From: Flavobacteriales bacterium
GTDB lineage: Bacteria > Bacteroidota > Bacteroidia > UBA10329
Assembly (NCBI GenBank): GCA_021739695.1
Contig: JAIPBM010000013.1
Location: forward strand, 1 to 64,000
Length of the DNA stretch: 64,000 nt
Reading direction: 5' to 3'
A program made the translations under genes and the position numbers. A model generated the notes under the pieces. It made no database searches and was not told the origin of the DNA. It worked only from the letters and a program-made list of their open reading frames with translations. Below are positions 1 through 64,000 of this stretch, in pieces (position 1 is the stretch's first letter; every line of letters begins with the position of its first letter).

Positions 1-1274
1 GTACTTGGATATGGATTTCCGACAAGATTATAGCCTCGGTTGAGTTCTGTTGTGCCTGTTCTGGTAAGACCAGTTTCGCTTTGGTTTCCCGTGTTGAACG
101 AAGAACCATTGAATGTAGTAGTTCCTGTACTTCCCATCCGTGCAATGTAGCCCTGACCTGCTTCCAATGGAATGGCTCCGAAAGTGAGTTGAGGATAGGT
201 CTGCGAGGACTCATCGTCAATCCAGAGCTTGTTGCCGCCTGCAATGTTGTAAGTGGCTGCCGTTGCATTAGGGATTGGACTGCTCACGTAGTAGAATACG
301 CCATTTGGGGTGCCTCCTCCAGAACCAGTCAGGTATTGCTCCATCTGAAACGAACCTGCCCCAGAAATGGCGCCTGTGGTGATCAGTGAGCCGATGCCCG
401 TTGCGTCCGCTTTTACGATGATGGTTCCTGCGTTGGCAGTTGTGCCACCCACCGTGAGTGCTTTCCCTGCATCAACGGTCAATGTTGCTCCGGTTTCTAT
501 GCTGATGTTGTTGCACATGGCTGGCGACCCTGGTCCCAACGTTACGTGGGGTTGGTTGCTCGGAGCTGATGGAATTGTGATATTATCACTTGCTGTCGGT
601 ATTTGGTCGGCACTCCAATTTGATGCTGTGTTCCAGTCTGTCGATGATGAGCCGTCCCATGTTCCAACAGAGGCTCCACACGTTATGGTCAGTGTGACTG
701 TAGACATACAGAAAAAATCGTTCGGAGAAAATTGTGAGTGTCCATCAGCCATTGATATGGTCCATACGCCTGCCGCATTTTCACCATCAAAACCACTTAA
801 CGGCTCAACAGGTTTGGCCGTGGTCCATGAACTCCAATCCCCTGAAATAATGCTTGCTGCATCATCATCAAATAACACGGTGTGTGTAGGAACTGTGGTA
901 AAAGACGACAGCGTATTTCCTAAACTCGGTTCAAAGTAATCCCACTTATCAAAAATCAGATCTACATTGGTTCCAGACGGAGATGTGATGCGCAAAGCAA
1001 GGTCTTCTTGCGTTGCATAAGGATCTCCAGCAGCGTTGCAATCAAGTGTACCACTTCCCATGTCAAGGGTGATTGAGATTTCAACTTCCGTCAATGAAGT
1101 GCATCCACCAAAGTCTCCACTTGTGAATGTGACGGTTCTTGATCCGCTCGAAGGTCCCGAGCTAACCGTTAAGGGTGTAGAATTGGTTTTGGAAACCTGA
1201 GCAATTGCGCTGTTAGTCGTTAGAGCCACTATAGCAGCGATAGCAAAGGCAAGACGGTTAGATTTTGACATCAT
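1..1274 (-). CDS. Secreted surface protein with P-domain-like N-terminus, 3' end outside window
   Basis: An open frame reads leftward from an ATG at 1274 to the window edge with no stop, about 424 codons. Residues 1-26 form a signal peptide (hydrophobic core, then NSAIAQ). Residues about 30-170 look like a proprotein-convertase P-domain, with a DLALRITSPSGT motif and an AAGVWTISMAD motif. After that comes a WDGSSSTDWNTASNWS segment and a beta-helix-like stretch common in Bacteroidota T9SS cargo. The expected C-terminal sorting domain would lie beyond the edge and cannot be checked. The ATG at 1271 is an equally possible start. Role is probably surface attachment or display, which is inference. 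Confidence 0.85.
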   Translation of the reverse strand, partial: MMSKSNRLAFAIAAIVALTTNSAIAQVSKTNSTPLTVSSGPSSGSRTVTFTSGDFGGCTSLTEVEISITLDMGSGTLDCNAAGDPYATQEDLALRITSPSGTNVDLIFDKWDYFEPSLGNTLSSFTTVPTHTVLFDDDAASIISGDWSSWTTAKPVEPLSGFDGENAAGVWTISMADGHSQFSPNDFFCMSTVTLTITCGASVGTWDGSSSTDWNTASNWSADQIPTASDNITIPSAPSNQPHVTLGPGSPAMCNNISIETGATLTVDAGKALTVGGTTANAGTIIVKADATGIGSLITTGAISGAGSFQMEQYLTGSGGGTPNGVFYYVSSPIPNATAATYNIAGGNKLWIDDESSQTYPQLTFGAIPLEAGQGYIARMGSTGTTTFNGSSFNTGNQSETGLTRTGTTELNRGYNLVGNPYPS

Positions 1275-1469
1275 GATTTTGGGATTGGTTTATACAGGAT
1301 TTTGCTGTCTATGATATGATACAAAATTGAACATAGACTTCCGAATTCTATCTATGATTCTGTTTAATGTATACCAACTGTAGACGCTTGTAAATGGTCA
1401 GATTGGGTAATTTGGGGGCGTAGACCGATGGTCTATTCATGCCGTGTACAACATGCTTTTCAAAACCCG

Positions 1470-3392
1470 ATGAACAATTCTATTGGTAAATATGTGACGC
1501 TAGCAGGTCTGTTCATTCTCTGCTCAATACGGATCAATGCTCAGCATAAAAGTGGTCTGACTTTAAAGGAGCGAGTAGATAGATTGAATGAACTGGCAGT
1601 TGAGCTTGCCAAAACCTCTCCTGAAAACGCCATGATATTCGGAGATAGCGCTAAAATTCTGGCCCGTCAAATTGACTATGCGGAAGGAATTGCGAATGCC
1701 AACCTCAACTTAGGAAACGCGCATACCAATGCAGATCGATATGATACCGCGTTCTACTTTCTGCGTGCTGCGCAACAGCAATTTGCCAAACTTCGCATGA
1801 CTGAACGCATAGCAAAGGTTGATAACCAAATGGGGCTTACGTTTCAGCACAATGGCGTGTATGACAGTGCTGTATCCTATTTCAATAAGGCATTGGACCT
1901 ATACACGTCTATTCGAGAACAACAAGGAATTGCCAGTGCATGCAATAATCTTGGAAATACCTATATGTTCAAGGGTCAGAACAAGCTGGCGCTCCAGTAT
2001 TTGGAAAGAGCGTTGGCACTGAGAAGGAAGATCGGGAATGCTGACACCACATCGAGTTTTATGAATTTGGGCATCGTGCAAATGCAACTTGGTAACTTCC
2101 CAGCGTCTCTGAATCTATATCTGACAGCTCTAAATACATTTTCAGCCTTAAAAGACAGTTTCAATATCATTCAGGTACATTCTAACCTCGGCATCTTATA
2201 TCAGAAAATGCTTGAGTATGATAAGGCTGAGGCGAGCTTTGAACTTGCGTTGGCCTATCAGGAAAAGATGGGGTTCAAACTCAGCGCTAATAAAACGCAC
2301 AATAATCTTGGACAGCTGTTTTTCAGTGAGAACAGAGCGGAAGAGGGGTTTGAACATTTTCATAAGTCGCTCGACATTCTACAGGAAATAAAATCTGATC
2401 AGGACCTCTGGACACCACTGCTCAACATTGGATACTACCATCGGGAGTTAGGGAACTACGACAAGGCGATCGAATATCTTACGCAGGCTTTCATATCAAG
2501 TGAAAAAACGAAAAGCAGGGAGGGCAAATGTCTAACCACTATCCATCTTGCGTTGACCTATAAGGACCTTAACGATTTTGACAAGGCCACGTACTACTCT
2601 GAAAAGAGTCTAGAATTCGCAGATGTTGGTATTCCACCATCGACCAAAGAATATATACTGTACTCCATCCACGAGATCTATGACGCCAAAGGCAATTCTA
2701 AAAAAGCACTCGAATACTTCAAGGAGTACACTGCTCTAAAAGATAGTGTGCTCAATGAGCACAAATTGAATCAGCTTATTGAGCTTCAGACCCTCTACGG
2801 ACTGAACCTGAAAGAAAAAGAAATAGAGCAGCTGCAACTTAAATCTGAACAAGCCGATCTGAGGTCAAATGTGCTTTGGGTTTCGTTGGTCTTAGTTTTG
2901 CTTCTTTCTGGGCTGACCGTGCTTTTGTTCAGGAGCAGACTCAAAATTCAAAATGCCAACAACCGCGTGCTGGAAGCAAACGCAAGTGTTTTGGCCAATC
3001 AGATCTTGCTTAAGTCTGAACTTTTAGAAGAGCTGAAGCAGAAAATGGAACAATTGAAATCTGCTGGTACAAAAGCAAGCAAATCACAGTTTTTCAACAT
3101 CATCAGGTTGCTGGAAACAAGCATCAAATTTGAAGATGACTGGAGTACTTTCTCAAAGACTTTGAAAGAAGTTGACCCTAGTTTTTTTGACCGTTTAGGA
3201 AAAGAATTCCCCGATTTGACCAATAGTGAGATCCGACTGATCGCTTTGATTCGATTACGATTGACCAATAAAGAAATTTCCAACATTATTCACGTTGAGC
3301 CGAACAGCGTAAAGCAAAGTCGTTATCGGCTGAAGAAAAAACTTGGCCTTGCACTGAATCACGATCTGGCCAAGTTTATTTACGAATTTTAA
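1470..3392 (+). CDS. TPR-repeat membrane protein with C-terminal LuxR-like HTH
   Basis: The start at 1470 is preferred over an in-frame ATG at 1428 because it puts a normal signal peptide (ending RINAQ) at the N-terminus; the product is 640 aa. Residues about 50-400 hold a row of tetratricopeptide repeats of the type with alternating NLGN and YDKA motifs. A coiled coil lies at about 425-465 and one strong membrane helix at about 467-487. A second coiled coil is followed by a helix-turn-helix at about 575-635 (LTNSEIRLIALIRLRLTNKEIS). This periplasmic-TPR, membrane helix, cytoplasmic-HTH layout is common in Bacteroidota and suggests a sensor or regulator, target unknown. It stands alone, divergent from the gene to its left. 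Confidence 0.85.
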   Translation: MNNSIGKYVTLAGLFILCSIRINAQHKSGLTLKERVDRLNELAVELAKTSPENAMIFGDSAKILARQIDYAEGIANANLNLGNAHTNADRYDTAFYFLRAAQQQFAKLRMTERIAKVDNQMGLTFQHNGVYDSAVSYFNKALDLYTSIREQQGIASACNNLGNTYMFKGQNKLALQYLERALALRRKIGNADTTSSFMNLGIVQMQLGNFPASLNLYLTALNTFSALKDSFNIIQVHSNLGILYQKMLEYDKAEASFELALAYQEKMGFKLSANKTHNNLGQLFFSENRAEEGFEHFHKSLDILQEIKSDQDLWTPLLNIGYYHRELGNYDKAIEYLTQAFISSEKTKSREGKCLTTIHLALTYKDLNDFDKATYYSEKSLEFADVGIPPSTKEYILYSIHEIYDAKGNSKKALEYFKEYTALKDSVLNEHKLNQLIELQTLYGLNLKEKEIEQLQLKSEQADLRSNVLWVSLVLVLLLSGLTVLLFRSRLKIQNANNRVLEANASVLANQILLKSELLEELKQKMEQLKSAGTKASKSQFFNIIRLLETSIKFEDDWSTFSKTLKEVDPSFFDRLGKEFPDLTNSEIRLIALIRLRLTNKEISNIIHVEPNSVKQSRYRLKKKLGLALNHDLAKFIYEF

Positions 3393-4305
3393 CACGCTCC
3401 TACTTCCACTACTTTAGAGGGTTCAGCTTTTTGATTACGGTTGCTTCAAGATTACCAGCTGGTCCGAAGTTCATTATCACCATGCTGATCTCATTGCCAC
3501 TTTTTTGATCTGGGGTTTGAAGTATGTTGTTTCCATTTTCATATCGATGAATTTCAAGGTGTAGGCTGCAAGTGGTGCGTGATGCGGCATGCACCTACCG
3601 TGGCTAGTTAAATAAGTACGCGGTGTGCGCAGTCCCTTTTTCGGTTCCGACACGGATGATGTAAAAGCCAACGTTCATGTTCAATCCAATAGTGGGTCTA
3701 GTAGCTTTCAGGTTGAATCTGCAAAGGATGCGTCTAATCCTATTCATCATCTGAAGGTTTCCATTTGAGCTGTAAATCCTAGAGCCGACCTCCATCATAT
3801 CTTACACCGACTGTCGATAAATCCTCGCTAATTCAATCACAGTACTTATGATTCTTGTCAATCCCAATAAAATTGTGATTCTAGTTTGATGACTTCTAAG
3901 TTTGAAATAGGTAAAGCACTAATGCATAGTTCGAAGTGAGGATGTCAAATCTATCTAAAGCCTAGAAATTTGTCCGCTTGGTTCCACCACACACTAGGCT
4001 GGTCTGGGACCGGCCTTTGGGATATTTGCGAAACCCTGCTATGAAGCAATTTATCTCAAGCAAGTTCTTTCAGGCGAGCATGCATTCCGATTTATTTGTT
4101 CAATTCAGTACTTTGAGAAAAAACCGCTAAAACCCTTTTCACAGTTGTCAAATGTTTCAGAGACTGCTGAAATTGGCATTTAGACCTAAAGATCCTCCTA
4201 CATAGTAATTTCGGCTCTTCAGAAGAAAACAGTTTGTCCATTCATTTTGGCAGTACGTCTATTTGATGAGGCAGTACTGGTTTTGAACTGGATTTTTGAG
4301 CCGAT
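3393..4305. other. Gene-poor stretch of about 0.9 kb
   Basis: No convincing intact gene is seen on either strand. The minus strand at 3604-3798 carries a probable decayed T9SS sorting domain (listed separately). The rest is AT-rich with only short frames. The right end must hold the promoter of the efflux operon starting at 4306, but no clear Bacteroidota -33/-7 boxes stood out. Confidence 0.5.
3604..3798 (-). pseudogene. Remnant of a T9SS C-terminal sorting domain
   Basis: The minus-strand frame ends with residues that fit the sorting-domain pattern: RIYSSNGNLQ (the usual xVYxxxGxxV strand), a spacer, IGLNMNVGFYIIRV (the usual IDLSxLPxGxYxVxV), and a short tail before the stop. No signal peptide or passenger domain lies upstream in the same frame, so only the last 60 or so codons of a former secreted protein seem to remain. 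The fit is by eye and some strands are poor, so this could be chance. Confidence 0.4.
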
Positions 4306-5634
4306 ATGTGGAAATCGGAACAAATATCTAGGGCCATTTGTATTGCTGTATTGCTTTCCATAGCGACAAGTTGCGCAATGGGTCAAGAACGACAAACGTG
4401 GTCGTTGAAGGATTGCATCACCCATGCCCTTCAGCACAACATCAGCGTAAAGGATGCCGAACTGGCGCAAGATGCTTCCGAAATCGACCTGAAACAATCC
4501 AAATGGCAGCGGATGCCGAACTTATCAGGTAGTGCCTCTCAAAGCCTTACTAACGGAAATAGCATTGACCCGATAACGAGCGATTACGTGACCAAACAGA
4601 TTCACTCAACAAGTGTCGGACTTAGTTCTCAATTAACGCTCTATCAAGGGAGCAAGCTTGCTAACCAGATCAAACAGAATAAGTTGCTACTTGAACAGAA
4701 CTCATTCTACGTTCAAGAGGCCAAGAACAGCATTATACTTAGCATAACGGAAGCCTTTGTGCAGGCTATGTACAATTGGGAAAGCATTGGAATTGCCCAA
4801 GATGCTCTTGCTATTTCGGAAAAGCAGCTTGAGAGCGCTAGAATCCGATATGAGGCAGGCGCAACGGCTTCAAAGGATTTTGTTGATGCACAATCGCAAC
4901 TGGCAACTTCAAAATACAACCTGATAAACGCCAGGAACAATTACGAAATGCAAATACTGACCCTCAAGCAATTGTTGGAGTTGGAGCCCGGAACGCCATT
5001 TGAAATTGCAGATGCTGATCTTGAAAACACCGAAGTGGCACTTATACCTAAAGTGATAGACGTTTATCAGAAGGCGTTGGGAAGCAGGCCAGAGATCCGA
5101 TCGTCTGAGGTGAATATTGCAGTCAACGAAAAAGGATTGGCAATCGCAAAGGGATCGTATCTGCCAACCCTCGCGCTTTCGGGAAGTTTGGGAACTGGCT
5201 ATACCAGCACACAGAATCTGAGTTTCATCGATCAGTTCGATTTCAATTTCAATCAACGGGCAACAGTTTCTCTCAGCGTTCCGATCTATAATCGTCACAA
5301 CACAAAATATCAGGTGCAAACCGCAAAAGTCAACATTGAACGGGCCAAACTGAAAAAGGCAACGGCCGAGAAAGCCCTTTTCAGAAACGTAGAGACTGCT
5401 TGGCAGAATGCCACAGCATCACAAGAAAAACTGATCGCTGCAAAAGCAGCCCTTGTAGCTGCCAAGGCTGCTTACGACCTCTCAAAAAAACAGCAGGAAC
5501 TGGGTTCACTCAGCACCTTCGATCTTGGCGTTGCGCAGAATACGTACACCAATGCCGAACAAAATGTGGTACAGGCCAAATACCTGACCATTCTATACAC
5601 GCAACTACTCGATTTCTATCAGAATCAACAATAG
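4306..5634 (+). CDS. TolC-family outer-membrane efflux protein
   Basis: The 442-aa product has an N-terminal signal sequence ending near CAMGQ, then the TolC opening motif WSLKDCITHALQHNISVKDAEL. Two OEP repeats follow, each with long Ala/Gln-rich helices (ARIRYEAGATASKDFVDAQSQLATSKYNL and the matching late helix QQELGSLSTFDLGVAQNTYTNAEQNVVQAK, here abbreviated). Length is usual for the family. It would form the outer-membrane channel of the tripartite pump whose adaptor, ATPase and permease follow. It is 12 bp upstream of the adaptor gene, so co-transcription is likely. Confidence 0.92.
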   Translation: MWKSEQISRAICIAVLLSIATSCAMGQERQTWSLKDCITHALQHNISVKDAELAQDASEIDLKQSKWQRMPNLSGSASQSLTNGNSIDPITSDYVTKQIHSTSVGLSSQLTLYQGSKLANQIKQNKLLLEQNSFYVQEAKNSIILSITEAFVQAMYNWESIGIAQDALAISEKQLESARIRYEAGATASKDFVDAQSQLATSKYNLINARNNYEMQILTLKQLLELEPGTPFEIADADLENTEVALIPKVIDVYQKALGSRPEIRSSEVNIAVNEKGLAIAKGSYLPTLALSGSLGTGYTSTQNLSFIDQFDFNFNQRATVSLSVPIYNRHNTKYQVQTAKVNIERAKLKKATAEKALFRNVETAWQNATASQEKLIAAKAALVAAKAAYDLSKKQQELGSLSTFDLGVAQNTYTNAEQNVVQAKYLTILYTQLLDFYQNQQ

Positions 5635-5646
5635 ACCATTCTCACA

Positions 5647-6972
5647 ATGAACTACAGGATACTTAGAATTGTAATCGGCAGCATCGCGATTATCGCAGCT
5701 GTCATTTTCTGCTACTTCTATTTCTCGGACAGTGCGGCAAACGAAGTTCAAGTGGAAACTCTTGTGGTGGAAAAAGGAAGTGTGGCCAAGGTTGTTACCG
5801 CAACGGGAACCGTGCAGCCGATCACACAAGTGGAAGTAGGAACGCAGGTATCAGGAGTTGTGGAGAAGATTTATGTTGACTTCAACAGCCAAGTAAAGGC
5901 CGGGCAACTATTGGCAGAATTAGATAAGGTGAACTTGGAGGCTGCACTTCTTCAGTCTCAGGCCAGCTATGACAATATCGTGAACGAACGCAACTATCTG
6001 CAAGGCATCCACGACCGCCAGAAAACACTCTACGACCGCCAATTGCTCAGTCAGTCCGACTACGACCAAGCGCTATATAATCTGAACAATGCCAAAAGCT
6101 CAGTCATACAGCGCGAGTCTGATCTTCAAAGGGCAAAAACAAACTTGGGATATGCAAAGATATATTCGCCCATTTCAGGCGTTGTGCTCTCCAAGAATGT
6201 GGATGAGGGACAAACCGTTGCGGCAAGTTACAGCACTCCTACCTTGTTCACCATTGCGCAAGACCTCAAACAGATGCAGGTAGAGGCAGATGTGGATGAG
6301 GCCGACATAGGCCAGGTGATTGAGGGTCAACGTGTGAGTTTTACGGTTGATGCCTACCAAGGAGAAGAATTTACTGGAAAGGTGACTCAGGTGAGATTGA
6401 ATCCGACCACCACTTCGAACGTGGTCACCTACACGGTGGTGATACGGGCTGAAAATCCAGAATTGAAATTAAAACCGGGACTTACGGCTGTCGTTTCCAT
6501 CTACACCCTTGAACTGAACGACATTTTGACCATTCAATCCAAGGTGGTCAATTTTCAGCCCGATATAGACTTGATTGTGCAGTACCGCAATCAACACGGA
6601 ATTGTATCCGAGATGCCTGATAAGATTCCCCCACTGGGAAAAGATGGCAAGAAACCGGAGGGAATGCCTGAAGGATTTTTCCCGATGGGAAAAACGAGCA
6701 AAAGGCCAGACGGGAAAATGCCCGAAGGGTTCCCTCCCTTGCCAAACGGTAGTAAGATGGTGTGGAAGCTTGAGAATGGAGACATTAGGCCAAGCCCTGT
6801 CACGCTTGGGGCAAGCGATGGCATAAACGTAGAAATTCTTTCGGGTTTACTGGAAGGAGATACGGTTATTTTCAGCATGAAATCCATCAGCAACGAAGCC
6901 TCAGGACCAGCAGGCCCTGATGCCGCCAGCAGTCCGTTCGTGCCGAAGATGCCAGGTGGAAAACGCAAATAG
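5647..6972 (+). CDS. MacA/HlyD-type periplasmic adaptor with a Pro/Gly/Met-rich insert
   Basis: The 441-aa product starts with one membrane helix (residues about 5-27). The biotinyl-lipoyl-like half motifs VTATGTVQPITQVEVG and YSPISGVVLSKNVDEGQTV flank a coiled-coil hairpin at about 95-165, and a beta-barrel domain follows. This is the MacA arrangement for a MacB-type ABC exporter. Residues about 300-375, between the barrel and the membrane-proximal domain, are unusual: repeated PEGMPEGFFPMGK and MPEGFPPLPNG units rich in Pro, Gly and Met. The gene ends 1 bp before the ATPase start codon at 6974. Substrate cannot be told from sequence. Confidence 0.9.
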   Translation: MNYRILRIVIGSIAIIAAVIFCYFYFSDSAANEVQVETLVVEKGSVAKVVTATGTVQPITQVEVGTQVSGVVEKIYVDFNSQVKAGQLLAELDKVNLEAALLQSQASYDNIVNERNYLQGIHDRQKTLYDRQLLSQSDYDQALYNLNNAKSSVIQRESDLQRAKTNLGYAKIYSPISGVVLSKNVDEGQTVAASYSTPTLFTIAQDLKQMQVEADVDEADIGQVIEGQRVSFTVDAYQGEEFTGKVTQVRLNPTTTSNVVTYTVVIRAENPELKLKPGLTAVVSIYTLELNDILTIQSKVVNFQPDIDLIVQYRNQHGIVSEMPDKIPPLGKDGKKPEGMPEGFFPMGKTSKRPDGKMPEGFPPLPNGSKMVWKLENGDIRPSPVTLGASDGINVEILSGLLEGDTVIFSMKSISNEASGPAGPDAASSPFVPKMPGGKRK

Positions 6973-6973
6973 C

Positions 6974-7717
6974 ATGGTAAAGACCATCGTTCAAATAGAA
7001 GACCTACGAAGGTCATTTGTCATGGGCAATGAGACCGTTCATGCGTTGAAAGGAGTTTCCCTCCGCATTGAAGAAGGGGAATTCGTTACCATAATGGGTT
7101 CGAGCGGTTCTGGAAAAAGCACATTGCTCAATATTCTTGGATGCCTGGACAAGCCGACATCAGGGAGTTACCTGATTGATGGCATGCCAATGAACGAGCA
7201 GAGCAAGAATCAATTGGCCGAGATCAGGAACAAAAAACTGGGTTTCATCTTTCAGTCTTACAACCTACTTCCGCGCACCACGGCTATAGAAAATGTTGAA
7301 CTTCCGTTGTTCTACAACAGTTCTATAAGCAGTTCAGAGCGAAGAAAAAGAGCCATCGATGCATTGGAAAGTGTTGGACTTTCGGATAGATTGGACCACA
7401 CGCCAGCCCAACTTTCGGGCGGACAGCAACAGCGTGTGGCAATTGCCCGTTCATTGGTAAATGACCCAGTGGTCATATTTGCCGATGAAGCAACGGGGAA
7501 TCTTGACACGCGCACTTCGTACGAGATCATGGCACTATTCCAAGATCTTAATAAACGTGGGAAGACCATCATTTTTGTCACTCACGAACCTGATATTGCC
7601 GCATTTAGCAAGCGCACCATCGTGCTCAAAGATGGCCACATCATTAAAGATGAGCTCAATCCGAAAATCCTCGTGGCGGCAGAATCCTTGGCATCAATGC
7701 CTATAGACGAAGACTGA
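6974..7717 (+). CDS. MacB/LolD-type ABC transporter ATP-binding protein
   Basis: The start at 6974 is chosen because translation MVKTIVQIEDL begins the ABC fold; the longer frame from 6920 overlaps the adaptor. The 247-aa product shows Walker A (GSSGSGKST near residue 40), Q-loop, signature LSGGQQQRVAIARS, Walker B VVIFADEATGNLD and the switch His in FVTHEP. It is the separate-subunit form usual in Bacteroidota, paired with the FtsX-type permease that begins 2 bp later. Together they would power export or outer-membrane lipoprotein-like trafficking; with the MacA and TolC genes upstream, efflux is the better inference. Confidence 0.93.
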   Translation: MVKTIVQIEDLRRSFVMGNETVHALKGVSLRIEEGEFVTIMGSSGSGKSTLLNILGCLDKPTSGSYLIDGMPMNEQSKNQLAEIRNKKLGFIFQSYNLLPRTTAIENVELPLFYNSSISSSERRKRAIDALESVGLSDRLDHTPAQLSGGQQQRVAIARSLVNDPVVIFADEATGNLDTRTSYEIMALFQDLNKRGKTIIFVTHEPDIAAFSKRTIVLKDGHIIKDELNPKILVAAESLASMPIDED

Positions 7718-7718
7718 T

Positions 7719-8939
7719 ATGCGTGTACTCAACCTGCTGAAAATAGCTTTCAAGGCCATCCTGCTGAATAAGGTCCGATCATTGCTCACCATGCTGGGCA
7801 TTATCATTGGTGTGGCATCTGTCATTGCCATGTTGGCTATCGGAGAAGGCTCCAAGGCCAGCATCCGTTCGCAGATTTCGAGCATGGGTTCAAACATGAT
7901 AACCATCAGAGCAGGAGCAGATATGCGCGGTGGTGTACGAATGAGTGGCAGTGATATGCAATCGTTGACCTTATCAGACCTAAAACTCATTGAAGAGGAG
8001 GCCACCTTGATTAGCTCCATCTCTCCGCAGGTTTCGGGAAACGGACAGGCCATCAGAGGGGCAAACAACTGGCCAACATCCATCTATGGCGTCTCGACTG
8101 AATACGTGACCATCAAGACCTTGGAAATGACAGATGGAAATATGTTCACAGACAAAGAAGTGCAATCTGCCGCCAAAGTGGCCGTCATTGGACAAACGGT
8201 GAGGGAAAACCTGTTTTCGGATGGAGAAGATCCGGTTGGGCAGACCATCCGTTACGGCAACATTCCATTTAGGATTATTGGCGTATTGAGCCCAAAGGGC
8301 GAGAACACATTCGGACAGGATCAAGACGATGTGATTCTTGCGCCTTACACCGCAGTTCAAAAACGCATTCTTGCAATCGATTATCTACACTCCATTTTGG
8401 CATCGGCCAAAAGCGAAGAAGATGCACCCGCAGCAGTTGAAGAAGTGAGCGAGATTCTTCGGAAATCTCACAAACTGTCAGATTATGATGCAGATGACTT
8501 CAACGTCATGTCAATGGAAGAACTCATTGCCACATTCAGTTCAACCACTGAAATGCTGACCGTTCTGTTGGTGGCCATTGCGGGTATTTCACTTCTCATT
8601 GGTGGAATCGGAATTATGAATATCATGTACGTTTCGGTCAAAGAACGTACGCGGGAGATCGGTCTGAGATTGGCCGTTGGTGGAAAAGAAACGGACATTC
8701 TGATGCAGTTTCTTATCGAGGCCGTGATGATAAGTATAACAGGCGGGGTTTTAGGTGTCATTATAGGTCTTGGCGCAACATTCGCGATTGAGAACATCTT
8801 GAATTGGCCCATAGTTGTAACTGCGAATTCCATCATCATTTCGTTTACAGTTTGCGCCATCACAGGTATTTTTTTCGGTTGGTACCCCGCTAGAAAAGCA
8901 TCTTCACTGGATCCTATAGTAGCTTTACGATATGAGTAA
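7719..8939 (+). CDS. MacB/FtsX-type ABC transporter permease
   Basis: The 406-aa product begins with a MacB periplasmic core layout: an amphipathic start (LLKIAFKAILLNKVRSLLTML), first membrane helix about 18-42, a large periplasmic domain about 45-270, and three C-terminal helices about 280-395. The FtsX signature runs GISLLIGGIGIMNIMYVSVKERTREIG. The end PARKASSLDPIVALRYE is the typical MacB tail. It overlaps the histidine kinase gene by 8 bp, tying the pump to its likely regulator. Confidence 0.93.
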   Translation: MRVLNLLKIAFKAILLNKVRSLLTMLGIIIGVASVIAMLAIGEGSKASIRSQISSMGSNMITIRAGADMRGGVRMSGSDMQSLTLSDLKLIEEEATLISSISPQVSGNGQAIRGANNWPTSIYGVSTEYVTIKTLEMTDGNMFTDKEVQSAAKVAVIGQTVRENLFSDGEDPVGQTIRYGNIPFRIIGVLSPKGENTFGQDQDDVILAPYTAVQKRILAIDYLHSILASAKSEEDAPAAVEEVSEILRKSHKLSDYDADDFNVMSMEELIATFSSTTEMLTVLLVAIAGISLLIGGIGIMNIMYVSVKERTREIGLRLAVGGKETDILMQFLIEAVMISITGGVLGVIIGLGATFAIENILNWPIVVTANSIIISFTVCAITGIFFGWYPARKASSLDPIVALRYE

Positions 8940-9987
8940 ACATGTGATCTCCAAAAAACAATACGGCACAATTCTGCTTCACCTCATGGTATGGGGCGTG
9001 CTGTTTGCCCTTCCTTATTTCATAGCGATTGGTAATGATAGGATGATGGACAGTTTCTTGAAACGTTCTTGGACCCCATTGGTTTTCTATGCCGTCCTGT
9101 TCTACTCCAACTACCTGTATTTGCTGGACGAATTCCTGTTTCGGAAAAAGACATACCTGTATATTCTTATCAATGCAGGGCTCATCCTACTGGCGATCTT
9201 CTTGGATGAACAACTGAAACCCTATTCCTTCAGCAACGAAATGCCGATGCGGCCCATGGGCGATGGAGATGGCCCAAGACCGCCCTTTCGAATGTTCATA
9301 CTTTTGGATGTCATACGGTTCGGTGTTCCTGTTCTCGTGTCCGTTGCCGCCAAAACCACCTCCCGTTGGATGAAGCTGGAAACAGAACGGATGGACACGG
9401 AAAACTCCAAACTGCAATCGGACCTGCAGAACCTACGCTATCAGATACAACCCCACTTTTTCTTCAACTCGCTCAATAACATCTATTCGCTGGTGGATAT
9501 ATCTCCGGAAGACGCAAAAAAAACCATTCACACCTTGGGTAAATTGATGCGGTACCTCTTATATGATACAGACACGGAAACCGTTGGACTCAATCAGGAA
9601 ATTGATTTTTTGACCAAATATGTGGAACTGATGAAACTGCGGTCATCAGAAAAGACCACCATTCAGTACACTTTTCCAACGGGGCATCATGATGTTCAAA
9701 TTGCGCCACTACTGTTCATTTCTCTTGTTGAAAATGCCTTCAAACATGGAGTTTCGGCCAATCAGCCATCGCTCATTTCGTTCGTGATGAAAGTGGACAA
9801 TGATCAACTTGTTTTCACTTCTATCAATAGTAATTTTCCAAAAGAAACCAGCGATAAGAGCGGTTCGGGAATTGGGCTTCATAACCTGAGACAACGACTT
9901 CAACTCCTTTATCCAAATAGGAACGAACTCAACACAAAACAGGAGCAAGATACCTTCATGGCCACACTTAAGATCAATCTAGTATAA
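8932..9987 (+). CDS. LytS-family sensor histidine kinase
   Basis: The 351-aa product has four predicted membrane helices in residues about 12-142, then a short coiled coil and a His_kinase (PF06580-type) domain. The phosphoacceptor is His175 in QIQPHFFFNSLNN. The ATP-binding part shows LVENAFKHG (N box) and GSGIGLHNLRQRL (G box). Between helices three and four, residues 103-120 are Met/Pro/Gly-rich (EMPMRPMGDGDGPRPPF), a candidate periplasmic sensing loop. It overlaps the permease by 8 bp and shares one base with the response regulator gene (TAATG), so the three are probably translationally coupled. Confidence 0.93.
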   Translation: MSKHVISKKQYGTILLHLMVWGVLFALPYFIAIGNDRMMDSFLKRSWTPLVFYAVLFYSNYLYLLDEFLFRKKTYLYILINAGLILLAIFLDEQLKPYSFSNEMPMRPMGDGDGPRPPFRMFILLDVIRFGVPVLVSVAAKTTSRWMKLETERMDTENSKLQSDLQNLRYQIQPHFFFNSLNNIYSLVDISPEDAKKTIHTLGKLMRYLLYDTDTETVGLNQEIDFLTKYVELMKLRSSEKTTIQYTFPTGHHDVQIAPLLFISLVENAFKHGVSANQPSLISFVMKVDNDQLVFTSINSNFPKETSDKSGSGIGLHNLRQRLQLLYPNRNELNTKQEQDTFMATLKINLV

Positions 9988-10721
9988 TGTCAGCCACAAC
10001 CGTTTCGTGCCTTATTGTTGATGACGAGCCAATGGCGCTTAGCCTAGTGGAGAGCTATGTAAGCAAAACGCCATTTCTTGAATTGAAAGGCAAATGCAGC
10101 AGCGCGTTAGAGGTTCTGGATTATTTAAACAAGGAACAAGTTGACCTGCTTTTTCTTGACATTCAAATGCCTGATCTCACAGGTATCGAGCTGTCCCAAA
10201 CGCTTAAGGACAGAAAAACACGCGTCATTTTCACCACCGCATTCGACAAGTATGCCATCGAAGGATTTAAAGTGGACGCGATCGATTACCTACTGAAGCC
10301 ATTCGATTATCCTGAGTTTCTCATGGCGGCAAACAAGGCCAAAGACTGGTTTTCGCTCGTTCAATCAAATGCAAGCACCGGCTCAGGCAACGGGAAAGAA
10401 TTCCTGTTTGTCCGCTCTGAATACAAACAGGTAAAGATCAATCTGAATGACGTACTCTATTTTGAAGGCCTGAAGGATTACATCAAAATATGGTTGAAGG
10501 ACAATCCAAAACCAGTTCTGACTTTGATGAGTTTTAAATCGCTTCAACAGGAACTACCTTCAAGTCGGTTCATGCGCGTGCACCGTTCGTTCATGATTTC
10601 TCTTGATAAGATTGATGAGATTGAACGCAGCCAGGTCATCATTGGGAAGACCCGAATTACAGTTTCCGACCAATACAAGGATGAATTTCTGAAACACATA
10701 TCAGGCAATTCGTTAGAGTAA
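9987..10721 (+). CDS. LytTR-family response regulator
   Basis: The 244-aa product has a receiver domain with acidic pocket VDDEP and phosphoacceptor Asp58 in FLDIQMPDLTG, plus the conserved Thr (FTTAF) and Lys (LLKPF). A LytTR DNA-binding domain spans about 130-240 (FVRSEYKQVKINLNDVLYFE ... RFMRVHRSFMISLDKI). It is the cognate partner of the LytS-type kinase directly upstream and most likely controls the pump operon, the TonB-receptor operon that follows, or both; that link is inference from position. Confidence 0.95.
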   Translation: MSATTVSCLIVDDEPMALSLVESYVSKTPFLELKGKCSSALEVLDYLNKEQVDLLFLDIQMPDLTGIELSQTLKDRKTRVIFTTAFDKYAIEGFKVDAIDYLLKPFDYPEFLMAANKAKDWFSLVQSNASTGSGNGKEFLFVRSEYKQVKINLNDVLYFEGLKDYIKIWLKDNPKPVLTLMSFKSLQQELPSSRFMRVHRSFMISLDKIDEIERSQVIIGKTRITVSDQYKDEFLKHISGNSLE

Positions 10722-10870
10722 CTGGCGCTTGCTTTCTGCACATATAGAAAACGACAGAATTGCAATATGGAGAATAGCTCCATTCTTCTATAGAAAAGCC
10801 CAGATCGTCTATTTCAGTTCTTATCTGAGCATGGGACAACCACTTTCGCACTCCCTAAAATTCGGGCTGA

Positions 10871-13603
10871 ATGCGGCAAAAGCTTTTTCATGTGCTTACC
10901 ATTGCTTTACTGCTATTTGCTGCTGGCACTTCAGTAGCTCAGGAAACTGAGCCCGTCAAGGTCAAGGAATACTATTGGGTAACGCCACTTACCAAGGTCT
11001 TTTCAGACCTAATAAACAAATACCACCTAAAGGTTGAATACGACTCGGCTGAAGTTGCCAGCGTTAAGCTGAACTATGACTTCGGAGGTACTAGTCCGGA
11101 TTTGGTTTTCGCCATCATCGTTCGTGAAAATCCAGAACTCGACTTTATCAAAGACGAAGATGCCGTTTACCACGTGTTCAGAAAGAGTACGGAAAAGCCC
11201 GAAGGTGCTGGTCATCAGAACATCCGGTTCAAAGGCGCAGCAGAAAAGACCAATATGAACGTTTCGGGCATTGTAAAGGACAAGAACACAGGCGAATCCC
11301 TGCCGTTCGCAACCGTCATAATCCGTGGCACGACCATCGGAACGACCACCAATCAGGATGGCTACTTCACCATATTCAAGGTGCCAACGGACACATCTGC
11401 CCTCATTGCCAATTACATGGGCTATGAGAACACCATTTTCTTCCTTAGGCCCAAAATGCCGTTGGACAGGATTTCCATAGAAATGGAACCGGCTGCCAAC
11501 GAACTACAGGAAGTACAGATCATTGAGGAGCGCGAAGACATGCTCGAAGTGGACCGTGAGGAGATAAGCGTGATGAAAATGTCACCTCGGATAACAGCCG
11601 TCCTTCCGAATATCGGTGAGAATGATGTGCTGCGTTCGTTTCAACTGCTTCCTGGGGTGAGTGGCACTAACGAAAGTTCTTCGGGACTTTATGTTCGTGG
11701 AGGAACACCAGATCAGAACCTTATTCTCTATGACGGTTTCACGGTCTATCACGTTGACCACCTTTTTGGCATGTTCAGTGCTTTCAACGCCAATGCGATC
11801 AAGGATGTGAAACTCTACAAAGGGGGCTTCGACACTCAGTTCGGTGGACGTATATCCAGCGTCATGGAGATCGTGGGAAAAGACGGCAACGATAAAAAGT
11901 TCAATGTCGGAGGATCCCTAAGCCTCATGAGCTTCAACGCGTTCATCGAATTCCCATTAGGAAAGAAGATCAATTTCCTGGCCGCAGCACGTAAATCGTG
12001 GCGAAGCCCCATCTATAATGCCATTTTCAATCAGTTCAATGAGGCGGAGGATGACCAACAGACGACCCAGCCGAGCGGCCTGCCCGCAGGGGGTCCGCCA
12101 GGTGGCGGTCCTGGTGGAAGAGTTCAGCAGGACGCAGAACCCAAATCCTACTTCTATGACGTGAATGCCAAATTGAGCTACAAACCGAGCGAAAAGGACA
12201 TCATCACGCTAAGCTTCTTTAACGGGTCAGATGATCTCGACAACTCGCGAGAAAACAACTTTTCGTTTGGAGGAAGTAGCATCGGTGGAGGTACCACCGA
12301 CAAGACCACGTGGGGCAACTGGGGTTCAAGCCTCAACTGGAGCAGAAAATGGAGTGAGAAGCTATACAGCAACAACATGGCTTCCTATTCTCAATATTAT
12401 AGCCTAAAGGACCAACTGAGCGAATTCACAAGGACCGACACGTCCGGAGAAGAGACCACCAACAAGAGGGGATCCATTGAAGACAACGACCTGCATGATA
12501 TAACCTTCAAGTCTGATTGGGAATGGAAGGTGACAAATCATCACCAGTTTGAAATGGGTGTTCAGGGCACATACCTCAACGTGCTGTATGACTATGCGAT
12601 CAATGACACCATCACCGTTCAGGACAGAAACGACAAGGAAGGAGTTGCAGGACTCTACATTCAGGACCGCATCAAATTCTTCAAGAACAGGGTAACGGTT
12701 GTTGCCGGGGCGCGGGTGGATTACTACAGCGGCACCGACAATCTTTATCCTCAACCGCGCGCTTCGTTCTTATACAACATAACTCCTAAACTGGCACTCA
12801 AGGGAGCTTGGGGCCTTTACTATCAATACGCGAATCGCATCATCAGAAGTGACCTTTCCAGCGGAAGTCGCGATTTCTGGGTGCTTGCCAATGATGTGAA
12901 CATTCCCGTGGCCTCATCCTATCACTACATTTTGGGTGCAAGTTATGAGACCAAGGGTTTCCTGTTCGATGTTGAAGCCTACTACAAGACGATGAAGGGA
13001 CTTTCAGAATACACCCTTCAGTTCACACCCTCGTTCACCAATGTCAATTTCGATGAATATTTCTACACAGGTACGGGCAAAGCGGCCGGAATCGATTTTC
13101 TGATCCAAAAGAAATATGGCAAATACACTGGCTGGATCGGTTATTCCATCAGCCGCACACTCTACAACTTTGACATTTATGGTGAACAGAGCTTTTACGC
13201 ATCTCACGATGTCACCAACGAACTGAAGTTGGTCAACAGCTATAAATGGCGTAAGTGGACATTCTCGGCCACATGGGTCTATGGAACGGGCAAACCGTAC
13301 ACACCTGCTCTTGGTGGTTACTCGCTTGAACTTCTGAATGGAACAACATCAGACTACATTGATGTCGGGAACAAGAACTCCCAACGTCTCCCTGACTACC
13401 ATCGGCTCGACATCGCCATCAACTGGGCGTACAAACTGGGCGATATTGGAAAAGGCACGATCGGATTCTCGCTTTTCAACGTGTATAACCGCTCGAACGT
13501 ATGGTACAAGGAATATTCGGTAGTTGACGGTACTGTCATAGAGACCGATGTAAACTCATTGGGAATTCTCCCGAACCTAACCCTTTCATTTCAACTTCGA
13601 TGA
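10871..13603 (+). CDS. TonB-dependent receptor with STN-like and CarboxypepD_reg domains
   Basis: The 910-aa product has a signal peptide (ending TSVAQ), an STN-like segment at about 35-100, and a carboxypeptidase-regulatory-like Ig domain at about 130-205 (VSGIVKDKNTGESLPFATV). The plug spans about 235-340 (LPGVSGTNESSSGLYVRGGTPDQNLILYDG) and a 22-strand-type barrel runs to the C-terminus. An extracellular-loop insert near residues 405-420 is Gly/Pro-rich (AGGPPGGGPGGR). The last residues, LGILPNLTLSFQLR, fit the terminal barrel strand. It overlaps the DUF4249 lipoprotein by 4 bp (ATGA). It imports an unknown ligand across the outer membrane. Confidence 0.93.
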   Translation: MRQKLFHVLTIALLLFAAGTSVAQETEPVKVKEYYWVTPLTKVFSDLINKYHLKVEYDSAEVASVKLNYDFGGTSPDLVFAIIVRENPELDFIKDEDAVYHVFRKSTEKPEGAGHQNIRFKGAAEKTNMNVSGIVKDKNTGESLPFATVIIRGTTIGTTTNQDGYFTIFKVPTDTSALIANYMGYENTIFFLRPKMPLDRISIEMEPAANELQEVQIIEEREDMLEVDREEISVMKMSPRITAVLPNIGENDVLRSFQLLPGVSGTNESSSGLYVRGGTPDQNLILYDGFTVYHVDHLFGMFSAFNANAIKDVKLYKGGFDTQFGGRISSVMEIVGKDGNDKKFNVGGSLSLMSFNAFIEFPLGKKINFLAAARKSWRSPIYNAIFNQFNEAEDDQQTTQPSGLPAGGPPGGGPGGRVQQDAEPKSYFYDVNAKLSYKPSEKDIITLSFFNGSDDLDNSRENNFSFGGSSIGGGTTDKTTWGNWGSSLNWSRKWSEKLYSNNMASYSQYYSLKDQLSEFTRTDTSGEETTNKRGSIEDNDLHDITFKSDWEWKVTNHHQFEMGVQGTYLNVLYDYAINDTITVQDRNDKEGVAGLYIQDRIKFFKNRVTVVAGARVDYYSGTDNLYPQPRASFLYNITPKLALKGAWGLYYQYANRIIRSDLSSGSRDFWVLANDVNIPVASSYHYILGASYETKGFLFDVEAYYKTMKGLSEYTLQFTPSFTNVNFDEYFYTGTGKAAGIDFLIQKKYGKYTGWIGYSISRTLYNFDIYGEQSFYASHDVTNELKLVNSYKWRKWTFSATWVYGTGKPYTPALGGYSLELLNGTTSDYIDVGNKNSQRLPDYHRLDIAINWAYKLGDIGKGTIGFSLFNVYNRSNVWYKEYSVVDGTVIETDVNSLGILPNLTLSFQLR

Positions 13604-14427
13604 AACAGATATTCCATTTGTTTCCCATTTGCGTCATGTTTCTGCTGCTTTCAAGTTCGGGATGCACCAAGTTGGAACTGGCCGATGCAAAAACAGCTGA
13701 CAAGGCGGTTGTCAACGCCTTCATATATCCGGGAAACGAGTTTGCGGTCAAGCTTTCGCGGCTCATTCCATTTGTTGAAGAAACCGAGGACACCATTTAT
13801 ACCCTCGACTCTGTGGATGTCTTCCTATTCATAAATGGAGTTACCCACCAACTTACTGCCGTGGCCGACAGTTCGGGTCAATATGAACTTTCAGACACAG
13901 GCATCGCTGTTGCAGAGGGTGACGAACTTAAACTCCTCTTTACGTACAACGGATTGGAAATTACAGCTTCGTCAACTGTTCCCGCCAAACCTGCAAATGC
14001 TTACCTCTCCACCACATCCTACACCGTGGCAACCGGATTTGGAGCAATTGACACAGACCCGCTCTCGGTCTATTGGGACAATCCGGTCGGGTCTTACTAT
14101 CTGGTTATTTCTGAATATATGGGAACCAGTTATGAAATGCTGAATGAATTTCCCGAAGAAGTGGAATTCACGGATGAAGAACTGGAAGCAATGCGTAAGA
14201 CATCAAGTCAACCGCTGGCCACCAGCAGCTATGACATTCGAAGATTCACATTCTCAGGATCTCACCGCATTATCATCTACCACCTCAGCGAAGAGTACGT
14301 CAAGCTGATCGAATCAGGCGGTAGCAGTTCGATCACAATTACAGAACCATACACCAATGTGAACAATGGTCTGGGAATTTTTACCGCCATAAACACGGAC
14401 ACCCTTTGGCTTCAAGTACACTCATAG
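13600..14427 (+). CDS. DUF4249-type lipoprotein
   Basis: The 275-aa product has a lipoprotein signal with lipobox SSGC near residue 22. The rest matches the DUF4249 plan by eye: an opening strand AVVNAFIYPGNEFAVKLSR, a SVDVFLFING segment, and a Y-E-L-x(2)-T-G-I-A-V-A-E-G-D-like turn followed by ITASSTVPAKP. DUF4249 proteins usually sit directly after a TonB-dependent receptor of this type, as here, and are thought to be surface-facing partners of it. Ligand unknown. It starts inside the last codon of the receptor gene and ends 1 bp before the next gene. Confidence 0.85.
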   Translation: MKQIFHLFPICVMFLLLSSSGCTKLELADAKTADKAVVNAFIYPGNEFAVKLSRLIPFVEETEDTIYTLDSVDVFLFINGVTHQLTAVADSSGQYELSDTGIAVAEGDELKLLFTYNGLEITASSTVPAKPANAYLSTTSYTVATGFGAIDTDPLSVYWDNPVGSYYLVISEYMGTSYEMLNEFPEEVEFTDEELEAMRKTSSQPLATSSYDIRRFTFSGSHRIIIYHLSEEYVKLIESGGSSSITITEPYTNVNNGLGIFTAINTDTLWLQVHS

Positions 14428-14428
14428 A

Positions 14429-15340
14429 ATGAACCGAACAATCAGATTGACCAGCCTTCTTCTTGGCATTTCCCTTTTGGCAACTAGTTGTGCCAAGTTG
14501 CTTGTTTACAACAGCAGACCGAAAACCGAAGCTGCAGAATCGGAACGGCACGGTTTTTACGATTCCAAGAGTAAATTGGTTTACTCCCTTGAACATGATG
14601 CTCAGAACATCTATCTGCACGCATACACCTCAGAGCAGCTGACACAAATGAAACTGATGAACGCAGGTTTAACCATCTGGCTCGACCCAAATGGAAAGAA
14701 GAATGAGACAATTGGAATCGAGTACCCTTTAAAGCGTGACGGGCAACAAATGGACAACTCTACTATGCCCCGTGATGAAAGGTCAAGCCTCGATGCATAT
14801 CCAAAGCAGCAGGAAATGTCTCTGCGCATGTTCCATCAGTTTCAGAAGACCAACTCTAATAACACTGCAGTCATAGGCATCGGAGTAGAAGGTAAAATGC
14901 CCCTTCACCGCAGCCAATTGGAAGCCATGGGGATAGATGTACATCTTGAAATGGATACGCTAAACACCCTGCATTATTATCTCACTTTACCCAGAAAGCT
15001 TGTTTTCAACGCAGAAAATCCCGATAACGGAGAATTGTCAATCGGATTGATAAGCGGAGCCTTGGAAATGCCAAGCCGCCTAGAAGGAGGTATGCCCAAT
15101 GGAGGTGGACCACCTGGTGGTGGCGGTGGTATGCCCGGTGGTGGAATGGGCGGTGTCGGAATGAATGGCGGTATGGTTGGTGGCGGCATGTCTGGAGGAG
15201 GAGGCATGCCGGGTGGCGGCATGGGGGGTGGGCCTCCGGGTGGAGGTGGCCCCCCAGGCGCCATGAATGGAATGGACAATATGGGCGAGGCCATTACCAT
15301 TTGGTTTTCAGCTTCCTTGAACAATACTGAAGTCAAGTGA
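14429..15340 (+). CDS. Lipoprotein with a Gly/Met/Pro-rich C-terminal tract, family unknown
   Basis: The 303-aa product begins with a lipoprotein signal (LLATSC, Cys near residue 21). Residues about 30-210 are an ordinary mixed sequence (for example GLTIWLDPNGKKNETIGIEYP) that I do not recognise. Residues about 215-285 are almost entirely Gly, Met and Pro (repeats of GGGMPGGGMGG and GGPPGGG). The stretch resumes normal composition only at the end (EAITIWFSASLNNTEVK), matching the earlier TIWLDP strand. It lies third in the TonB-receptor operon and overlaps the next gene by 4 bp. Confidence 0.75.
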   Translation: MNRTIRLTSLLLGISLLATSCAKLLVYNSRPKTEAAESERHGFYDSKSKLVYSLEHDAQNIYLHAYTSEQLTQMKLMNAGLTIWLDPNGKKNETIGIEYPLKRDGQQMDNSTMPRDERSSLDAYPKQQEMSLRMFHQFQKTNSNNTAVIGIGVEGKMPLHRSQLEAMGIDVHLEMDTLNTLHYYLTLPRKLVFNAENPDNGELSIGLISGALEMPSRLEGGMPNGGGPPGGGGGMPGGGMGGVGMNGGMVGGGMSGGGGMPGGGMGGGPPGGGGPPGAMNGMDNMGEAITIWFSASLNNTEVK

Positions 15341-15642
15341 TGCCCCAACCTACATACGAAGAAATGCTAATTGCCCCTTGTAATACCTATGAATTTACTT
15401 ACCAAGGAGGAATTCTTCAGGTAGAATGGGGCCTGGGCGAAGGTTCTGATTACATTCTTTCAATTCCTCTGAACCTTACCGAAAGCGTTCCGAAAGAGGG
15501 AATAAGAACATTACTCTCTTTGCTACCAATGAATGGGCCATTTGCAGGCACGTTTTTCGTTTTGGATACTGCAATTCAAATTGCAGAAATGCGGGGCTGG
15601 ACGGTCAAGCGAATTACCATGGATCTCGTAGACGCCAAGTAG
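15337..15642 (+). CDS. Small protein of unknown function
   Basis: The 101-aa product starts in an ATGA overlap with the upstream lipoprotein gene, so it is probably translated with it. There is no signal peptide, membrane helix or recognisable motif; it looks like a small soluble alpha/beta domain. It ends the TonB-receptor operon; about 230 bp without a gene follow. Confidence 0.65.
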   Translation: MMPQPTYEEMLIAPCNTYEFTYQGGILQVEWGLGEGSDYILSIPLNLTESVPKEGIRTLLSLLPMNGPFAGTFFVLDTAIQIAEMRGWTVKRITMDLVDAK

Positions 15643-15876
15643 CCAAACTTCCACGCATTTCACCGTTTCATCTATTTCATTAGGCCAAGTGTGTTCCCTT
15701 GCATAAGCTTGCGAGTGTTAACAAAAGGTTAACTGAAAATCATCTTGGCATGCATTTTATCGGTCAGTATTCACACTTCATAACGTTTGGTTTCTTCTTA
15801 GTTAAAGCACGTTCATTTCTGTGCTGTTAAGTTGAAGTAAACCGAATATTCAATTAACCTCAGCTAAAATTCAACC

Positions 15877-17397
15877 ATGAAACATTTTCTATCCTTTTTT
15901 GCCCTTACCCTTTTACTGAGCAATGTCATCGCTCAGGACTTTAATGGTTACGCGCTATACGCGTTCCAGAACGGTGCGTATCTGATTGACGAGGACGGGG
16001 ACATTGCGAAAAGCTGGAACCTTCCAAGTTCGGCAAACTATGCCTGTGCGTTGCATGACGATGGTAGCTTGATTTTCGGAGCGGTCAACAATGGTAACCA
16101 GTTGAGCGGTGCTGCGGTCGGAGGCAAGGTGGTTTCGATAGATGCCAACAATAACATCAATTGGCAGTTCACGTATTCCAATTCCGATCACGTTTCTCAC
16201 CACGACATCTGCCTGATGCCTGATGGAAACGTGTTGTTGATAGCATGGGAGGTGAAGTCCTCAAGCGAGTTGGAGCAGCACGGGTACGATAACCCGACCT
16301 CGGACAAATGGCCTACCCATATTGTTGAAGTTCAACAGAACGGTAGTGGGGGAGAAATCGTATGGGAATGGCATTTATGGGATCACATGGTTCAGGATCA
16401 CGATGCGACAAAGGATAATTATGGTGTTGTGGCCGAGCATCCCGAACTTTTGGACGTAAACGTGGCTGTGAGCGGAATGGGTGGCCCAGGAGGTGGTCCT
16501 GGAGGCGGCCCTGGTGGTGGAGATTGGTTTCATGTCAATGGCATTGACTATAATCCTGAGTTGGACCAGATCGTTTTCAGCTCGCGCTACCTGAGCGAGA
16601 TATTCGTGATCGACCACAGCACCACCACTGCGGAGGCTGCGGGCCACACAGGTGGAAATTCAGGCAAGGGAGGCGATTTCCTCTATCGTTGGGGACATCC
16701 TTCAAATTACGATGCACCGGGTACGCAGGTCATACCGGCAGCTGTTCATGATGCGCGTTGGATAAAGCCCGGTCGGCCGTATGCGGGTTACATTCAGGTT
16801 TTCAATAACGAAGGAGGAAGCGGTGGTGCTTCAGTCGTTGATGCCATCAACCCACCCGTAAATGGACATGTCTATGACCTCACACCCGGTCAGGCCTATG
16901 CTCCTTCAAGCTACGTGCTTCGGCACACTTGCTTGGACAATGCCTGGGGTCAATCGGCTTCGGATAGGATGACGAATGGCAACCTGTTCGTATGCCTTTC
17001 CAGTGAATACATGTACGAGGTGGATGAACAGGGTGATGTGATCTGGCAATATGCCATGAACGCTCAGAAGGGCTTTCGCTATGAGTGTGACCATGCGGGG
17101 ATCATCGAACTCGTGGGCTTGGGTCCCTCTTGCAGCCAACTGGGTGTTGACGAAGAGCAGACCGAGGCTATTTCCGTCTATCCGAACCCATCAACCGGCA
17201 TGTTCAGCATTCAGGGTATTCCCGCCAATGAAAGCGTTACGGGCATGTCCGTTTACGATGTGCTCGGAAGCAAAGTGCTCAACACCACCGACATGAGTCA
17301 CATTGACCTTACTGCCGAGCAGGATGGGTTTTATTTCATCACTATCGATCTTGAAAATGGTGAGAGAATTAACAAAAAGGTATCAGTGATCAATTGA
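15877..17397 (+). CDS. Arylsulfotransferase (ASST)-like secreted protein with T9SS sorting domain
   Basis: The 506-aa product has a signal peptide (ending NVIAQ) and a beta-propeller of ASST type: ALHDDGSLIF, GGKVVSIDANNNINWQF, HHDICLMPDGNVLLI, WHVNGIDYNPELDQIVFSSR-like strand, and FLYRWGHPSNYD. ASST enzymes move sulfate between phenols and use a conserved His; the His-rich motifs SDHVSHHD and WFHVNGI are candidates. A Gly/Pro insert (GGPGGGPGGGPGGGD) sits near residue 205-220. The C-terminus from about 430 is a type A sorting domain (SVYPNPSTGMFSI ... FYFITIDLENGERINKKVSV). It overlaps the CotH gene by 4 bp. Confidence 0.85.
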   Translation: MKHFLSFFALTLLLSNVIAQDFNGYALYAFQNGAYLIDEDGDIAKSWNLPSSANYACALHDDGSLIFGAVNNGNQLSGAAVGGKVVSIDANNNINWQFTYSNSDHVSHHDICLMPDGNVLLIAWEVKSSSELEQHGYDNPTSDKWPTHIVEVQQNGSGGEIVWEWHLWDHMVQDHDATKDNYGVVAEHPELLDVNVAVSGMGGPGGGPGGGPGGGDWFHVNGIDYNPELDQIVFSSRYLSEIFVIDHSTTTAEAAGHTGGNSGKGGDFLYRWGHPSNYDAPGTQVIPAAVHDARWIKPGRPYAGYIQVFNNEGGSGGASVVDAINPPVNGHVYDLTPGQAYAPSSYVLRHTCLDNAWGQSASDRMTNGNLFVCLSSEYMYEVDEQGDVIWQYAMNAQKGFRYECDHAGIIELVGLGPSCSQLGVDEEQTEAISVYPNPSTGMFSIQGIPANESVTGMSVYDVLGSKVLNTTDMSHIDLTAEQDGFYFITIDLENGERINKKVSVIN

Positions 17398-19661
17398 TGC
17401 GTTACGGGCTGACACTTTTCTTAGTAATAGGATGTTTGGGCAGAGTGCTCGGGCAATCCTATTTCTATCATGCCGATACCATTCAGGAGATACGCATTAC
17501 ATTCTATGAGCAGAATTGGGACGAATTGCTGGATGCCATGTACGTGGCCGGTGATGAAGAACGCCTTACATGCGATCTGGAGATAAACGGGGTAGCATTA
17601 GACAGTGTCGGAATACGTTACAAAGGCTTCAGTTCGGTGAGCACAGACCGGACCAAGAACCCGTTCAACATAGATCTTGACCATGTGATCGATGATCAGA
17701 ACTACGAAGCCTACGACAAGGTCAAACTCAGCAATGTGATTCAGGACCCGTCCTTCTTGAGAGAAGTGTTGAGCTACGAGATCGGCAGAAAGTACATGCC
17801 CGCCTCCAAGGCCAATTTTGCACGCGTTTACATCAATAATGCCTATTGGGGCCTATACACCAATGTTGAGTCGGTGAATGGAGAGTTTCTCGTGGGCCGC
17901 TTTGGCGAAAGTGCTGGAACGTTTGTCAAGTGCAATCCGGAAGACCTCGATTTTGAAGGTGACAATTCCAACTTGTCCAACAACTATGGAACCGACATCA
18001 CCGATTACTATCCATTCTACGAGATGCAATCAGACCACGGTTGGGAAGACCTCTACGAGCTGATCGATGTATTGAATGAAGACCCTAACGACATTGAAAC
18101 CGTGCTGAATGTGGACCGGGCTCTGTGGATGCATGCGTTCAACTACTGTCTGATCAATTTCGATAGCTACGTGGGCTATGCGCAGAACTACTATCTGTAC
18201 AGGCAGAACAACGGACAGTTCAATCCCATCCTGTGGGATCTGAACATGTCATTCGCAAGCTTCCGATTGGCCGATGCGTCAGAACATTGGGACGGTTTCA
18301 CCATAGCCGAAGCCAAAGCGATGGATCCGCTTATGCACCTGAACAGCGTTTCCGTGTATGAGCGCCCGTTGATGAGAAACCTGTTTGAGAACGGTACTAA
18401 TAGGCGCATGTATCTGGCGCACATGCGCACCATCATGGACGAGAATTTTGCCGATCAGTCTTACGTCACGCGGGCGCAGTTCCTCCATGACCTCATTGAT
18501 GCATCGGTACAGGAGGATACCAACAAGTTTTACGGATATGATGATTTTCAGAACAACTTGACCTCTACCGTAAGCGACCTGATCGACTATCCGGGCCTTA
18601 CCGACCTGATGAACGCCAGAAACGCCTATCTGAGCAGTTACACCGGTTTCACAGGGGAGCCGATTATCAGCAATGTTAGCTCCACACCACAGTCCATAAC
18701 GCTCGGAGGCAGCGTCACCATCATCGCAGAGGTCGTTGATGAAGAGGAAGTGTTTCTGGCCTATCGGTACGGGGCCAATGAGGTCTTTACAACCGTGACC
18801 ATGGCGGATGACGGTTCGCAGAATGATGGGACCGCTGGAGACGGCACATACGGGCGCATACTCTCTAGCATCGGCAATACCATTCAGTATTACATCTATG
18901 CGCAGAACGACACGGCCGGAACATTCTCTCCGGTAAGGGCCGCTTATGAATATTATGAATTACAGTCTCAGATCAACCCCGGTGACCTTGTGTTGAATGA
19001 AGTGATGGCCTCCAACGAGCATACAGCATTCGATCAATCGGGTGAAAATGACGATTGGATCGAGATCCACAACACCACACAGTTCGATATTTCCACATCA
19101 GGGCTGTATCTCACGGATGACATGGCCAACCAGGACAAATGGGCCATGCTAAACGCAATTGTTCCAGCAGACGGCTACATGGTCGTTTGGGCAGATGAGG
19201 ACTCCGAGCAGGGAAACGATCACGCCAATTTCAAACTGTCATCAAGCGGAGAATATGTCGGAATGTACTACGGTGATGGGACCTTGATAGATGAGGTGAC
19301 CTTTGATGAGCAGGAAACCGATGTTTCGTATGGCAGATTGCCAAACGGGTCAGGCCCTTGGGTGTTCATGGAACCGACTTTCAATCTCAACAACAACTTT
19401 ACCGGGGTTGAAGAAGCCACCGGGAAACTGGAAGCATCATTGTACCCAAACCCCGCGACAGACCAAATGAACATACGATTTGAAGAACCCGTCTCAGGCA
19501 CGGTCACGTTGTACTCCATTGATGGCAAACGGATCATCGAGCAGGGTTTTTCATCCACAGCCACAGTTCGGATGGACGTGTCATTCTTGAATGGCGGAAT
19601 GTATCTCGTGTCCGTTCTGTCTGAGAAATCAACAACAACAAAGCGACTGATAATCAACTAA
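17394..19661 (+). CDS. CotH-kinase-family surface protein with lamin-tail and T9SS domains
   Basis: The 755-aa product has a signal peptide (ending VLGQS). A CotH domain spans about 30-390: GIRYKGFSS, VKLSNVIQDPSFLREVLSYE, NNAYWGLYTNVESV, and the metal-site-like ILWDLNMSF near residue 280, where the second Asp of the classical WDxD is Asn. A lamin-tail domain lies at about 525-640 (LVLNEVMASNE ... NDDWIEIHNTT) and a T9SS sorting domain ends the protein (LYPNPATDQ ... GGMYLVSV). CotH proteins are atypical protein kinases; whether this variant is active is not known. It is coupled to ASST by ATGA and followed 1 bp later by the propeller gene. Confidence 0.9.
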   Translation: MMRYGLTLFLVIGCLGRVLGQSYFYHADTIQEIRITFYEQNWDELLDAMYVAGDEERLTCDLEINGVALDSVGIRYKGFSSVSTDRTKNPFNIDLDHVIDDQNYEAYDKVKLSNVIQDPSFLREVLSYEIGRKYMPASKANFARVYINNAYWGLYTNVESVNGEFLVGRFGESAGTFVKCNPEDLDFEGDNSNLSNNYGTDITDYYPFYEMQSDHGWEDLYELIDVLNEDPNDIETVLNVDRALWMHAFNYCLINFDSYVGYAQNYYLYRQNNGQFNPILWDLNMSFASFRLADASEHWDGFTIAEAKAMDPLMHLNSVSVYERPLMRNLFENGTNRRMYLAHMRTIMDENFADQSYVTRAQFLHDLIDASVQEDTNKFYGYDDFQNNLTSTVSDLIDYPGLTDLMNARNAYLSSYTGFTGEPIISNVSSTPQSITLGGSVTIIAEVVDEEEVFLAYRYGANEVFTTVTMADDGSQNDGTAGDGTYGRILSSIGNTIQYYIYAQNDTAGTFSPVRAAYEYYELQSQINPGDLVLNEVMASNEHTAFDQSGENDDWIEIHNTTQFDISTSGLYLTDDMANQDKWAMLNAIVPADGYMVVWADEDSEQGNDHANFKLSSSGEYVGMYYGDGTLIDEVTFDEQETDVSYGRLPNGSGPWVFMEPTFNLNNNFTGVEEATGKLEASLYPNPATDQMNIRFEEPVSGTVTLYSIDGKRIIEQGFSSTATVRMDVSFLNGGMYLVSVLSEKSTTTKRLIIN

Positions 19662-19662
19662 T

Positions 19663-20910
19663 ATGATCAAGATGAAATCTATCAACTCAACAATTACCAT
19701 GGTACTCCTTTCGGGGATTTCCATGGCACAGACCTTCACCAATTATACGGATGTGGACGGGCTTGCGAACAACAGCGTCAACTGCCTCGATGTAACGGCC
19801 AGCGATGTCATGTGGTTCGGGACGCAGGCGGGCGTTTCCGTGTTTGACGGAACAGATTGGGTCAGCCACAGCACAAGTACCGATGCAGGGTTTGTAGATG
19901 ATGTGGTAACTGCTATCAGGGTACTTTCAACAGGACATGTGATGATCGGTTCTGACTTCGGCATCTCGGTTTACGATGGCTCCAACTGGACAACATTCAC
20001 CGAGACGGACGGGCTGGGAGATGACAGAGTGAAGACCATACAGGAACTTTCAAACGGCCTGATAGCCATTGGAACCAATGACGGTGTGAGCATGTTCAAC
20101 GGCTCAACCTTCACCAACTATGGGACAGGGGAAGACCTTCCGTTCGGAGGCGTTACAAGCGTTGCGGAACTCTCAAACGATGTGGTATATCTGGGAACAG
20201 CACTCGGAGGCGTGACCATTTCCAGCAATGGTGTTTTTACCGAAATAACTGAAAACGAGGGGCTGCTGAATGACAAGGTCAGAGCTGTTGTGTTCGATGC
20301 GATGGACAACGCATGGGTAGGCACTTCTGATGGCATCTCGGTCTTTGACGACAATGGTCAACTTGTTGCTCAGCATACCCGTCTGTTTGAACTCCCTGCC
20401 CCGGACACGTTGAACCCGATAGAGGATCTGGTCATCGATGGTCAAGGAAACGTTTGGGCAGGGATCTATGTCGATTATCTCGTTACAGAAGGAGGGATCT
20501 CCGCCTACAACGGAACAGACTGGATCCAGTTCGATGTCAGCGATGGCCTGATCGGGCCTGTTGTACGTCAATTGGCAGTGGATTCTCAGGACAACATTTG
20601 GGTGGCCACAAGCACGGGCGTTTCGAAGGTCTCGGATGTTGATCTTAACAGCGGAAACAGCATCTTCGATTTTGAACCTTTCTCGTCACTGAGCATCTAC
20701 CCCAATCCGACTTCAGACGTTCTCACAGTGGAACTTCCAGTAAACAACGAAAGCCGAATGTTGGAGTTTTTCGATACCTCGCTTCGCTTGGTCAAGACAG
20801 AAACCATCAACCAGCGTGCTGGAACTGTTCAGGTTCAAACGAACGATCTTCAGGGGGGGATTTATTTTGTCACGCTGGGAACCTCCGTCAGCAAACTGGT
20901 GATCAACTGA
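19663..20910 (+). CDS. Two-component-regulator-propeller-type secreted protein with T9SS domain
   Basis: The 415-aa product has a signal peptide (ending ISMAQ) followed by about seven propeller repeats of the reg_prop kind, each with a WxGTxxGVSxFDGxxW pattern (VMWFGTQAGVSVFDG, VMIGSDFGISVYDGSNW, AWVGTSDGISVFD, IWVATSTGVSKVSD). Unlike regulator proteins it has no kinase or HTH; it ends in a sorting domain (SIYPNPTSDVLTVEL ... GGIYFVTLG). It is likely a surface-exposed propeller. An ATG at 19672 is an alternative start. Confidence 0.87.
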   Translation: MIKMKSINSTITMVLLSGISMAQTFTNYTDVDGLANNSVNCLDVTASDVMWFGTQAGVSVFDGTDWVSHSTSTDAGFVDDVVTAIRVLSTGHVMIGSDFGISVYDGSNWTTFTETDGLGDDRVKTIQELSNGLIAIGTNDGVSMFNGSTFTNYGTGEDLPFGGVTSVAELSNDVVYLGTALGGVTISSNGVFTEITENEGLLNDKVRAVVFDAMDNAWVGTSDGISVFDDNGQLVAQHTRLFELPAPDTLNPIEDLVIDGQGNVWAGIYVDYLVTEGGISAYNGTDWIQFDVSDGLIGPVVRQLAVDSQDNIWVATSTGVSKVSDVDLNSGNSIFDFEPFSSLSIYPNPTSDVLTVELPVNNESRMLEFFDTSLRLVKTETINQRAGTVQVQTNDLQGGIYFVTLGTSVSKLVIN

Positions 20911-20929
20911 AACCTAGTGACCGAAACCT

Positions 20930-21322
20930 ATGCGTAATTGCACATTGATATTACTTGCCACGCTTGCTTTTATGGCGAGTGGGTGTTCCAAACCGGAAGG
21001 TGAAGGTGGGACTTCCGTCATCTACGGGAAGGTTTACGCGTATGACTACAACAACGCGGGTACACTTGTTGGAGAGTACTACTTGCCCGATGAGGACGTT
21101 TACATCATCTATGGTGATGGTGACAGCTATTACGATGACGATCACAAGACCAGTTTTGACGGCTCATTCAGGTTTCAGTATCTCACCAAAGGCACTTACA
21201 CCGTTTTCGTCTATTCTGATTGCGAAACCTGTCCATCTGGCGTTGAGGCCATTTCCCGAACGGTGCAGATAACGGACAATAATCAAGACATCGTGTTGGA
21301 AGACCTTGAAGTGAGAAAATGA
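20930..21322 (+). CDS. Small lipoprotein with an Ig-like/carboxypeptidase-regulatory-like fold
   Basis: The 130-aa product has a lipobox (MASGC, Cys19). The body resembles a single beta-sandwich: SVIYGKVYAYDYNN opens it, a very acidic loop (GDGDSYYDDDH) may bind calcium, and SFDGSFRFQYLTKGTYTVFVYSD matches the usual closing strands of SdrD/CarboxypepD-like domains. It overlaps the VTC gene by 4 bp, placing it in the CotH/polyphosphate operon. Confidence 0.75.
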   Translation: MRNCTLILLATLAFMASGCSKPEGEGGTSVIYGKVYAYDYNNAGTLVGEYYLPDEDVYIIYGDGDSYYDDDHKTSFDGSFRFQYLTKGTYTVFVYSDCETCPSGVEAISRTVQITDNNQDIVLEDLEVRK

Positions 21323-22086
21323 ACTCGGTGGCCGAAATATTATCAACGTACACCCAGGTCTCTCTGAATGATATGGATGCAGTGGCCCTCATGAACAGGG
21401 TTGACACCAAATTCCTTGCTCCCAAGAGCGCTGTATGGTCCGTTCTGAAGGAATTGAGCGCGTCATATCAGGTGATGCAGATCGATGATCAACGCATATT
21501 CCAGTACCGTACCGTGTATTTCGATACCGAAGAGCAAGATTTCCTATACCAACACTTGCGGGGTAAGCCCAACAGATTGAAGGTCAGGGCGCGCCAGTAT
21601 GTTGGAAGTGATACGCAGTTCTTCGAGATAAAGAAGAAGACCAATAAGGGAAATACCATCAAGTCGCGGATTCCCTCAGGCCGACAGTTGAACATTATCG
21701 GAGAGAGACAGGCCCATTTTCTGACCGAGAACACATCCATTGCCTCAGGCGAACTGAAAGCGCACATTGAGGTTGATTTTCATCGGATCACCCTTGTCGG
21801 ACTGGAACACAATGAGCGTATCACCTTCGATCTCCAGCTATCCTTCCGCTCAGACCAAGGAGTCAGTGAGACGGATGAGTTTGTCATAATCGAACACAAA
21901 AGGTCTGCCCATGTGCACGGACGAACCCCCGCATTGGTTGCTCTGAAACGAGAGCGCATTTACGCTTCGTCACTCAGCAAATACTGTTTGGGAATGATAC
22001 TGACAAACAAGACGGACAGGTACAATAACTATAAGCCGAAACTTAGAAAACTCAATAAGATCTCAGCAGATGGAAATATTTGGTAG
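21319..22086 (+). CDS. VTC-domain polyphosphate polymerase-like protein
   Basis: The 255-aa product fits the VTC/triphosphate-tunnel fold. Visible tunnel residues: Arg27 and Lys31 in NRVDTKFL, Tyr/Asp in TVYFDTEE, the basic strand RLKVRARQY, FFEIKKKT, and the closing acidic/basic pair VIIEHKRS. In yeast the VTC domain makes polyphosphate from ATP; bacterial stand-alone forms are named polyphosphate polymerases on that basis. It overlaps the DUF4956 membrane gene by 17 bp. CotH, VTC and DUF4956 genes are often found together in bacteria, which supports the call. Confidence 0.88.
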   Translation: MNSVAEILSTYTQVSLNDMDAVALMNRVDTKFLAPKSAVWSVLKELSASYQVMQIDDQRIFQYRTVYFDTEEQDFLYQHLRGKPNRLKVRARQYVGSDTQFFEIKKKTNKGNTIKSRIPSGRQLNIIGERQAHFLTENTSIASGELKAHIEVDFHRITLVGLEHNERITFDLQLSFRSDQGVSETDEFVIIEHKRSAHVHGRTPALVALKRERIYASSLSKYCLGMILTNKTDRYNNYKPKLRKLNKISADGNIW

Positions 22087-22705
22087 TCCGCTCTATCATC
22101 AGGACTTCTTGGAACTGTTGATCAGACTGTTGATCAACGTGGTGGTGGCCTATGTCATTATCAGACAGATCTACTATCCTGTCCATAACCGCAAGGATTA
22201 CCTGTTCACCTATTTCATCTTCAACCTGCTCATCTTCTTTCTGAGCTATCTACTGAGCGGGGTGAAGCTGCAGCTGGGCTTTGCATTCGGTCTTTTCGCC
22301 ATTTTTGGCATACTAAGGTACAGGACCGAGGCATTGGCCATCAAGGAAATGACCTATCTCTTTGTGGTCATTGCCGTGGCCGTTATCAACGCATTGGCCA
22401 ACAAAAAAATCAGCTACACTGAACTGATGTTCACCAATCTGGTCATTATGGGCGTTACATTCCTCTTGGAAAAGAAATGGCTCTTACGCCATGAGATCAC
22501 CAAAACGATCCTTTACGAGAATATTGAATTGATCAAACCCGAAAAAAGGGAACTGCTGACCCAAGACCTTGAGCATCGGACAGGGTTGAAGATCACACGG
22601 GTACAGGTCGGTCGGATTGACTTTTTGAGAGACACCGCAATTGTGAAGATATTCTTCTTTGAAGATGAGAACCAGGCCGGTTCGTTTGAGGACAAGGATG
22701 TGTAA
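22070..22705 (+). CDS. DUF4956 integral membrane protein
   Basis: The 211-aa product has about four membrane helices in residues 12-135 (RLLINVVVAYVIIRQIYYP, YFIFNLLIFFLSYLLSG, FGLFAIFGILRYRTEAL, LFVVIAVAVINALAN), then a soluble tail of about 75 residues. The FAIFGILRYRTEA and IKEMTYLFV motifs are typical of DUF4956. It is the usual membrane partner of VTC-domain polymerases, so membrane-linked polyphosphate synthesis or export is a fair inference. Overlaps both neighbours. Confidence 0.87.
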   Translation: MEIFGSPLYHQDFLELLIRLLINVVVAYVIIRQIYYPVHNRKDYLFTYFIFNLLIFFLSYLLSGVKLQLGFAFGLFAIFGILRYRTEALAIKEMTYLFVVIAVAVINALANKKISYTELMFTNLVIMGVTFLLEKKWLLRHEITKTILYENIELIKPEKRELLTQDLEHRTGLKITRVQVGRIDFLRDTAIVKIFFFEDENQAGSFEDKDV

Positions 22706-23396
22706 GTGGGGTCTCATCCCCCTGTTTGTTATAGGCGCGTTGGTCAGCAAGGCACAGCAATGGGATCTCGTAACGTGGCACAGGTTGGAGATGAAGGGAG
22801 AGCTTACGAAGAACCTGAAAGCCTCCCTTCAACAGCAGGTCCGTTTGAACAACAGCTCCAGCCACGTGGAAGAGACATTCACGGAACTGGGCCTTGGCTA
22901 TGATCTGCCAAAAGGACTTGATGTGGGAGCAGCATATCGACTGTCATGGGTTCAGCAGCAGGATCACAGGTTCAGCCCAGACCACCGCTATAATGTTGAC
23001 ATTGGATACAGCCTAAGCATCTGGAAGTTGAAAACGGCATTGAGAGCCCGCTTTCAGCATTCCCCTTCACAGTACCTTATCAACGAACGGTTGGAGCCGG
23101 AAGGAAGCCCGGTGTTCGTCCGGTTGAAACTGAGCATGGAATATCGGAAGCTGAAAAAACTCACACCTGGAATAGAGTTCGAAACCTTCATAAGGGTGGA
23201 AGACCCGACACAGGCTGGCGCGAACAAATTCCGTTATCGGGCATTCTTAGAAGTTGATCTGCCGAAACGACAGGAATTTGAGATCTTCTACATGTTGCAG
23301 ACCGATCATTCTGACAGGATTCCGGAGTTTCAGAATGTGGTCGGTTTCAAGTATGCATACGAGTGGAAACGGCCCAAGAAGAAAAAGACTGACTGA
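22698..23396 (+). CDS. DUF2490 outer-membrane beta-barrel-like protein
   Basis: The start at 22698 overlaps the DUF4956 stop and gives a signal peptide (MCKWGLIPLFVIGALVSKAQ); the longer frame from 22659 would precede it with a charged tail. The 232-aa product has alternating beta-strands beginning WDLVTWHRLEMKGELTKNLKASLQQQVRLNNS and repeated amphipathic pairs, as in the DUF2490 family of small outer-membrane barrels. It closes the ASST-CotH-VTC operon. Confidence 0.8.
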   Translation: MCKWGLIPLFVIGALVSKAQQWDLVTWHRLEMKGELTKNLKASLQQQVRLNNSSSHVEETFTELGLGYDLPKGLDVGAAYRLSWVQQQDHRFSPDHRYNVDIGYSLSIWKLKTALRARFQHSPSQYLINERLEPEGSPVFVRLKLSMEYRKLKKLTPGIEFETFIRVEDPTQAGANKFRYRAFLEVDLPKRQEFEIFYMLQTDHSDRIPEFQNVVGFKYAYEWKRPKKKKTD

Positions 23397-23577
23397 GGCT
23401 TGAAACGCTGAGAATGCCGACCTGATGCCTTGACCTTCTGAACACATGGGCAGCATTATGGGAAATCTATGGAAAGCTCCCAAACGTCTATGCCATTAGT
23501 CTGTTCATCTATTTCATTTCAAAAAGCCAATACCCGCAGGTTAACTTAAATGTCCCAAGAACCAACCATTGTAAGGC

Positions 23578-24150
23578 ATGGATAGACATCAGAGTTTTAG
23601 AACCTTGGCGGTCATTACGATACTGATAGGGGCATTCCTATTGAATTCCCAGAGTATCGGTCAGTCAAAGAAGAAACAAAAGGAACGCGATCCGTTGGAA
23701 TACTTACCTCAACGTAGTGCCGCCAGCGTAAATAGCTCTTCACTTGAGGGACTTCCGAGAGATTGGTCATGGGTGCCGTATAAGGGACAGGGATATTTCT
23801 TTGGAGACGGGCAATATCACGTAAGGGATGGGGACAGCACGTTCAAGAAGGTTGACCCACCAATTGGCATTCGGATCCTGTGCCTTCCTATTGGCTATAG
23901 GATCATCAAACTCGGTGAAGAGGTTTATTACCTCTATCAGGGGGTCTTCTATCAGACCACGCTTATCGGGGAGTTCGAGGTCGTTTCTTTTCCCATGGGC
24001 ACACTGGTTACAGAACTTCCTCCTAATTCTCATCGCGTAGTGATCGATGGAGCCGTCTACTGGTATTCAGAAGGGGTGTACTACAAAGAGTTGGCCAACG
24101 ACCTCGGGGGGAAAGAATATCAGGTGAAGGGTCTATACAAGCCCAACTGA
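23578..24150 (+). CDS. DUF6515-like secreted protein
   Basis: The 190-aa product has an uncleaved or cleaved N-terminal hydrophobic helix (residues about 8-25), a charged linker and a repeated beta-motif. The motif PPIGIRILCLPIGYRIIKLGEEVYYLYQGVFYQ is followed by a second copy, FPMGTLVTELPPNSHRVVIDGAVYWYSEGVYYKE. This duplicated P-G-L-P-x-G-Y / YYYxxGVYY pattern is what I know from DUF6515 proteins. Function unknown. Confidence 0.7.
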   Translation: MDRHQSFRTLAVITILIGAFLLNSQSIGQSKKKQKERDPLEYLPQRSAASVNSSSLEGLPRDWSWVPYKGQGYFFGDGQYHVRDGDSTFKKVDPPIGIRILCLPIGYRIIKLGEEVYYLYQGVFYQTTLIGEFEVVSFPMGTLVTELPPNSHRVVIDGAVYWYSEGVYYKELANDLGGKEYQVKGLYKPN

Positions 24151-24166
24151 GTTGACAAGGGACGTG

Positions 24167-24352
24167 ATGAAAAAGGTAGGGTTGGTCGGGCTCGCCCTGA
24201 ATGTGGGACTATTACTCGTTCTCATTCTTGATCATTCCTCTCGCAAAAGTGTGTCGAGCAAAGAGGTAAATACGCTGATCGACCCCGACTCGTTGGTCAT
24301 AGGCTCAACCACAACGCAGTGTACCGACTTACATGGAGCTTACTGTGATTAA
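24167..24352 (+). CDS. Small single-helix membrane protein, unknown
   Basis: A 61-aa frame with ATG at 24167 (an in-frame TTG exists at 24152). It starts MKKVGLVGLALNVGLLLVLILDH, a good membrane helix or signal, then a polar tail with two Cys near the end. It begins 16 bp after the DUF6515-like gene and may share its transcript. No family recognised. Confidence 0.5.
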   Translation: MKKVGLVGLALNVGLLLVLILDHSSRKSVSSKEVNTLIDPDSLVIGSTTTQCTDLHGAYCD

Positions 24353-24354
24353 GG

Positions 24355-24546
24355 ATGTCTGAGAAGTTGGAAATAAAAATAGGCGATACGTATGAGTTCA
24401 TGTTCAGAAGCAGTTGCTTCTGGGTTTCGATAGACCGAATGCATGGAGGGGGATATACGCTGGCTCCTAGACTTATTGTCGGATGCTCGCATCAGGAAGG
24501 AATGAGCGTGTTCCTCAAAATGCTGCCTCTGAAGGGAGACCCATAA
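24355..24546 (+). CDS. Doubtful small ORF
   Basis: A 63-aa frame that begins 2 bp after the preceding small gene. It has no signal or motif I recognise (start MSEKLEIKIGDTYEFMF). Spacing is the main support; it may be spurious. Confidence 0.3.
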   Translation: MSEKLEIKIGDTYEFMFRSSCFWVSIDRMHGGGYTLAPRLIVGCSHQEGMSVFLKMLPLKGDP

Positions 24547-24606
24547 AACGGTTGAAGACCATATCGATGGACTTGAAATCATCCTTAACGCACTAGAACA
24601 ACAGCT

Positions 24607-24771
24607 ATGAACGTCATAAAATTTGCTTACGTACCCTTTCATGCTGGCGATACCATTCCAAGGGAGGGAACTAATTCGCATATCGCCATTTTGATATTCG
24701 TTATTCTAATACTATCTAGTTTATACATCTACTCTACGCGAGCAGAAAGAGACCAGAAGAGCGCATTATAG
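24607..24771 (+). CDS. Small membrane protein, 54 aa
   Basis: ATG at 24607 to TAG at 24771. Residues about 25-42 form one membrane helix (IAILIFVILILSSLYIY) followed by a basic/polar tail, a usual small-membrane-protein topology. It sits 23 bp before a strong terminator hairpin, which supports a transcript ending here. Confidence 0.45.
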   Translation: MNVIKFAYVPFHAGDTIPREGTNSHIAILIFVILILSSLYIYSTRAERDQKSAL

Positions 24772-24793
24772 AACATAATTCAGGCAAAGGCTG

Positions 24794-24830
24794 AAGAGGC
24801 TGCCTCGGTTATGAGGCAGCCTCTTTGGAT
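24794..24830 (+). terminator. Rho-independent-type terminator hairpin
   Basis: Perfect 13-bp arms, AAGAGGCTGCCTC at 24794-24806 and GAGGCAGCCTCTT at 24813-24825, with loop GGTTAT and a short T-rich tail (TTTGGATTTT). It ends the 23578-24771 cluster. Confidence 0.8.
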
Positions 24831-25097
24831 TTTCATACACTCGGTGGTGTCTTTGGAAGGCCTTCTTCCTTAATCATCCATCCCTCAAGTTCTATTTTCT
24901 TTCGATGGACAAGCCATATTGATTTCTCAATTATCCCGAAAGCGAATTGGTTTTGGCACCTTCAACTATACGGAACGCGGGATTGAGACATTGGAGGTCA
25001 TCGTCACTTAGCAAAGCCGTCTCTCTGAATTGAGCAGAAAACTATTTGGTTGGTATCATGAACAAGTAATCCTTCGGAACACTTATTCATATATGAT
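24831..25097. other. Intergenic stretch before the defence-type region
   Basis: Together with the terminator this makes a gap of about 330 bp between the last plus-strand small gene and the stop of the ImmA-like gene. No gene is supported here. Composition becomes more AT-rich rightwards, marking the start of the accessory region. Confidence 0.4.
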
Positions 25098-25628
25098 TCA
25101 GAAATGCTTCGAGCCAAAAAGACCGAGGTTAGCAAGTCTAATCGACATTGCAATAGAACTAACATCAAATTTCTTTGCAAGTTTTTTCAAAGAATCATTA
25201 TCTGCTAAATCAAATTCGTTTTTGCTTATTTCTTTTTCTACAAGGTCCTTTGGCATTAGTATGCAAGCCGCAAAAGCATTTGCTTCTTGCTCTCTCTTAT
25301 CCTCGCCTGTTGACGATTTTTCATCTCTAAACATTACTTTGTACTTGTGATCTACAAACACTTCATTTCCGTTAGCATGAAGTAGATAGTGACCAAGCTC
25401 GTGGGCCACTGTAAATCGTTGACGAACACTAGACTCTCTTGGGTTATAACCTATCGTCCCCTTACCATTTTCCAGAACCAGAACGCCTGACACTCCCTCG
25501 ACAAGGTCATAAGGGCTTACTGTGAGACCAAGCCTTGTAGCAATCTTGATAATTGGAATAGGCAACTTAACAACAGGCTCAACATCAAGAATTTTTGATG
25601 CTTTTGATTCTATTGAAGCTAGATACAT
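25098..25628 (-). CDS. ImmA/IrrE-type zinc metallopeptidase
   Basis: The 176-aa product carries the zinc motif HELGH at residues 76-80 within RFTVAHELGHYLLH, with the downstream acidic ligand region EQEANAFAACILMP (Glu113/Glu115). This is the COG2856 layout. Such proteases usually cut or relieve a partner XRE repressor; here the partner gene lies immediately upstream and overlaps by 44 bp. The pair may be a stress- or phage-responsive switch or a toxin-antitoxin-like module. Confidence 0.9.
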   Translation of the reverse strand: MYLASIESKASKILDVEPVVKLPIPIIKIATRLGLTVSPYDLVEGVSGVLVLENGKGTIGYNPRESSVRQRFTVAHELGHYLLHANGNEVFVDHKYKVMFRDEKSSTGEDKREQEANAFAACILMPKDLVEKEISKNEFDLADNDSLKKLAKKFDVSSIAMSIRLANLGLFGSKHF

Positions 25629-25986
25629 GTGATGTGGTTGTGTTTCGGGTGTCTAAGATAAACTGCTTAATATTATCCTTTATTGTTCCGTTAAAATCAG
25701 CTAGTTGATTTTCAAAAGTCGACATCTCATTATACTGAGGTTCCTCATCCAGGGTTATACTTGCAATTGGCAATAAATCAATCAACCGAGCATTGGTTGC
25801 AACTGCAACTCGATACAGCGTATCCAATGGAGGTCGTTGTTTGCCTTTTTCAATATTGACAATTGAAACACGCGACAGGCCTAGAATTTCCCCTAGCAGG
25901 GCTTGAGTTAAGCCAGCTTTTTCTCTAGCATCTCTAATCCTGTATCCCAATTGCACATAAATCTGATTCTTTTCCGTCTCTGTCAT
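25585..25986 (-). CDS. XRE-family HTH regulator
   Basis: The start at 25986 (MTETEKNQIYVQLG) is preferred over the long frame from 26064, whose extra residues are hydrophobic and lie over palindromic DNA. The 133-aa product has a five-helix XRE domain at about 9-68: RIRDAREKAGLTQALLGEILGLSRVSIVNIEKGKQ. A C-terminal tail of about 65 residues may contact the ImmA-like protease encoded next. It likely represses its own promoter through the palindromes at 26065-26104. Confidence 0.88.
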   Translation of the reverse strand: MTETEKNQIYVQLGYRIRDAREKAGLTQALLGEILGLSRVSIVNIEKGKQRPPLDTLYRVAVATNARLIDLLPIASITLDEEPQYNEMSTFENQLADFNGTIKDNIKQFILDTRNTTTSHVSSFNRIKSIKNS

Positions 25987-26064
25987 TTGCTTAAAGATAG
26001 GCAATGATAATAACTGATTTGTAACGTACAACACATGTAATGTAATTATACTCAATCTTATCAT

Positions 26065-26081
26065 GTAAGGTTAAACTTTAC
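26065..26081. promoter_or_regulatory. Operator-like palindrome upstream of XRE gene
   Basis: GTAAGGTTAAACTTTAC is an inverted repeat with 8-bp arms (one mismatch) about a central A. It lies 79 bp upstream of the XRE start and is a natural candidate for binding by that regulator. Confidence 0.45.
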
Positions 26082-26104
26082 ACATAACCTATTTTGTGTG
26101 TAAA
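26077..26104. promoter_or_regulatory. Second operator-like inverted repeat
   Basis: Perfect 8-bp arms TTTACACA (26077-26084) and TGTGTAAA (26097-26104) with a 12-bp AT-rich spacer. It partly overlaps the palindrome at 26065-26081, so two sites may be read together between the XRE pair and the ubiquitin-like operon. Confidence 0.4.
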
Positions 26105-26246
26105 TGCTTTAAGTTCGAATTAACTTTTTAAATAGAAAATGCAAATAAAGAAGCAACCGACCCAAAAATTGTCGTTACTTTTACATCCAGTGAATTGTAA
26201 TAATAAGAAACCAGCATAAACCCAATAGCCGATAGAGAAACAAAAA

Positions 26247-26278
26247 ACCCAGAAGGTAGGTGACACTACCAACTGGGT
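26247..26278 (-). terminator. Hairpin with T-run on the minus strand
   Basis: Stem ACCCAG-AA-GGTAG, loop GTGACA, then CTACC-AA-CTGGGT, a symmetric hairpin with one 2x2 internal loop. Six T residues follow on the minus strand (A-run at 26242-26247 on plus). It looks like a terminator for leftward transcription, yet no supported minus-strand gene lies to its right, so a small RNA or leaky antisense transcript is possible. Confidence 0.45.
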
Positions 26279-26412
26279 AAAAAATTTAAGGGAATTTGCT
26301 TTGGACAGCGCATGAGGCTTATCAACCTCATTATACCCCCTTTTCGGTATTACAAATGTAATGATTCTATCGTTACTCAAACGTAATGCCCAAGTCTGGG
26401 CCGGATTAACGC

Positions 26413-26431
26413 CTCTTAAGGTCTTTAAGAG
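26413..26431. promoter_or_regulatory. Hairpin just upstream of the ubiquitin-like operon
   Basis: CTCTTAA and TTAAGAG form a perfect 7-bp inverted repeat with a 5-base loop, flanked by GC..GAGGC bases that can extend it imperfectly. It ends 25 bp before the poly-Ubl start codon and could act as an operator or as a leader hairpin in the mRNA. Confidence 0.35.
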
Positions 26432-26456
26432 TTGAGGCAGTCATAAAAACTATAAA

Positions 26457-27116
26457 ATGACGTCTATTTACATTTTGAACGGTCGTAAGTACGAGACCAC
26501 AAAAACCGTACTGACAGGTAAGGAAATCCTTGAAATTGCTGATCTGACACCAGTCGAAGAGTTTGAGCTCTTACTGAAAATACAGAAGAAGGACTTCGAG
26601 TATATCAGGCCTGATGAATCGGTTGACCTTAGTCAACCAGAAATTGAGCACTTTCAGGCCAAACGCTTGAAGGCTGTCCACTACGAGGTTAATGACGTTG
26701 CGCAGGAAACCCTAGAAAGTGAACTTACCGTAAGTGAGATTTTGACGAAAGCTGGCTTCTCGGTTTCGGAGTTCTTCTTAAAGGAACTACGTGGTGGAAA
26801 GGAGATTAGCTATGAGAATGATCCTGATGTGAAAATCCGTATTCGGAACGGGATGAAGTTTCTCGCCTGTAAGGAGGATGGTTCAATGATCATTCTTGTG
26901 AACTCCAGACCAAAGGAGTGGAGCAAACCTAAAATCACTTTCGATGAGGTTGTGATACTTGCTTTTGGTACAATCTCTACCAATCCGAGGGATATCTACA
27001 CGGTTACGTACCGAAAAGGACCGAGAGAAAATCCTCAAGGCGTGATGGTGAAGGGTGATATTGTTTGTGTAACCGATAAAATGGAATTCCATGTCGCTCA
27101 TACAAACAAGTCCTGA
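26457..27116 (+). CDS. Multi-ubiquitin-domain protein (three tandem Ubls)
   Basis: The 219-aa product reads as three beta-grasp units, about residues 1-72, 73-144 and 145-219. Unit 1 has the classic multi-ubiquitin opening (YILNGRKYETTKTVLTGKEILEIADL); unit 2 has YEVNDVAQETLESELTVSEILTKAGF; unit 3 has ILVNSRPKEWSKPKITFDEVVILAFG. Each unit ends in a strand before a short linker, and the protein ends EFHVAHTNKS rather than in Gly-Gly. This fits the Multi_ubiq family of bacterial ubiquitin-like (Bub/related) operons. It overlaps the E1 gene by 26 bp, so stoichiometric co-translation is likely. Targets unknown. Confidence 0.88.
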   Translation: MTSIYILNGRKYETTKTVLTGKEILEIADLTPVEEFELLLKIQKKDFEYIRPDESVDLSQPEIEHFQAKRLKAVHYEVNDVAQETLESELTVSEILTKAGFSVSEFFLKELRGGKEISYENDPDVKIRIRNGMKFLACKEDGSMIILVNSRPKEWSKPKITFDEVVILAFGTISTNPRDIYTVTYRKGPRENPQGVMVKGDIVCVTDKMEFHVAHTNKS

Positions 27117-28269
27117 TCTCAAAACCCTTCGGGATGAAGGGTATGAAGTAGAGGTGCGTGGAGCGCATCTTCTGATCCATAGTGTTCCATACCTGAACTC
27201 CGCAAGGAGTATCGGGTATGGAACCTTGGTCTCACCGCTAACCGTGTCTGGGAACCGCGCTGCGCAACCAAATAATCACGTAGTTTTCTTTATCGGTGAT
27301 CAGCCTTGCAATAAGGATGGTAGCGAGATAGAAGCACTTAAACATGGGATGAATGCCCAAGTGCTTGCAGAGGGATTGACTGTAAATCGCTCATTCTCCA
27401 ACAAGCCGCAAGGTGGATTCGCTGACTTTCATGCAAAGATGACGTCTTATATCAATGTCATTTCTGCCCCTGTTCGGTCAATGAATCCAGAGATAGATGC
27501 TCGGACATTTCGTGTAATTGAAACAGAAGAATCAAACTCTGTATTTAATTATCCCGACACTAATTCAAGCCGCGCTAACATTAGCGCGATTTCACAACGG
27601 CTGTCTGATTTAAGAATAGGTATTGTTGGGCTTGGAGGAACTGGCAGCTACGTTTTGGATTTCGTTGCGAAGTGTCCAGTTAAGGAAATTCACCTATTTG
27701 ACGGAGATAAATTCCTTGCGCACAATGCTTTTAGAGCACCGGGCGCACCTGACTTGGAAACTTTGAATTTGACTCTACCCAAGACAGAGTATCTGAAACA
27801 GGTTTATTCACGGATGCACAAGGGCATAGTTGATTTCCCCGATTACATTGATGAAGGAAATCTTCATGTTTTTGACGGATTGGATTTTGTGTTCATCTGC
27901 ATGGATAAAGGGGGTGTTAAGAAGTATATCGTTGATAGACTTCAAAGTTTAGGAAAACCGTTCATTGATGTTGGCATCGGTGTTAATGTGCCACAAGATG
28001 GTGCGTTGACCGGAATGATCCGTACAACGACTAGCACGGTTGAGCATCAAGACCACGTGGCAGCAAGAGTTTCTATGTCGGATAACGATGAAGACAAAGC
28101 ATATTCCACCAACATCCAGATTGCAGAGTTGAATGCACTTAACGCAAGCTTTGCCGTGATTCGATGGAAGAAGCTATATGGCTTCTATGAGGACGCTGAA
28201 CATGAGATGAATTCAGTGTATTTGATTGGTGCAAATTCAGTTATCTGCGATGCAACAGTTGAAGCATAA
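27091..28269 (+). CDS. E1-like adenylyltransferase: DUF6791 plus ThiF domain
   Basis: The 392-aa product has an N-terminal domain (about 1-165) of the DUF6791 type (SPDLKTLRDEGYEVEVRGAHLLIH, GTLVSPLTVSGN, SFSNKPQGGFADFHAKM, PDTNSSRANI). A ThiF/E1 Rossmann domain follows: GLGGTG at 180-185, Asp204 in FDGDKF, Asn212 and Arg215 in HNAFRAPGAP. It would adenylate the C-terminus of the Ubl encoded just upstream. I cannot point to a catalytic Cys or Ser with confidence. No separate E2 gene is present, so the N-terminal domain could carry a conjugating role; that is inference. Confidence 0.88.
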   Translation: MSLIQTSPDLKTLRDEGYEVEVRGAHLLIHSVPYLNSARSIGYGTLVSPLTVSGNRAAQPNNHVVFFIGDQPCNKDGSEIEALKHGMNAQVLAEGLTVNRSFSNKPQGGFADFHAKMTSYINVISAPVRSMNPEIDARTFRVIETEESNSVFNYPDTNSSRANISAISQRLSDLRIGIVGLGGTGSYVLDFVAKCPVKEIHLFDGDKFLAHNAFRAPGAPDLETLNLTLPKTEYLKQVYSRMHKGIVDFPDYIDEGNLHVFDGLDFVFICMDKGGVKKYIVDRLQSLGKPFIDVGIGVNVPQDGALTGMIRTTTSTVEHQDHVAARVSMSDNDEDKAYSTNIQIAELNALNASFAVIRWKKLYGFYEDAEHEMNSVYLIGANSVICDATVEA

Positions 28270-28675
28270 GTTCTGTGAGTCCATTCCTGAGAACTTGACT
28301 CAGGGAGTAGTCTACGTATCCGTTACTTACGGAACCGCCATCCACCTCTGTTGTTGTGGATGTGGTAGCGAAGTGGTGACACCGATTACACCGACTGACT
28401 GGAAGCTTTCATTCGATGGTGAGACTATTAGCCTAAGTCCTTCAATAGGCAATTGGAGTTTGCCTTGTCAATCGCATTATTGGATAAAGGATAATCAAGT
28501 TGAGTGGTCCGGCCAATGGTCAAGAAAGCGGGTTGATGCAAGCAATAGGATAGATCGTGTCGCGAAGGAGGAATACTATCGAAAGGATGTTCCAAAAGAA
28601 GAGCCAATGGAGACAGAAGAAGAAATTCCGGAAGAGACAACTCTTCCTTTCTGGAAGCGATGGTTCAATTGGTGA
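28250..28675 (+). CDS. DUF6527 (BubE-like) protein, probable Ubl protease
   Basis: The ATG at 28250 is preferred over a TTG at 28226; it overlaps the E1 gene by 20 bp and gives 141 aa. The first half has a dense metal-type cluster HLCCCGCG (Cys34, 35, 36, 38). The second has SLSPSIGNWSLPCQSHYWI with Cys73, Ser75 and His76, the family's most conserved block, then an acidic tail. DUF6527 proteins accompany Multi_ubiq and E1 genes; from memory, family members in Bub operons act as Ubl-processing serine-type proteases. That role is inferred here, not shown. Confidence 0.82.
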   Translation: MQQLKHKFCESIPENLTQGVVYVSVTYGTAIHLCCCGCGSEVVTPITPTDWKLSFDGETISLSPSIGNWSLPCQSHYWIKDNQVEWSGQWSRKRVDASNRIDRVAKEEYYRKDVPKEEPMETEEEIPEETTLPFWKRWFNW

Positions 28676-28699
28676 TACGGCAGGTTTTATGAATATTAA

Positions 28700-28725
28700 G
28701 AGGGGATTGAGAATTCAATCCCCTC
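28700..28725 (+). terminator. Terminator-like hairpin after the ubiquitin-like operon
   Basis: Perfect 11-bp arms GAGGGGATTGA (28700-28710) and TCAATCCCCTC (28715-28725) around GAAT. The following bases (ATTAAACAAAG) lack a T-run, so termination may be partial and read into the downstream nuclease-like gene. Confidence 0.6.
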
Positions 28726-28775
28726 ATTAAACAAAGTACAGAAACAATCAAATAGTTAAAGCAAATCTCAATACA

Positions 28776-29105
28776 ATGCCAGTAAAAAAAGACAATTACA
28801 GTAAAGGAGTCGCAGCCGAAAGGAGAGTCGCGGCACATTTAAAAAAGACCACTTCCGCCAAGGTCAAACAAAATCCAGGAAGTAGAGGAGCAGAAGACCT
28901 AAAGGTTCAATTTGCTAACGGCAGGAAGCATTTTGTGCAAGTGAAGTCTTCTTCCAAGGGCAAGCCGAAGATGCCGACTTCAAAGGAGTTGGGCCGTTTG
29001 AAAAGCAAAAGCACAAAGAACCGTGCAACAGCAGTCATTGCGTTGGTTGACTCAAACCGGGTTATCACTCGAATAAATGCACACACTGGAAAAAAAATGA
29101 GATGA
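28776..29105 (+). CDS. Small PD-(D/E)XK-like protein, possible nuclease
   Basis: The 109-aa basic product resembles archaeal Hjc-like and related restriction-endonuclease-fold proteins: an early Glu (Glu15 in AAERRVAAHL), NPGSRGAEDLKVQF with acidic Glu40/Asp41, and FVQVKSSSKGKP with Lys57. The usual E/D of the (D/E)XK step is Gln55 (QVK), so activity may be lost or altered. It starts 100 bp after the DUF6527 gene, past a hairpin, and shares an ATGA overlap with the next ORF. Whether it belongs to the ubiquitin-like system is open. Confidence 0.6.
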   Translation: MPVKKDNYSKGVAAERRVAAHLKKTTSAKVKQNPGSRGAEDLKVQFANGRKHFVQVKSSSKGKPKMPTSKELGRLKSKSTKNRATAVIALVDSNRVITRINAHTGKKMR

Positions 29106-29374
29106 TTATGAAATTTCAAGTAAACGAAGGTCACGCAGGTGTTCTCACCATGCGAGACGACACGACAAAGAACTACGGAGTTATTCGTGTGACTAAAGAC
29201 GGACGTCATTTGGTTCATTATACTGGAAAGGGCCTTCGGGAAATCTATCCGCACAGTCCGAATGAGGAAGAGCGTAAAAAGGCGGAGGAGCTGAAAGCAA
29301 TGGATGAGAAAGACCTTATCCATTCTGGACATATAGAATGGACTTTAGTTGTAGACATTTTGGATGCCAGTTAG
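29102..29374 (+). CDS. Small protein of unknown function
   Basis: A 90-aa frame coupled to the nuclease-like gene by ATGA at 29102; an ATG at 29108 is a second possible start. The sequence is soluble, with a beta-rich first half (YGVIRVTKDGRHLVHYTGKG) and a charged helix (NEEERKKAEELKAMDEKDL). No family recognised. It is convergent with the T9SS gene whose stop lies 32 bp further on. Confidence 0.6.
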   Translation: MIMKFQVNEGHAGVLTMRDDTTKNYGVIRVTKDGRHLVHYTGKGLREIYPHSPNEEERKKAEELKAMDEKDLIHSGHIEWTLVVDILDAS

Positions 29375-29406
29375 TCCTTGAACTTATTTTGGGTGACTGC
29401 CCATCG

Positions 29407-30393
29407 CTATTCCGAAGTGACCGTTATTTTTCCAGTCCATCGTGTTTCTCCGTTTACTGTTATACCATAAAGATACAGCCCTTCGGCAGCATCCATTTGC
29501 AGCGCATTCATACCACGGTTGAGCAACTGAGCATGTACCTGTTGCCCCGCAAGGTTCCAAACCTGTAGTTGGGCATTTTCTTTCTCCTTCAAATCCAGTT
29601 CAATGGTAAAAACACCCGTATTCGGGTTCGGATAGAGTGTACATGTAGGTTCTGCAACAGCCACCTCGTGCACAGCGGTAGTGCTCGGTACTACTGATAC
29701 ATCATCTATGAAATATTCCGAACAACTCCAATAGATATCAGAATACCAAGGGTTGATCCCGCCACCCGATACAAACAAGATTTCTGTATCCTCATACTTG
29801 TCGAAGTTGCCGATGCTCAAAAAACGTTCTCCGCCCTGAGCCACGAAGGTTCCTGATACGAGTGTCCACCCCTCCTTGTCGGTAATGAACTCGCCATTAT
29901 ATTGTACTTGTGGCTGATAACTCTCTACGCTACCAATGGCTTCATTTGGCTGCACTACAGAAAAGTATGCTCCCACATTTTTACTGGCATACCACATGCT
30001 GTCAGACATGCTCAAATAGAATTCAACGCGGTATGTCTCTCCCACCGTAAGGGTGTCAATAAGTTCTATTCCTAATATCTCTCGATTAATTCCTGAAACG
30101 TCATTGATACACCACACCTTAAACCCTGCATACGCTAGCCCGGTACTTGCATATCCTCCTCCTCCATAGCCTATAGGTATACCGGCTCCATTAGAACCGC
30201 ATTCGTGGTAGTAGTCGCATGATGAACGTACATTATACCAAGGAAGAGCATTTGCTATGCTTCCAGTATGCTCTGGACATTCGGTGTACTCTTCAAACGA
30301 TGGGTTCGGAACAAGATTCTGAGCCTGCATATGCAGGCTCAGAATCAATGTCAACCCTATCAAGGTGAAGTAATGGAGACCTTTCCTGTCCAT
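29407..30393 (-). CDS. T9SS-sorted surface protein, VPNPSFEEYTECP family, copy 1
   Basis: The start at 30393 (MDRKGLHYFTLIGLTLILSL) gives a good signal peptide ending MQAQ; the long frame from 30513 runs backwards into the neighbour. The 328-aa product begins with NLVPNPSFEEYTECP after the signal and has a jelly-roll-like body (DTLTVGETYRVEFYLSMSDS, GERFLSIGNFD, YFIDDVSVV). It ends in a sorting domain (CTLYPNPNTGVFTIEL ... EGLYLYGITVNG). It is a clear paralogue of the protein at 33316-34323 in the passenger region. Confidence 0.87.
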   Translation of the reverse strand: MDRKGLHYFTLIGLTLILSLHMQAQNLVPNPSFEEYTECPEHTGSIANALPWYNVRSSCDYYHECGSNGAGIPIGYGGGGYASTGLAYAGFKVWCINDVSGINREILGIELIDTLTVGETYRVEFYLSMSDSMWYASKNVGAYFSVVQPNEAIGSVESYQPQVQYNGEFITDKEGWTLVSGTFVAQGGERFLSIGNFDKYEDTEILFVSGGGINPWYSDIYWSCSEYFIDDVSVVPSTTAVHEVAVAEPTCTLYPNPNTGVFTIELDLKEKENAQLQVWNLAGQQVHAQLLNRGMNALQMDAAEGLYLYGITVNGETRWTGKITVTSE

Positions 30394-31223
30394 TGCGTTG
30401 TGCCATTTACAGTTACCCTGTAAAGATATAGCCCTTCGGCCACATTCAGGTTGATTGTGTTGTTGCCGTTCTGAAGTCTGGTGTCTAACACCTGCTGACC
30501 AGAGATGCTCCAAACCTGCATTGTCGAAAGGTCATTATCCGTCAGGTTAAGCAATAGTGTGAACTCTCCTGTATTCGGGTTCGGGTAGAGCTTGTAAGAG
30601 CGTTCGTCTACAGTATCTGTGATGCCTCCTTCCTCATCGCGTTTTTCATTGTTCTCGCAGGCATTGCGGTACATGCGTGGCAGACGGTCGTTGCGCAACA
30701 ATAGTGCACGGGCCATGTATACGGCCGGGCCATACTCATAGGGGCATTGCTCTGCCAGCTCGGCCACGGTAGCGTATTGCTCGGCATTGAGCGTGCGGGT
30801 GCGGACAAGGGCAGAGGGGGTAGCTGTTTGGACCGATTCCACGCCCTGAACTTGCTGCAACCATTGCTGTGCTCGGTAGAGTATGCTATCGGTAGCGTAC
30901 TGCTGGTCTGCTGCGTTGTCGATCATGATCTCCAATACATCACGTAAGGCAATCTCTGGTTTCAACGCTGTATTGATGGATGCAAGTTCCTGCTGTGCAT
31001 GAGATGTTGCCAGCCCTGCCTGACCCGGATGAAGTGCATCGTGCGCCTGCCATAGACGGCCGGCATTGGCCGTGCGGCAACTGACGTAAAAGGCCGTGAT
31101 GACAGGGTGCTTGCTGCGCAGTTCTTGGCGGGCATCCAGTAGCTGATACAGATGGTACTTATGTATCCAAGCCCGTTCCTGCGGATAATTGATCGCAGAA
31201 ATTGGGTCATGGAGAACATGCAA
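30360..31223 (-). pseudogene. 5'-truncated remnant of an RCC1-type T9SS protein
   Basis: This 287-codon frame has no signal peptide. It is homologous only to the C-terminal quarter of the 1206-aa protein at 34325-37945: WIHKYHLYQLL matches WIAQYGLYGHL, IALRDVLEIMIDNAAD matches QTLKDVLTVLYDNAGD, and CPYEYGPAVYMARALLLRNDRLPRMYRNACE matches CPLDDGMGVYMARAALLKVDTLPKNYTNECE (each abbreviated). It then ends in its own sorting domain (KLYPNPNTGEFTLLL). The missing front is replaced by the Pycsar cyclase gene, whose stop lies 22 bp upstream. It overlaps copy 1 of the NPSFEE gene by 34 bp. Confidence 0.75.
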
Positions 31224-31245
31224 TACAAAGTTCTTTAACGTTTTC

Positions 31246-32514
31246 TTACCTTACAAACACTGGAAATTTCACGTTGACATTTGTGATTGAACCGCTTCTT
31301 AGAATACGACACCTCATGTAATGATGGCCTAGGTACTTGGCATTTGCTTCACATTGAGTTTGATTATCCGAATCCTTCATGACCTCAATAGGTTTATTGT
31401 CATCCTTAGCTTCTTTCCCAGAGTTATTGATTTCCCACTTGATTGATTCTCCATGGGCCGTTTTCAGGGTGTATTCATGACCGTTTTCCAGCAGCGTGAA
31501 CCGGACTTTATAGTCTTTCGGAATTGAGTATAGATTCTGATGGTATTCAACAAACGGGGCATTTTCATTCTCAGCGATTTCGCAACGTAGCTTGTAAACA
31601 GGTGGTTCCATGACAAGCCTTCCGTTACTGTCGTTTTTGAAGAAATCGAACGACTTCAGATAATCTGCCCACTTAAATTCATACATTCTGTAGGAATTGT
31701 TGAAAATATAAAGTTCAGAACTATCGAAGCTGACCAGTGCATCGGTTAGGTCTAATTCTTGAATTACATTCTGACCAAGCATGATTCCGTTGTGACTTGC
31801 TTTTGCTTGTAGCTTGGCAGCTAGGTCTGTATGAAGTCCTGTTGTTGTAAGCTCATTGCAATAAGCCAAGCCGTAGTAAGACCATAAGGTCATTTCTGCA
31901 GGGCCATAATCAATCCCAACCCTAATTCCAGGAGCATTTACACCATCACGTTCAAAGAATTCCGCCACCTTAAATCGCATCATGTACGTGAGAAGGGAAG
32001 ACGCATTCAAGGCGTTAATCACCGCATCTCTTGAGTCCATTTCACTTCTTACGAAATAGACGAACACGCCATCACCTTGCAATCGTTGAATATGACCGCC
32101 AAAAAACGAGCAGACCTCAATTGCCAGAGTAAGTATGGTATCTTTAATAAGGCGCACCCTAAGTAGGTCATATTTGTTGGAAAGAAAAGTTGATCCTTTA
32201 ATGTCGATGAACATCGACACAGCATAATGGTTGAGGTAATCATTATGACCCAAGTGCGCAAAGTCAGGATGTGGTCCAATATGTGGTTCAGAAAACGAAA
32301 ACCTATGAGTTCCATACAATGTTTCCAATTCTTCATAATTTACCTTTGTAGAAACCTTTGTGTCCGAGGAACCAGCAATCCCAGTCATTCCTTTTTGGAT
32401 CCCCTCAGAAACAACCGACCTTGAAAGATTGATATCGTACTGTGAATAAGATTTTGGATAGTTCCCCTGAATAATATTGTTAATGCCGTCCAGTCGACTT
32501 TTAAATAGATCCAT
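31246..32514 (-). CDS. pycC: Pycsar class III nucleotide cyclase with AGS-C-like tail
   Basis: The 422-aa product has a short N-terminal region and a class III cyclase core at about 95-255. Metal-binding Asp104 lies in MFIDIKGST and Asp148 in LQGDGVFVYF; the later GIRVGIDYGPAEMTLW segment also fits the fold. Residues about 290-422 look like the AGS-C sensor domain (SIKWEINNSGKEAKD, YLGHHYMRCRI). Pycsar cyclases make cCMP or cUMP on phage infection to switch on an effector; which base this one uses cannot be read by eye. The membrane effector gene lies 1 bp upstream on the same strand. Confidence 0.88.
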   Translation of the reverse strand: MDLFKSRLDGINNIIQGNYPKSYSQYDINLSRSVVSEGIQKGMTGIAGSSDTKVSTKVNYEELETLYGTHRFSFSEPHIGPHPDFAHLGHNDYLNHYAVSMFIDIKGSTFLSNKYDLLRVRLIKDTILTLAIEVCSFFGGHIQRLQGDGVFVYFVRSEMDSRDAVINALNASSLLTYMMRFKVAEFFERDGVNAPGIRVGIDYGPAEMTLWSYYGLAYCNELTTTGLHTDLAAKLQAKASHNGIMLGQNVIQELDLTDALVSFDSSELYIFNNSYRMYEFKWADYLKSFDFFKNDSNGRLVMEPPVYKLRCEIAENENAPFVEYHQNLYSIPKDYKVRFTLLENGHEYTLKTAHGESIKWEINNSGKEAKDDNKPIEVMKDSDNQTQCEANAKYLGHHYMRCRILRSGSITNVNVKFPVFVR

Positions 32515-32515
32515 G

Positions 32516-33022
32516 CTAAAATGTTATTAGTGCAGCTATGACGGTGATGATAATTAGTGTTAAGAAAAAAGCCCACATCGCATAACCTATCCACTCGTAC
32601 TTTTTGGTCAATCCTTTAGAAAGGACATATATCTGATGTTTCAGGTCTTCCAGATAATTCACAGGCTGGTATTCCTCACAAGAAATGAGAAATTCCTTCT
32701 CTGTTTTGAACTCTGCTATTGACTTGAAGAAGATATGCGACCGATAGTCAGCCTGATGGGAGTTTCCACTCTTTAGGTAAGGAAATACAGCCATTCCAAC
32801 GAAAAAGGTAGAAGCAACTTCAAGTAGAAACATTACCACCAACAGCCCAAGTATCAGTTTTGGATAGCTGCTGGCATCAGCAAGCTGCATTAATTCGTTT
32901 TGTTGAGCAACCACGGTTCCGAATAGAAACGTATTAAATGCCACGATTACCGTCCCTTTGGTGTTTACGCCTTCCGCGTAACCGTCAATTCGCTGCAAAA
33001 TCATGCGGTAATGTTCTTCCAT
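32516..33022 (-). CDS. pycTM: Pycsar membrane effector (PycTM-type)
   Basis: The 168-aa product matches the PycTM/DUF5706 plan: an opening helix (RIDGYAEGVNTKGTVIVAFNTFLFG), a second membrane helix (LILGLLVVMFLLEVASTFFVGMAVFPYL), a soluble middle (YRSHIFFKSIAEFKTEKEFL, YLEDLKHQIYVLSKGLTKKY) and a last helix (WAFFLTLIIITVIAALITF). In known systems the cyclic nucleotide makes such proteins damage the inner membrane and abort infection. Placed 1 bp before the cyclase gene, the two form a complete Pycsar operon. Confidence 0.88.
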   Translation of the reverse strand: MEEHYRMILQRIDGYAEGVNTKGTVIVAFNTFLFGTVVAQQNELMQLADASSYPKLILGLLVVMFLLEVASTFFVGMAVFPYLKSGNSHQADYRSHIFFKSIAEFKTEKEFLISCEEYQPVNYLEDLKHQIYVLSKGLTKKYEWIGYAMWAFFLTLIIITVIAALITF

Positions 33023-33315
33023 CTTACTCCCTTTTGGTCATCGCTTTACTAGTAAGCAATTATTGTATCCGCCCCTTTTCTGGTTCTTATAATCAATATC
33101 TAATCATTCACTGTGCCGTTCAGCAAGAAGGTGCTGTTTATCGTTAGAAGGAAGATGACCGTTCTTCAAGATTACCTTTGGAAACAGGATTGCTCTGCTT
33201 GCGTTAAAATTATGCAGTCCATCAAGAAGATAATTGACAACTTCATTCTTTCACGCAGTGCATTCAACTGATTGAGAAATACCTATTGTGCTGATTAATT
33301 AGCCTTGAGTCTAAC

Positions 33316-34323
33316 CTATTCCTTCACAAACTTACTTACCGACCGTTTTCCTTCCGTGTCTTTAAGCTCTAGGAAGTAGACGCCAGATGGCAAGCTACTC
33401 AAATCAATGGTGTGATCGTCCTGAGTTCCACTCCTTAGCGTGGTATATCGCAGGACACGCCCCACGGCATCCATCACCTGCAAGGTCATTCCGACCGAGG
33501 AACGAGCGGAGGAATCTGATATCCTGAACTGCACAAACTCTTTTGCGGGGTTGGGCCAAAGCTCAAAACCAAGGGCTTCCTGTTCTTCAATGCCACTTGG
33601 TACACTATCTAAAGCAATGACGGAGACATCGTCAATATAATAGTAAGCGTATGTGGTGGGTGAGCCATAGATGGGAGGTTGGTTCGGGTTGAAGCGAAGA
33701 GTATCACTTTCTCCATCTAAATGGAAATTGCCGATGGTCAGATAGCGTTCGCCTCCCTGTGCCAATACCGTATCGCATATCAGAACCCACTTGGCGGTGT
33801 CCGTAATTGGAATGCGATCATCCAGCATTACTTGCGGATTGGCATCGACCATGCCGTTCGGCCCTACCACTGTAATTACTGGAGGAGGAGTTTCTGTTAA
33901 TGCCGCACCCAGCGTGCTGATCGCGTATTGAAATCTATCGGCTGCGCATGCCTGAAAACCAATAGCGTAACGGATTCCGGCCGTTAGGCTGTCCACCAGT
34001 TCTGTCTGTATGAATTCTCGGGTTTCGCTTGTTGGGTCACTAAAGGCTATAATGCCCATGTAAGCGTCTCCCTCATATGGCGGCTGCCAACCAAGAATGT
34101 TATTTGGTACATGAGCACTATAATTCACAGATTCTGGAGCACAGCGATGAAAATAATCTGCAGACAATCCATTCGCGGATGTCCAGTTGACTGCCAATTG
34201 CCACTGAAAAATCATTGAAGGGCACTCTGTGTACTCTTCAAAGCTTGGATTAGGAACAAGATTTTGCTGTGCCTGAATATTCAGGCACAGCAAAATACTT
34301 GCTATCATTGGAACAGACCGCAT
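33316..34323 (-). CDS. T9SS-sorted surface protein, VPNPSFEEYTECP family, copy 2
   Basis: The 335-aa product has a signal peptide (ending NIQAQ), then NLVPNPSFEEYTECP and the same jelly-roll-like strands as copy 1 (GERYLTIGNFH, YYIDDVSVI). Its sorting domain (FELWPNPAKEFVQFRI ... SGVYFLEL) is of a different subtype from copy 1, so passenger and tail have separate histories. It begins 1 bp after the RCC1-type gene on the same strand. About 290 bp without a supported gene separate its stop from the Pycsar effector start. Confidence 0.88.
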   Translation of the reverse strand: MRSVPMIASILLCLNIQAQQNLVPNPSFEEYTECPSMIFQWQLAVNWTSANGLSADYFHRCAPESVNYSAHVPNNILGWQPPYEGDAYMGIIAFSDPTSETREFIQTELVDSLTAGIRYAIGFQACAADRFQYAISTLGAALTETPPPVITVVGPNGMVDANPQVMLDDRIPITDTAKWVLICDTVLAQGGERYLTIGNFHLDGESDTLRFNPNQPPIYGSPTTYAYYYIDDVSVIALDSVPSGIEEQEALGFELWPNPAKEFVQFRISDSSARSSVGMTLQVMDAVGRVLRYTTLRSGTQDDHTIDLSSLPSGVYFLELKDTEGKRSVSKFVKE

Positions 34324-34324
34324 A

Positions 34325-37300
34325 TTACTTGATGACGGAAATCTGTTCTGATAGTTTCACCGAACCGTTTGCAACTGCTCGTAGAAGGTACAGCCCAGGC
34401 TGAAGGCCTTCCATTTGGAGAACTTGGTTCGAAGAGCTTGGTTGGAGTTTGGCCTGATATACCGTTCTTCCTGAAAGGTCGAAAACCTCTACAATACCCA
34501 CTTCATCAAGAGCCATGTTATGCTCAATTACCAATTGTCCATTATTGGGGTTAGGGTATACCATCCAATCACTTGTATTGCCCTCGCTGGTTTTGTTCTT
34601 GGCTTCGTCTGAATGCGGGATCTGCTCGCACTCATTGGTGTAATTCTTAGGTAAGGTATCTACCTTCAGCAGTGCCGCCCTAGCCATATAAACACCCATG
34701 CCATCATCAAGGGGACAACGTATGGCGATCTCGCGTAACTGGGCCGTTGTTTCCTCAGACATGTTGTGCATATCCCCCGCATTATCGTACAGCACAGTGA
34801 GCACGTCCTTCAGTGTTTGTTCTACACTGTTCATGGGTTGTATGTTGACCAAATTGCTCGCGGCTTCCTGTTGTAGGGTGCCACCTTCCGATTGGTTGAA
34901 AGCACCTAATATACGTTGCAACTTGCCAATGTTGCCGTCTATGTTTTCCGAAAGAAAGTTGGACAACGACACATTCTCCGCTGCAACCGAGCTATTACGC
35001 TTCAGATGACCATACAAACCGTATTGGGCTATCCATTGTTGATTGGCCTCTCTTTCGCTCTGTGCAGCAGTGGGTTCAGTAATACTGGTATAGTCGGGCT
35101 GTTCTGTCACTTCCTCAGAGCCATCGGTCTTGAAGTTGGCATGCAGTCCGTTCACCACACATCCGTATTGCCACGAGTTACCTATGACACTCAGAGGGAT
35201 AGGATAACCGCCTAGGTCATATATGTTATTATCATTCGGATAATACACCGAAGGTGCTGCCGTGCGCACATCGAACGAGGTGGTATGGGTGTGTGTACCC
35301 AACACCTGCGTGGTGTACTTGTAGTTGGTCACGTCCCAATAACTTGTGTCTATCCACTCATTATCATGCGGTATGCCTGTTCCGTTGGGCTGTGGGCCCA
35401 CATCGCCCCAGTTTATCATAAAGGCGCGGTGGTTCACCTCAAAGTCGTTGTTGGCCACGGTGGTGTTGGTGGTCTGGTAGCCTTCGAAGAGCATTCCGTT
35501 GCCAATGTGGTGTATGTAGTTGCAATAGAACCCATTGCCGTTGCTGCCCGATGTGGAGCGGATGGCGGTCTCCCACCAGTTGGTGGCACTGGTGGGGTGG
35601 CTTATGTCGTTGTCAACCACAGAACTTTGCACCACGTTCTCCAATCGAATACCAGCACCTTGTTCGCCTTGAGCCTGCTGGTGGGTAATGTTATTATCGA
35701 AAACGTAAATCGAGGCTTTCTGATTGTTGTTGTCGCCAAGCAGGTTTGCCAGGCGGATGCCTGTCGGTGCCTTGTAAATAGTGTTCCCGGAAATGTCCAC
35801 GTAGTTGAGATTGCCTCCGCTTGCTGGAGTTATCTCCTCGTAGGTTATTCCTGTCATGCCTGTTGGGGGTGGGGTGCCCATTCCATCAAAGTTAATGAAG
35901 TTATAGTTGATGTGAGAACGGACCGTATGGTCGTTATCGTAACAAAAAACGGGGTACGGCATCCGAAGGAAGTCATTGTCAATGATGTCGATGGTCTCGC
36001 CACCTGCGCCAGGGCCATAAACGGCATAAACACCACCATTGCCAATATCGCGCAGTATGTTGTGCATTACCTGCACACGGCCCACTGTCCAATCGAATAT
36101 GCCCCAGTTGGCATTGTCAACCGTGTTGGCATTGGCCGCATTGGTATTGCCTACCAGCAACTTGGGCACGCCTACGGCTAACAGGGCCACATCTGTTCTT
36201 TGCCCGGCATGGGGTGCCAGTAGCGTGGTATGCACCGGTGTGCCACCTATGCTGGCAGTTGTCTGGCAAAGGAATTTGGATTTGGCTATGACATAATCGC
36301 CCGTCAATCCACCTACCGAACCCGATGGCATGTGCTTATAGAAATGCGTGTAATTCTTATTGAAGATGGCGGTGTTGATATTATAGAGCGCTCCATACTC
36401 CACATCAACTGCCACTTCCGCATCTTCTATCAGAGAACTGGACTGCACGGAAATACGGCTTCCGGTCTTGGCATCAATGCCCTGCCACATATCGCCACAG
36501 GCGTATAGGTGTGACCCTGACTGGATGAAAAGTTTTGCTCCGCTGTTGATTGTAATGGAAGCATCCGATTCGCAAACCACATCACAGTCCACAAGGTAAT
36601 GGTTACCGCTTGTTAGGGTGATCGGGCCAGTAAGCGCTAGATTTTGACTGTAGTAAGACATACTGCCAGCAGCATAACTTCCTTCCAAGGTGGTCCTGCC
36701 CTCATCCTGTATCGCTACGCAGCATGGTTGCGGCTGTACATCAACAGAAGGCTTTACGGAACATACACCACTACCGGAATAGTTTACATGCTGAGGGTTG
36801 CATTCATAACCCGGCCCGGTGCCTACGCCTAATTGACCCGCATCATTATTCCCCCAGGTATAAAGCGCACCTGAGCTCGTTATAGCCAGATTATGGTCGA
36901 AAGACGATGAGGTCTGCACATCTACAATACCACTGATGGATGGACCGTTTTGCCCGGTGTTGTATGTGCCGCCTGAACAGATGCCCAGTTGACGTTTTAC
37001 ACTGTTTCCGCAGACCCTAAGCGTGCCGTTGGAGTTGAGGATGATGGTATGGTCAATACCAGCGGCCATATCGATGATGGTACCAGATGAGATACTGCTA
37101 CTGGTTGGCACTGTCCTGTCCGTGTAGTCACCAAGACCCAACTGGCCCTTCAGGTTGTCGCCCCACACGTATAGTTTTCCTGCGTTCTGAAGTGCCAGAT
37201 TATGATTGCCTCCTGCCTCGATACGAACAACCCCTGCAAGGGTTGGGCTGATCGGTGTAGGGTTGTTTGAAGCTGTAGGTCCACTGGTACCATTCCCCAT

Positions 37301-37945
37301 CTGGCCATCATAGCCATAGCCCCAGACCTTTACGGTTCCATCGTCTAGCAAGGCCATGGCATGCTGATAGCCTGCAGATATGGCTATGGCGTTAGTTATA
37401 CCGGTTACTTGTGCAGGCGTGTAACGCGTACTTGGCGACATGCTACCTGAACCCAACTGGCCGTTGGAATTGCTCCCCCAGGTATAAATGGTCCCATCTG
37501 CCATAAGTGCCATGGAGAACGCTCCTCCTGCCGAAACGGCTACTGCACAGCCTAAGGAACTGACCTGAGTTGGAGAGCAGACATCTGCTGTACCTGATTG
37601 TGCAGACTGCCCCTGATTGTTGAATCCCCACACCCAAACACTTCCATCATCTTTGAGAGCCAAAGTGTGCCCGGCCCCAGTAGAAGTTGCAACCACATTT
37701 GTTAGAGAAGAAACCGCCACAGGCGGGTCAACGCTAAAACTAGTGGAACCATTTCCCATCTGGCAGGAATTGTTGTTTCCGAATCCAATCAGGCTACCGG
37801 AGGTACAAATGGCGATGGAGTGACTGCCTGATGGTGCAGGCAGAGGCACAGGCAACTCCGAAATACTGGTAAGAAGTGGAATCAGTGATAGTATGAATGC
37901 TTGTTTACATTGAGTCATAAATTTGTTGTTAATTATCATTTTCAT
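34325..37945 (-). CDS. Large RCC1-repeat / beta-helix surface protein with T9SS domain
   Basis: The 1206-aa product starts at 37945 or at an in-frame ATG at 37918; both lead into a signal helix. Residues about 45-390 hold seven or so RCC1 repeats (GHTLALKDDGSVWVWGFNNQGQ, QHAMALLDDGTVKVWGYG). Residues about 440-960 look like a right-handed beta-helix (VDVSGNTIY-type rungs, IHHIGNGMLFEG), then a helical linker and a sorting domain (MVYPNPNNGQLVIEH ... PGLYLLRAV). RCC1 propellers in secreted bacterial proteins are usually adhesive or binding modules. Operonic with the NPSFEE gene. Confidence 0.9.
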   Translation of the reverse strand: MKMIINNKFMTQCKQAFILSLIPLLTSISELPVPLPAPSGSHSIAICTSGSLIGFGNNNSCQMGNGSTSFSVDPPVAVSSLTNVVATSTGAGHTLALKDDGSVWVWGFNNQGQSAQSGTADVCSPTQVSSLGCAVAVSAGGAFSMALMADGTIYTWGSNSNGQLGSGSMSPSTRYTPAQVTGITNAIAISAGYQHAMALLDDGTVKVWGYGYDGQMGNGTSGPTASNNPTPISPTLAGVVRIEAGGNHNLALQNAGKLYVWGDNLKGQLGLGDYTDRTVPTSSSISSGTIIDMAAGIDHTIILNSNGTLRVCGNSVKRQLGICSGGTYNTGQNGPSISGIVDVQTSSSFDHNLAITSSGALYTWGNNDAGQLGVGTGPGYECNPQHVNYSGSGVCSVKPSVDVQPQPCCVAIQDEGRTTLEGSYAAGSMSYYSQNLALTGPITLTSGNHYLVDCDVVCESDASITINSGAKLFIQSGSHLYACGDMWQGIDAKTGSRISVQSSSLIEDAEVAVDVEYGALYNINTAIFNKNYTHFYKHMPSGSVGGLTGDYVIAKSKFLCQTTASIGGTPVHTTLLAPHAGQRTDVALLAVGVPKLLVGNTNAANANTVDNANWGIFDWTVGRVQVMHNILRDIGNGGVYAVYGPGAGGETIDIIDNDFLRMPYPVFCYDNDHTVRSHINYNFINFDGMGTPPPTGMTGITYEEITPASGGNLNYVDISGNTIYKAPTGIRLANLLGDNNNQKASIYVFDNNITHQQAQGEQGAGIRLENVVQSSVVDNDISHPTSATNWWETAIRSTSGSNGNGFYCNYIHHIGNGMLFEGYQTTNTTVANNDFEVNHRAFMINWGDVGPQPNGTGIPHDNEWIDTSYWDVTNYKYTTQVLGTHTHTTSFDVRTAAPSVYYPNDNNIYDLGGYPIPLSVIGNSWQYGCVVNGLHANFKTDGSEEVTEQPDYTSITEPTAAQSEREANQQWIAQYGLYGHLKRNSSVAAENVSLSNFLSENIDGNIGKLQRILGAFNQSEGGTLQQEAASNLVNIQPMNSVEQTLKDVLTVLYDNAGDMHNMSEETTAQLREIAIRCPLDDGMGVYMARAALLKVDTLPKNYTNECEQIPHSDEAKNKTSEGNTSDWMVYPNPNNGQLVIEHNMALDEVGIVEVFDLSGRTVYQAKLQPSSSNQVLQMEGLQPGLYLLRAVANGSVKLSEQISVIK

Positions 37946-38051
37946 GGTGCTCCTGTTTTGAGGTTAGAATCCTTCAAAGGAATCCCAACCACAACACACT
38001 GTCAAACAACATATTTCCATTTCTTGCACCGAAACTCAGGTGCCGTTGAAA

Positions 38052-39575
38052 TCAGGTAACATTGGTCCGCCTCGCCAGACTTTCTCGATATAGATCGGAG
38101 ATACTCGAACCTGTGGCTCTTGATTGGGCCAAGTAAACCACCTCTTCTGCCCCAACAACTTTTGAATTCGCCAAGCCCTGAACTTCACTGGCCAAATCCT
38201 GATACAACCGTTTTCGCTCCAGACCAAATAGTTTATCGTGATTCTTTTTTAGCCATGAATATACGATGGTCTCAAGAGTATAAGATGGATGTTTTTTACC
38301 AAAAAAACGTTTGCTGTTTCTCAGAAAATGGCTGAAATTCATCACTGAATCATCCTCACAAAGCAGTAAAAGCCTAAACAAACGGGCCATCCCTTGGAGG
38401 TCTTGTCTAGATTCCAGCGTTCCCAACCCTCTTATTTGGTTAAACCAAGATAGCGCCTTTCTAGAATTACCGGAAAGCAGAGCCACTATTCCAATGTTGT
38501 AACGTATAGATATGCGAAAGCTTTCAGATACTTGAAGTCCAAAATTTCGTAATCCCTCTTCTATTCGTTCCTCTCGTTCGACCGCTTCCTGAAACCCTCC
38601 AGTGTTCAAGTGATATAAATGATATTGAGTCTCTAGGTAAATAAACTTGAGCACTTTGTCTTTTCGTGTTGAGACGACAACATTTGCGAGTCTCTCAAGA
38701 TATTTCGGGCACTCATTCACGCGACCTAACATGATCAATTTTCCAAGTACATTGGTCAAAATGCTGAGATACATGTGAGGATACATTTGGATTCGTCCTG
38801 GGTTAGCCTCCCACAGTTCCAAGCACTTATGATAGTTCTCTAGGGATCTAAGTGTGTCGTTGCCGCTGCTATAATAACCAGCCAACGTTCGATAAAAACG
38901 CAGCTGAGATGGTAAAGAGTCTGCCAGATGTATGTTCCGAAGATGTTCCGAATTTATTAACTCTTCTTTTCCACGGATTATTGACGGATCATTTGAGTGT
39001 CGGAATTTTTGATTCAGTGCAAACATCCGATCGTTGATAAGCGTGTATTTGATTGAGGTCAATAGCTTATTGGCTGCCGTCTCCAAAAGATACTCGTTCT
39101 CTGTAATTTGTTCACCCTTTAAGGCATCGTCCGAATTTTTAAGGATTTCCCTGAGCAATTCCCTTAAAAGCACCTCAAGGTCAAGCTCCTCAAGGTTCAC
39201 AGCAGATGCTATTCCTGCTTTTACAACATTGAAAGCTTCATCAATCAACCCTAACGATACGAGTAACTTCCCTTCGTGATATATACTCCAAAGATTACCT
39301 CCTGGTTCCCGAGTTTCGCGCAGTAGGCGCACGTGATTTACAAGAGCGTTATAAAGCCTTGATTTGTGCACAGATAGTTGGCTAACAACTGTCATTGAAG
39401 CCATTTCACGATTCAACAGGTCGTTATCGAATCGTTTCATTCGACTAATTATTTCAAAAAGCTTTAGTCGTATTTGTGCAGACCCTCCGGTTTCTCGCGA
39501 GAGATGCTCTTTACAATATCTAAGTTCTCCTTTGTCGAGGGCATGTATAAACTGGTATAGCGTGTCAATTCTCAT
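38052..39575 (-). CDS. Helical-repeat (TPR-like) protein, unknown
   Basis: The start at 39575 (MRIDTLYQFIHALDKGELRY) is preferred; the frame from 39680 adds residues that overlap the divergent gene. The 507-aa product is nearly all alpha-helical with TPR-like pairs (RTLAGYYSSGNDTLRSLENYHKCLELWE, YNIGIVALLSGNSRKALSWFNQIR). No signal peptide, membrane helix or enzyme motif is seen. Proteins of this look in Bacteroidota are often solitary scaffolds or regulators. The divergent small gene at 39665 starts 89 bp away and may share the control region. Confidence 0.75.
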   Translation of the reverse strand: MRIDTLYQFIHALDKGELRYCKEHLSRETGGSAQIRLKLFEIISRMKRFDNDLLNREMASMTVVSQLSVHKSRLYNALVNHVRLLRETREPGGNLWSIYHEGKLLVSLGLIDEAFNVVKAGIASAVNLEELDLEVLLRELLREILKNSDDALKGEQITENEYLLETAANKLLTSIKYTLINDRMFALNQKFRHSNDPSIIRGKEELINSEHLRNIHLADSLPSQLRFYRTLAGYYSSGNDTLRSLENYHKCLELWEANPGRIQMYPHMYLSILTNVLGKLIMLGRVNECPKYLERLANVVVSTRKDKVLKFIYLETQYHLYHLNTGGFQEAVEREERIEEGLRNFGLQVSESFRISIRYNIGIVALLSGNSRKALSWFNQIRGLGTLESRQDLQGMARLFRLLLLCEDDSVMNFSHFLRNSKRFFGKKHPSYTLETIVYSWLKKNHDKLFGLERKRLYQDLASEVQGLANSKVVGAEEVVYLAQSRATGSSISDLYRESLARRTNVT

Positions 39576-39664
39576 GTTACGGTCCTGGAGTTTCACTGCA
39601 AGAAATGAAAAAATGTTGTTTGGTGTTACAGCAACGATTAGAATTTCTTTGACAAAAAAAGAAC

Positions 39665-40096
39665 ATGTCAAATTATACATTCACCAAATCCTCCAGCTAC
39701 GCTCTTAATACCCATTCGGTGTCGTTCACAAATTCTACGATAACCGTTAAACTTTCATCTACCGGTACGACTGTTTTCACGAAGACTTATGGTACTGGGG
39801 TAGCGTTTATGTGTCAGAAAGATAATTTCTGTATCGGAACATTATCTGACAATGGCGTTTTCACAAAAGTCATTGATTTTGATGGGGTCGACCCAGTGTT
39901 GAAGCTAATTAAGAAAACGGACTCCAATCGATTTGTTGGGTCTGATAATGAAACAGATCCAGGGGTACAGAATACGTATAATATCAATAAATGTCCTGTA
40001 CGACTTGTTGATGGCAGCGGAAATACGGTAAAGATCGAGTGTCCTTGTGAGAGTAGCTCAGGCCCTTGCGGAAATAATTGTTACACATACGGATAA
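39665..40096 (+). CDS. Small protein with Cys-rich C-terminus, unknown
   Basis: The 143-aa product is beta-rich (NSTITVKLSSTGTTVFTKTYG) and has no signal peptide. Five Cys fall in the last 40 residues (KCPVRLV ... IECPCESSSGPCGNNCYTYG), as in a small metal-binding or disulfide knob. A hairpin at 40153-40181 follows. It is the first of a run of small uncharacterised proteins. Confidence 0.6.
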   Translation: MSNYTFTKSSSYALNTHSVSFTNSTITVKLSSTGTTVFTKTYGTGVAFMCQKDNFCIGTLSDNGVFTKVIDFDGVDPVLKLIKKTDSNRFVGSDNETDPGVQNTYNINKCPVRLVDGSGNTVKIECPCESSSGPCGNNCYTYG

Positions 40097-40152
40097 TCCG
40101 ACTCAATGAAACCTGTGATTCTCACTGAATACGCTATGCAATTCCTATGACA

Positions 40153-40181
40153 CACCCAACCGAGAGTGTCAGGGTTGGGTG
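40153..40181 (+). terminator. Hairpin after the 39665 gene
   Basis: Perfect 9-bp arms CACCCAACC (40153-40161) and GGTTGGGTG (40173-40181) with an 11-base loop. There is no T-run, so call it a terminator-like hairpin only. Confidence 0.45.
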
Positions 40182-40284
40182 ATGTCCTCATCGAACTCAA
40201 TATTTAGTAAAAACCGCGGTCTCTATACCAAGCTCAATGCAAGTCATGATTAACTCCAGAAATAGTAACTCAACCGAATGATAA

Positions 40285-40500
40285 ATGAAATCATACAGAA
40301 TCAATAAAAGCACCTACTCCAATCCGAACAATAATAATGAGGTTCACTCTGAAAGCTGTGTTCACTACAGTCAGCTGATTTCCTATGAGTCATTAGGAAT
40401 GCACAGCACTTGTCATGGCGCTGTTACCGAAGCAAAAAGAAGGGGGTATGCGAACGCTGATGGATGTATTAAATGTTGTAATGATTGTCATCACGGGTAA
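40285..40500 (+). CDS. Small Cys/His-rich protein
   Basis: The 71-aa product has Cys/His pairs spaced like a zinc knuckle: HSESCVHYS, MHSTCHGAV and a terminal DGCIKCCNDCHHG. No signal peptide. Probably a small zinc protein; function unknown. Overlaps the next doubtful ORF by 16 bp. Confidence 0.6.
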   Translation: MKSYRINKSTYSNPNNNNEVHSESCVHYSQLISYESLGMHSTCHGAVTEAKRRGYANADGCIKCCNDCHHG

Positions 40501-40667
40501 TAATCCTTGTCAAAGGATCATACCCGAATAAAAGTGTTTTTCAACAAATAGAATCCAATTTGGACACATCAAACTCGGAAGATATGGAGCTTGACGGAAA
40601 TACAAATGTATCACTGGCAAGAATCTCGAAAGTCAAGATTGATGCCGTCAAGGCACAGCTTGGTTAG
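40485..40667 (+). CDS. Doubtful small ORF with TTG start
   Basis: A 60-aa frame that would begin at TTG 40485 inside the previous gene. Its composition (IILVKGSYPNKSVF, KVKIDAVKAQL) is protein-like and has no stops, but no ATG is available, so a broken or mis-started gene is possible. Confidence 0.35.
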   Translation: MSSRVIILVKGSYPNKSVFQQIESNLDTSNSEDMELDGNTNVSLARISKVKIDAVKAQLG

Positions 40668-40717
40668 AGCGCTCTTGGTAGGGATTCCCTAAATGATACT
40701 AACAGAAAAAAGAAGAG

Positions 40718-40969
40718 ATGACAATTGTATACACATTGAAAAAAATGAAGGACACGGAAGAACTTCATCTGTTCGAGGCCACGCTGAACACTAACAAAAC
40801 CTGTACTCCGAAAAAGCTATCCATATGCCAAAAAACGGACACGTCAGACAGTGCAGAAAACAAGTTCGCCTGTTACACAGAATCGGCTGCTCGGAAGAAT
40901 TGTGCTGAAATTGGCCGTCAGGTATGTGGAACATGTGTCAGTCATCTGTATGAATCCTATGATAAATAA
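40718..40969 (+). CDS. Small Cys-rich protein, unknown
   Basis: The 83-aa product has six Cys (KTCTPKKLSIC, FACYTES, KNCAEIGRQVCGTC). No signal peptide. The spacing differs from the 40285 protein. Another small probable metal- or redox-linked protein of the same cluster. Confidence 0.55.
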   Translation: MTIVYTLKKMKDTEELHLFEATLNTNKTCTPKKLSICQKTDTSDSAENKFACYTESAARKNCAEIGRQVCGTCVSHLYESYDK

Positions 40970-40985
40970 TTTAGAACGAAAAGCA

Positions 40986-41199
40986 ATGAGTTTTAAGCAA
41001 GGTGAAGTGGTTGTTTTGAAGTCAGGAGGCCCTGACAATGACCATTAATAAGGTAATTGGAGTAGACACTAGTAAAATTGAAAACGTGGCGCATAAGCGG
41101 GCTGGATATTCAGATGGCGATCTGGTATGTCAGTGGTTTACGGGAAACAAGCTCGAATTGGGAGTATTCTTACCCAGCTCGGTTGAGTTGGCCGAGTAA
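40986..41199 (+). pseudogene. Frameshifted DUF2158 (YodC-like) gene
   Basis: From ATG 40986 the reading is MSFKQGEVVVLKSGGP, the usual DUF2158 start, then a stop at 41048. From 41038 in the +1 frame the family's second half follows: MTINKVIG ... GDLVCQWFTGNKLELGVFLPSSVELAE to a stop at 41199. Removing one base near 41034 (CCT-G-ACAATG) would join them as SGGPTMTINK, the normal motif. So the gene is either broken by a 1-bp insertion or hit by a sequencing error. Confidence 0.75.
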
Positions 41200-41223
41200 C
41201 AATAAGCTCTAAAGAAGGAACAA

Positions 41224-41886
41224 ATGGCCAACATTTCCCTAACTGATTTTATTGAGTATGTAACCAAAGTGGGGGGCACCAAATTCACCAAGGTCAAGCA
41301 GATAAAAAGTCGTGAAGACTATCACCCTGCCAAAGACTTTTGGAAACCCTTAAGAGAAGGTATTATCGAGTTTCACATGGCTGATGCCGAGAAGAAAGAA
41401 TTGAGCAAAATCTCAAACTCACTCACAGATTTAAAGAAACTCAATCTCTATCCTGGGCTCATTAAGCAATACCAAAAGTTCTTAGGGCGCAAGAAAATTG
41501 AATGGTTTGAGCCTCCTTCAAAAATATGGAAGTCGAATGGTCTGGAGGTTAAAATTAATCCAGAGATCGGCCTATTCATAAATGACCAACCATACGCCAT
41601 CAAACTCTATTTCAAAGCAGAAAAGATGTCTCAGACAAAAGTCGACCTGATTCTTCTGCTTATGAACGAACAATTGAAGAAACGGGACTATAAGGATGTT
41701 CAATTTGCGGTTTTGGATGTGCCGAATAATAAGCTATTTGCCAAAACTAAACTAGGGAAGGAACATATAGGTCTACTGGAGGGTGAGGCAATGAGTTTTA
41801 TGAGCTTGAAACAATCGCCCAATGACTACCTGTGTCTACTGGAGGGTGAGGCAATGAGTTTTATGAGCGTATGGGACTCAGTATAG
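41224..41886 (+). CDS. Uncharacterised protein with a duplicated C-terminal motif
   Basis: The 220-aa product is soluble, with a central beta region (LEVKINPEIGLFINDQPYAIKLYFKAEKMSQTKVDLILLLMNE, shortened: KINPEIGLFINDQPYAIK). The end repeats LLEGEAMSFMS twice, 21 residues apart, from a perfect 35-bp DNA repeat (41771-41805 and 41834-41868). The second copy lies within ten residues of the stop, so it may be a recent slippage or a 3' end changed by recombination. No family recognised. Confidence 0.65.
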   Translation: MANISLTDFIEYVTKVGGTKFTKVKQIKSREDYHPAKDFWKPLREGIIEFHMADAEKKELSKISNSLTDLKKLNLYPGLIKQYQKFLGRKKIEWFEPPSKIWKSNGLEVKINPEIGLFINDQPYAIKLYFKAEKMSQTKVDLILLLMNEQLKKRDYKDVQFAVLDVPNNKLFAKTKLGKEHIGLLEGEAMSFMSLKQSPNDYLCLLEGEAMSFMSVWDSV

Positions 41887-41907
41887 AAATTAACCAAGTA
41901 AAACATC

Positions 41908-42036
41908 ATGAAAAACAAACCGACACAACCAAAACCACAGAAACCTTCAACCCCTCCCAACCCCAATTGGCCAAGCAAAAAACCTGGTCAGCCATCAGGG
42001 CCTGATAGAGGCAATGCTCCTGTGAAGAAGAAATGA
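41908..42036 (+). CDS. 42-aa Pro/Lys-rich protein
   Basis: ATG at 41908, stop at 42036. The sequence is Lys-, Pro- and Gln-rich with no hydrophobic residues to speak of (MKNKPTQPKPQKPSTPPNPN), so it should be disordered and basic. Two similar small genes occur at 45873 and 46030, which argues that it is real. Confidence 0.5.
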   Translation: MKNKPTQPKPQKPSTPPNPNWPSKKPGQPSGPDRGNAPVKKK

Positions 42037-42074
42037 ACTTTCAGAAATACAAAACCAACTTAATCATTAAGCCG

Positions 42075-42104
42075 GGAAGCCGAAAACGGAATATAGAGTA
42101 GGCA
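42075..42104 (+). promoter_or_regulatory. Shared upstream element, copy 1
   Basis: GGAAGCCGAAAA, six variable bases, then ATAGAGTAGGCA. The same two blocks with the same 6-base gap recur at 46269-46298. This copy ends 19 bp before the start at 42124. It may be a promoter, operator or 5' RNA element. Confidence 0.5.
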
Positions 42105-42123
42105 GTATTTAAAATTCGGGGCT

Positions 42124-42384
42124 ATGACAGTAAATCAATTGAAAGGTGCCATGAAATACTACTTGAAAGGCTACAACGATGAAGGCGTTGTTCTTTCAGA
42201 CAGTACGGTTCACAATACGGTGCTAAGTGAGAATGATGGCATCGGCAATATCAATTCCAAAACCATGTACTTCCATAGCATCAAGCTGTACCTGCACAAA
42301 GGAGGTGAACCACAAAAATCATGGCCTGACAACTGGATGGAATTGAGTGTGGCCGACTTAGCTGATAAACTTCTTGCGTCATGA
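42124..42384 (+). CDS. Small protein of unknown function
   Basis: The 86-aa product has no signal peptide or membrane helix and a mixed composition (NQLKGAMKYYLKGYNDEG ... ELSVADLADKLLAS). It follows the shared upstream element and overlaps the next gene by 4 bp (ATGA), so it starts an operon with the barrel-like protein. Confidence 0.6.
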   Translation: MTVNQLKGAMKYYLKGYNDEGVVLSDSTVHNTVLSENDGIGNINSKTMYFHSIKLYLHKGGEPQKSWPDNWMELSVADLADKLLAS

Positions 42385-43250
42385 GGAGATTAGTCTTCAG
42401 CTGGTTGATGTTCTTGCCTTTGAGCATCTTTGCTCAAGAAAGTATTTCGCTTAGCGTTGGTGGGGTTAGCACAAGCACAAGACAAGGGGCAATTGATTTG
42501 GGTTTAAAGTTATTTGAGTCTTATGAATCAGTACTGAACAAGCCCCAAATAGCTGCTGGCCATAAGTGGTATATGTATGTAAAGCCACAGGCTGAGATTC
42601 GATATGGTAATGATGATATGTTTAATGGCTTTGTTGCTAAAGCAACAGGAATGTTCTTGTTTTTCGATACCACCACGGTCTTTGGTGTTAACGGTGCTTT
42701 AGATCCTACTAAGATGCAGTGGGTCATTCCCTATTCGGTTGGCCTGGAAACCAATAAGGATTTTAGAAACTACAACCTCATAGGTGAAATTGGTTTGATA
42801 CCCTTTTATAAGGCTATAGCGGGTTCGAGAGGCGTTACTAATAAAACTTTGCTTAAGCTCAGTAACCAGACCAATTTCGGAATCTACTTTCAAGGAGGAA
42901 ACAAGGTGGGGGGCTTAGGAACGGCCGATACTCTTGCGAACCAGACGGCCGGTGATGCATCTCAGACAGCTGAATCCATTGGCAATGGAATTGCACGGCT
43001 AAAGCTTATGGCAAACCTTAACCCCGTTCTCTTAAAACCGATCCAAGGAGACTTCAATATTCATTTGAGGCTTCAAGCCATTTATTGGTACGACCTAATC
43101 AACTCAGCCCATTACTATAGGGTAGAAGCTAAATTGGGAATTCAGGTCCTTAAGAATATCGCCTTCGAATTCGGATATGAAAAAGGTTCTGGCGCTCCCA
43201 ACTTCAATACTGGAGACCAGTTTGGCGGAAACTTGAAAGTGAAATTATGA
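42381..43250 (+). CDS. Secreted beta-barrel-like outer-membrane protein
   Basis: The 289-aa product has a signal peptide (ending SIFAQ), then alternating strands with aromatic girdle residues (WYMYVKPQAEIRYGN, MFLFFDTTTVFGVNG, FNIHLRLQAIYWYDLINS) and a last strand GGNLKVKL ending in Leu. It fits a small outer-membrane barrel. Placed among cytoplasmic small proteins, its role is unclear. Confidence 0.7.
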   Translation: MRRLVFSWLMFLPLSIFAQESISLSVGGVSTSTRQGAIDLGLKLFESYESVLNKPQIAAGHKWYMYVKPQAEIRYGNDDMFNGFVAKATGMFLFFDTTTVFGVNGALDPTKMQWVIPYSVGLETNKDFRNYNLIGEIGLIPFYKAIAGSRGVTNKTLLKLSNQTNFGIYFQGGNKVGGLGTADTLANQTAGDASQTAESIGNGIARLKLMANLNPVLLKPIQGDFNIHLRLQAIYWYDLINSAHYYRVEAKLGIQVLKNIAFEFGYEKGSGAPNFNTGDQFGGNLKVKL

Positions 43251-43348
43251 GATTGACAGAAAGATAGATTTTACTGGAGATGTCACACTTGTTTATAGCT
43301 GAGCCATTGACGCCTAACATAATTACCTAAACCCCAAACTCAACCCCC

Positions 43349-44383
43349 ATGAACAAAGTCAAGATACTTTCGATAGACGGTGGCGGCATCCGCGGCATCA
43401 TCCCTGCGGTCATCCTCAGCGCCATCGAAGATGGAATAAGGGCCCGAAAGGGAGAGCAGGCCCGCTTGGCCGACCACGTTCATCTTGTGGCAGGCACTAG
43501 CACAGGCGGCATCATTGCTTGTGGTATGCTGATACCGGATGAGGTGGACAACCTGCGCCCACGTTATACTATGGCCGAGGTACTCGACATATACATGGAA
43601 AGAGGTAAAGATATTTTTGACCGTTCTGCTCTACATAAGTTTCTAACCGTTGACGGTTTATTCGATGAAAAATACGAGGCCACTGGTCTGGAAAAGGCAT
43701 TGCTTGAGAAATTCGGCAACACCCTACTGAGCGAGCTGCTGCGTCCGTGCATCGTGACGGCATACGACATCCAATATCGTAAGACGGTTTTCTTGGGCAG
43801 CCACAAGACCGATGAGGGCCGAAACACAGGTCGCGATTTTCTGGTGCGGCATGTGGCACGTGGCACATCGGCCGCTCCCACCTATTTTGAAGCAGCAAAT
43901 GTGCCTTCCATAGCAGGGGTGCACCACGCATTGATAGATGGAGGCGTGTTTGCCAACAACCCCGCCATGTGCGCCTATGCCGAAGCCAGAGGAATGACCT
44001 TGGCAGACATTGAAAAACCTACGGCCAAGGACATGTTCATGCTTAGTATCGGCACAGGATCGGTGAAGAGAGAGTATCCCTACGCTGAAGCAAAGGATTA
44101 CGGCAAGTTGAAATGGGTACAACCGGTCATCGACATCATGATGAGCGGCAACTCTGAAACCGTTTCGTATCAATTAGAGAAACTATTTGATGCAGGTGGC
44201 AATCCGAGCGGATACATCCGCATAGAGCCCGAATTGCACAATGCCAAATCGGAGATGGATGATGCATCGCCCGAAAACCTTGCCGCACTAAAGGAAGCAG
44301 GCATCAAATTCGTTTCCGACAATCCTGATGTAATCAAGGGAATCATTGAAACTCTTTTGGATGAAACACCTCCACAGCCATGA
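43349..44383 (+). CDS. Patatin-like phospholipase
   Basis: The 344-aa product shows every patatin hallmark: glycine-rich oxyanion loop DGGGIRG (residues 10-16), nucleophile Ser51 in GTSTGG, and catalytic Asp197 in DGGVFANNP. Such enzymes cleave membrane phospholipids; some (CapV) are CBASS effectors, but no CD-NTase gene is next to it here. It overlaps the GH19-like gene by 4 bp, suggesting a combined lipid and cell-wall attack module, or an unrelated metabolic role. No signal peptide. Confidence 0.9.
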   Translation: MNKVKILSIDGGGIRGIIPAVILSAIEDGIRARKGEQARLADHVHLVAGTSTGGIIACGMLIPDEVDNLRPRYTMAEVLDIYMERGKDIFDRSALHKFLTVDGLFDEKYEATGLEKALLEKFGNTLLSELLRPCIVTAYDIQYRKTVFLGSHKTDEGRNTGRDFLVRHVARGTSAAPTYFEAANVPSIAGVHHALIDGGVFANNPAMCAYAEARGMTLADIEKPTAKDMFMLSIGTGSVKREYPYAEAKDYGKLKWVQPVIDIMMSGNSETVSYQLEKLFDAGGNPSGYIRIEPELHNAKSEMDDASPENLAALKEAGIKFVSDNPDVIKGIIETLLDETPPQP

Positions 44384-45240
44384 CCATCACATCAACCCAC
44401 GTAAAATACGTACAGACCGAGCTGAAGCGACTCGGCCATTATCTCGGGCCCATTGACGGTGATGCAGGCAGCGGCACCAAAGGCGCCTTGAAAATGATTG
44501 CCGGCCTGCCCGCCTCTTGGTCGTTGGAGAAGAAGCTGGTCGGGTTCATACAGATTCAGGCCGTGAAGGCCGGACTGGACCCAGGCCCTTTTGACGGCAT
44601 TTGGGGGCAGCGCAGCTTGGCTGCCTTTGAGCAACTGACACAGCAGGCAGGCGCAGCAGTCAGCCAGATGGCGGCCACACAGATCATCAACCGCACGTTT
44701 TTCATGGAAGAGGTGAAAGCGAGCCTATACCGTGGGTCGCTTTCGGCCGGGCAGCGCCAAGGGCTGGATGCCATTCTGAACACTTGGCAGGCCGAACATG
44801 CCAATGGAGACGACCGCCACCTGGCCTACATGTTGGCCACCACCTATCACGAAACCGACCGCAAAATGCAGCCCATAGAGGAATATGGAAAGGGCCGCAA
44901 TAGACCGTATGGCGTGCCCGATGCCGTTACGGGAAAAACCTATTACGGACGCGGATTTGTGCAACTGACACACAAGTACAACTACGCGTCTATGAGCCAA
45001 CTGCTGGGTGTAGATCTGGTGAACAATCCCGAGCTGGCCTTGGACCTTGCCATCAGCACCCGCATCCTGTTCTTAGGAATGTTCCGAGGCACATTCACTG
45101 GAAAAAAACTGAGCGATTATTTCAGTGCCGCCAAAGAGGATTGGAAGAACGCCCGAAGGATCATCAACGGCACCGATAGGGCCGAAGACATTGCTGCCTA
45201 TGCCCGTCAGTTTTACCGTGTCATTGCTTACAAACCTTGA
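44380..45240 (+). CDS. GH19-type glycosidase with two peptidoglycan-binding-like repeats
   Basis: The 286-aa product starts with two PG_binding_1-like units (residues about 7-40, GHYLGPIDGDAGSGTKGAL; and about 60-88, LDPGPFDGIWGQRSLAAFE). From about 105 it is GH19 (chitinase/endolysin)-like: LATTYHETDRKMQ with probable catalytic Glu158, and the signature YYGRGFVQLTHKYNY near 188-202. This plan is typical of phage endolysins and T6SS/bacteriocin muramidases. No signal peptide is seen, so it would need a lysed cell or a helper to reach the wall. Confidence 0.87.
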   Translation: MTITSTHVKYVQTELKRLGHYLGPIDGDAGSGTKGALKMIAGLPASWSLEKKLVGFIQIQAVKAGLDPGPFDGIWGQRSLAAFEQLTQQAGAAVSQMAATQIINRTFFMEEVKASLYRGSLSAGQRQGLDAILNTWQAEHANGDDRHLAYMLATTYHETDRKMQPIEEYGKGRNRPYGVPDAVTGKTYYGRGFVQLTHKYNYASMSQLLGVDLVNNPELALDLAISTRILFLGMFRGTFTGKKLSDYFSAAKEDWKNARRIINGTDRAEDIAAYARQFYRVIAYKP

Positions 45241-45243
45241 ACC

Positions 45244-45876
45244 ATGGCCGAAAAGGAAAAACTCACAGAAACCGTAAGCAACCTACTTACAACCCTAAAA
45301 GACCGGGCAACCACCTGGGCATGGCCACTGCTCATTGCCCTATTCATGTTGCTCTACGATGAGGAGATACGCTTCCGACTGCGTTATAGTAACATCGAGT
45401 ATGGTGATTTCAAGCTGACCCAAGGTACCTACGAGGCCATCTCAGACTTTGAATTGGAATGGAAGCGTTTCTTAGTACAACATGGCGATAGCGCAAGTCA
45501 AGAGGAACTCAAAACTTTCATAACCACTGCGCTCAGTCAATTCGAATTATCGAAGGAGGAGGTTGAGGCCAAGGCCACGGCCAGCGCAGCTGAGGTGAAC
45601 AAGGCCGTTGATGTCAAGCACTCGGTTCAATCCTATGAAATGGCTGGGTTTGAAGCCATCATTACCGATAATCACGCTGAGGCGGTGAGGGCATTTGATG
45701 AGGCCTACGAGCTTTCTCCTACTTACCATAACGTGGATGAAATCCGCAGATTGCTCAAAACTAAAGGCGTAATAAATGATGATGTAATCAAGACGATTCT
45801 CACGGATTACACATGGGGCATGCCTTCGTCCATTGTCCTGAGATTGAAGAATAAAATCAGAAAAACAGAAATATGA
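45244..45876 (+). CDS. Single-pass membrane protein, unknown
   Basis: The 210-aa product has one membrane helix at about 24-40 (TWAWPLLIALFMLLYDEE) and a soluble part with helix pairs near 125-165 (GFEAIITDNHAEAVRAFDEAYELSP) that look TPR-like. It starts 3 bp after the GH19 gene and overlaps the next small gene (ATGA at 45873), so it belongs to that operon. A holin-like role is conceivable but unsupported. Confidence 0.65.
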   Translation: MAEKEKLTETVSNLLTTLKDRATTWAWPLLIALFMLLYDEEIRFRLRYSNIEYGDFKLTQGTYEAISDFELEWKRFLVQHGDSASQEELKTFITTALSQFELSKEEVEAKATASAAEVNKAVDVKHSVQSYEMAGFEAIITDNHAEAVRAFDEAYELSPTYHNVDEIRRLLKTKGVINDDVIKTILTDYTWGMPSSIVLRLKNKIRKTEI

Positions 45877-46010
45877 CAGCCAAGAAACCGAGCCCCAACG
45901 ACCAACACAGCACGGTGAAGAACCCGAACAATGAGGATCACAAAATTGACCGCGACCACCGTAGCCGACAGATCGCAGAGCAGAAGAAGGTAGATCCATC
46001 AAAGAAATGA
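45873..46010 (+). CDS. 45-aa highly charged protein
   Basis: ATG at 45873 overlaps the upstream stop; stop at 46010. The product is rich in Lys, Asp, Asn, His and Arg (start MTAKKPSPNDQHSTVKNPNN) and should be disordered. Coupling to the upstream gene supports translation. Confidence 0.5.
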   Translation: MTAKKPSPNDQHSTVKNPNNEDHKIDRDHRSRQIAEQKKVDPSKK

Positions 46011-46029
46011 ATCTGAAAAAAGGAGAAAC

Positions 46030-46170
46030 ATGGAAAAGACACAAGGTATAAAACCAGGCCCAAAGCCAAAAAAAGAGGACGGAACACCTGACAAAAGAAG
46101 ACGGGTAAATCCAGAAACCAAACCAAAACATCCAGGATTGAAACCACATAAGCACGAGCCTGGCGATTAA
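46030..46170 (+). CDS. 46-aa Lys/Pro-rich protein
   Basis: ATG at 46030 follows a strong AGGAG ribosome site at spacing 5, uncommon for this phylum; stop at 46170. The product is basic and Pro-rich (start MEKTQGIKPGPKPKKEDG), like the 41908 protein. Confidence 0.5.
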   Translation: MEKTQGIKPGPKPKKEDGTPDKRRRVNPETKPKHPGLKPHKHEPGD

Positions 46171-46268
46171 AGAAATGTAGCAAAGGCCGCTCGGGTGTTC
46201 CCTGATCGCGGATCCGAGGTTGCCGTTGCACACGAAATTATGTTGGAATGTATAAGATGATTACAAGC

Positions 46269-46298
46269 GGAAGCCGAAAAGCTTGGATAGAGTAGGCA
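46269..46298 (+). promoter_or_regulatory. Shared upstream element, copy 2
   Basis: GGAAGCCGAAAA, six bases, ATAGAGTAGGCA, as at 42075-42104. It ends 30 bp before the DUF4407 gene start at 46329. Confidence 0.5.
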
Positions 46299-46328
46299 AG
46301 AACACCATCAACGCCTTAAAACGACCGA

Positions 46329-47993
46329 ATGAGGACATTTTTCATTTTATGTTCCGGCTCAGATACTGATTGGCTTGAACGCTGCCCAAAAAAGGAGGTG
46401 AACAAGCATTCGGCCATAGGCAGCCTCGTCTTCATGACTGGCCTATTTGCATTTCTCACTGGTACATACTCCATGTACAGCCTCCTTTCCGTTGATATGG
46501 AGACTGGCAAAAGAGTGTTTTCCCTATCGGTGTTTTCCGCTTCTGTCGGTTTAGGAATGGTGTGGGGCATGTTCATTTTTCTTCTTGACAGATTCCTCGT
46601 TTCCACTATTAGCAAGAACTCGCCATGGTACTCACAGTTACTTTCTTTGACAATAAGGTTGGCTTTAGCATGTCTCATTTCCATTACGGTATCTCAACCG
46701 TTAGAAGTGCTCTTTTTCAGCACTCGGATAACTGAGCAAATGGGGATATCTGCGGACGAAGCCACCGACAGAGTGCTAAAGCAGCAAAAGGATGCCGTGG
46801 ATTCGGCTGACCATCAGTTACAAGTAAACCAGACGGTTCTAAAAGACGCGTTAAAGCATGGTGCAACACAAAGCAGTCTTGAGAAAGAACTTGAAGCACA
46901 GTTGCGGGCCTGTAATACTCAATGCCAATATCTACGGGAATTACACAAACAAGAACTGACCAGTCTTTCTAAAAGGATGGCGGATGACCGAGAATCCGCC
47001 ATGCGGCTTGAATCTCGTATCAGCAACCTGGATGTCGATGACCCAAATCTTCAGAGAGAATTAAGTACGGTGAACGCTCGATTGAAGAGTAATCGAACAG
47101 AACATAGTAGACTAAATCAAATAGTCAGTTCAACATGCACGACATGTGAAGGAGTTGTCACGAAACTCCTTGCCGCAACCACTAAGAGAGTGGAGGCCAC
47201 GAAAACAACTCAGTCGGGTTTTACTCCCATACTTTCAATGGATTCAATTTCAAAGGAAATTGCACTAGAGGATCTGAATCGCCAAAAGGCGATTTCTGAC
47301 TCAATTCACCGGATTGCTTTTAGTGAAAACATCATAACCCAACTTGAAGCCTTGTATAAATACCTCCATGTAAGTTCGGACCATCCTGAATACGAAACGA
47401 GGAAAAGAAGTAGCTATGGCTATTTGCTTTTGATTCTCATTTTTCTGATTGTCGAAATTGCACCTATTCTTTCCAAGGTATTGAGTTCGAAAGGAGAGTA
47501 TGAGTTGATTGAAGCCCATTACCTTAAAACCTTTGTTAACCAACTTGAAAAATTCGAAGAGGAAAGGGTGAAACGATACACCTTTGAGTATGAACGACAA
47601 ACGGACGAACACGAATCCATCGTTCATCAATTCTACTCGATTACAACCCCGTTAAGATTGGCATTCGTTCAACAGTTAATCACGGAATGGAATGCAACTT
47701 GGAATCAGCTTAAGAAGCCATTCCGCGAATTAACAAATGAAGTTTCGCTGCTGCTTGAATATGATATTGATGTGCGTGACAACCGTGAATATCGAAATCG
47801 CGGTAACGCAAGCTCTGGCACTTCTTCACCGCTCGGCCTTTCTTGGGTTAAAGAAAAGCTCTTTGGATCGACTCTTTCCGGAATTGGGAATTCTCTCGCA
47901 ATTGGTTTAAGCGTTGTGGCAGTTTTCTACTTTACAAAGGCCATAGGCATTGAATGGGAAGATGTGAAACTCATATTGACAATTTTTAGCTGA
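46329..47993 (+). CDS. DUF4407 multi-pass membrane protein
   Basis: The 554-aa product has three membrane helices in residues about 30-135 (FMTGLFAFLTGTYSMYSLL, SVGLGMVWGMFIFLLDRFLV, RLALACLISITVSQPLEVLFF), a long coiled-coil cytoplasmic or periplasmic insert (about 145-345) with several Cys (CNTQC, STCTTCEG), and a fourth helix near 363-385. This is the DUF4407 layout; function of the family is not established. A 10-bp gap leads to the SH3-like gene. Confidence 0.82.
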   Translation: MRTFFILCSGSDTDWLERCPKKEVNKHSAIGSLVFMTGLFAFLTGTYSMYSLLSVDMETGKRVFSLSVFSASVGLGMVWGMFIFLLDRFLVSTISKNSPWYSQLLSLTIRLALACLISITVSQPLEVLFFSTRITEQMGISADEATDRVLKQQKDAVDSADHQLQVNQTVLKDALKHGATQSSLEKELEAQLRACNTQCQYLRELHKQELTSLSKRMADDRESAMRLESRISNLDVDDPNLQRELSTVNARLKSNRTEHSRLNQIVSSTCTTCEGVVTKLLAATTKRVEATKTTQSGFTPILSMDSISKEIALEDLNRQKAISDSIHRIAFSENIITQLEALYKYLHVSSDHPEYETRKRSSYGYLLLILIFLIVEIAPILSKVLSSKGEYELIEAHYLKTFVNQLEKFEEERVKRYTFEYERQTDEHESIVHQFYSITTPLRLAFVQQLITEWNATWNQLKKPFRELTNEVSLLLEYDIDVRDNREYRNRGNASSGTSSPLGLSWVKEKLFGSTLSGIGNSLAIGLSVVAVFYFTKAIGIEWEDVKLILTIFS

Positions 47994-48003
47994 TTTATAT
48001 CAT

Positions 48004-49059
48004 ATGGAACAGAATTCAAATGGTAGTAATCCAGAAAGGGATCGAATTCTTTTGCAGGAGGGTGAACAGCCCCCAACCAAATCCAAATCACGGACAGGGA
48101 TACCTATGGTCGTCAAGGTCTTCATATTTACCACGGGCATCGGTATAGTTGCGGTTGTAAGCCTCAAGGTATTGGTGAGCATGATTCCTCAAGAACGCAT
48201 ACTTGCCGAAGGAGACGATGGCAAGTCCAGACAAACAATCGATACCAATGCATTACGGATTCGAGAGCTAGAACGAGCGATTTTGGATTTGCAAAGACAA
48301 AAGCAAGAATCGGAAAAGCAACCAGAAGAAACGACTGCCAATCACCGAATCAACATTTCGTCTATTACAGATTCTGACGTCAAAGAAAGACAATCCAACT
48401 CTTCAAAGTATGCTAACGATATAGAAGCCTTGCTAGACGGTATATCTCAATATAAAAGCGTAGGAAGGTTCAATGAACAGCAGCATCGCAGCCTTTCCAA
48501 GGAATGGTCAAAGTTTCTTGAAATCAAGCTACTTGCTTCAGACAACTCTAAGCTCAATAAAGCCAAGAAAGATCTGGACAGCGTGAAAAAAGCAGTAGTC
48601 GAATCCAAGCCGTATGTGGCTCCCTCGACACCCGAACCTCTCATTAGAAACCCTGTAAACCCCACCACACCCAGCAATGCGACCGAAAATGCGGGTCAAG
48701 ATAAGTTTCCCAAAGAGCCGCCCATCCCTGTCAGCGAGCCCACCAAAAGTGAGGTCATCACCCCCTCCGTCATTGAGAAACACTCGCCATCAGTCTTAAG
48801 GATTGATTTAAAGGATGAAAAATCTATTTTGCTTAGAGAAGACTCAAACAAAAACAGTAAAAAGTTAACTACGATTTCCACCAATGGAAAGGAATACGAC
48901 ATCATTGATGTAAGCGCCTCAAAGCAAGCAATCACTTTGGACGATTTTGGAGATAAGGTGGTGACGGACTACTGGTATAAAATCCAAGTGCTTGAAAAAA
49001 AGAAACCCATTACAGGGTGGGTTTTCGGCTATTATACAAGCATGAGCATCCAAGAGTGA
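48004..49059 (+). CDS. Membrane-anchored coiled-coil protein with SH3-like C-terminus
   Basis: The 351-aa product has one membrane helix at about 35-60 (VVKVFIFTTGIGIVAVVSLKVLV), a coiled coil at about 78-105, a Pro-rich linker (about 200-255) and a C-terminal bacterial SH3-like domain (about 262-351) ending KKPITGWVFGYYTSMSIQE, where GWVFGYY is the typical closing strand. It would face the periplasm and could bind peptidoglycan or a partner. Paired with DUF4407. Confidence 0.72.
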   Translation: MEQNSNGSNPERDRILLQEGEQPPTKSKSRTGIPMVVKVFIFTTGIGIVAVVSLKVLVSMIPQERILAEGDDGKSRQTIDTNALRIRELERAILDLQRQKQESEKQPEETTANHRINISSITDSDVKERQSNSSKYANDIEALLDGISQYKSVGRFNEQQHRSLSKEWSKFLEIKLLASDNSKLNKAKKDLDSVKKAVVESKPYVAPSTPEPLIRNPVNPTTPSNATENAGQDKFPKEPPIPVSEPTKSEVITPSVIEKHSPSVLRIDLKDEKSILLREDSNKNSKKLTTISTNGKEYDIIDVSASKQAITLDDFGDKVVTDYWYKIQVLEKKKPITGWVFGYYTSMSIQE

Positions 49060-49254
49060 ATTTTGGACTGATGGAAGCCCCAGATGGACGGGACTTTCCG
49101 AAGATCGACTGAACCTGATAACTAACAAGTAACGGCTCACATAAGCAATTACGGCTTACTTTAGGGGGCGGAGGAGGTCAACCTCTGTACGTTGAAAAAT
49201 CGGTAAACTAAGTATTGTTCCATACTATAAACAATAAGCATTGAATTAATTGAC

Positions 49255-50958
49255 ATGGACAGAATAACCAAATCTTTACTTGAAGAGTTCGTAAAGCAAA
49301 ACGGTCTTGAGAACATCGCAGAAGACCAAGCTTTTGAACATTTCACGGGTTACATAGTAACCTCCAAACATTTCACAGAGAGTTTTTCTTCGGAAGATAT
49401 TCATGTTGGAGCAGGCAACGATTGCGGAATTGATAGCATTTCCATTATTGTCAACGGTTGTTTGGTAACGGAGCCTGTGGAAATAGAAGATTTGGCCGAC
49501 ACAAATGGTTACCTAGATGTCACATTTATTTTTAATCAAGCAGAAAGGTCAAGTAGTTTCGAGACAGCCAAAGTTGGTCAGTTCAGTTTTGGAATCAATG
49601 ATTTTTTTGCCACTACTTCAGCCTTACCGCAAAATCAACATATAAAGAAGAAGGCACTAATTGTCAATGAAATTTTTAATCGGAGTAGCAGGTTCAAAAA
49701 AGGTAATCCTCAATGTTTTATTTATTATACCACCACGGGCAAATGGACCGAAGACGCAAATCTGGTAGTCAGAAAAAATGCAGTTATCAAAGATTTGCAA
49801 GACCTTTCCTTGTTCCGAAAGGTAGAATTTGAATTTATAGACGCTGAGAAAATTCAATCTTTGTTTAGGGAAACAAAGAACGCCATATCGACCGAAATCA
49901 GTTTCACTGAACGAATAACGCTTCCGGAATTGGCTGGAATTGAACAAGCATACTTAGGCTTATTAAGTTCAACTGAATATTTAAAGCTTATTCAGAATAC
50001 CAATGAAGAGGTAATAACTTCAATTTTCTATGACAATGTGAGACATTGGCAAGAATGGAACTCCGTGAATAGGGAAATAAAAGAGACTCTTGAGAATGAG
50101 TCCGCGAAGCTTTATTTCCCACTGCTGAATAATGGCGTTACACTAATTGCAAAGCGAATAATTCCTACAGGAAATAAATTTGTTATAGAGGATTATCAAA
50201 TTGTTAATGGCTGTCAAACGAGTTTTGTGCTGTACGAAAGCAGGCAACACCTTAATGAAGAAATCCTGATACCGGTTCGCCTTATAGCGACCGACAATTC
50301 TGAAATAAAAAACTCCATAATTAAAGCGACAAACAGGCAAACCGAGGTGACTGAAGAACAATTGTTTGCGCTCGCAGACTTTCCAAAAAAGTTGGAAACT
50401 TATTTTCCAACATTTGAAGGAAGTAAAAAGCTGTATTACGAAAGGCGTTCCCGACAATACAACTCAGAAGAAGAAGTCGAAAAGGTTAGAGTTGTTAACA
50501 TGACAACTCTTGTTAGGGCATTTGCTTCCCTGTTTCTAGGCTTTCCTCACCGTACAACCCGTAACTACAAAGCCCTGCTAAAGTCAATAAATACAGACAT
50601 TTTTCACAAAGACCATAAACTTGAAATGTATTATGTCTCTGCATACGCTCATTACAAGTTGGAATATTTCTTTCGAAGTGGTGTAATTAATTCTGACTTG
50701 AAGCCTGCGCGTTATCATTTGCTATATTTATTCAGGTTGCTCACCAACAGTACGACACCGCCTAGGCCAAATTCGAATGAAATGACACGTTACTGTAGTT
50801 CTTTGACTGATGTGCTGTGGGACGATGCGGCTGTTCGAGCCAAATTTCTTGAAGCGGCAACTCTCATATACCGGGTTGCAAACGGGAATTTGCATAACGA
50901 CAACATACGGACAGAACCGTTTACGAAGTTAGTAGAGGAAGAAGCCGCAAAATTATAG
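49255..50958 (+). CDS. AIPR-family (abortive infection phage resistance) protein
   Basis: The 567-aa product fits the AIPR family: an N-terminal alpha/beta part with VGAGNDCGIDSISIIVNG (resembling a nuclease-like fold), then the core LYFPLLNNGVTLIAKR, IEDYQIVNGCQTSFVLYE, IIKATNRQTEVTEEQLFAL. Family members are linked to abortive infection in lactococci and to defence islands. No partner toxin or methylase gene is adjacent. The start ATG at 49255 is the first in frame. Confidence 0.85.
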   Translation: MDRITKSLLEEFVKQNGLENIAEDQAFEHFTGYIVTSKHFTESFSSEDIHVGAGNDCGIDSISIIVNGCLVTEPVEIEDLADTNGYLDVTFIFNQAERSSSFETAKVGQFSFGINDFFATTSALPQNQHIKKKALIVNEIFNRSSRFKKGNPQCFIYYTTTGKWTEDANLVVRKNAVIKDLQDLSLFRKVEFEFIDAEKIQSLFRETKNAISTEISFTERITLPELAGIEQAYLGLLSSTEYLKLIQNTNEEVITSIFYDNVRHWQEWNSVNREIKETLENESAKLYFPLLNNGVTLIAKRIIPTGNKFVIEDYQIVNGCQTSFVLYESRQHLNEEILIPVRLIATDNSEIKNSIIKATNRQTEVTEEQLFALADFPKKLETYFPTFEGSKKLYYERRSRQYNSEEEVEKVRVVNMTTLVRAFASLFLGFPHRTTRNYKALLKSINTDIFHKDHKLEMYYVSAYAHYKLEYFFRSGVINSDLKPARYHLLYLFRLLTNSTTPPRPNSNEMTRYCSSLTDVLWDDAAVRAKFLEAATLIYRVANGNLHNDNIRTEPFTKLVEEEAAKL

Positions 50959-51347
50959 TTAGGCCAACTGCTCACTGTACTTGTGAGCATGTCCCGTTGG
51001 ATTACTCGTGTATGTTTGACACTACCAGTTTCAAGCTAATCGACAAACAACTCCTCCACTTTAGCGTTTACGCATTTCAACGTACGCACACAAAAACCCG
51101 AATACTACTTTTGTGGTCGATGAGATGCTGCCCTTGAAAGCTCTATTCATTCAGTTCTTAGGTGTCGTGTCAATATCAATACTCCTTCTGTTTGGCTCCA
51201 GCGGCCGTTAAACAACCGTTAGTCGAACTCATAAATGCCACTTATTAAGTCAGAGAAGTCTCTCCGGAAGTTTGACATCTCTACTGTCGGCTCTACTAGG
51301 TAATTATGTATTTAGTGTGCTAACGAGTGCTAAAAACGCGTCAAAAT
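50959..51347. other. Intergenic stretch before the palindromic repeat
   Basis: No gene is well supported. A 28-codon frame at 51125-51211 encodes a hydrophobic peptide (MLPLKALFIQFLGVVSISIL) that could be a small membrane protein or chance. The right end runs into repeat copy A. Confidence 0.35.
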
Positions 51348-51424
51348 GGTTCGACATTTGTCCGGTTGGCTCCACGAAGTTCAAAGCCAACCGGATTATC
51401 GAACCATTTTCGATAATCCGGTTT
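51348..51424. repeat. Compound palindromic repeat, copy A (77 bp)
   Basis: The unit contains two nested hairpins sharing a central CCGG. One has 10-bp arms CCGGTTGGCT/AGCCAACCGG; the other has 11-bp arms CCGGATTATCG/CGATAATCCGG, both perfect here. GGTTCGA at the start also pairs with TCGAACC. It is nearly identical to 59822-59899 (two substitutions and one indel). It lies just upstream of, or inside, the open frame of the TolB-like gene. Confidence 0.88.
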
Positions 51425-51469
51425 TTGATTTATATCACGGCATTAATTCCAACCTTAGCAGTCCCTGCT

Positions 51470-53272
51470 TTGGCCGTTAAACCCCATACTACTGAGAACA
51501 CCATTGCCGTTCTCCCATTCGTGAACATGAGTTCGGATGCGGAGAATGAGTACTTCAGCGATGGGATCACGGAAGAAATTATCAATGCTTTGGCCAAGAT
51601 CGGTGGGCTCAAGGTCACATCTCGAACGTCTGCGTTCTATTTCAAAGGCAAGAATATTCCCATTACGGAAATAGGAAAGCAACTGAATGTTTCTACGGTT
51701 TTGGAGGGGAGCGTTCGGTTGGCGGGGAATTCCATGCGCATTACCGCGCAGTTGATTGATGCGGCCGAGGATTTCCACTTTTGGTCGGAGACCTGGGACA
51801 GGAAACTTGACAACATCTTTGAGGTTCAGGATGAGATAAGTCTGCTGATCGCTGATCGCTTGCGCGAGCATTTCGGGCACTTCGAAATTCAGGAACATCT
51901 GGTGGAAAAGAAGACCGAAAGTTTGGATGCGTACACGCTCTTTCTGAAGGGACGCCATCATTTCAACAAGTGGAATCCAGAGGATGTAAAGCAATCGATG
52001 GCGTTCTATGAGCAGGCTTTGGCCATAGATCCCAATCACACAGAAGCGATGGTCGGTTTGGCCGATGCGTATAGCTTCTTGGCCACCATTGCGGTCATCT
52101 CTTACGAAGAAGGTTGGGGGAAATGCGCGCAGCTGACGCATCAGGCGCTTGCCATCAATAGCGAGCTTCCAGCGGCCTATTACCAACTCGCCAATCTGGC
52201 GTTTTTCGCGAGATGCAACTTTCGCGAAGCATTTGAACATGCTTCTAAGGCGATAGAACTGAACCCGAACCATGTGGAATCGCAGCAGTTTATGGCCTTT
52301 CTCTACATTTTGGCAGGGAAGAAAGAACTAGCGGTCAAGCACCTGAAAATGGCGCTGACCATCGATCCGCTCTCTCAGGAAACGCAGTTCTACAGCGGCT
52401 ACATCGATTATATGTTGGAGGATTATTCCAGTTCGCTGAAGCAGTTGGATGCGTGTTTGGAGGTCAATCCGATGAACATTCCCGTTCACGCGGTTAAAAC
52501 CCAGTGCTTGCTCAAATTGGGGAGATACGATGAGGTGTTGAACTACTTCGATGCACTGCCTTCCGCGATTGTGATCTTGGCGGAGAAGACAGGTTCGATG
52601 GCCTTGGCGTATGCCATGAAAGGAGATGAGGCGAAAGCGGCTGAGTATTTTGATATGCTGAGCGAACAGGCGAAAGGAGAGAACGGCTTTACGGCAGACG
52701 CCTACCTCTTTCAGTTTTATGCCGCAAGCCATCAGTCCGATAAGGCATTCGATTGGGTTGCAACAGCCATCAAGAGCGGTTCTCCGCTTTTGCTTTTGCG
52801 CTATTCCGATCCGCTGATCAATCCGATAAAAGACGACCCGCGCTACGAGCACTTTCACAAGCAATTGTTCCCAGAGGAGCTGTTTGTAGAAGCGCCAGAA
52901 ACGGTGACGAAAAAGAAAGCCTTGCTTGATGCAGAAGCTGCGGCCATGTACAAAGCGCGATTGCTGGAGCTAATCGAAACGAAACAACCGCACCTTGATC
53001 CCGACCTTTCCTTGCGCTCCTTGGCGAAGCAAGTGGACATTCATCCGAACCAGCTTTCGTGGTTATTGAATGATGGTTTTGGAAAGAACTTCAATGAGTT
53101 CATCAATCAGTATCGCGTGTTGGCATTCAAACGTTTTGCGCTTGATCCTGCCAATGAGAACATAACGGTGATGGCACTTGCATACGACAGTGGTTTCAAT
53201 TCGAAGACGGTGTTCAATACCTATTTTAAGAAGGAAACGGGTATCACTCCGAAGGAGTTTCTGAAAGGATAG
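51470..53272 (+). CDS. TolB-like/FlgO-like, TPR, AraC-HTH protein, copy 1
   Basis: The open frame extends back to a TTG at 51272, but that crosses the palindromic repeat; a TTG at 51470 gives an N-terminus the same length as the tandem copy, and no ATG precedes the domain. The 600-aa product has a TolB-N/FlgO-like domain (about 10-130: IAVLPFVNMSSDAENEYFSDG, VLEGSVRLAGNSMRITAQLIDA), TPRs at about 165-400 and an AraC-type HTH at about 500-600 (LSLRSLAKQVDIHPNQLSWLLND, FKKETGITPKEFLKG). It is probably a transcription factor with a protein-sensing middle. True start uncertain. Confidence 0.8.
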   Translation: MAVKPHTTENTIAVLPFVNMSSDAENEYFSDGITEEIINALAKIGGLKVTSRTSAFYFKGKNIPITEIGKQLNVSTVLEGSVRLAGNSMRITAQLIDAAEDFHFWSETWDRKLDNIFEVQDEISLLIADRLREHFGHFEIQEHLVEKKTESLDAYTLFLKGRHHFNKWNPEDVKQSMAFYEQALAIDPNHTEAMVGLADAYSFLATIAVISYEEGWGKCAQLTHQALAINSELPAAYYQLANLAFFARCNFREAFEHASKAIELNPNHVESQQFMAFLYILAGKKELAVKHLKMALTIDPLSQETQFYSGYIDYMLEDYSSSLKQLDACLEVNPMNIPVHAVKTQCLLKLGRYDEVLNYFDALPSAIVILAEKTGSMALAYAMKGDEAKAAEYFDMLSEQAKGENGFTADAYLFQFYAASHQSDKAFDWVATAIKSGSPLLLLRYSDPLINPIKDDPRYEHFHKQLFPEELFVEAPETVTKKKALLDAEAAAMYKARLLELIETKQPHLDPDLSLRSLAKQVDIHPNQLSWLLNDGFGKNFNEFINQYRVLAFKRFALDPANENITVMALAYDSGFNSKTVFNTYFKKETGITPKEFLKG

Positions 53273-53275
53273 CGC

Positions 53276-55108
53276 GTGGAAAGCCTTTCACATATCGCCC
53301 GAAAATCAATTGCCGTTCTCCCGTTTGTGAATATGAGCGCGAGTGAGGAGAACGAATACTTCAGCGATGGAATCACGGAAGAGATCATCAATGCCTTGGC
53401 CAAGATCGCTGAGCTCAAGGTCACTTCCCGAACGTCTGCGTTTCACTTCAAAGGCAAGAATATTCCTGTTCGAGAGATCGGGAAGCAACTGAATGTATCC
53501 ACAATCCTAGAAGGCAGCGTTCGCCTGTCGGGCAATGCCATGCGCATTACCGCGCAGTTGATTGACGCTGAAGAAGACTTCCACTTCTGGTCGGAGACCT
53601 GGGACAGGAAGCTGGACAACATCTTTGAGGTGCAGGACGAGATAAGTCTGTTGATCGCTGATCGCTTGCGCGAGCACTTCGGACACTTTGAAATAGAAGA
53701 AATTCGAGACGTAAAAAGCGGTAATGTCAGCGCATACGAGTTGTATCTGAAAAGCAAATTCAACTTTTACAAGTTTCAGAAGGATGACATCCTTTTGGCG
53801 ATCGGTCAAATTGAGGAGGCCATAGAAAAGGACGCTTCCTGCCCTTTTTATCATGCATCTAAAGCCATCTATTACGGGTATTTAGGACTGATAAACGCCA
53901 TTCCCAGCGAGGAGGCTTTTACTGTCTCGAAGGCTGCTGCGGAAAAGGCAATCCAACTTGATCCAACCGACCCTGAGGCCAATTACTCCATTGGAATGGT
54001 CGGTTATTTTTTCGAGAAAGATCTGGACATCGCTCAGATCTATGGTGATCTGGCATTAAAGTATCGTCCGAATTACGTCAATGCGCTATTGGGACGTTCG
54101 GTCATTGATGTTCTGACCGACAATCCAGAAAGGGCTCTTGCGCGAGTAAAAAAAGCCATCGAACTGGACCCGCTTTCGCCCGCTAACATATATTATCATG
54201 CCGCTGCGTTGCTTCGGATTGGGAGATATAAAGAGGCGTTGGTGGTGGCGAATGGCATGCTGGAAGCAATTCCTCATCATACGAACGGCTATTGTTTGAA
54301 GGGTACCATCCTCACCCGTCTGGGGAAATACGATGAGGCCATTGAGCATTATAAAGCCGTGCCAGTAGCCACCGATACAACTGAAGTCTACAACGCTGGA
54401 ATTGGCATCGCCCATGCCACCAAAGGAGAATTCTCAAAAGCCAGGGAGTACTTGGAGAAGGTGGAAAATGAACCTCAGAATTTTCATTTGGCATCCGAGG
54501 AGAATGCGGTGGTCATCATCAATATATACTTAGGGAATTTTGACCTTGCGTTTAATGAAATTGAGAAAGACATCAAGGCAAACAAGTACTATCTGAATTT
54601 CTATAAAGAGAACCCTGCGTTCAAGCTTTTATCGGAAGATCCTAGATATCCGATCTTCGATACGATATTTAAAACCAAAGGGACCAAAAACGAACAGCCA
54701 ACTGGTTCTGATCTTTTGTCTGACCTGAGTAATGAAACGGTTGCGAAAAAGAAAGCACCGCTTGATGAAGGAGCGGTGACTTCGAGCAAGACGCGGTTGC
54801 TAGCACTCATCGAGAAGGAAGAACCGTATCTCAACCCAGACCTTTCGTTGCGCTCCTTGGCCACTCAAGTGGACATCAATCCGAACCAGCTTTCGTGGTT
54901 GCTCAATGAGCATGTTGGTAAGAACTTCAACGAATTCATCAATCATTATCGTATTGAAGCATTCAAGAAATTGGCATCGGATCCTGTGAACAGCAATCTC
55001 ACCGTGATGGCGCTGGCGTATGATAGTGGTTTCAATTCCAAAACGGTGTTCAACACGTATTTCAAGAAGGAAACAGGTCTTACACCTAAGGAGTTTCTTA
55101 GAGGGTAA
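53276..55108 (+). CDS. TolB-like/FlgO-like, TPR, AraC-HTH protein, copy 2
   Basis: The 610-aa product begins at a GTG 3 bp after the stop of copy 1. Its N-domain (IAVLPFVNMSASEENEYFSDG through RLREHFGHFEI) and its AraC HTH (SLATQVDINPNQLSWLLNEH to KEFLRG) are nearly the same as in copy 1, at DNA level too. The TPR middle is different in sequence. So the tandem pair shares input and DNA-binding ends but has separate sensing middles. A strong terminator follows at 55116. Confidence 0.88.
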   Translation: MESLSHIARKSIAVLPFVNMSASEENEYFSDGITEEIINALAKIAELKVTSRTSAFHFKGKNIPVREIGKQLNVSTILEGSVRLSGNAMRITAQLIDAEEDFHFWSETWDRKLDNIFEVQDEISLLIADRLREHFGHFEIEEIRDVKSGNVSAYELYLKSKFNFYKFQKDDILLAIGQIEEAIEKDASCPFYHASKAIYYGYLGLINAIPSEEAFTVSKAAAEKAIQLDPTDPEANYSIGMVGYFFEKDLDIAQIYGDLALKYRPNYVNALLGRSVIDVLTDNPERALARVKKAIELDPLSPANIYYHAAALLRIGRYKEALVVANGMLEAIPHHTNGYCLKGTILTRLGKYDEAIEHYKAVPVATDTTEVYNAGIGIAHATKGEFSKAREYLEKVENEPQNFHLASEENAVVIINIYLGNFDLAFNEIEKDIKANKYYLNFYKENPAFKLLSEDPRYPIFDTIFKTKGTKNEQPTGSDLLSDLSNETVAKKKAPLDEGAVTSSKTRLLALIEKEEPYLNPDLSLRSLATQVDINPNQLSWLLNEHVGKNFNEFINHYRIEAFKKLASDPVNSNLTVMALAYDSGFNSKTVFNTYFKKETGLTPKEFLRG

Positions 55109-55115
55109 ATTAGGA

Positions 55116-55150
55116 AAGACCATCAAGGTTTCGAGAACCTTGATGGTCTT
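55116..55150. terminator. Bidirectional terminator hairpin
   Basis: Perfect 15-bp arms AAGACCATCAAGGTT (55116-55130) and AACCTTGATGGTCTT (55136-55150) around TCGAG. It lies between convergent genes ending at 55108 and 55156 and likely serves both. Confidence 0.85.
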
Positions 55151-55155
55151 CCATC

Positions 55156-57525
55156 CTAAAAATTGATGCGATACAGCAGCATCGGAAACAGCCCCAATTG
55201 GTTCACATCCACCAGCGTGTTTTTCTTGGCATCGTAGGCCTTATTCAACGGGTTTTTCTTGTTCGTCACGTTCTGAATATCAAAGGCCAATTCCTGCGTG
55301 ACCTTCCTTCCAATGCGCTTGTATCCAACACGGATATCCAATCTGTAATACGGCTTGAATTGTTCAGAGAATGCAAGATCGTTGCGATAAACCGCTTTGC
55401 CCTCCAAAGCTGATGCATCCTCATCTATTGGAGTGTAGCGCGAACCGCCAGCAAGGGTAAACTTGACATCAAACAGCAGGTAATTGCTGGTTTTGTGTTC
55501 TCTGTTCTTAAATAGTTGGAGTTCGTATCCGCCCAGCGCGTTGAGCACATAATTGCCGTTGAAAGCCGTGTTGCGGGTAATGCCATCGCTTGCTCTGTAC
55601 TTCGAGTCATAGAGCGAACCAGTCAGCAACCAGTAGTAGCCTTTGGTCAGAAACTTCTCGAATGTGAGTTCCAGTCCGTAGTTATTTCCTGTTCCCTTGT
55701 TGGTCATCTTTTCGGGTTCATCCGTATTGAACCCGCCAAAATTGAGGGCAGAATAGGAGCTGCTGTCTGCATCCACAATGGCGTTGTAGATATGCTGATA
55801 GTAGGTTTCGGCTTTAAAACGCATGTTGTTCGGCAACGACCAATCGTAGCCCAAAACGAAGTGTTGACTTCGGACGAAATCCACGTTCTTGTTTGGTGTT
55901 GTCTTGTTTCCGAGCGCATCTTCATCCACGTTGAAATACACAGCCATCGGTGCCATCTGGCTGTGCAGACCGTAACCCATAGAGAGGCTGTGCTTCTCGG
56001 CCACTTTCCAGGCCAATCCCCAGCGTGGCTCAACCGCATACGAATTATTGATGGTGAGGTATTGTCCGTGCAATCCCGTATTCATCGTCCATTTGTCGTT
56101 CCATTTCCACTGCCATTGCATGTACGGTTCGATGAGGCCCGTTACTCCTTCAAAATCGGTGAGCGTGACGTACCTATCCCATTGATTGTTGTAGGCGCTA
56201 TCCTTCATGATGGTGTAGAAAGCACTTCCGCGCACACCCACTTTCACGCTGTGTTTGGCGTTGAATTTCTTCTTGTAGAAGAAGGCGCCCTGAAAGCGAT
56301 GGTTTTGGAAATCGCTTCGGTACCAATCGTGGATACCGCGCTCTGCATCCAAACTATCGACCACGTTTCGGTTAACGATGGAGCTGGCAGCCAAGGTGAA
56401 CTTGGTGTAGGCGTTTTTGGGGAGAATGTAGGTATGCGTCAAGCCGACCACGCCCAGCATGTTTCGGTTGCGCACATCGCTATCGCCTCTTCCGTAAAGG
56501 TTGTAGTTGGATGTGTCTTTTTCCTCGCTTGCCAAGAGGTTGATGCTGCTGATGCCGCCCATTCCGAACAACTCAAAGATGCCCGCTTTCTTGGTCGGGA
56601 AACGCACCTTAAAACTCAAATCCTGATACTCTGGAATAGCAGAACCCGTTCCGAAATCAACTCCCATCAGTCCTAAGAGACCAAGGGTTGAATAACGGTA
56701 GTTGATGAGGTAGGAAGAGCCCTGCTTTTTGGAGAATGGGCCTTCGGCACCGAGTTCCAGACCGTTAAATCCCAATTGCCCCAAAAACTGATGTTTTTCA
56801 TTGTTTCCCGAACGGAGTTTCAGGTCAAAGACACCCGAAACCGCGTTGCCATATTCAGAAGGAAAGGCCGAGGTCATGAAATCGGAATTGGCCAATACAT
56901 TGCCGTTGAGCATACTCACAGGCCCACCTGTTGCTCCCATGTTTCCAAAATGATTGGGGTTGGGAACATCCACTCCGTCTAATCGCCACAGCAATCCCAA
57001 CGGGGAATTTCCTCGGATGACAATATCGTTCTGCGCGTCATTCGCGCTTCGGATACCTGCAAAATTGCTGGCCATTCGCGACACATCCTGACGCGCACCT
57101 GCAAAGCGGTCGGCCTCTTCGGTAGAGAACACACGGGCCGAAACGGTGGTCATTGTATTCATCGGTTTTTCCTTTTCGCGACTGGCACTCACCACCACTT
57201 CGCCTTTCTGCATTACCTGTTCTTCCAGTTCAATATTCAGCACCAGTTCTTTTCCGCTGGTGAGGACAAGTCCAGAAAGAACAGCTGGGTTGTAACCGAG
57301 ATAGGTCACTTTAATATCGCAGCGGCCAACCGCCACATTTTCAAGTTTGAACTTGCCATCAAGATCTGTGGAAGCACCGACTATCGGGTCTGAATCGAGG
57401 AGGATGACGGTAGCACCGATCAATGGGACTTTGCTTTCAACATCCGTAATGGTCCCGCGAATGGTTTCGGTTTGTGCGAAGACTGTGCTACTGGCAAGAA
57501 TGAATAAATAGGTTAGACGTTTCAT
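55156..57525 (-). CDS. TonB-dependent receptor with CarboxypepD_reg-like domain
   Basis: The 789-aa product has a signal peptide (ending TVFAQ), an Ig-like regulatory domain at about 22-110 (IRGTITDVESKVPLIGATVILL), a plug at about 120-235 (DVSRMASNFAGIRSANDAQNDIVIRGNSP, LLWRLDGVDVPNPNHFG) and a full barrel ending LGLFPMLLYRINF, with terminal Phe. There is no STN domain, unlike the 10871 receptor. No SusD or DUF4249 partner lies next to it. Ligand unknown. Confidence 0.93.
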   Translation of the reverse strand: MKRLTYLFILASSTVFAQTETIRGTITDVESKVPLIGATVILLDSDPIVGASTDLDGKFKLENVAVGRCDIKVTYLGYNPAVLSGLVLTSGKELVLNIELEEQVMQKGEVVVSASREKEKPMNTMTTVSARVFSTEEADRFAGARQDVSRMASNFAGIRSANDAQNDIVIRGNSPLGLLWRLDGVDVPNPNHFGNMGATGGPVSMLNGNVLANSDFMTSAFPSEYGNAVSGVFDLKLRSGNNEKHQFLGQLGFNGLELGAEGPFSKKQGSSYLINYRYSTLGLLGLMGVDFGTGSAIPEYQDLSFKVRFPTKKAGIFELFGMGGISSINLLASEEKDTSNYNLYGRGDSDVRNRNMLGVVGLTHTYILPKNAYTKFTLAASSIVNRNVVDSLDAERGIHDWYRSDFQNHRFQGAFFYKKKFNAKHSVKVGVRGSAFYTIMKDSAYNNQWDRYVTLTDFEGVTGLIEPYMQWQWKWNDKWTMNTGLHGQYLTINNSYAVEPRWGLAWKVAEKHSLSMGYGLHSQMAPMAVYFNVDEDALGNKTTPNKNVDFVRSQHFVLGYDWSLPNNMRFKAETYYQHIYNAIVDADSSSYSALNFGGFNTDEPEKMTNKGTGNNYGLELTFEKFLTKGYYWLLTGSLYDSKYRASDGITRNTAFNGNYVLNALGGYELQLFKNREHKTSNYLLFDVKFTLAGGSRYTPIDEDASALEGKAVYRNDLAFSEQFKPYYRLDIRVGYKRIGRKVTQELAFDIQNVTNKKNPLNKAYDAKKNTLVDVNQLGLFPMLLYRINF

Positions 57526-57620
57526 GGTTTGATTTTTAAGGGTTTGATGCAGTTGTTTTTTTAATTCGACTGCAAATCTGGGGAGGTCGATCTGCTTAAA
57601 AGTTCCGAATTACCCTTTGT

Positions 57621-57644
57621 GGTTCGGATATGTAATTCCGAACC
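57621..57644. promoter_or_regulatory. Operator-like palindrome between receptor and oxidoreductase
   Basis: Perfect 8-bp arms GGTTCGGA (57621-57628) and TCCGAACC (57637-57644), 8-bp spacer. Further half-sites TTCCGAA lie at 57603-57609 and 57656-57662. The cluster sits between divergent genes and fits a dimeric regulator whose gene is not adjacent. Confidence 0.55.
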
Positions 57645-57724
57645 AACACTTGGGATTCCGAACGTCTGCGGAATATGCCGCCAGCACCTTTGTCCTCGTA
57701 ATCAAAACCAAAAACACATACATC

Positions 57725-58702
57725 ATGAAAGCAATTATCACAACGGGCTACGGCTCACCAGAAATCTTTAAAATGGATAACGTGGCCAAACCAACAGCAA
57801 AGCCAAATGAACTCTTGATCAAAATTCACGCGTCTTCTGTAACGAAAGCAGACACCATGATGCGTACTGGGAAACCTTACATCGGGCGTTTGATGCTCGG
57901 CCTCATGAAACCGAAAAACCCGATCTGGGGAACAGGTTTTGCAGGCGTAATAGAGGCAGTCGGTTCGGAAGTCACCCAATTCAAAGTGGGCGATAAGGTA
58001 TTCGGAGAAAACATCGAAACCTTCGGAACCTATGCCGAATACGTAACGGTTGCTGAAGATGGAATTGTGGCACATCTTCCCGAAAACTTACCTTTTGAAG
58101 AGGCGGCAGGTATGGGCGATGGCGGCATCACTTCACTCAATTTTCTGTGCAACTTGGGAAATGTAAAACCAGGAGATAAAGTGCTTATCAATGGCGCTTC
58201 GGGCGCTTTGGGAACGGCAGCGGTTCAAATTGCAAAGCATTTTGGCGCGGAGGTAACAGGCGTTTGTAGCACGCAGAATGTTTCGCTTGTGTGGGAGTTG
58301 GGTGCCGACCACGTCATCGACTACACCAAAGAGGATTTCACCGAAAACAAGAACAGTTACGACCTAATTTATGATACGGTGGGCATGCGCGCATTCTCCG
58401 AATGTTGTGACACATTGAAAGAAAACGGTGTCTATGCATCTCCCGTTCTAGGAATGCCATTGTTAGGTCACATGTTGGCGAGTTCCATAATCGGAACGAA
58501 GAGAGCCAAGTTCTCTGCCACGGGTGCTTTACCTCACAAAGAGATCAAGCGCTTGTTGGCTCTGCTGATTGACATCATCGAGGCAGGTCATTTAAAAGGA
58601 ATTGTGGACCGCAGTTATCCATTGGATAAAGTGGTGGATGCCCACGAATACATTGACAAAGGCCACAAAAGAGGAAACGTAGTTTTGAAACCTGAGGCTT
58701 AA
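57725..58702 (+). CDS. MDR-superfamily NAD(P)-dependent oxidoreductase
   Basis: The ATG at 57725 (MKAIITTGYGSPEIFKM) is the domain start; the frame from 57617 adds unrelated residues over the operator region. The 325-aa product is of quinone-oxidoreductase type: GTGFAGVIEAVGSEV, VLINGASGALGTAAVQIAKHFG (Rossmann motif AxGxxG), VIDYTKEDF, and the closing KRGNVVLKP. No zinc-ligand Cys set is seen. It likely reduces a quinone, enone or aldehyde with NADPH. First gene of a three-gene operon. Confidence 0.9.
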   Translation: MKAIITTGYGSPEIFKMDNVAKPTAKPNELLIKIHASSVTKADTMMRTGKPYIGRLMLGLMKPKNPIWGTGFAGVIEAVGSEVTQFKVGDKVFGENIETFGTYAEYVTVAEDGIVAHLPENLPFEEAAGMGDGGITSLNFLCNLGNVKPGDKVLINGASGALGTAAVQIAKHFGAEVTGVCSTQNVSLVWELGADHVIDYTKEDFTENKNSYDLIYDTVGMRAFSECCDTLKENGVYASPVLGMPLLGHMLASSIIGTKRAKFSATGALPHKEIKRLLALLIDIIEAGHLKGIVDRSYPLDKVVDAHEYIDKGHKRGNVVLKPEA

Positions 58703-58721
58703 CCCATTAACACAACAACAA

Positions 58722-58892
58722 ATGGAAAAGAAAGAAACGAAATACATAGGAGCAGGCATAGCCCTCGGAACGGCCATTGGTGCAGCAATGGGAGTGGTCT
58801 TTGACAATATTGCGCTGGGAGTTTCAATGGGCACGGCCATTGGAGCTGCGTTCGGATACGCCATTCAGGAAAAGAAGAATAAGAAATCATGA
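58722..58892 (+). CDS. 56-aa glycine-zipper membrane protein
   Basis: ATG at 58722, stop overlapping the next start (ATGA at 58889). The sequence is a double glycine-zipper helix pair (GAGIALGTAIGAAMGVVF and ALGVSMGTAIGAAFGYAI) with a Lys-rich tail, like other small Bacteroidota membrane proteins. Too short for ordinary gene callers. Role unknown; probably a membrane-inserted oligomer. Confidence 0.75.
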   Translation: MEKKETKYIGAGIALGTAIGAAMGVVFDNIALGVSMGTAIGAAFGYAIQEKKNKKS

Positions 58893-59764
58893 AAAACACA
58901 TTAGAACCCAGCTGGCTTAATAGACCGCAATATCCATTCGATAATCGATACATACAGCTTAATGCTGGAAAGATGCATTATATAGACGAAGGAGAAGGAG
59001 ATGCCATTCTTTTCGTGCATGGCACACCGGCTTGGTCTTTCCTTTATCGAGAACATATTCGGTCATTATCAACGAACTACAGATGCATTGCCATTGATCA
59101 TATTGGTTTTGGGTTGTCGGAAAAACCTGATGATTTTGATGGAACGCCACAGTCTCATTCACAAAATCTAACGGAGTTCATCGAAAAGCTGGATTTGAAG
59201 AATATTACACTCGTTGTGCATGATTTTGGTGGACCGATTGGTCTTTCTTCCGCAATTAAGCATCATCACAGAATCAAGCAACTGATTATGTTCAACACTT
59301 GGCTTTGGGAAACGAAAAACAATCCAGAAGCGCAAAAGGTGGATAAAATATTGAATAGTGCAATCGGCAAATTCCTTTATCTCCGATTGAATTTATCGCC
59401 AAAGTTGTTGCTGAAACAAGGGTTTTCGGATAAGAACAAGCTCACGAAGAAAATTCATAATCAGTACATCAAACCGTTCCCAGATAAGACCTCGCGGGTT
59501 TCTCTCTTAAACCTTGGAAAGTCATTGGTTGGTTCGTCAGATTGGTATCAAGAACAGTGGGAGAAGTTGGATGCCTTAGCTGACAAACCGTGGCTTATCC
59601 TCTGGGGAACAAAAGATGGTTTTATTACTCCACAGTATCTTCAGAAATGGAAGAAACGATTGCCAGCAGCAGTAGTGAAAGAATACGAGTGTGGTCACTT
59701 CGTACAAGAAGAAAAGCCCAGTGAAACGATTGAAGAGATCGACAGATTTATGAACCAAGCTTAA
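58889..59764 (+). CDS. Alpha/beta hydrolase, haloalkane dehalogenase-like
   Basis: The 291-aa product has the oxyanion motif FVHGTPAWSFLYRE (His44-Gly45), a probable nucleophile Asp112 in VVHDFGGPIG, and a late His in YECGHFVQEEKP. Asp rather than Ser at the elbow is the mark of dehalogenase/epoxide-hydrolase-like members. The usual dehalogenase Trp after the nucleophile is Phe here, so substrate may differ. Operonic with the two genes upstream. Confidence 0.85.
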   Translation: MKNTLEPSWLNRPQYPFDNRYIQLNAGKMHYIDEGEGDAILFVHGTPAWSFLYREHIRSLSTNYRCIAIDHIGFGLSEKPDDFDGTPQSHSQNLTEFIEKLDLKNITLVVHDFGGPIGLSSAIKHHHRIKQLIMFNTWLWETKNNPEAQKVDKILNSAIGKFLYLRLNLSPKLLLKQGFSDKNKLTKKIHNQYIKPFPDKTSRVSLLNLGKSLVGSSDWYQEQWEKLDALADKPWLILWGTKDGFITPQYLQKWKKRLPAAVVKEYECGHFVQEEKPSETIEEIDRFMNQA

Positions 59765-59821
59765 TTTAGTGTGGTTAAACCATTCCTTTTAGCTTGCAAA
59801 TCAGTAAAAAATCATTCCAAC

Positions 59822-59899
59822 GGTTCGACATTTGTCCGGTTGGCTCCACCAAGTTCAAAGCCAACCGGATTATCGAACCACTTTTCGATAATCAGGTTT
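59822..59899. repeat. Compound palindromic repeat, copy B (78 bp)
   Basis: Nearly identical to 51348-51424. The 10-bp CCGGTTGGCT/AGCCAACCGG hairpin is kept; the second hairpin has one mismatch (CAGG for CCGG). It lies about 58 bp after the dehalogenase-like gene. Confidence 0.88.
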
Positions 59900-60172
59900 G
59901 GAGGGCTTTAGAGAAGTAGCTGGGATTGTTGTAGAGTAAGGGGTGAAATCTTCGGAGAAATCTGAGAACACTCGAATTTCACATGCTGATCTGAGCCATC
60001 GCATGTTGGGCTCCATCGCTATAAAAGTTCAAATGAATGACTGACCCTTGAATGGTTCCATCGGCAGTCATGTAAGAACCGATGTTGGTAATCGGATCCA
60101 TGGTCACAGTTCCAGTGCTACAATTCAGATTCAGAACTACTTGATAGGTTGTAAGTCCGACTACTCCACAGC

Positions 60173-60203
60173 AAAAAGCCTTCTCAATTGAGAAGGCTTT
60201 TTT
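60173..60203. terminator. Bidirectional terminator hairpin
   Basis: AAAAAGCCTTCTC (60173-60185), AATT-like centre, GAGAAGGCTTTTTT: near-perfect stem with A-run on one side and T-run on the other. It would stop leftward reads from neither named gene directly, but ends rightward transcripts passing the repeat. Confidence 0.7.
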
Positions 60204-60448
60204 GGGCAATACCCCATCTAAAAATCGATTCTAGACAGACCAGCGTCAACGAAACAATAAGGTAAGTAATGGGGATTACTGGGGTTACGTTTTGAACCCG
60301 TAAATCAATTATTTCCATGAACTTATTCCGCGGGTCACGACAGATCTGAAAATGCGCTTAAATTACAGTGATGAAAGCTATTTGGGTTATTGTGTTCAGA
60401 AAAGCAAATGATATGACTCCATGAAGAATCCAGACTTGCTAAACCAGG

Positions 60449-61930
60449 TCACTGGAAAACGGCAGTTATCGCCACGATGGTCGTCTCGTTATAGGGCGCA
60501 GGATTTGTTGAGGCAGGATGCTGAACTGTCAAAAACAAGGTTGAACCATCAGGAGTCATGGCAAGTCCTGTCTGCTCGCAACCTTCAGGACCAACGGTAA
60601 GTCGTTTCACCTTTTTCGGATCCGCCTTCGGACCATCAATAGGAATTAGGTAGGTTTCCATGTAAATTTTTCCCTGTTCCCAAGATTCGATCTTTTCATT
60701 TATGATCATCCCCACGCTAGCATCCTCACAAACGATCAGATAATCCTTGCCGAATTGATTGACTGCGATCAACCCGTCAGGAGCTGTCAGATAGCCCCCA
60801 TCGGGCAATTTCCCACCTTCCAAAAAAACATCCAATCGACCTGTCTCAGGTTCAAAAACAAGAATTCTTCCAAATGGATCATGCGTCTTGTTGATTCCTG
60901 TGCTGACAGGCGCTTTTGTTAAATGATGGGCCATTTTGCCTCCCTTCGAAATAGCATCGGAATAATCGACACTTCCGCCCGACTCACTTATGTAGATCTT
61001 TCCATTGATTCCATCGATCCATTCGTTCGATGTAAGTAGCGTTGCTCCTTTGCGCACTGCGATGTCGTGGATATGGATCAATGAGTCCCGTTCCATCGGA
61101 AGCGCGAACCATGATCCACTTTCAGCATCATCACTCTGACGGTAGGCAAACAACTGACCTTTAGCATAATCACCAGCACTTTCAGCTACGAACTTGAAGA
61201 AAACACCAGGCTGAGCATCATCCGTAAGAAAAACCGTACGATTGTCGGGCATGCAAAAGGCATCCTCGTGAGAGTAACGCCCCATTCCATAAACTTTTCG
61301 AAGCGGTTTTCGGGTTGACATATCCACTTCTACCATCCATCCGAGGTTCTCATTGCGCTTTAAGCCATCAATGTCGGCCGTATCAGCATGGTCAAATTCG
61401 CTATTGTACAATTCCATGTTTGTGGCCGGAGGATATTCCTCAGCAGTAAGAATGGTTCCGTTGGGTGTGACCGTTCCACCACAGTTATGCCAAGTGCCTC
61501 CTAATGCGGAAAAATCGATGTTGTTTCCGTTTCCGACCCGCTTCCAGTTTCCGTTTTCCCGTTTCACTTCAATCCAAGCCATTCCGCCTCCGTTGCCCAA
61601 GGCAGGATTATCATTCCGTAATTCGTGGTTCATGAATAGCAAACCATGTTCGCTCGAACCATCGATAGGTAGATAGCTCAGAAAATCAATCCCTCGCTTA
61701 GCAGGAAGTAATGTGCCATCTGAGTAAACGGCACTGTCATAAACACTTCTATACAGTATATCTACAACTGCCCCATCCGGTACAATTAGTGTTTTGTTGT
61801 TGTAGTTATTGACAACAGAAATGAACTGTAATCCTTCATTGGTCACTTCATAAACAGTTGAACTAGGTTTTTCGGAGCACCCGAAAATCAATAAAGCTGA
61901 AGCTAAAAATAAGTAGGTGGATCTATTCAC
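60449..61930 (-). CDS. DUF839/PhoX-like lipoprotein phosphatase
   Basis: The 493-aa product has a lipobox (LLIFGC, Cys18). The body follows the PhoX/DUF839 plan: LLFMNHELRNDNPALGNGGGMAW, GTWHNCGGTVTPNGTILTAEEY, GMGRYSHEDAFCMPDNRTVFLTDD, and a closing AMTPDGSTLFLTVQHPA. PhoX enzymes are calcium/iron phosphatases; the acidic and His residues in these motifs are the expected metal ligands. It stands alone, so it is probably a surface or periplasmic phosphate-scavenging enzyme. Confidence 0.87.
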   Translation of the reverse strand: MNRSTYLFLASALLIFGCSEKPSSTVYEVTNEGLQFISVVNNYNNKTLIVPDGAVVDILYRSVYDSAVYSDGTLLPAKRGIDFLSYLPIDGSSEHGLLFMNHELRNDNPALGNGGGMAWIEVKRENGNWKRVGNGNNIDFSALGGTWHNCGGTVTPNGTILTAEEYPPATNMELYNSEFDHADTADIDGLKRNENLGWMVEVDMSTRKPLRKVYGMGRYSHEDAFCMPDNRTVFLTDDAQPGVFFKFVAESAGDYAKGQLFAYRQSDDAESGSWFALPMERDSLIHIHDIAVRKGATLLTSNEWIDGINGKIYISESGGSVDYSDAISKGGKMAHHLTKAPVSTGINKTHDPFGRILVFEPETGRLDVFLEGGKLPDGGYLTAPDGLIAVNQFGKDYLIVCEDASVGMIINEKIESWEQGKIYMETYLIPIDGPKADPKKVKRLTVGPEGCEQTGLAMTPDGSTLFLTVQHPASTNPAPYNETTIVAITAVFQ

Positions 61931-62397
61931 AATACGAGTTATTTGAATAAAACTGAAAGATTACGACCTGTAGACCAGACGTGGGCAGTTCGTGGTTTTC
62001 TGGTCACGCTCAAAGTGTCGAAATGATGTTGTTGGTTCAATCTGAATGAACTTTCGGTTGCCTTTTCGAAAACGCAAATACAATACATATTTAATTATAA
62101 AAAAAACAAAATTGTAAGCCAATCGTGCTGCACAAATCAATGATTTGATCAAAGTGGTAGCGGTCTTTGCAAGTTTATTGTAGACATTTTAGCATATAAC
62201 TCGACCAAGAGTTTGACGAGCCTAATGTCTAGTTTGAAACCAATCTAAAGGAGTTCAGAAGGTTATTACATCGTTATTTTACGCAATGGTGTTTACACTA
62301 GTCTATAAGCAAGATGTACTCAGGAATCCAATGTTGCGTTAACGTAATGCGCTAAGATGATTGATTTATTCTCCATGCCCACCAAAGTACGCAGTTG
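61931..62397. other. Intergenic stretch of about 470 bp
   Basis: No gene seen. GACCAGA and TCTGGTC (61973 and 61999) form a weak hairpin near the PhoX promoter side. The right part may include decayed 3' sequence of the neighbouring FN3-type gene, which stops abruptly at 62398. Confidence 0.4.
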
Positions 62398-64000
62398 CTA
62401 CGGTCCGATATTCAACTTACCAGTGTCTTCAATGTAGACTTTAGCTCCATTATCAGACTCAATACTAATGGTATGGCATACCCCAACGTTTGTGGGTAGA
62501 ATATGTGGATTGTGAGGTGTAGATGGAATGAGCACATCAGTGTTTTGGTTGGGTACTTTCAGATCATTCCAGTTGTTACAGTCGTGCCAGTCGATGTTTT
62601 TAACACCATCCCAAAGTCCTGCCTGAAAACCAGTAGTGGTGAATGAAAATGTGACGCAACTGCCTGAATAATCCTGTCCACCGTTGTTGTAGTTGCTGTT
62701 ATTGCTGTAACCTATCCAGTTGCTGGGATCGTTGATTCTCCGAATCCAACCAATTTGATCGGTCGCAGCCATCGAACCAGTATATTTCACCTTGTCGTTA
62801 TTCGAAATTCCTTCAAGGTCGATTGTAAAACACTCCGTATCCTCGGGTCGGGTAGATCCTGCTGTACTGGCATAACCTGGAGCCGATTTCCAACCAGTGG
62901 CCGTCCATCCCCATACAACATCTCCTGTGTAAGTTGCATTATGACTTCCAGCTGGATTTGACCACGCCCCGTTCTGGAAAAGCCAGATCTGGTCGTTCTG
63001 GTTCAGGTCGAAATCGAAGAGGTTACCATTTAGAGAAGTAATGCTCCAGTTTGCATTATCATTAGCTCCGCAATTAATGACTGAGAAGTCTGACGCTGAA
63101 TTACCTGCTCCTTGCAAACACAAGGTCGTTCCCGCAGGAATAGTTCCACCCGATGTGCGAGTGATACGTATCACACCCTCCGTATCTCCCCAAAGCCCTG
63201 ATGAAATACGCTCGAAACCATTGTCGTTGAATTCGATGGAAGCACCAACAGTTATATCTTGAAATGAGAAGAAACACACCTCATCATCGCTTCCACTACC
63301 AAGATATTGCGTATTAACAGAAACGATGGCCATGTCTCCTGCACCGAAATTGGTAATGTCATTTGGGATTACCGAGACCTCAACACCTGAGCTCCAATCC
63401 ATTCCTTTACGAACAAAAATCTCGAAGTAATAGGTAGTTCCATTGGTCAGTCCACTGACATCCACCGTATTGGTGTTAAAATCAGCAAAATAAACCACCT
63501 GATTAGGAGCTGCATAAACGGCATCGGGTGCATATGCGGAACCATCGCCCGAAGGACTGAAACCGATACCTGGCGTTTCGTTAGCTACAACCAATACCTC
63601 ATCGAAGCAGGCCACATTCGGGTTGGTCCATGAAACCAGTGCTGATTGGTCGTTTCCGACCGCGTTGGCAAGAGTCACATCGCCCAACTCTGCAATTCGC
63701 GTTAGCGAAGTACTGGTTGAGTACTCGTAATCACTGCCCGAACCCAAGGAATATGCATATAAGCGAAAGGTGTACGAATTCCCGAATGTTAGGCCTGTGA
63801 CAGAGGCGGTAGTACCAGAACCAATGTACAGCACACGCGAGTTGGGAGTTGTTGTTCCGAAAGTTGGGGCCAACGAGTAATTCAAATTCCAAGTTTGGGA
63901 GGAAGGGTCCAGACCATTAACGCTATGTGCACCAGTGACCTCTCTCGCTACAAGCAAGTATCCATCAACATTGCCAATTGCTGGAGTTGTCCACGAAAGC
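62398..64000 (-). CDS. FN3-type/lamin-tail-like surface protein, 5' end outside window, no sorting domain
   Basis: The frame is open from the right edge to the TAG at 62398, over 530 codons; a TTG at 63957 is not the real start because the upstream bases keep coding (WTTPAIGNVDGYLLVARE). It holds FN3-like repeats (VTGLTFGNSYTFRLYAYS, VSGLTNGTTYYFEIFVRKG), a lamin-tail-like domain (DDEVCFFSFQDITVGASIEFNDNG), and a NIDWHDCNNWNDLKVPNQ segment like the one in the 1-1274 protein. It ends LNIGP with no sorting domain, so the tail appears lost. Confidence 0.82.
   Translation of the reverse strand, partial: LSWTTPAIGNVDGYLLVAREVTGAHSVNGLDPSSQTWNLNYSLAPTFGTTTPNSRVLYIGSGTTASVTGLTFGNSYTFRLYAYSLGSGSDYEYSTSTSLTRIAELGDVTLANAVGNDQSALVSWTNPNVACFDEVLVVANETPGIGFSPSGDGSAYAPDAVYAAPNQVVYFADFNTNTVDVSGLTNGTTYYFEIFVRKGMDWSSGVEVSVIPNDITNFGAGDMAIVSVNTQYLGSGSDDEVCFFSFQDITVGASIEFNDNGFERISSGLWGDTEGVIRITRTSGGTIPAGTTLCLQGAGNSASDFSVINCGANDNANWSITSLNGNLFDFDLNQNDQIWLFQNGAWSNPAGSHNATYTGDVVWGWTATGWKSAPGYASTAGSTRPEDTECFTIDLEGISNNDKVKYTGSMAATDQIGWIRRINDPSNWIGYSNNSNYNNGGQDYSGSCVTFSFTTTGFQAGLWDGVKNIDWHDCNNWNDLKVPNQNTDVLIPSTPHNPHILPTNVGVCHTISIESDNGAKVYIEDTGKLNIGP

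Follow-up and report, generated by a model that had tools for sequence, protein, structure and literature searches.

Bacterial ubiquitin-like (Bub) operons are the closest described relatives of the locus analysed here. Their canonical members, which we located using a partial Citrobacter BubCD sequence as query and which were found on plasmids, encode a multi-domain ubiquitin-like protein (Ubl) fused to or followed by a cysteine-less Prok-E2_E protein, then a JAB-ThiF protein and a DUF6527 protein (order A-B-CD-E), and several of them carry HTH and ImmA/IrrE genes upstream. Papers on Bub are said to report oxyester chemistry. Among 544 Bub operons, 219 have CapW or CapH and CapP as neighbours, both of which respond to DNA damage, and protection against phage has not been shown for Bub operons to date (PMC13373217). 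An earlier survey describes a subset of operon type 6e with one to three Ubl repeats, an E1 whose N-terminus is an alternative, uncharacterised domain instead of JAB, and a metal-type protein of the pattern C-x3-C...H/C, and suggests a JAB-analogous role for that N-terminal domain (Iyer, Burroughs & Aravind 2006, PMC1779556).

The window, by which we mean the whole stretch of 64,000 nucleotides analysed here, contains a three-gene operon that is a real member of a widespread and under-studied Bub subtype, noted already in 2006 (Table 1). The first-pass annotation of this DNA had described genes for a triple beta-grasp protein, a DUF6791-ThiF E1 and a DUF6527 protein, with overlaps of 26 and 20 bp. 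Its coordinates are right: models for Multi_ubiq, DUF6791, ThiF and DUF6527 match the three genes, the first overlap occupies 27091-27116, and the second is 20 bp given a DUF6527 start at the ATG at 28250.

Table 1. Features of the operon and its upstream region, in window coordinates.
Feature	Coordinates	Strand	Basis and remarks
capP-like ImmA/IrrE (M78) metallopeptidase regulator, HELGH motif	25098..25628	-	Peptidase_M78 7.5e-23; PADLOC capP 3.9e-39
capH-like HTH repressor	25585..25986	-	PADLOC capH 8.3e-10; HTH_3 4e-12; ATG 25986
Divergent regulatory region, capH to Ubl gene	25987..26456	.	Sequence only; putative function
Multi_ubiq protein (BubA-like Ubl), 219 aa	26457..27116	+	PF14452 1.3e-27; 9cd2 match; C-terminus ...HTNKS
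First beta-grasp (Multi_ubiq) unit of Ubl	26472..26657	+	50.5 bits
Third beta-grasp unit of Ubl	26892..27104	+	49 bits; bears C-terminal Ser
E1-like enzyme (DUF6791 + ThiF), 392 aa	27091..28269	+	PF20590 1.5e-56; PF00899 1.1e-14; NCBIfam NF004805 2.1e-166
DUF6791 domain, proposed E2-like	27112..27561	+	H63 = codon 27277-27279; C73 = 27307-27309
ThiF/E1 adenylation core	27592..28029	+	GxGGTG, DxD, R215, K231, D272
DUF6527 protein (BubE position)	28250..28675	+	PF20137 6.2e-26

Three components are common to this operon and Bub (Citrobacter BubAB-CD-E, L120; PDB 9ea4, 9ea5, 9ea8, 9eae and 9eav): a multi-beta-grasp Ubl, a ThiF E1 related to BubD, and a DUF6527 protein, whose last-gene position is that of canonical Bub operons and supports the Bub-type assignment made from the window alone. 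The best PDB match of the E1 half was Citrobacter BubCD both by profile (2.4e-9) and by fold (1.2e-12), hhalign of the ThiF half against BubCD gave an E-value of 2.7e-19, and profile comparison of DUF6527 with canonical BubE gave 1.7e-15. CapH/CapP or other controllers lie upstream of Bub operons, as here. In contrast, the JAB domain (BubC) and the separate or fused Prok-E2_E of Bub are absent from the operon, and DUF6791 occupies the JAB position on the E1. Because Ubl, E1 and DUF6527 are common to canonical Bub and JAB is replaced by DUF6791, we file the operon as a JAB-less Bub subtype and not as canonical Bub. Elsewhere in the genome, only a stand-alone JAB protein is encoded, on another contig (L121, G000:C6:109995-110348; PF14464, 3.1e-14).

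The operon appears to be the same subtype as the non-JAB subset of type 6e; its DUF6527 protein carries C34-x3-C38...C73-x2-H76, the order of the last two residues as printed in the 2006 paper being H-x2-C (PMC1779556). The section of that paper on type 6e mentions neither a C-terminal serine, nor a CapH/CapP link, nor a similarity to E2_E. By name, DUF6791 was absent from the papers of the literature library that we searched. New here are the weak likeness of DUF6791 to Prok-E2_E, the lack of a universal cysteine, the serine-ended Ubl, and a Ubl domain number that varies while DUF6527 is nearly constant. Among other known systems, the E2-E1 fusions of type II CBASS (Cap2) and 6A-MBL likewise join a transfer-type domain to the N-terminus of a ThiF E1 on one chain, but their E2s belong to Prok-E2_A/B-type families, to which DUF6791 has no profile similarity, and the operon here, unlike theirs, encodes a dedicated Ubl. 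BIL (bacterial ISG15-like) operons also pair a dedicated multi-domain Ubl with an E1, whereas here there is no E2 gene and DUF6527 is found instead; BilA matches weakly (8.4e-5).

Of the genomes sampled, 14 of 396 from the host phylum and 8 of 399 from another phylum hold DUF6791, and a scan of a genome collection returned at least 585 stretches encoding it, 80 of which were kept. Ubl, E1 and DUF6527 genes stood in the same order in all 15 related host-phylum loci fetched, and the same three genes occurred in most of the 80 kept loci, drawn from many phyla (Bacteroidota, Nitrospira, Verrucomicrobia, Acidobacteria, Proteobacteria, Cyanobacteria, Planctomycetes, Paenibacillus, Anaerolineae and others, with one record labelled archaeal). 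The operon is not a chance arrangement, since both the order of its genes and the overlap of 26 bp are kept across phyla. In L069, L070 and L107 the E1 and DUF6527 genes do not overlap, the DUF6527 gene following downstream at a distance of about 2 kb.

The description of the Ubl as triple is based on its length and on a match in three stretches to a solved 222-aa homologue, the ZDHYS365 multi-ubiquitin domain protein (PDB 9cd2; E 2.9e-17), which comes from another organism and has the same ...TDKS end. The Pfam Multi_ubiq model matches two of the three units, the middle one having no Pfam match. Judged by length, the 92 Ubls paired with an E1 contain about one (39), two (20) or three (33) domains, and the third and last unit is the one always present. 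All 92 end in serine, as [KRQ]S, and none in glycine; serine is also the last residue of the Ubls from more divergent loci on plasmids. Canonical BubA, in contrast, mostly either stops at ...TEG or runs on into a fused BubB past ...TEG or ...NNG, whereas here the serine is the end and no tail follows. We considered whether the terminal serine simply results from the overlap of the two genes and rejected this explanation: its codon is always TCN while the E1 codon in the overlapping frame, which always begins with C, encodes H, R, L or P, so that the serine itself appears to be selected.

The first-pass annotation saw no E2 gene nearby, which is true of the whole host genome as well for Prok-E2_A, _B and _E, the three families searched, and the same searches do give matches in relatives. 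Among 50 operon-bearing genomes, none had a Prok-E2_E match above the cut-off and one had a match below it. The annotation had further proposed that the N-terminal domain of the E1 performs the transfer step, and this proposal is plausible. Comparison of DUF6791 with Prok-E2_E by hhalign scored 24.04, above the maxima of 200 target shuffles (19.9) and 200 query shuffles (23.96); with larger alignments, which cut the aligned stretch to 30 columns, it scored 21.82 against shuffle maxima of 21.12 (400) and 19.33 (300). For the accepted pair E2_B-E2_E the same method gave 23.4 and 21.0. Profiles of Prok-E2_A and Prok-E2_B gave no signal with DUF6791, and a PDB sequence search with the domain returned nothing significant. 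An AlphaFold2 model (mean pLDDT 89) predicts a helix, four strands, a loop bearing C73 and a later helix. The comparison of this domain with E2 folds that the annotation had called for yielded scattered E2 matches, all sub-threshold: Foldseek against the PDB found no significant fold match (best E 0.18), and its sub-threshold list includes the E2s Atg10, UBE2H, Cdc34 and one from Plasmodium, one E2 having the top match probability of the list (0.25) and all E2 TM-scores lying below 0.45. In two loci, DUF6791 and ThiF are separate, overlapping genes split at the domain linker (L028:7742-8942, L032:7153-8338), and the DUF6791 gene there stands between the Ubl and ThiF genes, in the slot of BubB in canonical operons. 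We lean towards the view that DUF6791 is E2-like.

What an E2-like DUF6791 would do chemically is constrained by the residues kept in 105 E1s, of which H63, G69, P72, S103, Y120, G182, G183, R215, K231, Y239, D272, D293 and R311 are invariant. The most conserved cysteine, C73, is present in 98 of the 105 and is H, F or R in the other seven (L062, L100, L116, L118, L158, L160 and L161); C270 is present in 79, and the ThiF domain has no invariant cysteine. A cysteine thioester is thus not universal in the family. H63-x9-C73 was also considered as the HPN...C motif of E2s, whose spacing it fits, and was dropped, H63 lying at the start of predicted strand beta-4 and not behind it, and C73 not being universal.

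A cysteine-dependent E2, forming a Ubl~C73 thioester as Cap2 and eukaryotic E2s do, nevertheless has in its favour the near-conservation of C73 and its place in the model, where it lies in the loop that follows predicted beta-4, the strand that begins with H63. We regard it as improbable, for the seven E1s that replace C73 are full-length and include a plasmid-borne alphaproteobacterial group whose E1 is otherwise intact, and C270 in the ThiF domain is not invariant either; such an E2 is therefore not established. It is about equally doubtful that DUF6791 takes over the function of JAB, as a domain of peptidase-like or regulatory kind, with no E2 at all and an E1 that loads targets directly with Y338 as acceptor. 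The domain does sit where canonical BubCD has its fused JAB, a JAB-analogous role was suggested in the 2006 paper (PMC1779556), and Y338 is kept in 104 of 105 E1s; Y370, the residue mutated in PDB 9eav according to the entry title, is invariant in nine canonical BubCD proteins. The comparison with JAB profiles, however, scored 12.0, equal to the null median, the Ubl has no C-terminal extension to remove, and DUF6791 weakly resembles Prok-E2_E; the equivalence of Y338 and Y370 is itself uncertain because the alignment is ambiguous.

Two further explanations are very unlikely. Small-molecule or sulphur chemistry of the ThiS/MoaD/MccB kind, without conjugation, would agree with the presence of ThiF, MoeB and MccB among the structural matches, but the Ubl ends in serine where sulphur carriers end in Gly-Gly, the operon lacks genes for a rhodanese, a cysteine desulphurase or biosynthesis, and its parts in common with Bub and its CapH/CapP control also speak against it. 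The other, raised in the first-pass annotation, is that DUF6527 separates the three Ubl units so that each is conjugated singly. The DUF6527 protein has a cluster of C34, C36, C38, C73 and H76 plus S65 (numbering from 28250); S65 and H76 are kept in 107 of 107 homologues, canonical BubE included, which is compatible with a hydrolase, whereas canonical BubE members lack some of the cysteines. Judged from these residues, the protein may be a hydrolase that binds a metal in a structural role; a PDB sequence search with it returned nothing significant. Cutting into monomers is disfavoured, however, since DUF6527 is nearly always there regardless of the number of Ubl domains (one, two or about three), and since the motif T[DN][KRQ]S, terminal in 80 of 92 Ubls, is internal in none of the 53 multi-domain ones.

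The reading that we favour, with moderate confidence, is a compact JAB-less Bub subtype with DUF6791 as a built-in E2-like domain, conjugation of the Ubl as one block, and control by CapH/CapP. CapH would keep the operon off until CapP, activated by single-stranded DNA, switches it on. The Ubl, translated already mature, would be adenylated by the ThiF domain at the carboxylate of its C-terminal serine and conjugated through its last domain to target amines (or hydroxyls) by way of DUF6791, with an intermediate that may be hydroxyl- or tyrosine-linked or, where the residue is present, C73-linked. DUF6527 (BubE) probably serves to remove conjugated Ubl; a role as adaptor is less likely. Should DUF6791 be the transfer domain, two proteins plus DUF6527 would make up a complete route of Ubl conjugation, among the simplest systems for studying ubiquitin-type transfer without a universal catalytic cysteine or a glycine-ended tag. 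We tentatively raise the stronger possibility, which we hold to be less likely, that the E1 is also the E2, with no strictly required cysteine and a serine-ended tag that needs no maturation, as a minimal and widespread oxyester-type form of ubiquitination.

An HTH gene and an M78 peptidase gene adjoin the operon, as in CapH/CapP-controlled immune operons. The longest ORF of the capH-like gene extends to 26064, the ATG at 25986 being preferred as its start, and two inverted repeats in the intergenic region before the Ubl gene (26077-26104 and 26247-26278) are candidate operators. A CapP-like gene lies no more than 4.5 kb upstream in 54 of 79 DUF6791 loci and downstream in 4 of 78. As this divergent pair stands upstream here as at canonical Bub loci, induction of the operon by DNA damage is likely by analogy, and an antiphage role is plausible to judge from its neighbours. 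No match was found between the operon and phage records. GC content drops from about 0.49 to 0.39-0.44 across the operon, the pattern to be expected if a defence-type cassette had been acquired.

Just past the DUF6527 stop, a hairpin with an 11-bp stem (28700-28725, found for the minus strand) marks a possible transcription end, and two small ORFs of 109 and 90 aa follow at 28776-29374 (+), the first with a weak PDDEXK/Hjc-like match (E 0.02-0.03). A Pycsar system consisting of a PycC cyclase (PADLOC 1.5e-141) and a PycTM effector lies 2.6 kb from the Ubl operon at 31246-33022 (-), and an AbiU-like abortive-infection protein is encoded at 49255-50958 (+; PADLOC 9.4e-131).
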